From Chitinophagaceae bacterium (GTDB lineage: Bacteria > Bacteroidota > Bacteroidia > Chitinophagales > Chitinophagaceae), in assembly GCA_003136915.1 (NCBI GenBank), contig PLEB01000157.1, positions 1,591 to 11,740 on the forward strand: a DNA stretch of 10,150 nucleotides, in the 5' to 3' direction. A program made the translations under genes and the position numbers. The notes below the pieces were generated by a model. The model was not told the DNA's origin. It did not search any database and worked only from the letters and a program-made list of their open reading frames with translations. Positions 1 to 10,150 of the stretch are shown here, one piece after another. Numbering within the stretch: the stretch's first letter is position 1; each line of letters starts with the position of its first letter.

Positions 1-249
1 TTTAACCAAGTCGCGCAAACATGCTGCTTCCGGTTTGTAATCCACCTCGATCCTGGCATCAGGAAACGAATTCTCAAACACCTTAAGCTCAGAATCGATA
101 ACGGGTTTAAAGGATTCATCCACGCTGATATGAATAATTCCCGAAGTTGGCGTTTCAACAGGTATTCTTTTACCGTCGCCACATCCTGAAAAGATCAATT
201 CACCGGATACCAATAGAATAAAAGGCATACATCTTTTCCAAATGTCCAT
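1..249 (-). CDS. PstS-like phosphate-binding lipoprotein (5' part only)
   Basis: The first 83 codons are in the window; the rest lies beyond base 1. The N-terminus looks like a lipoprotein signal: K5 and R6, a hydrophobic stretch at about residues 8-20, then FSGC with the lipidated cysteine at C23. This is a slightly loose lipobox. The mature part starts with SGIIHISVDESFKPVIDSEL (36-55) followed by FENSFPDARIEVDYKPEAA. This is the opening beta-alpha-beta pattern of the periplasmic phosphate-binding (PstS-like) proteins that Bacteroidota encode outside pst transporter operons. The family binds phosphate or a similar anion in the periplasm; the ligand here is inferred. It starts 10 bases after the stop of the small membrane protein, so the two are probably co-transcribed. 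A start at M8 is possible but would lose the basic residues of the signal. I am fairly sure of the family and unsure of the ligand. Confidence 0.72.
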   Translation of the reverse strand, partial: MDIWKRCMPFILLVSGELIFSGCGDGKRIPVETPTSGIIHISVDESFKPVIDSELKVFENSFPDARIEVDYKPEAACLRDLVK

Positions 250-259
250 GCCGGAAAAA

Positions 260-496
260 TTAATTAAAATAGTTTTTCTTGTAGCCCCGGTATACGCGGA
301 ATAACCCATAGAGGATGCAAAGGCCGCCAAACATATACCGGAACATTTCATCGATCCCGAAAACGACTTTAAACTTAGGTGCTATCAGAAAAAAAATACC
401 CAGACAAAATATGATTACACCCATCCCATAGTCCATGATAGATCTCCTGAGCATATATCTCCTGGAGCGACTATCCGGATCTTGTTCTTCGGTCAT
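260..496 (-). CDS. small two-helix inner-membrane protein
   Basis: This is a 78-residue protein if started at the ATG at 496. In-frame ATGs at 508 and 535 would give 82 or 91 residues. I prefer 496 because it gives a polar, charged N-terminus (MTEEQDPDSRSRRY), whereas the upstream codons encode an unconserved-looking hydrophobic stretch. Two membrane segments are visible in the 78-residue form: about residues 24-40 (GMGVIIFCLGIFFLIA) and about 52-67 (FRYMFGGLCILYGLF). Both ends are basic (RSRRYMLRR before, RVYRGYKK after), so both termini should be cytoplasmic. I know no function. Similar short membrane proteins ending in YRGYKK-like tails lie beside PstS-like lipoprotein genes, often near TonB/ExbBD genes, in Bacteroidota. 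That neighbourhood is recalled, not checked. Confidence 0.7.
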   Translation of the reverse strand: MTEEQDPDSRSRRYMLRRSIMDYGMGVIIFCLGIFFLIAPKFKVVFGIDEMFRYMFGGLCILYGLFRVYRGYKKNYFN

Positions 497-573
497 GAAA
501 AAAGCCATTTTTTTAGCAAAAAGCAATATACACAATTACCCGTAGATAGAAGTTAGCTTCCCTCCAGAAAATC

Positions 574-581
574 CAAAATTA
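574..581 (-). promoter_or_regulatory. candidate -7 element for the membrane protein / PstS-like pair
   Basis: Read on the minus strand this is TAATTTTG, an exact match to the Bacteroidota -7 consensus TAnnTTTG. It lies 38 to 77 bases before the possible starts of the small membrane protein. The nearest TTG upstream (600-598) is only 16 bases away, shorter than the usual gap of about 20, so there is no clean -33 box. The region is AT-rich, so chance occurrence is possible. Confidence 0.35.
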
Positions 582-653
582 ATTTTTCCATGAGATGCAA
601 TTCTTACCGAAATCCATAAACATCGGGATCCTTTACCGCTTTGCATTTTATGT

Positions 654-661
654 TAGCTTTG
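654..661 (+). promoter_or_regulatory. -7 promoter element of the phosphatase-hisS operon
   Basis: TAGCTTTG matches TAnnTTTG exactly and ends 5 bases before the ATG at 667. By the usual geometry, transcription would start about 4 bases after the element. The mRNA would then begin one or two bases before the start codon, so it would be almost leaderless. A weak TTTA at 632-635 is the only candidate -33 sequence. This position excludes translation from the earlier in-frame ATG at 595, which would lie upstream of the transcript start. Confidence 0.5.
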
Positions 662-666
662 CAGCC

Positions 667-1155
667 ATGAAAATTTTAATGGTTTGTTTGGGCAATATTT
701 GTCGCAGCCCGCTCGCAGAAGGAATCCTGGAAAATAAAGCTAAAATTGCCGGTCTGAATTGGATGGTCGATAGTGCAGGAACCAATAACGGTTACCATAT
801 AGGCGAACCTCCCCATCCACTTTCCCAGAAAGTGGCCCGGCAGCACAATGTGGATATCAGCACGCAATGTGCACGCGCGTTCGTTCCGGAAGACTTTGAC
901 CGCTTTGATAAGATTTATGCCATGTCATCGGATATTCTTAATGATATCAAAAATATCTCGAGGAAAAAATATAATCCATCCAAGGCCGATCTATTATTGA
1001 ATGAATTGTATCCGGGAGAAAACAGGGATGTGCCCGATCCCTGGTTTGGCGATGAGCCCGGGTTTCACGTGGTTTTTGATATGATTGACAAAGCCTGCGA
1101 CAAGATCATCAAGCATTACCGTCAACCGTCAACCGTCAACCATCAACCTTTATGA
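667..1155 (+). CDS. low-molecular-weight protein tyrosine phosphatase
   Basis: This 162-residue cytoplasmic phosphatase hydrolyses phosphotyrosine through a cysteinyl-phosphate intermediate. The P-loop CLGNICRS is at residues 7-14, with nucleophile C7, a neighbouring C12 and phosphate-binding R13. The general acid is D124 in DPWFG. The length is normal for the family. The open frame continues upstream to an ATG at 595, but the P-loop normally begins within about ten residues of the start, and a -7 element lies at 654-661, so 667 is chosen. The last ten residues (from R152) are encoded by a four-unit heptamer array and look like an added tail. The stop overlaps the hisS start (ATGA at 1152-1155), which suggests translational coupling. 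In many bacteria this family acts on tyrosine kinases of polysaccharide export; nothing here shows the substrate, and the hisS link may be only positional. Confidence 0.93.
   Translation: MKILMVCLGNICRSPLAEGILENKAKIAGLNWMVDSAGTNNGYHIGEPPHPLSQKVARQHNVDISTQCARAFVPEDFDRFDKIYAMSSDILNDIKNISRKKYNPSKADLLLNELYPGENRDVPDPWFGDEPGFHVVFDMIDKACDKIIKHYRQPSTVNHQPL
1121..1148 (+). repeat. heptamer array, (GTCAACC)3 + ATCAACC
   Basis: Four adjacent 7-base units: three identical GTCAACC (1121, 1128, 1135) and one ATCAACC (1142). The array is inside the phosphatase frame, encodes part of R152 to about H159-Q160, and ends three bases before the hisS ATG. Seven is not a multiple of three, so gain or loss of one unit would change the C-terminus and move the stop codon away from the hisS start. 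It is one of six 7-base-period arrays in this window. Confidence 0.9.
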
Positions 1156-2579
1156 CCAGGCCCGGATTACCACAGGGAACCAGGGACTTCGGAGCCGAAA
1201 CCGTTCACAAGCGTGAGTTTATTTTTCATACTATCCGGACTGTTTTTGAATTGTATGGGTATGAACCGCTGGAAACGCCCGCTTTGGAAAACCTGGAGAC
1301 CCTATTGGGTAAATACGGAGAGGAAGGAGATAAACTGCTTTTCAAAATACTCAATAACGGCCTGGATCATTCTTCAAAAAAAGATTCGGCCCTGGCTGAA
1401 TTTGAAAAAATATTAGAGGGGAAAAATAACAGGCAGATCACGGAACGCGCGCTCCGTTATGACCTTACGATTCCATTTGCGCGTTATGTGGCCATGCATC
1501 ATAAGGAAATCAGTTTCCCATTCAAACGTTATCAGATTCAGCCCGTGTGGCGGGCGGACCGGCCCCAGAAAGGCCGCTACCGCGAATTTTATCAATGTGA
1601 TGCCGACGTGGTGGGTAGTCAATCCCTGCTCAATGAAGTGGAGCTGACCCAGATCTATCTGGAAGTTTTTCAACGTTTAGGCATGGACGTGGAACTGCGG
1701 ATCAATCACAGGAAAATCTTGGCCGCACTCGCCAATGCCTGCGGAGGTTCTTCTCAATTGATTTCCATTACGACTGCCATTGACAAACTGGATAAGGTCG
1801 GCCCCGATAAAGTGATCCAGGAACTGAAGGAAAAAAACTTCACCGCAAGTCAGATTTCAATAGTTAAACAGTACCTCGGAATTCAAGGATCGAACCAGGA
1901 GAAACTTGAGCAGCTCGCAAGCATATTACACGCAGGAATGGTAAGCGGATTCAACAATAAAATAACCGGTACCAATCTTCCTGCCCAAAATGATTCTTCT
2001 TTGTTGGAAGGAATCCGTGATACCCGATATCTGCTCGACTTCTTCCCGAATTCAAATAACCTGGTTCTTGATCTTTCTCTTGCCCGCGGATTGAATTATT
2101 ATACCGGGATCATTTTTGAAATTGGGGCCAGGAATATGGAAATCGGAAGCATCGGCGGCGGCGGCAGGTACGACGACCTTACGGGTCTTTTTGGCGTGCC
2201 GAATATCCCGGGCGTGGGCATTTCTTTTGGCGTTGACAGGATCTTTGATGTGATGGAAGAATTGAAATTATTTCCGGATAGCCTGCATCACGCTGCTGAA
2301 TTCCTTTTTTTTAATCTTGGACCCGAATCATTGGCAAAAACCTTTGAACTCATTCAATCGCTCCATAAAGCGGGCGTGCGGTGTGAATTATTTCCTGACC
2401 AGTCCAAATTCGACAAACAGTTTAAATACGCAGAAAAGAAAAGGATCCCCTATGTAGTAATTATCGGATCTGAAGAACTGAAAACCGGCACTGCAAAAAT
2501 CAAAAATCTTTCAACCGGCGTTCAGGAGGAATGTGAATTTGAGGAGGTAGTGAGATATGCTTTGAGAGTGAATCGTTGA
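1152..2579 (+). CDS. hisS: histidyl-tRNA synthetase
   Basis: This class II synthetase charges tRNA-His with histidine using ATP in the cytoplasm. At 475 residues it is slightly longer than the roughly 420-residue bacterial norm. Motif 1 lies in about 20-45 (FELYGYEPLETP). LRYDLTIPFARYVA is at 101-114. Motif 2 is around QPVWRADRPQKGRYREF (130-146). The histidine-specific motifs are LARGLNYYTG (310-319), with N where many family members have D (RGLDYY), and SIGGGGRYDDL (333-343). Motif 3 is GVGISFGVDRI (354-364). From about 380 onward is the alpha/beta anticodon-binding domain. A charged insertion at about 70-98, before RYDLTIP, explains part of the extra length. The start overlaps the phosphatase stop by ATGA and has no Shine-Dalgarno sequence, so translation is probably coupled. 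The stop codon coincides with the first unit of a heptamer array. Identification is secure. Confidence 0.97.
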   Translation: MTRPGLPQGTRDFGAETVHKREFIFHTIRTVFELYGYEPLETPALENLETLLGKYGEEGDKLLFKILNNGLDHSSKKDSALAEFEKILEGKNNRQITERALRYDLTIPFARYVAMHHKEISFPFKRYQIQPVWRADRPQKGRYREFYQCDADVVGSQSLLNEVELTQIYLEVFQRLGMDVELRINHRKILAALANACGGSSQLISITTAIDKLDKVGPDKVIQELKEKNFTASQISIVKQYLGIQGSNQEKLEQLASILHAGMVSGFNNKITGTNLPAQNDSSLLEGIRDTRYLLDFFPNSNNLVLDLSLARGLNYYTGIIFEIGARNMEIGSIGGGGRYDDLTGLFGVPNIPGVGISFGVDRIFDVMEELKLFPDSLHHAAEFLFFNLGPESLAKTFELIQSLHKAGVRCELFPDQSKFDKQFKYAEKKRIPYVVIIGSEELKTGTAKIKNLSTGVQEECEFEEVVRYALRVNR

Positions 2580-2625
2580 GTAGTGAGAGGAGTTATGAGT
2601 TATGAGTTATGGGTTATGAGTGATG
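2577..2625 (+). repeat. heptamer array, unit AGTTATG
   Basis: Seven units of 7 bases run from the hisS stop codon. Two diverged units (TGAGTAG, TGAGAGG) come first, then AGTTATG at 2591, 2598 and 2605, GGTTATG at 2612 and AGTGATG at 2619. The purine-rich strand is the hisS coding strand. An inverted array with the same units lies at 2701-2757, so a transcript running through both could form a long imperfect stem with a loop of about 75-85 bases. The stretch between them (2626-2700) holds no gene that I can support. Confidence 0.88.
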
Positions 2626-2700
2626 AACTTCCGGTGCAAACCTAAGACAGATGCTAACTATCAATTATTTTTAAAAGTAATGAGAACCTGCAGAGCTAAC

Positions 2701-2757
2701 CATAACCCCATAACTCATCACTCATCCCCCATCCCCCATAAATCAAAACTCATAACT
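2701..2757 (-). repeat. inverted heptamer array, unit AGTTATG on the minus strand
   Basis: Read on the minus strand, seven in-phase heptamers run from 2757 to 2709: AGTTATG, AGTTTTG, ATTTATG, GGGGATG twice, AGTGATG and AGTTATG. One 8-base unit (GGGTTATG) follows at 2708-2701. The array overlaps the last codons and the stop (TGA at 2752-2750) of the thiolase gene. It mirrors the array after hisS: AGTGATG (2619) pairs perfectly with CATCACT (2716), and AGTTATG (2591) with CATAACT (2751), while the middle units pair poorly. With its partner it may serve as a two-way transcription end between the convergent genes. That role is inferred, as there is no classical GC stem with a T run. Confidence 0.85.
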
Positions 2758-3946
2758 CTCCTTCAAACACAACCGCCGCTCCTTGTCCCACTCCAACACA
2801 CATAGCTGCGAGTCCATGGCGGACAGTGCGTCTTCTCATCTCATGAAGCAGGGTGGTTGCGATACGAACACCACTGCAGCCGAGGGGATGACCCAGCGCA
2901 ATAGATCCTCCGTTTACATTTATTTTTTGCAGATCCAGGCCCAGATCGTGAATGCAGGCGATGGACTGGGAAGCAAATGCTTCATTTAATTCGATGAGAT
3001 CCATGTCGTTCACAGTGAGACCCGAACGATACAATGCCTTCTGTGTGGCTGGAACAGGACCCATCCCCATGATTGCCGGATCCACGCCGGCGACGCCCAT
3101 GGAAACAACCCGCGCAAGGGGTTGTAAATTATAGTTTGTCACGGCTTCTTCGCTCGCGAGCAACAAAGCAGCCGCACCATCATTCAATCCCGAAGAATTG
3201 CCCGCCGTAACGGTCCCATCTTTCAGGAATGCCGGTCTGAGCCTGCCTAATTTTTCGAGCGAAGTTTCCCTTGGATGCTCGTCTTTTGAAAACCAGGTGA
3301 TCAGTTTGTCCTGCTCGAGTTCCACAGCCACAATCTCGTCATCCCATTTCCCCGCTGCGAGGGCAGCAAAATATTTCAATTGTGATTCGAGCGCAAATTC
3401 ATCCTGAGCGGTCCTGGATATTTTCCAGCGTTGTGCCACATTTTCCGCCGTTTCTCCCATCGAATAAGGATAATAAACATCGGTCATCCTTTTATTCGGG
3501 AACCGCCAGCCGATCGTCGTATCCACCACTTCCAGTTTGCGGCTGTAAGCCTGTCCGGATTTAGCCATCACAAATGGCGCGCGGGACATACTTTCAACAC
3601 CTGCTGCAATATAAAGATCGCCTTCCCCGCACATAATGGCGCGGGAAGCATCCATGACAGCCTGAAGACCTGAAGCACACAAGCGGTTCACGGTATTTCC
3701 GGCAACAGAAACAGGCAATCCGGCCAACAAAACAGCCATACGGGCCACATTGCGATTGTCTTCACCGGCCTGGTTGGCATCTCCAGCAATCACATCTTCA
3801 ATGGCTTCAGGATCAATGGATCCATTCCTGTTCAGCAGTGCGCGGATCACATAAGCCAGCAGGTCGTCCGGCCTCACCGCAGCCAGCGCACCTCCATATT
3901 TTCCGATCGGTGTTCTGACGGCGTCGATGACAAACACTTTTTTCAT
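2750..3946 (-). CDS. thiolase, 3-oxoadipyl-CoA thiolase type
   Basis: At 398 residues this has the normal thiolase length. It carries the complete catalytic set: nucleophile C90 in NRLCASG, NEAF at 321-324, H353 in GHPLG (352-356), and C383 in CVGVGQG. The family cleaves a 3-oxoacyl-CoA with CoA, or condenses two acyl-CoAs, in the cytoplasm. Within the family, NQAGEDNRNVARM (58-70), SMSRAPFVM (119-127) and DTTIGWRFPN (142-151) match the beta-ketoadipyl-CoA thiolases PcaF and PaaJ better than ordinary acetyl-CoA acetyltransferases. They suggest a role in protocatechuate or phenylacetate breakdown. No other pca or paa gene is nearby, so the substrate is an inference, and a general acetyl-CoA acyltransferase remains possible. 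There is no Shine-Dalgarno before the ATG. A one-mismatch -7 element (GATATTTG, minus strand 3974-3967) lies 20 bases upstream. The last codons fall in a heptamer array. Confidence 0.92.
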   Translation of the reverse strand: MKKVFVIDAVRTPIGKYGGALAAVRPDDLLAYVIRALLNRNGSIDPEAIEDVIAGDANQAGEDNRNVARMAVLLAGLPVSVAGNTVNRLCASGLQAVMDASRAIMCGEGDLYIAAGVESMSRAPFVMAKSGQAYSRKLEVVDTTIGWRFPNKRMTDVYYPYSMGETAENVAQRWKISRTAQDEFALESQLKYFAALAAGKWDDEIVAVELEQDKLITWFSKDEHPRETSLEKLGRLRPAFLKDGTVTAGNSSGLNDGAAALLLASEEAVTNYNLQPLARVVSMGVAGVDPAIMGMGPVPATQKALYRSGLTVNDMDLIELNEAFASQSIACIHDLGLDLQKINVNGGSIALGHPLGCSGVRIATTLLHEMRRRTVRHGLAAMCVGVGQGAAVVFEGEL

Positions 3947-4036
3947 GTAAACGGCATAATGAGGGGCAAATATCCATGAATTTTCGCTTTATATCACATG
4001 AACACCTATTATGCCTTCCTCCCCGCAAATACTGAT

Positions 4037-4044
4037 TATCTTTG
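4037..4044 (+). promoter_or_regulatory. -7 promoter element of rlmN
   Basis: TATCTTTG matches TAnnTTTG exactly and ends 7 bases before the ATG at 4052. Transcription would begin near 4048, giving a leader of only about four bases. No TTG is present about 20 bases upstream. The position argues that the in-frame ATG at 3998 is not used, because it would lie upstream of the transcript. Confidence 0.5.
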
Positions 4045-4051
4045 CCGCTTC

Positions 4052-5116
4052 ATGAAAACGGATAAACGCAATATCAGAACGCTCTCCATGGGAGAGATCG
4101 GAGAATATATGGAGGATCTGGGTGAACCGAAGTTCCGCACGGGCCAGGTTTACGAATGGCTCTGGCAAAAGCATGCTTTTCAGTTCGGTGATATGTCTAA
4201 CCTCAGTAAAGAGCTGAGAGCTAAACTATCAGCCGATTTTTCCTTCCCTTCCCTGCAGATCGAATCAACACAACAGAGTTCGGACGGCACCATAAAAAAC
4301 AGGTTTAAAACCTTTGATAATCATTTCGTGGAAGGGGTGCTAATTCCCGCCACCGAAAGGCGGACGGCCTGCGTTTCCTCGCAGATCGGATGTTCCCTCA
4401 GTTGTAAATTCTGCGCAACAGGTTATATGGAAAGGGAAAGGAACCTGGAATTTGATGAAATCTACGATCAGGTTGTGCTTCTTAACCAGCAATCTGAAAA
4501 GATCCATGAAAAAAAATTAAGCAATATTGTTTTTATGGGTATGGGTGAACCCTTACTCAACTATCGGAATGTTCTCAAAGCGATTGAACGGATCACTTCA
4601 GCGGAAGGTCTTGGCATGAGTCCGCGCCGGATTACCGTATCCACCGCCGGTGTTAGCAAAATGATCAGGCAATTGGGTGACGATAAAGTGAAATTCAAAC
4701 TGGCGCTTTCCCTGCACGCTGCCACCGATGCAAAACGACATGAGATCATGCCCATCAACGATAGCAATAATATCCGCTCACTGATTGATGCACTCAATTA
4801 TTTCTATAAACAAACGGGAAATGAAATCACTTTTGAATATATCCTTTTCCAGAATTTTAATGACAGTTTGAAAGACGCAGATGAGCTCGTGAAAATCTTC
4901 CGCCAGGTTCCGGCCGACCTGGTAAATATCATCGAATACAATCCGATAGAGAATGCCGTTTTCTCCAAACCAGACGAACCAACGACCGCGCAGTTCATGA
5001 AGCATCTGGAAAAAAACAAGGTAAATGCCCGCCTTCGCAAAAGCCGCGGAAAAGATATTGATGCAGCTTGCGGGCAATTGGCTAATAAGGTGGGAGAGCG
5101 TTTAAGTGAAAATTAA
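4052..5116 (+). CDS. rlmN: dual-specificity RNA methyltransferase RlmN
   Basis: This radical-SAM enzyme makes 2-methyladenosine at A2503 of 23S rRNA and at A37 of some tRNAs. It is 354 residues long from the ATG at 4052, a usual length. The 4Fe-4S cluster ligands are C114, C118 and C121 in GCSLSCKFCATG. The two catalytic cysteines are C107 (seven before the first ligand, as in the E. coli enzyme) and C340 in RGKDIDAACGQLA, the residue that carries the transferred methylene. GMGEP lies in FMGMGEPLLN, the SAM-binding region. The N-terminal part (FRTGQVYEWLWQK) is the accessory RNA-binding domain. The frame stays open to an ATG at 3998, but those 18 residues are not family-like and the start lies upstream of the predicted promoter element. 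The gene leads a plus-strand block of rRNA-modification genes. A heptamer array starts at its stop codon. Confidence 0.96.
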   Translation: MKTDKRNIRTLSMGEIGEYMEDLGEPKFRTGQVYEWLWQKHAFQFGDMSNLSKELRAKLSADFSFPSLQIESTQQSSDGTIKNRFKTFDNHFVEGVLIPATERRTACVSSQIGCSLSCKFCATGYMERERNLEFDEIYDQVVLLNQQSEKIHEKKLSNIVFMGMGEPLLNYRNVLKAIERITSAEGLGMSPRRITVSTAGVSKMIRQLGDDKVKFKLALSLHAATDAKRHEIMPINDSNNIRSLIDALNYFYKQTGNEITFEYILFQNFNDSLKDADELVKIFRQVPADLVNIIEYNPIENAVFSKPDEPTTAQFMKHLEKNKVNARLRKSRGKDIDAACGQLANKVGERLSEN

Positions 5117-5156
5117 AAAGTAAAAAGTAAAAAGTAAAAATTAAAAAGTAAAAAAA
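5108..5156 (+). repeat. heptamer array, unit AAAAAGT
   Basis: In-phase 7-base units run through the rlmN stop codon: GAAAATT (5108), AAAAAGT at 5115, 5122 and 5129, AAAAATT (5136), AAAAAGT (5143) and an all-A unit (5150). The purine-rich strand is the rlmN coding strand. A 26-base stretch is repeated exactly, in inverted form, within the array at 6931-6958 and its flank, so the two pseudouridine synthase genes sit between inverted copies. The remaining bases to 5213 show no gene and no clear promoter for the next gene. Confidence 0.88.
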
Positions 5157-5213
5157 AGATCCCATAGTGGCTGAAAGTAAAAATGCTCATCAGGATACCT
5201 AGTTGAAAATTCC

Positions 5214-6149
5214 ATGAAAAGAAAGACGGACAATTTTAATAAGTTTTATAACCGCAAGCGCAATAGCGCTGTGAAAGAGGAATTGCGGCAGGAAAAAAAA
5301 ACTGTCAAAAAAGAACGGCAGCAGGCGGTGGACCGTCATTTTGAAGCAAAAAGGAATAAACGCGCTGTTCTTACCGGCGCGCCACAGGTTCATGCCGGCC
5401 CCGAAAATAAAACCACGGCCCCCAAACCACAGGGGAGCATTCCGCTCAACAAATATATTGCCCATGCAGGTGTTAGTTCCAGGCGCAGCGCTGCATTAAT
5501 GGTAAAGGAAGGCAAAGTAACCGTAAATGGGAATGCCGTAACCGATCCCGGGACCAAGGTGTTGTTAACCGACACCGTGAAACTGAACGGAAAAAAGCTC
5601 ACAGTCTCCAGTCATTTCGTTTATATCTTATTAAATAAGCCAAAGGATTTTCTCACGACCACCAGCGATCCGCAGGGCCGGAAAACCGTTCAGCAGCTGA
5701 TCGCCACGGCAACTGACGAACGCGTTTATCCGATCGGCAGGCTGGACCGAAATACTTCGGGAGTGCTATTATTTACCAATGACGGTGACCTTTCGCAAAA
5801 GCTTTCGCATCCTAAAAATGAAGTGAAGAAAATCTATCACGCGGGTTTGGATAAAGCCCTTACAAAAGCAGATTTTGAAAAGATCATCAACGGAATCGAA
5901 CTGGAAGACGGGCTTGCGCGGGTAGATGCCATGGCTTACGCCGACCCGAAAGATAAAACCCAGATCGGTCTCGAGATCCATAGCGGTAAAAACAGGATCG
6001 TAAGAAGAATTTTTGCTGCACTCGGATATGATGTAAAAACACTTGACCGGGTAATGTATGCGGGCCTCACCAAAAAAAATGTGCCCCGGGGTAAATGGCG
6101 CTTTCTCGACGAGAAAGAAATCCGCATACTGAAATACCTGAAATCATGA
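5214..6149 (+). CDS. rluB: RluB/RsuA-family rRNA pseudouridine synthase with basic N-terminal extension
   Basis: This enzyme isomerises a uridine of rRNA to pseudouridine. It has 311 residues in three parts. Residues 1-75 form a Lys/Arg/Gln-rich, low-complexity extension that is probably disordered and RNA-binding. Residues 76-123 are an S4 RNA-binding domain (IPLNKYIAHAGVSSRR, then GKVTVNG). Residues from about 135 on are the catalytic domain, with the nucleophile D178 in GRLDRNTSGVLLFTNDGD and the RsuA/RluB-type segment SDPQGRKTV (151-159). SGKNRIVRRIFAALG is the other conserved RNA-contact stretch. RluB of E. coli modifies U2605 of 23S rRNA; RluE, RluF and RsuA belong to the same family, so the exact target is inferred. 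The gene lies 97 bases after rlmN and 13 bases before a second pseudouridine synthase. The start has no Shine-Dalgarno sequence. Confidence 0.88.
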   Translation: MKRKTDNFNKFYNRKRNSAVKEELRQEKKTVKKERQQAVDRHFEAKRNKRAVLTGAPQVHAGPENKTTAPKPQGSIPLNKYIAHAGVSSRRSAALMVKEGKVTVNGNAVTDPGTKVLLTDTVKLNGKKLTVSSHFVYILLNKPKDFLTTTSDPQGRKTVQQLIATATDERVYPIGRLDRNTSGVLLFTNDGDLSQKLSHPKNEVKKIYHAGLDKALTKADFEKIINGIELEDGLARVDAMAYADPKDKTQIGLEIHSGKNRIVRRIFAALGYDVKTLDRVMYAGLTKKNVPRGKWRFLDEKEIRILKYLKS

Positions 6150-6162
6150 ATCCCTGCCACGC

Positions 6163-6876
6163 ATGAAATTTCCGGAGATCCTGTTTGAGAATGAAGCATT
6201 CATTGTTATCAATAAACCTGCAGGATTATTAAGCGTACCCGACAGGATGCAAACGGCTGTTTCTCTCAAGGACCTGCTCATTGCCCGTTATCAGCACATC
6301 TTTACTGTTCACCGGCTCGACAGGGAAACGAGTGGCGTTATTGTGTTTGCCAAAAAAGCAGAAACGCACCGCTATCTTTCCGGCATTTTTGAACGTCGTG
6401 AGGTGGAAAAAATTTACCTCGGTATCATTTTGGGAAGCATGATCAATCCGTCGGGATTAATTGAAGAGCCTGTTGCCGAACATCCGGCCAAAAATGGAAC
6501 CATGATGGTGCACAGAAAAGGAAAGCCGGCAATCACCGGCTACGAAGTGCTGGAAGACTTCGGAAGATATTCACTGGTTAAATTCAACCTGCTCACCGGC
6601 CGTACACACCAGATCCGTGTTCATATGAAATGGGCAGGCCATCCCATCGCCTGTGACGAATTGTACGGCGATGCCAAACCGGTTTTTGTATCCTCCCTGA
6701 AAAAAAAATATAACCTTTCTAAATCTGCTGAAGAAGAAATGCCCATCCTGGGAAGACTCGGGCTCCATGCAGCCAAACTTTCATTCACTGATGAAAGCGG
6801 TACCGCTTTCAGCTTCGAAGCACCCATGCCAAAAGATCTCCGTGCCTTACTTAGCCAGCTAAGGAAAAATAGTTGA
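6163..6876 (+). CDS. RluA-family pseudouridine synthase without S4 domain
   Basis: This is a 237-residue single-domain pseudouridine synthase of the RluA family. The family motif HRLDRETSG is at 50-58, with catalytic D53. NKPAGLLSVP (17-26) opens the domain, and GRTHQIRVHMKWAGHPI is the conserved C-terminal segment. There is no S4 domain, as in the short RluA/TruC-like members that modify 23S rRNA, tRNA position 32 or tRNA position 65. I cannot choose between these targets from sequence. It starts 13 bases after the RluB-type gene, with no Shine-Dalgarno and no room for a clear promoter, so the two are almost certainly co-transcribed. It ends convergent with the peroxiredoxin gene. Confidence 0.9.
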   Translation: MKFPEILFENEAFIVINKPAGLLSVPDRMQTAVSLKDLLIARYQHIFTVHRLDRETSGVIVFAKKAETHRYLSGIFERREVEKIYLGIILGSMINPSGLIEEPVAEHPAKNGTMMVHRKGKPAITGYEVLEDFGRYSLVKFNLLTGRTHQIRVHMKWAGHPIACDELYGDAKPVFVSSLKKKYNLSKSAEEEMPILGRLGLHAAKLSFTDESGTAFSFEAPMPKDLRALLSQLRKNS

Positions 6877-6930
6877 TGGGTATGGTAAATGCCTCTGCCA
6901 ACCGAAGCGGAACAAAATAATAGGTAATAC

Positions 6931-6958
6931 TATTTTTACTTTTTAATTTTTACTTTTT
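6931..6958 (-). repeat. inverted heptamer array, unit AAAAAGT on the minus strand
   Basis: Read on the minus strand the in-phase units are AAAAAGT (6958-6952), AAAAATT (6951-6945), AAAAAGT (6944-6938) and AAAAATA (6937-6931). This is the same unit and the same order as in the array after rlmN, but inverted. It begins 20 bases beyond the peroxiredoxin stop codon, so its purine-rich strand runs in the direction of that gene. The 102-base gap between the convergent genes holds nothing else I can support. Confidence 0.85.
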
Positions 6959-6978
6959 AATTAAAATAAAATCTGAAT

Positions 6979-7614
6979 TCATTTATTCGGCTGCGGCGTA
7001 TACCTCAGATAGGGCTTCACCACTTTCACTCCTTTCGGAAATTTCTTAATAGCATCTTCCGTAGACACCGCAGGAACCACAATCACATCTTCCCCTTCCT
7101 TCCAGTCTGCTGGCGTTGCCACGCTGTAGTTGGCGGTAAGCTGAAGAGAATCAATTACCCGCAGCACTTCAACGAAATTTCTTCCGGTGGAAGCTGGATA
7201 GGTAATGGTCAGTTTTACCTTTTTGTCCGGCCCAATTACAAATAGAGAGCGGACAGTAAAAGTTTCTGAAGCGTTTGGATGAATCATGCCATAGAGATTA
7301 GCAACGATTCTGTTTTCATCAGCAATGATCGGAAAGTCAACGTTTACTTTTTGGGTTTCATTGATATCTTTTATCCAGCCCAAGTGTTTATCCAAAGGGT
7401 CCACGCTCACGGCGAGTACTTTAACGTTGCGTTTGGCAAATTCATTCTGCAGGGAAGCGGTCTTTCCCAATTCTGTAGTACATACAGGAGTAAAGTCGGC
7501 CGGGTGGGAAAAAAGGACTCCCCATCCATTCCCCAGATATTCGTAAAAATCAATTTCTCCGGCTGTAGTCGTTGCTTTGAAATTGGGCGCAACATCCCCT
7601 AAGCGTAAACTCAT
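6979..7614 (-). CDS. 1-Cys peroxiredoxin (Prx6 type)
   Basis: This 211-residue cytoplasmic thiol peroxidase reduces H2O2 and alkyl hydroperoxides. The peroxidatic cysteine is C45 in HPADFTPVCTTE (37-48), and it is the only cysteine in the protein, so a 1-Cys mechanism with an external thiol reductant follows. The thioredoxin-fold opening GDVAPNFKATTTAGEIDFYEYL, the segment FPIIADENRIVANLYGMIHP, and the C-terminal Prx6 extension (from about 165, with TPADWKEGEDVIV and FPKGVKVVKPYLRYTPQP) fit the Prx6 subfamily. The start has no Shine-Dalgarno. A weak -7 element (TATCTTTA, minus strand 7674-7667; the last base differs from consensus) would give a leader of about 50 bases. The divergent intergenic region carries a palindrome at 7791-7807 that could be an operator. 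The gene stands alone and is probably induced by oxidative stress, which is an inference. Confidence 0.94.
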   Translation of the reverse strand: MSLRLGDVAPNFKATTTAGEIDFYEYLGNGWGVLFSHPADFTPVCTTELGKTASLQNEFAKRNVKVLAVSVDPLDKHLGWIKDINETQKVNVDFPIIADENRIVANLYGMIHPNASETFTVRSLFVIGPDKKVKLTITYPASTGRNFVEVLRVIDSLQLTANYSVATPADWKEGEDVIVVPAVSTEDAIKKFPKGVKVVKPYLRYTPQPNK

Positions 7615-7742
7615 TTTGAACGGTTTTAAAAATTATGAAATATTCCGGCCTACAAAAAACGGACTGTAAAGATATTCATTCTCTATTAAATGAGTAGACT
7701 TTCTGCGAAATTTTACCTTTTTTTATTTCCGTAGTGATTTTC

Positions 7743-7807
7743 TTCAAAAATCCTTGAAAAAGAAAGCGGTACCCCGGTCTACTGCCCACATACTAAATAT
7801 ATTAGTA
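7743..7807. promoter_or_regulatory. dyad symmetries in the divergent promoter region
   Basis: The 278 bases between the two divergent genes hold no open frame of note but two dyads. TACTAA-ATATA-TTAGTA at 7791-7807 is a 17-base inverted repeat with perfect 6-base arms, a typical size for a dimeric repressor site. TTCAA-AAATCC-TTGAA at 7743-7758 has 5-base arms. The first lies 177 bases from the peroxiredoxin start and 86 bases before the start of the 154-residue protein, so either gene could be its target. No exact TAnnTTTG was found for the plus-strand gene. Confidence 0.35.
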
Positions 7808-7892
7808 AATTGCCTTTGCGTTTAAGTTTAATTAGCTCACGGAAGCACACGACGCGCCCTGCTTTAACAGATTAAAAAATTTACTTTAGCCT

Positions 7893-8357
7893 ATGGAATG
7901 GTTCAACACCAGTATTGCACCGCTGAAAGATCTGCTGGCTTTTTTATATAAAAAATCCAAGACCAATGACGTCCATAAAAAGCAGGTTATCATAGAACTC
8001 CGGGATAACCTTAACGTGTTCAAAAATGGATTTATCAATCAGGCACCATACGACCAAATGATCGACCTGTTGAAGAATGATGCCATCCAATCCGCTATTA
8101 AGAGAAATTTTTCTTTTAAAAAATTGAGACCGGGAATCATTAAACCTGATATCATTTATGAGGAAAGAAACAAAAAATATTCAGGATGGTCAGCAGAAAA
8201 ACTCGTGGATAAGATAGATGAAAAGATAGTTGAGCTCAGGAACATAAAAAAAATGAACCGGGACTCTGTGAAAGAAGTAAAAAATAACATCACGCTTATG
8301 ATGAGCAATCTCTATTTCCGCATGAAGCTCCTGGCAGATTTTATCCGTTCGGAATGA
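7893..8357 (+). CDS. hypothetical helical protein, 154 residues
   Basis: I do not recognise this protein. It has no signal peptide, membrane segment, cysteine pair or catalytic motif, and appears soluble and almost entirely helical. The N-terminal half is amphipathic (KKQVIIELRDNLNVFKNGF, about 29-47). A conserved-looking centre, RNKKYSGWSAEKLVDKIDEK (about 92-111), contains Trp in a GWSAEKL turn. The C-terminal part (112-154) is a long Lys/Asn-rich helix that could form a coiled coil. It is lysine-rich (about one residue in six). Sampled lines of the gene are about 27-37% GC, clearly below the neighbouring genes, which suggests a different history. It stands alone, divergent from the peroxiredoxin gene and convergent with the oxidoreductase. 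The first ATG is the only sensible start. The coding call is supported by the long open frame and the absence of a competing frame; the function is unknown. Confidence 0.75.
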   Translation: MEWFNTSIAPLKDLLAFLYKKSKTNDVHKKQVIIELRDNLNVFKNGFINQAPYDQMIDLLKNDAIQSAIKRNFSFKKLRPGIIKPDIIYEERNKKYSGWSAEKLVDKIDEKIVELRNIKKMNRDSVKEVKNNITLMMSNLYFRMKLLADFIRSE

Positions 8358-8407
8358 TTATTTTTTGATTGCACAATTGTCAGATGGACAAACCGGCAAC
8401 GAATTAA

Positions 8408-9055
8408 TTATTTCATCAGTAGTTTAAAAGCATGCGTCCATTGATTTCTCAGAAATCCCGGTATGCACCAGAGAATGCAAAGTGGTTCGATGGCGCGGGC
8501 CCCTTCTGCCGTTCCCATATCTTCTGTATCCCAGCCAAAGCTGGTCAGGATCTCGGTCACCTGCTTTTTTGCATTTGCATCATTCCCACAAATAAACATA
8601 GTAGGTATTCCTTCTGTAAAAGTGGGCTTATACATCAGGGAGCTTCCAACACTGTTAAACGCTTTCACAAAATGCGCAGCAGGAAACTGACGCTGAAGTT
8701 CTTCCATCATTGATTCATCCAGCGTAGTTGTCAATTTCAGTACGCCTTTTTCAGGTGGTGCCGGTGCGATGGGATTGGTCACATCAATAATGGTTTTCCC
8801 TGCCAGATTTTTAGACCCTGCCAGCATAAGCGCTTGTTCGGCCGCAATTCCGGCAACAGCCAACACGAGCAATTCACCAAATGATGCAGCTTCCTGGAAA
8901 GTGCCCGTCTTAGCATTCGCATTTTCAGATTTCCATTTAACTACAGATTCCTTTGACGGATCACGTGTTCCCAACAACACCGCATGACCCTCTGCCAAAA
9001 AACCTTTTCCCAAAACCTGACCCACTTCCCCGGACCCAATAATTCCGATTTTCAT
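8408..9055 (-). CDS. NADP-binding oxidoreductase, F420-reductase fold
   Basis: This 215-residue cytoplasmic protein opens with a Rossmann nucleotide-binding motif, IGIIGSGEVGQVLGKGF (about 3-19; glycines at 7, 9 and 12). LGTRDP (28-33) follows, where T30 and R31 are placed to hold the 2'-phosphate of NADP. DVTNPI (91-96) and KAFNSVGSSLMYKP (131-144) are typical of the family of NADPH-dependent F420 reductases and their STEAP-like relatives. Annotation pipelines usually call this family coenzyme F420-dependent NADP oxidoreductase. I would not infer F420 itself, since most Bacteroidota are not known to make it; the real electron partner is unknown. The start at 9055 gives the Rossmann strand at residue 3, the normal spacing. 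No promoter or Shine-Dalgarno is evident, and a 15-unit heptamer array begins 30 bases upstream. Confidence 0.88.
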   Translation of the reverse strand: MKIGIIGSGEVGQVLGKGFLAEGHAVLLGTRDPSKESVVKWKSENANAKTGTFQEAASFGELLVLAVAGIAAEQALMLAGSKNLAGKTIIDVTNPIAPAPPEKGVLKLTTTLDESMMEELQRQFPAAHFVKAFNSVGSSLMYKPTFTEGIPTMFICGNDANAKKQVTEILTSFGWDTEDMGTAEGARAIEPLCILWCIPGFLRNQWTHAFKLLMK

Positions 9056-9084
9056 ATAAAAAGTTTTTGTTTTGCGAACTCCGG

Positions 9085-9189
9085 TTTCTCAACTCTTCTT
9101 TCCCGACTCTCCAGCCTAAACGCTCTGTGGTCAACTTTCCATTGCCGTCTGTCATTTCTCCATTCTACTTTCTCGTTTCTCAATTTACC
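9085..9189 (+). repeat. degenerate heptamer array, 15 units, WYTCTCN
   Basis: Cutting this stretch every 7 bases gives fifteen units in constant phase. TTTCTCN recurs at 9085, 9155, 9169 and 9176, TTTCCCG is at 9099, and ACTCTTC, ACTCTCC and ACTTTCC are at 9092, 9106 and 9134. Position 3 is T in 12 of 15 units and position 6 is C in 11 of 15. The middle units (9113-9133) are the most diverged. The array fills most of the 190-base gap between the divergent oxidoreductase and ruvB genes and is pyrimidine-rich on the plus strand. It has no coding potential I can support. Confidence 0.75.
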
Positions 9190-9245
9190 ATAGCAAATAT
9201 CGTAAACCCCGCAAAGTTCCAATCCTTATTCTTTACTTTTACTTC

Positions 9246-10150
9246 ATGGCAAATTCCAATTTGAACGCCGACAAAAACCTGGCAGGAACGGCTGACAAAG
9301 AATTCGAGAACAGCATCCGGCCTTCGGTGATCCGAGATTTTTCGGGTCAGCCCCAATTAATTGAGAATCTGCTGATTTTCATCAAAGCGGCCAAATTAAG
9401 AGATGAAGCCCTTGACCACATTCTTTTTCATGGCCCTCCGGGCCTTGGCAAAACAACGCTTAGCCGCATCGTTGCCAATGAACTGGGTGTGAATATCAAG
9501 GAAACTTCAGGACCAGTGATCGAAAAACCGGGTGACCTGGCGGGTTTGCTGACCAACCTCGAACCACATGATGTTTTGTTCATTGATGAAATTCACCGGC
9601 TCAGTACTGTTGTGGAAGAATATCTCTATGCGGCCATGGAAGATTATCGCATCGATATTATGATCGACACCGGGCCCAATGCCAGAAGCATCCAACTCAC
9701 CCTGAATCCATTTACATTGATCGGAGCTACGACCAGGAGCGGATTGCTCACGGCTCCGCTCTTATCCCGTTTCGGAATAAAATCACGACTGGAATATTAT
9801 GATAGCGTCACGCTTCAAAAGATCATTCTCCGGTCCGCTACCATTCTTAATACAAAAATAACCTCAGATGCTTCCGCAGAAATTTCCCGGCGGAGCCGCG
9901 GAACCCCCCGGATTGCCAACAGCCTTCTGCGCCGCGTGCGTGATTTTGCGCAGGTGCTGGGCAATGGCGTCATCGAGATGGATATCACCAAACACGCACT
10001 ACGTGCACTGAATGTGGACGAACACGGGCTTGACGAAATGGATAACCGGATCCTCACTACCATCATCGAAAAATTCAAAGGTGGCCCTGTAGGTCTCAAT
10101 ACAATTTCTACCGCAGTCAGCGAAGAATCCGGCACCATCGAAGATGTGTA
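9246..10150 (+). CDS. ruvB: Holliday junction branch-migration helicase RuvB (3' end outside window)
   Basis: RuvB is the hexameric AAA+ motor that, with RuvA, drives branch migration of Holliday junctions in recombination repair. The first 301 codons are present and the frame runs off the right edge; the family is usually about 340 residues. Walker A is GPPGLGKT (63-70), Walker B is LFIDEIHR (111-118), sensor 1 is GATTR (160-164) and the arginine finger is R175 in [22 protein letters not shown] is the sensor 2 region, and [23 protein letters not shown] begins the winged-helix DNA-binding domain. One oddity is LLSRFG in place of the usual LRxRFG, so the arginine two before the finger is a leucine (L173). 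The N-terminus ([12 protein letters not shown]) resembles Bacteroidota RuvB. A one-mismatch -7 element (TACTTTTA, 9234-9241) ends 4 bases before the ATG. Confidence 0.96.

Follow-up and report, generated by a model that had tools for sequence, protein, structure and literature searches.

Why do short repeats of one period but different units recur at the gene ends of a single locus? The window, a stretch of 10,150 nucleotides from a Chitinophagaceae bacterium (GCA_003136915.1, contig PLEB01000157.1; here G000), was said in a preliminary description to carry six separate arrays with a period of exactly 7 bases, four of them at or in stop codons, and the shared period was attributed to a mechanism that counts length. 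We followed the arrays through the rest of the genome and compared them in detail with the congeners G003, G006, and G008 (completeness 99% for G008 and 80%–86% for the other genomes, including G000).

Heptad arrays in the window

The period of 7 is clear in five of the six arrays. TRF called 1118–1148, 2590–2626, 2697–2758, 5104–5154, and 6933–6959 at period 7 (the last also as 6932–6962 at period 14), and a lag test of the window over periods 2–30 returned the same five at period 7 and its multiples 14, 21, and 28 only, with a mean of 0.0 in 20 Markov-1 shuffles. Additional TRF rows are a short period-7 array inside hisS (2494–2508, 2.1 copies), 3699–3747 (period 21), and 8211–8233 (period 12). 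Because of their A/T-rich composition, 6931–6958 and 5108–5156 have local z values of only 1.5 and 2.4; both methods nonetheless call them. The sixth array, 9085–9189, was called by neither TRF nor the lag test. It is a degenerate, decayed heptad tract with weak signals at lags 7, 14, and 21 (z 3.2, 3.8, and 2.9; 5.3, 5.7, and 3.3 in the stronger orthologous gap of G006), kept in G006 with other letters and missing in G008. The features of the window are:

1118–1148, plus strand: solo heptad array ACCGTCA (4.4 copies), in frame within the final codons of the phosphatase ORF; TRF and lag test
2577–2626, plus strand: left hairpin arm of GAGTTAT heptads, decayed between the hisS stop codon and 2590 and clear thereafter
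2627–2700, plus strand: type-B core, a dispersed repeat, between the inverted arms 2577–2626 and 2701–2757
2701–2757, minus strand: right, inverted hairpin arm, holding the thiolase stop codon (2750–2752, minus strand)
5104–5154, plus strand: solo heptad array AAAAAGT/AAAAATT, holding the rlmN stop codon (5114–5116); TRF
6932–6962, plus strand: solo heptad array TTTTTAC/TTTTTAA between convergent genes; TRF
9085–9189, strand not given: decayed heptad tract in a divergent gap; lag signal

Two of the supposedly separate arrays, 2577–2626 and 2701–2757, form the arms of a single inverted-repeat element with a core of ~75 nt between them; they pair imperfectly, with a best matching stretch of ~19 nt. 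Inverted pairing, cores, and arm matching went unnoticed in the preliminary description. The proposed association with stop codons stands for thiolase and rlmN, whose stops lie inside arrays, and fails for the phosphatase, where the array is a coding tail ending 4 nt ahead of the stop (1153–1155, overlapping the hisS start). For hisS (stop 2577–2579) it depends on counting the decayed heptads, as the clear array begins 10 nt past the stop, and the array placed 20 bases past the peroxiredoxin stop lies 16–20 nt from it, according to the array end chosen. The arrays also differ between relatives. The phosphatase-end array has a 27-bp counterpart in a relative (L009:9971–9997) and is absent from G008 and G003, and the position of 6932–6962 is occupied in G006 by a small unrelated hairpin. 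The expected variation in repeat length is seen between relatives in the rlmN–rluB gap, where the array measures 46 bp in G000 and 27 bp in G006 and no array is called in G008 and G003.

Periods and gene-end placement across genomes

For the wider genome, 60 contigs of G000 (391,640 bp in total) were taken by number, in fives from C5–C100, C205–C305, and C310–C410, two of them trimmed to 20 kb; C255 and C325, already fetched for repeat hits, were omitted, and AACTCAT-type arrays are therefore under-counted. This sample holds 20 arrays of period 7 and 17 of period 8, at most two of any other period from 2 to 30, and none in a single Markov-3 control; the step is therefore 7 or 8. The excess of period 7 over periods 6 and 9 holds both here (20 vs. 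1 and 0) and in 80 loci of relatives (51 vs. 0 and 3, with 23 of period 8), but over period 8 it is not clear in the G000 sample; the relatives and G008 (13 vs. 4) do show it. Bulk intergenic autocorrelation gave no marked peak at lag 7 (z 1.4 in G000, 1.2 in G008, and 2.7 in the relatives). Counting by an enzyme or protein in fixed 7-base steps could account for period 7 being the commonest and for the many units found across species (55 canonical units among the period-7 to period-9 arrays of the 80 loci). Yet period 8 nearly equals period 7 in G000, so nothing counts exactly seven; the words are family-specific, the units within this genome forming a few dispersed families rather than an arbitrary set; and one orthologous gap (L216:6448) carries octads in G008 and heptads in G006. 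We consider such a counter very improbable.

Enrichment near stop codons is modest. In the 60 contigs and the window's own contig, which together served for the stop-distance and gene-orientation counts, 23 of 44 arrays lie within 30 bp of a stop codon (16.1 expected, P = 0.027), and the effect is weaker in G008 (11 of 20 vs. 7.2, P = 0.07). Gene orientation was counted for the hairpins described below. Both flanks could be assigned for 16 of 45 elements with a shared palindromic core (type A), giving 10 convergent, five tandem, and one divergent gap; G008 hairpins with a spacer of at least 15 nt comprise nine tandem, four convergent, and no divergent cases, divergent gaps making up 30% of gap bases; and the hairpins of G000 are tandem (n = 3), divergent (n = 1), within an ORF (n = 1), or at contig ends (n = 3). 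These are dispersed intergenic palindromes with a bias to gene 3' ends.

Hairpin elements with matched arms

Often, the short 7- and 8-letter repeats at gene ends form the arms of hairpin elements, built as a word array, an internal loop, a core, and an inverted word array; other arrays stand alone. Hairpins contain 16 of the 41 period-7 and period-8 arrays in the G000 sample and just 16 of 91 in the relatives, and 80 contigs of G000 (20 of them picked by repeat hits) yielded 27 inverted-pair rows and 51 unpaired arrays. In 18 G008 stretches, eight of the 18 hairpins have perfect word arms of 23–32 bp, several with a mirrored odd word, and two of these fold into a stem of 30 or 32 bp with a 6 × 6 internal loop and a 5-bp tip. 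An assembly artefact was considered and rejected: hairpins also occur inside long G008 contigs, though many arrays of G000 are located at the ends of contigs or next to N joins. Plain slippage repeats forming no element, the pairs being two neighboring neutral arrays, would agree with the abundance of solo arrays, their variable length, and the general heptamer excess in bacteria, which has been published together with a polymerase-footprint explanation (Mrazek 2007, as cited in PMC4679880 and PMC4692102). This very unlikely reading is already disfavored by the shared cores, the mirrored arms, the perfect stems of up to 32 bp, and Markov-3 controls that yield 0 or 1 hairpins.

The type-A core occurs at 14 places in G000, 27 in G006, and 29 in G008, compared to 0–2 in 30 other congeners and 0–2 for a reversed-pattern control. 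Type B, the element with a core of ~75 nt at the hisS–thiolase junction of the window (query 2622–2702), is found beside heptad words at five places in G000 and four in G006, and in none of the 31 other congeners searched; a further G000 copy (L096:290–371) is 76% identical. Such a distribution, with the type-B core at multiple sites only in G000 and G006 and in one case seemingly nested in type-A words, agrees with REP- or MITE-like miniature palindromes moved by a transposase in trans, the word arrays being mere termini. A Y1 transposase (PF01797, E 0.001) was found in none of the four genomes (5 of 14 control genomes were positive), leading us to reject RAYT/REPIN membership, and the elements lie at the same places across the clade in the nine junctions compared. 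We consider transposition of this kind rather unlikely.

Arm matching was assessed in type-A elements from 46 of 70 sites (19 of 29 in G008, 22 of 27 in G006, and 5 of 14 in G000), of which one chance site in a gene (L250) was removed, leaving 45, and six with arms out of register, leaving 39. In these 39 gap-free elements, 75 cells show changes on both sides, compared to 31.9 ± 5.2 after shuffling (0 of 500 shuffles as high) and 8–21 cells in slid controls, and 14 of 23 arm pairs have such changes. Within-element arm identity is 87.4%, exceeding the mean (80.7%) and the maximum (85.3%) of 20,000 within-genome shuffles (39 of the 45 elements). The arms of the shared-core elements co-vary, with a figure inflated by the common ancestry of the elements, and the mirrored changes are seen as covariation between elements, not as single events. 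Two of the arm pairs, columns 22–53 and 1–74, are base-paired in no more than roughly half or three fifths of the elements. No both-side changes fall in the tip helix, a result that selecting elements by that palindrome would also give. Octad arms share letters as well (28 rows, one right arm serving two rows in two cases; 41 matches vs. a shuffled-pair mean of 26.6 and maximum of 38); a mirrored word order was rejected, as it does not go beyond composition (order-shuffle mean 38.6, maximum 44).

Covariation could also be ordinary compensatory evolution of selected RNA hairpins, acting as bidirectional terminators or stabilizers of mRNA 3' ends. The gene-end bias, the mostly convergent or tandem flanks, and the persistence at orthologous junctions all suit this explanation. 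Against it, G–U mismatches do not exceed the opposite transition (A–C) in transcript orientation (11 vs. 14 in a small set of 25 informative mismatches), as expected if arm matching arises at the DNA level; G003 lacks an element at the hisS–thiolase and ruvB junctions; and an Rfam search of the window at gathering thresholds found no RNA family. We consider RNA selection rather unlikely as the source of the matching.

Orthologous junctions, some on loci picked for their element content (L092, L096, and L216), show how the elements change. All nine junctions comparable in at least two of G000, G006, and G008 carry a hairpin or facing words in both. At L216:15391, GTTGAC words in G008 correspond to ATGGTNN words in G006 and G000, each palindromic (28/33, 29/30, and 28/31, respectively); the hisS–thiolase junction has type A in G008 and type B in G000; and at L092 site 2 a type-B core appears nested inside remaining outer ATGGT-type words. 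Replacement of words is not universal, the arms at L350:10137 being 21/22 to 33/34 alike across the three genomes. Where letters, words, or core have been replaced at the junctions compared, a hairpin usually persists all the same.

Possible origin and relation to known repeats

The window may be a sample of clade-wide intergenic repeats built of 7- or 8-nt words, solo or as hairpin arms. We regard it as somewhat probable that slippage makes the words and that DNA-level fold-back template switching maintains the match between arms. Replication slippage would create the words and alter their number; counted in its favor are the length change of the rlmN array and 4 of the 80 relative loci in which a hisS frame interrupted by no stop holds heptamer arrays of several units. 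Where inverted arrays face each other, the strand could fold back during replication and one arm template the repair or synthesis of the other, so that under quasipalindrome template switching the arms would stay alike through drift or replacement of their sequence. Template switching by itself does not explain how a conserved core reaches many sites; ectopic recombination between arms, or insertion into hairpins already in place, may carry cores from one existing element to another. Any role they have, e.g. as a putative terminator between genes, would be secondary. Counted against template switching are the retained words at L350:10137 and the many unpaired arrays (51 vs. 27 pair rows). A bolder version, which we hold only tentatively, is that ongoing fold-back synthesis itself writes inverted 7- and 8-nt arrays at gene ends, with the site and the palindrome inherited and the two arms rewritten in concert, at some sites including the word family.

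Loss of the palindrome nuclease SbcD was rejected as the cause of the expansion in this clade: only 2 of the 33 congeners pass the cut-off of its model and 14 give weaker matches, but 6 of 14 control genomes fall short as well, and G003, which lacks the expansion, is also without a match. The absence of SbcD may be permissive and not specific to the expansion.

Several published repeats share features with these elements. For the GGGAATC heptamer arrays of Xanthomonas, the section devoted to them in PMC4692102 describes an excess, inverted pairs, and gene-end placement; as here, each heptad combines a fixed with a varying part, and the arrays are intergenic, occur in inverted pairs (70 and 75 in Xanthomonas), lie close after the upstream ORF (28 nt on average in Xanthomonas), and are few between divergent genes (8% and 7%); prominent repeat lengths are likewise not common to both species. 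Unlike here, the words are G-rich quadruplex words in another phylum, and that section mentions no shared core, arm covariation, or octads. The TAACTGA repeats of Beggiatoaceae, Cyanobacteria, and some Bacteroidetes are also 7-nt intergenic direct repeats, accompanied by other heptamer direct repeats in G. forsetii and A. sublithincola, but, in the parts of PMC4679880 that treat them, they have a single unit, lie mostly just upstream of start codons in the main genome, and include one indirect repeat only. REP/REPIN sequences resemble our elements in being palindromes dispersed near 3' ends, for the most part where the flanking genes are convergent or unidirectional, and the CGTC REPs, which occur in Bacteroidetes among other phyla, are described in the relevant part of PMC3733652 as being without a known transposase. 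In contrast to RAYT-associated REP/REPIN, the elements here have word-array arms with variable words and no Y1/RAYT gene in the four genomes; judged by eye, no constant end tag such as GTAG or CGTC was noticed, CGTC being part of a repeated arm word that reads CATC there in many elements. Finally, quasipalindrome template switching homogenizes the arms of inverted repeats and is able to generate perfect stems and preserve them (PMC8604942, PMC8794818); changes in one arm here are likewise matched in the other, while the titles and abstract openings of these papers mention no bacterial families of word-array hairpins. No report of these elements in Chitinophagaceae appeared among the matches listed from the open-licence literature.

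The elements join two subjects that are usually kept apart, the unexplained bacterial excess of 7-nt repeats and dispersed palindromes. If they are indeed self-templating, the 7–8 nt step would be a property of the copying machinery. Junctions that keep the palindrome with different words provide a natural test bed for whether DNA-level template switching or RNA selection maintains the hairpins.

Period-7 and period-8 word arrays

The gene content of the window (G000:C46:1591-11740) is ordinary, comprising an LMW phosphatase, HisS, a thiolase, RlmN, two pseudouridine synthases, a peroxiredoxin, an ORF without Pfam match, an F420-type oxidoreductase, and RuvB. Its genome of origin (G000) consists of 3.06 Mb in 464 contigs and is 80% complete; among the 80 relative loci kept, the nearest by HisS is L009, from a Chitinophagaceae MAG (82% identity). 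A preliminary description had noted six period-7 arrays of different units at gene ends and proposed a mechanism that counts length. The period is borne out, with five period-7 arrays identified by TRF, a concurring lag test, and no further periods in the window among those scanned by this test (2 to 30), except multiples of 7. The sixth array (9085-9189) is a heptad tract, but decayed and with a weak lag signal (z = 3.2, 3.8, and 2.9 at lags 7, 14, and 21). The counterpart of this gap in the congener G006 gives z = 5.3, 5.7, and 3.3 at the same lags, and the tract is absent from the congener G008.

Period 7 was the commonest in all samples, but period 8 was also favored. In 60 G000 contigs picked by their number, 391,640 bp in all, 20 arrays had period 7 and 17 period 8, with at most two for any other period from 2 to 30 and none in a Markov-3 control. 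The 80 relative loci that carry HisS (1,401,055 bp in total) contained 51 arrays of period 7, 23 of period 8, 11 of period 21, and at most six of any remaining period (control total, 6), and 18 stretches of G008 (245,390 bp, including the 2,484-bp, all-N L211) contained 13, 4, and at most two for periods 7, 8, and any other, respectively. The preferred step is thus 7 or 8, and the length-counting idea finds only partial support. The lag-7 signal is weak across bulk intergenic sequence, and the arrays of these 7- or 8-nt words are discrete objects. In G000, they are often found at contig ends or N joins (e.g. L110:1-23, L143:1-21, and L151:5489-5595), and for 14 of 44 non-coding arrays, one flank lacks a called ORF; the assembly therefore seems to break there, and the counts are probably too low.

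The placement near stop codons was supported in part. With genes from a simple ORF caller, 23 of 44 arrays in the 60 contigs plus the window's contig have a stop no more than 30 bp away (16.1 expected, P = 0.027), and G008 points in the same direction, but at P = 0.07 (11/20, 7.2 expected). Arrays near starts numbered 16 in G000 (16.9 expected) and 2 in G008 (7.8 expected, P = 0.003), and a further three and four arrays, respectively, lie inside called ORFs.

Hairpin elements and their arms

Two arrays of the window, 2577-2626 and 2701-2757, form an imperfect inverted pair with a best matching run of about 19 nt. In 80 own contigs, 20 of them selected by repeat hits, we found 27 rows of inverted-array pairs within 200 bp (one array can occur in several rows) and 51 unpaired arrays. 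Hairpins scoring at least 16 numbered 13 in the 60 G000 contigs, 17 in G008, and 40 in relatives, of which 10, 8, and 12 had arms with period 7 or 8 according to the array caller; Markov controls yielded none. These hairpins contain 16 of 41, 13 of 24, and 16 of 91 period-7/8 arrays, respectively. At a lower score of 14, 8 of 18 G008 hairpins carry word arms of 23-32 bp that match perfectly. Folding of two of them gave a stem of 30 or 32 bp, followed by a 6x6 internal loop and a tip of 5 bp. An 18-bp stem, AAAACAACAGGTATTAAA, is common to L119:1759-1807 (G000) and L202:18840-18888 (G008), with differing loops. In Chitinophaga terrae, L079:11362-11557 is a 50-nt near-perfect inverted repeat with a 96-nt centre, whose GCAAAG words resemble period-8 arrays elsewhere in L079.

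Elements consisting of a word array, a core, and an inverted word array include two types:
Type A: words GGTTGAC or ATGGTNN, palindromic core near AGGTGCGAATTCGCACCT
Type B: words GAGTTATG, the window's 75-nt core

The type-A core (up to three mismatches) occurs at 14 sites in G000, 27 in G006, and 29 in G008, vs. 0-2 in 30 other congeners and likewise 0-2 for a reversed-pattern control. Where both flanking genes were assignable (16 of 45 elements), 10 pairs are convergent, five tandem, and one divergent. The type-B core is present at five places in G000 and four in G006 (a fifth row, overlapping one place on the opposite strand, was left out), with an additional G000 copy found by BLAST in L096 and no copies among the 31 other congeners searched. 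Type-B copies are flanked by words wherever their sides are visible, except in L281, cut by the contig start, and L284, where only part of the core is present and a right arm is not evident.

Counted as overlapping 22-mers on both strands, three copies of the octad AATGTGNN (up to two mismatches) gave 114+112 matches in G000, 181+138 in G006, 187+184 in G008, and 0+1 in the congener G003 (controls 20+10, 14+11, 9+13, and 0+0). At one mismatch or fewer, 11 of 148 genomes of the phylum, G000 among them, have any match. Apart from G000, the highest count (16+14, control 0) is in G178, a distant genome from another family of the same class, which would represent either an independent or a transferred expansion. 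AAAAAGT-type words more often form solo arrays, without an inverted partner.

The arms of type-A elements match each other beyond their genome background. We examined 46 of 70 palindrome sites, dropped one chance match in a gene (L250), leaving 45, and six elements with arms out of register. In the remaining 39, arm identity was 87.4%, vs. a mean of 80.7% and a maximum of 85.3% in 20,000 shuffles within genomes. In the gap-free alignment A1, 88.9% of cells are paired (shuffled, 83.7%), with 75 both-side changes (shuffled, 31.9 +/- 5.2) in 14 of 23 arm pairs, and sliding reduced pairing to 23-49%; the tip helix, by whose palindrome the sites had been selected, shows zero both-side changes. As kinship among elements inflates these counts, we consider the co-variation strong, not absolute. 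In 28 octad rows, variable dinucleotides agree between arms in 41 of 81 cases, vs. an average of 26.6 for shuffled pairs (maximum 38, 5000 shuffles), and this agreement is within composition expectation (mean 38.6, maximum 44).

For 21 of the 45 type-A elements, orientation could be assigned from one incoming gene (L242 contributes no positions). Their mismatches comprise 11 G-U and 14 A-C transition mismatches and 29 others, so this small sample gives no indication of tolerance at the RNA level. SbcD (TIGR00619) scores above cut-off in just 2 of 33 genomes of the genus, which may make it tolerant of long palindromes.

Word replacement at orthologous junctions

G006, G008, and G003 (RlmN identities to the window of 92%, 88%, and 85%) are syntenic with most of the window's contig, L107. 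At the hisS-thiolase junction, before which the G006 contig stops, G000 has type B, G008 has a type-A hairpin that is perfect, and G003 has nothing. After ruvB, G006 and G008 have type A, with arms matching at 30/32 and 31/32 positions within genomes and 24/29 and 26/29 between them, and no element was seen by eye in G003; in G000, an 86-base N run from L107:11741, just past the window and inside ruvB, falls near this site.

Of the contigs used for further junctions, L092, L096, and L216 were chosen as element-bearing. At L092 site 1, G000 has type B and G006 ATGGT-type words on both sides with no hairpin called; at site 2, type B lies within remaining outer ATGGT words in G000, and G006 has a shorter A-type hairpin. 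Type B with adjoining GTTGAC words in L096 (G000) corresponds to a perfect hairpin at L216:1401 (G008). L216:15391 is palindromic in all three genomes, with GTTGAC words in G008 and ATGGTNN words in G006 and G000. Both genomes compared at L216:13465 have hairpins (28/29 and 31/38), L216:10938 is a hairpin in G008 and ATGGT words on both sides, with no hairpin called, in G006, and arms at L350:10137 are nearly identical across all three genomes. By this comparison, all nine junctions retain words or a hairpin, with words or core replaced at some and retained at others. Solo arrays are less conserved: those at rlmN-rluB and in the gap after L107:15954 occur in G000 and G006 only, and that at thiolase-rlmN in G008 only. 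In the gap at L216:6448, the words are octads in G008 but AAAAAGT heptads in G006. A two-gene segment, L092:5974-8476, encoding one MacB/FtsX-like permease, is flanked by type B in G000 and matched in G006; it is missing at the G008 junction, which has one element-like sequence instead, possibly through recombination between elements.

Known systems and the origin of words

The Xanthomonas GGGAATC arrays resemble those described here in their heptads, inverted pairing, position at gene ends, and turnover, as far as excerpts of that report describe them (PMC4692102), and REPs do so in their dispersal and placement (excerpts of PMC3733652). Unlike for REPs, the four genomes searched yielded no Y1 transposase. 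Arm homogenisation through template switching is likewise published, according to parts of PMC8604942 and PMC8794818. No report of word-array hairpins with shared cores, co-varying arms, and words replaceable at fixed sites was found among the best-ranked literature matches listed.

Heptamer arrays (lag score at least 14) also occur within the open hisS frame in 4 of 80 relative loci, sharing one variable linker before LARGLNYYTG:
L034:2717-2744
L038:2964-2998
L042:1334-1362
L061:10846-10897
Their units are CACCACG, GACTTTC, TCACCAT, and CTCCCGG, of which the similar CACCACG and TCACCAT may be related; in L042, the frame contains another array at a different position. Their position at one tolerant site fits local slippage and no regulatory role. 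In three further relatives (L065:2997-3055, L088:8888-8987, and L028:11405-11446), a heptad array or hairpin of other words begins at the hisS match or no more than about 40 nt beyond it, like those of the window and L009.

Words would arise by slippage, and fold-back templating would keep the hairpin arms matched. This account explains the arrays and hairpins best.
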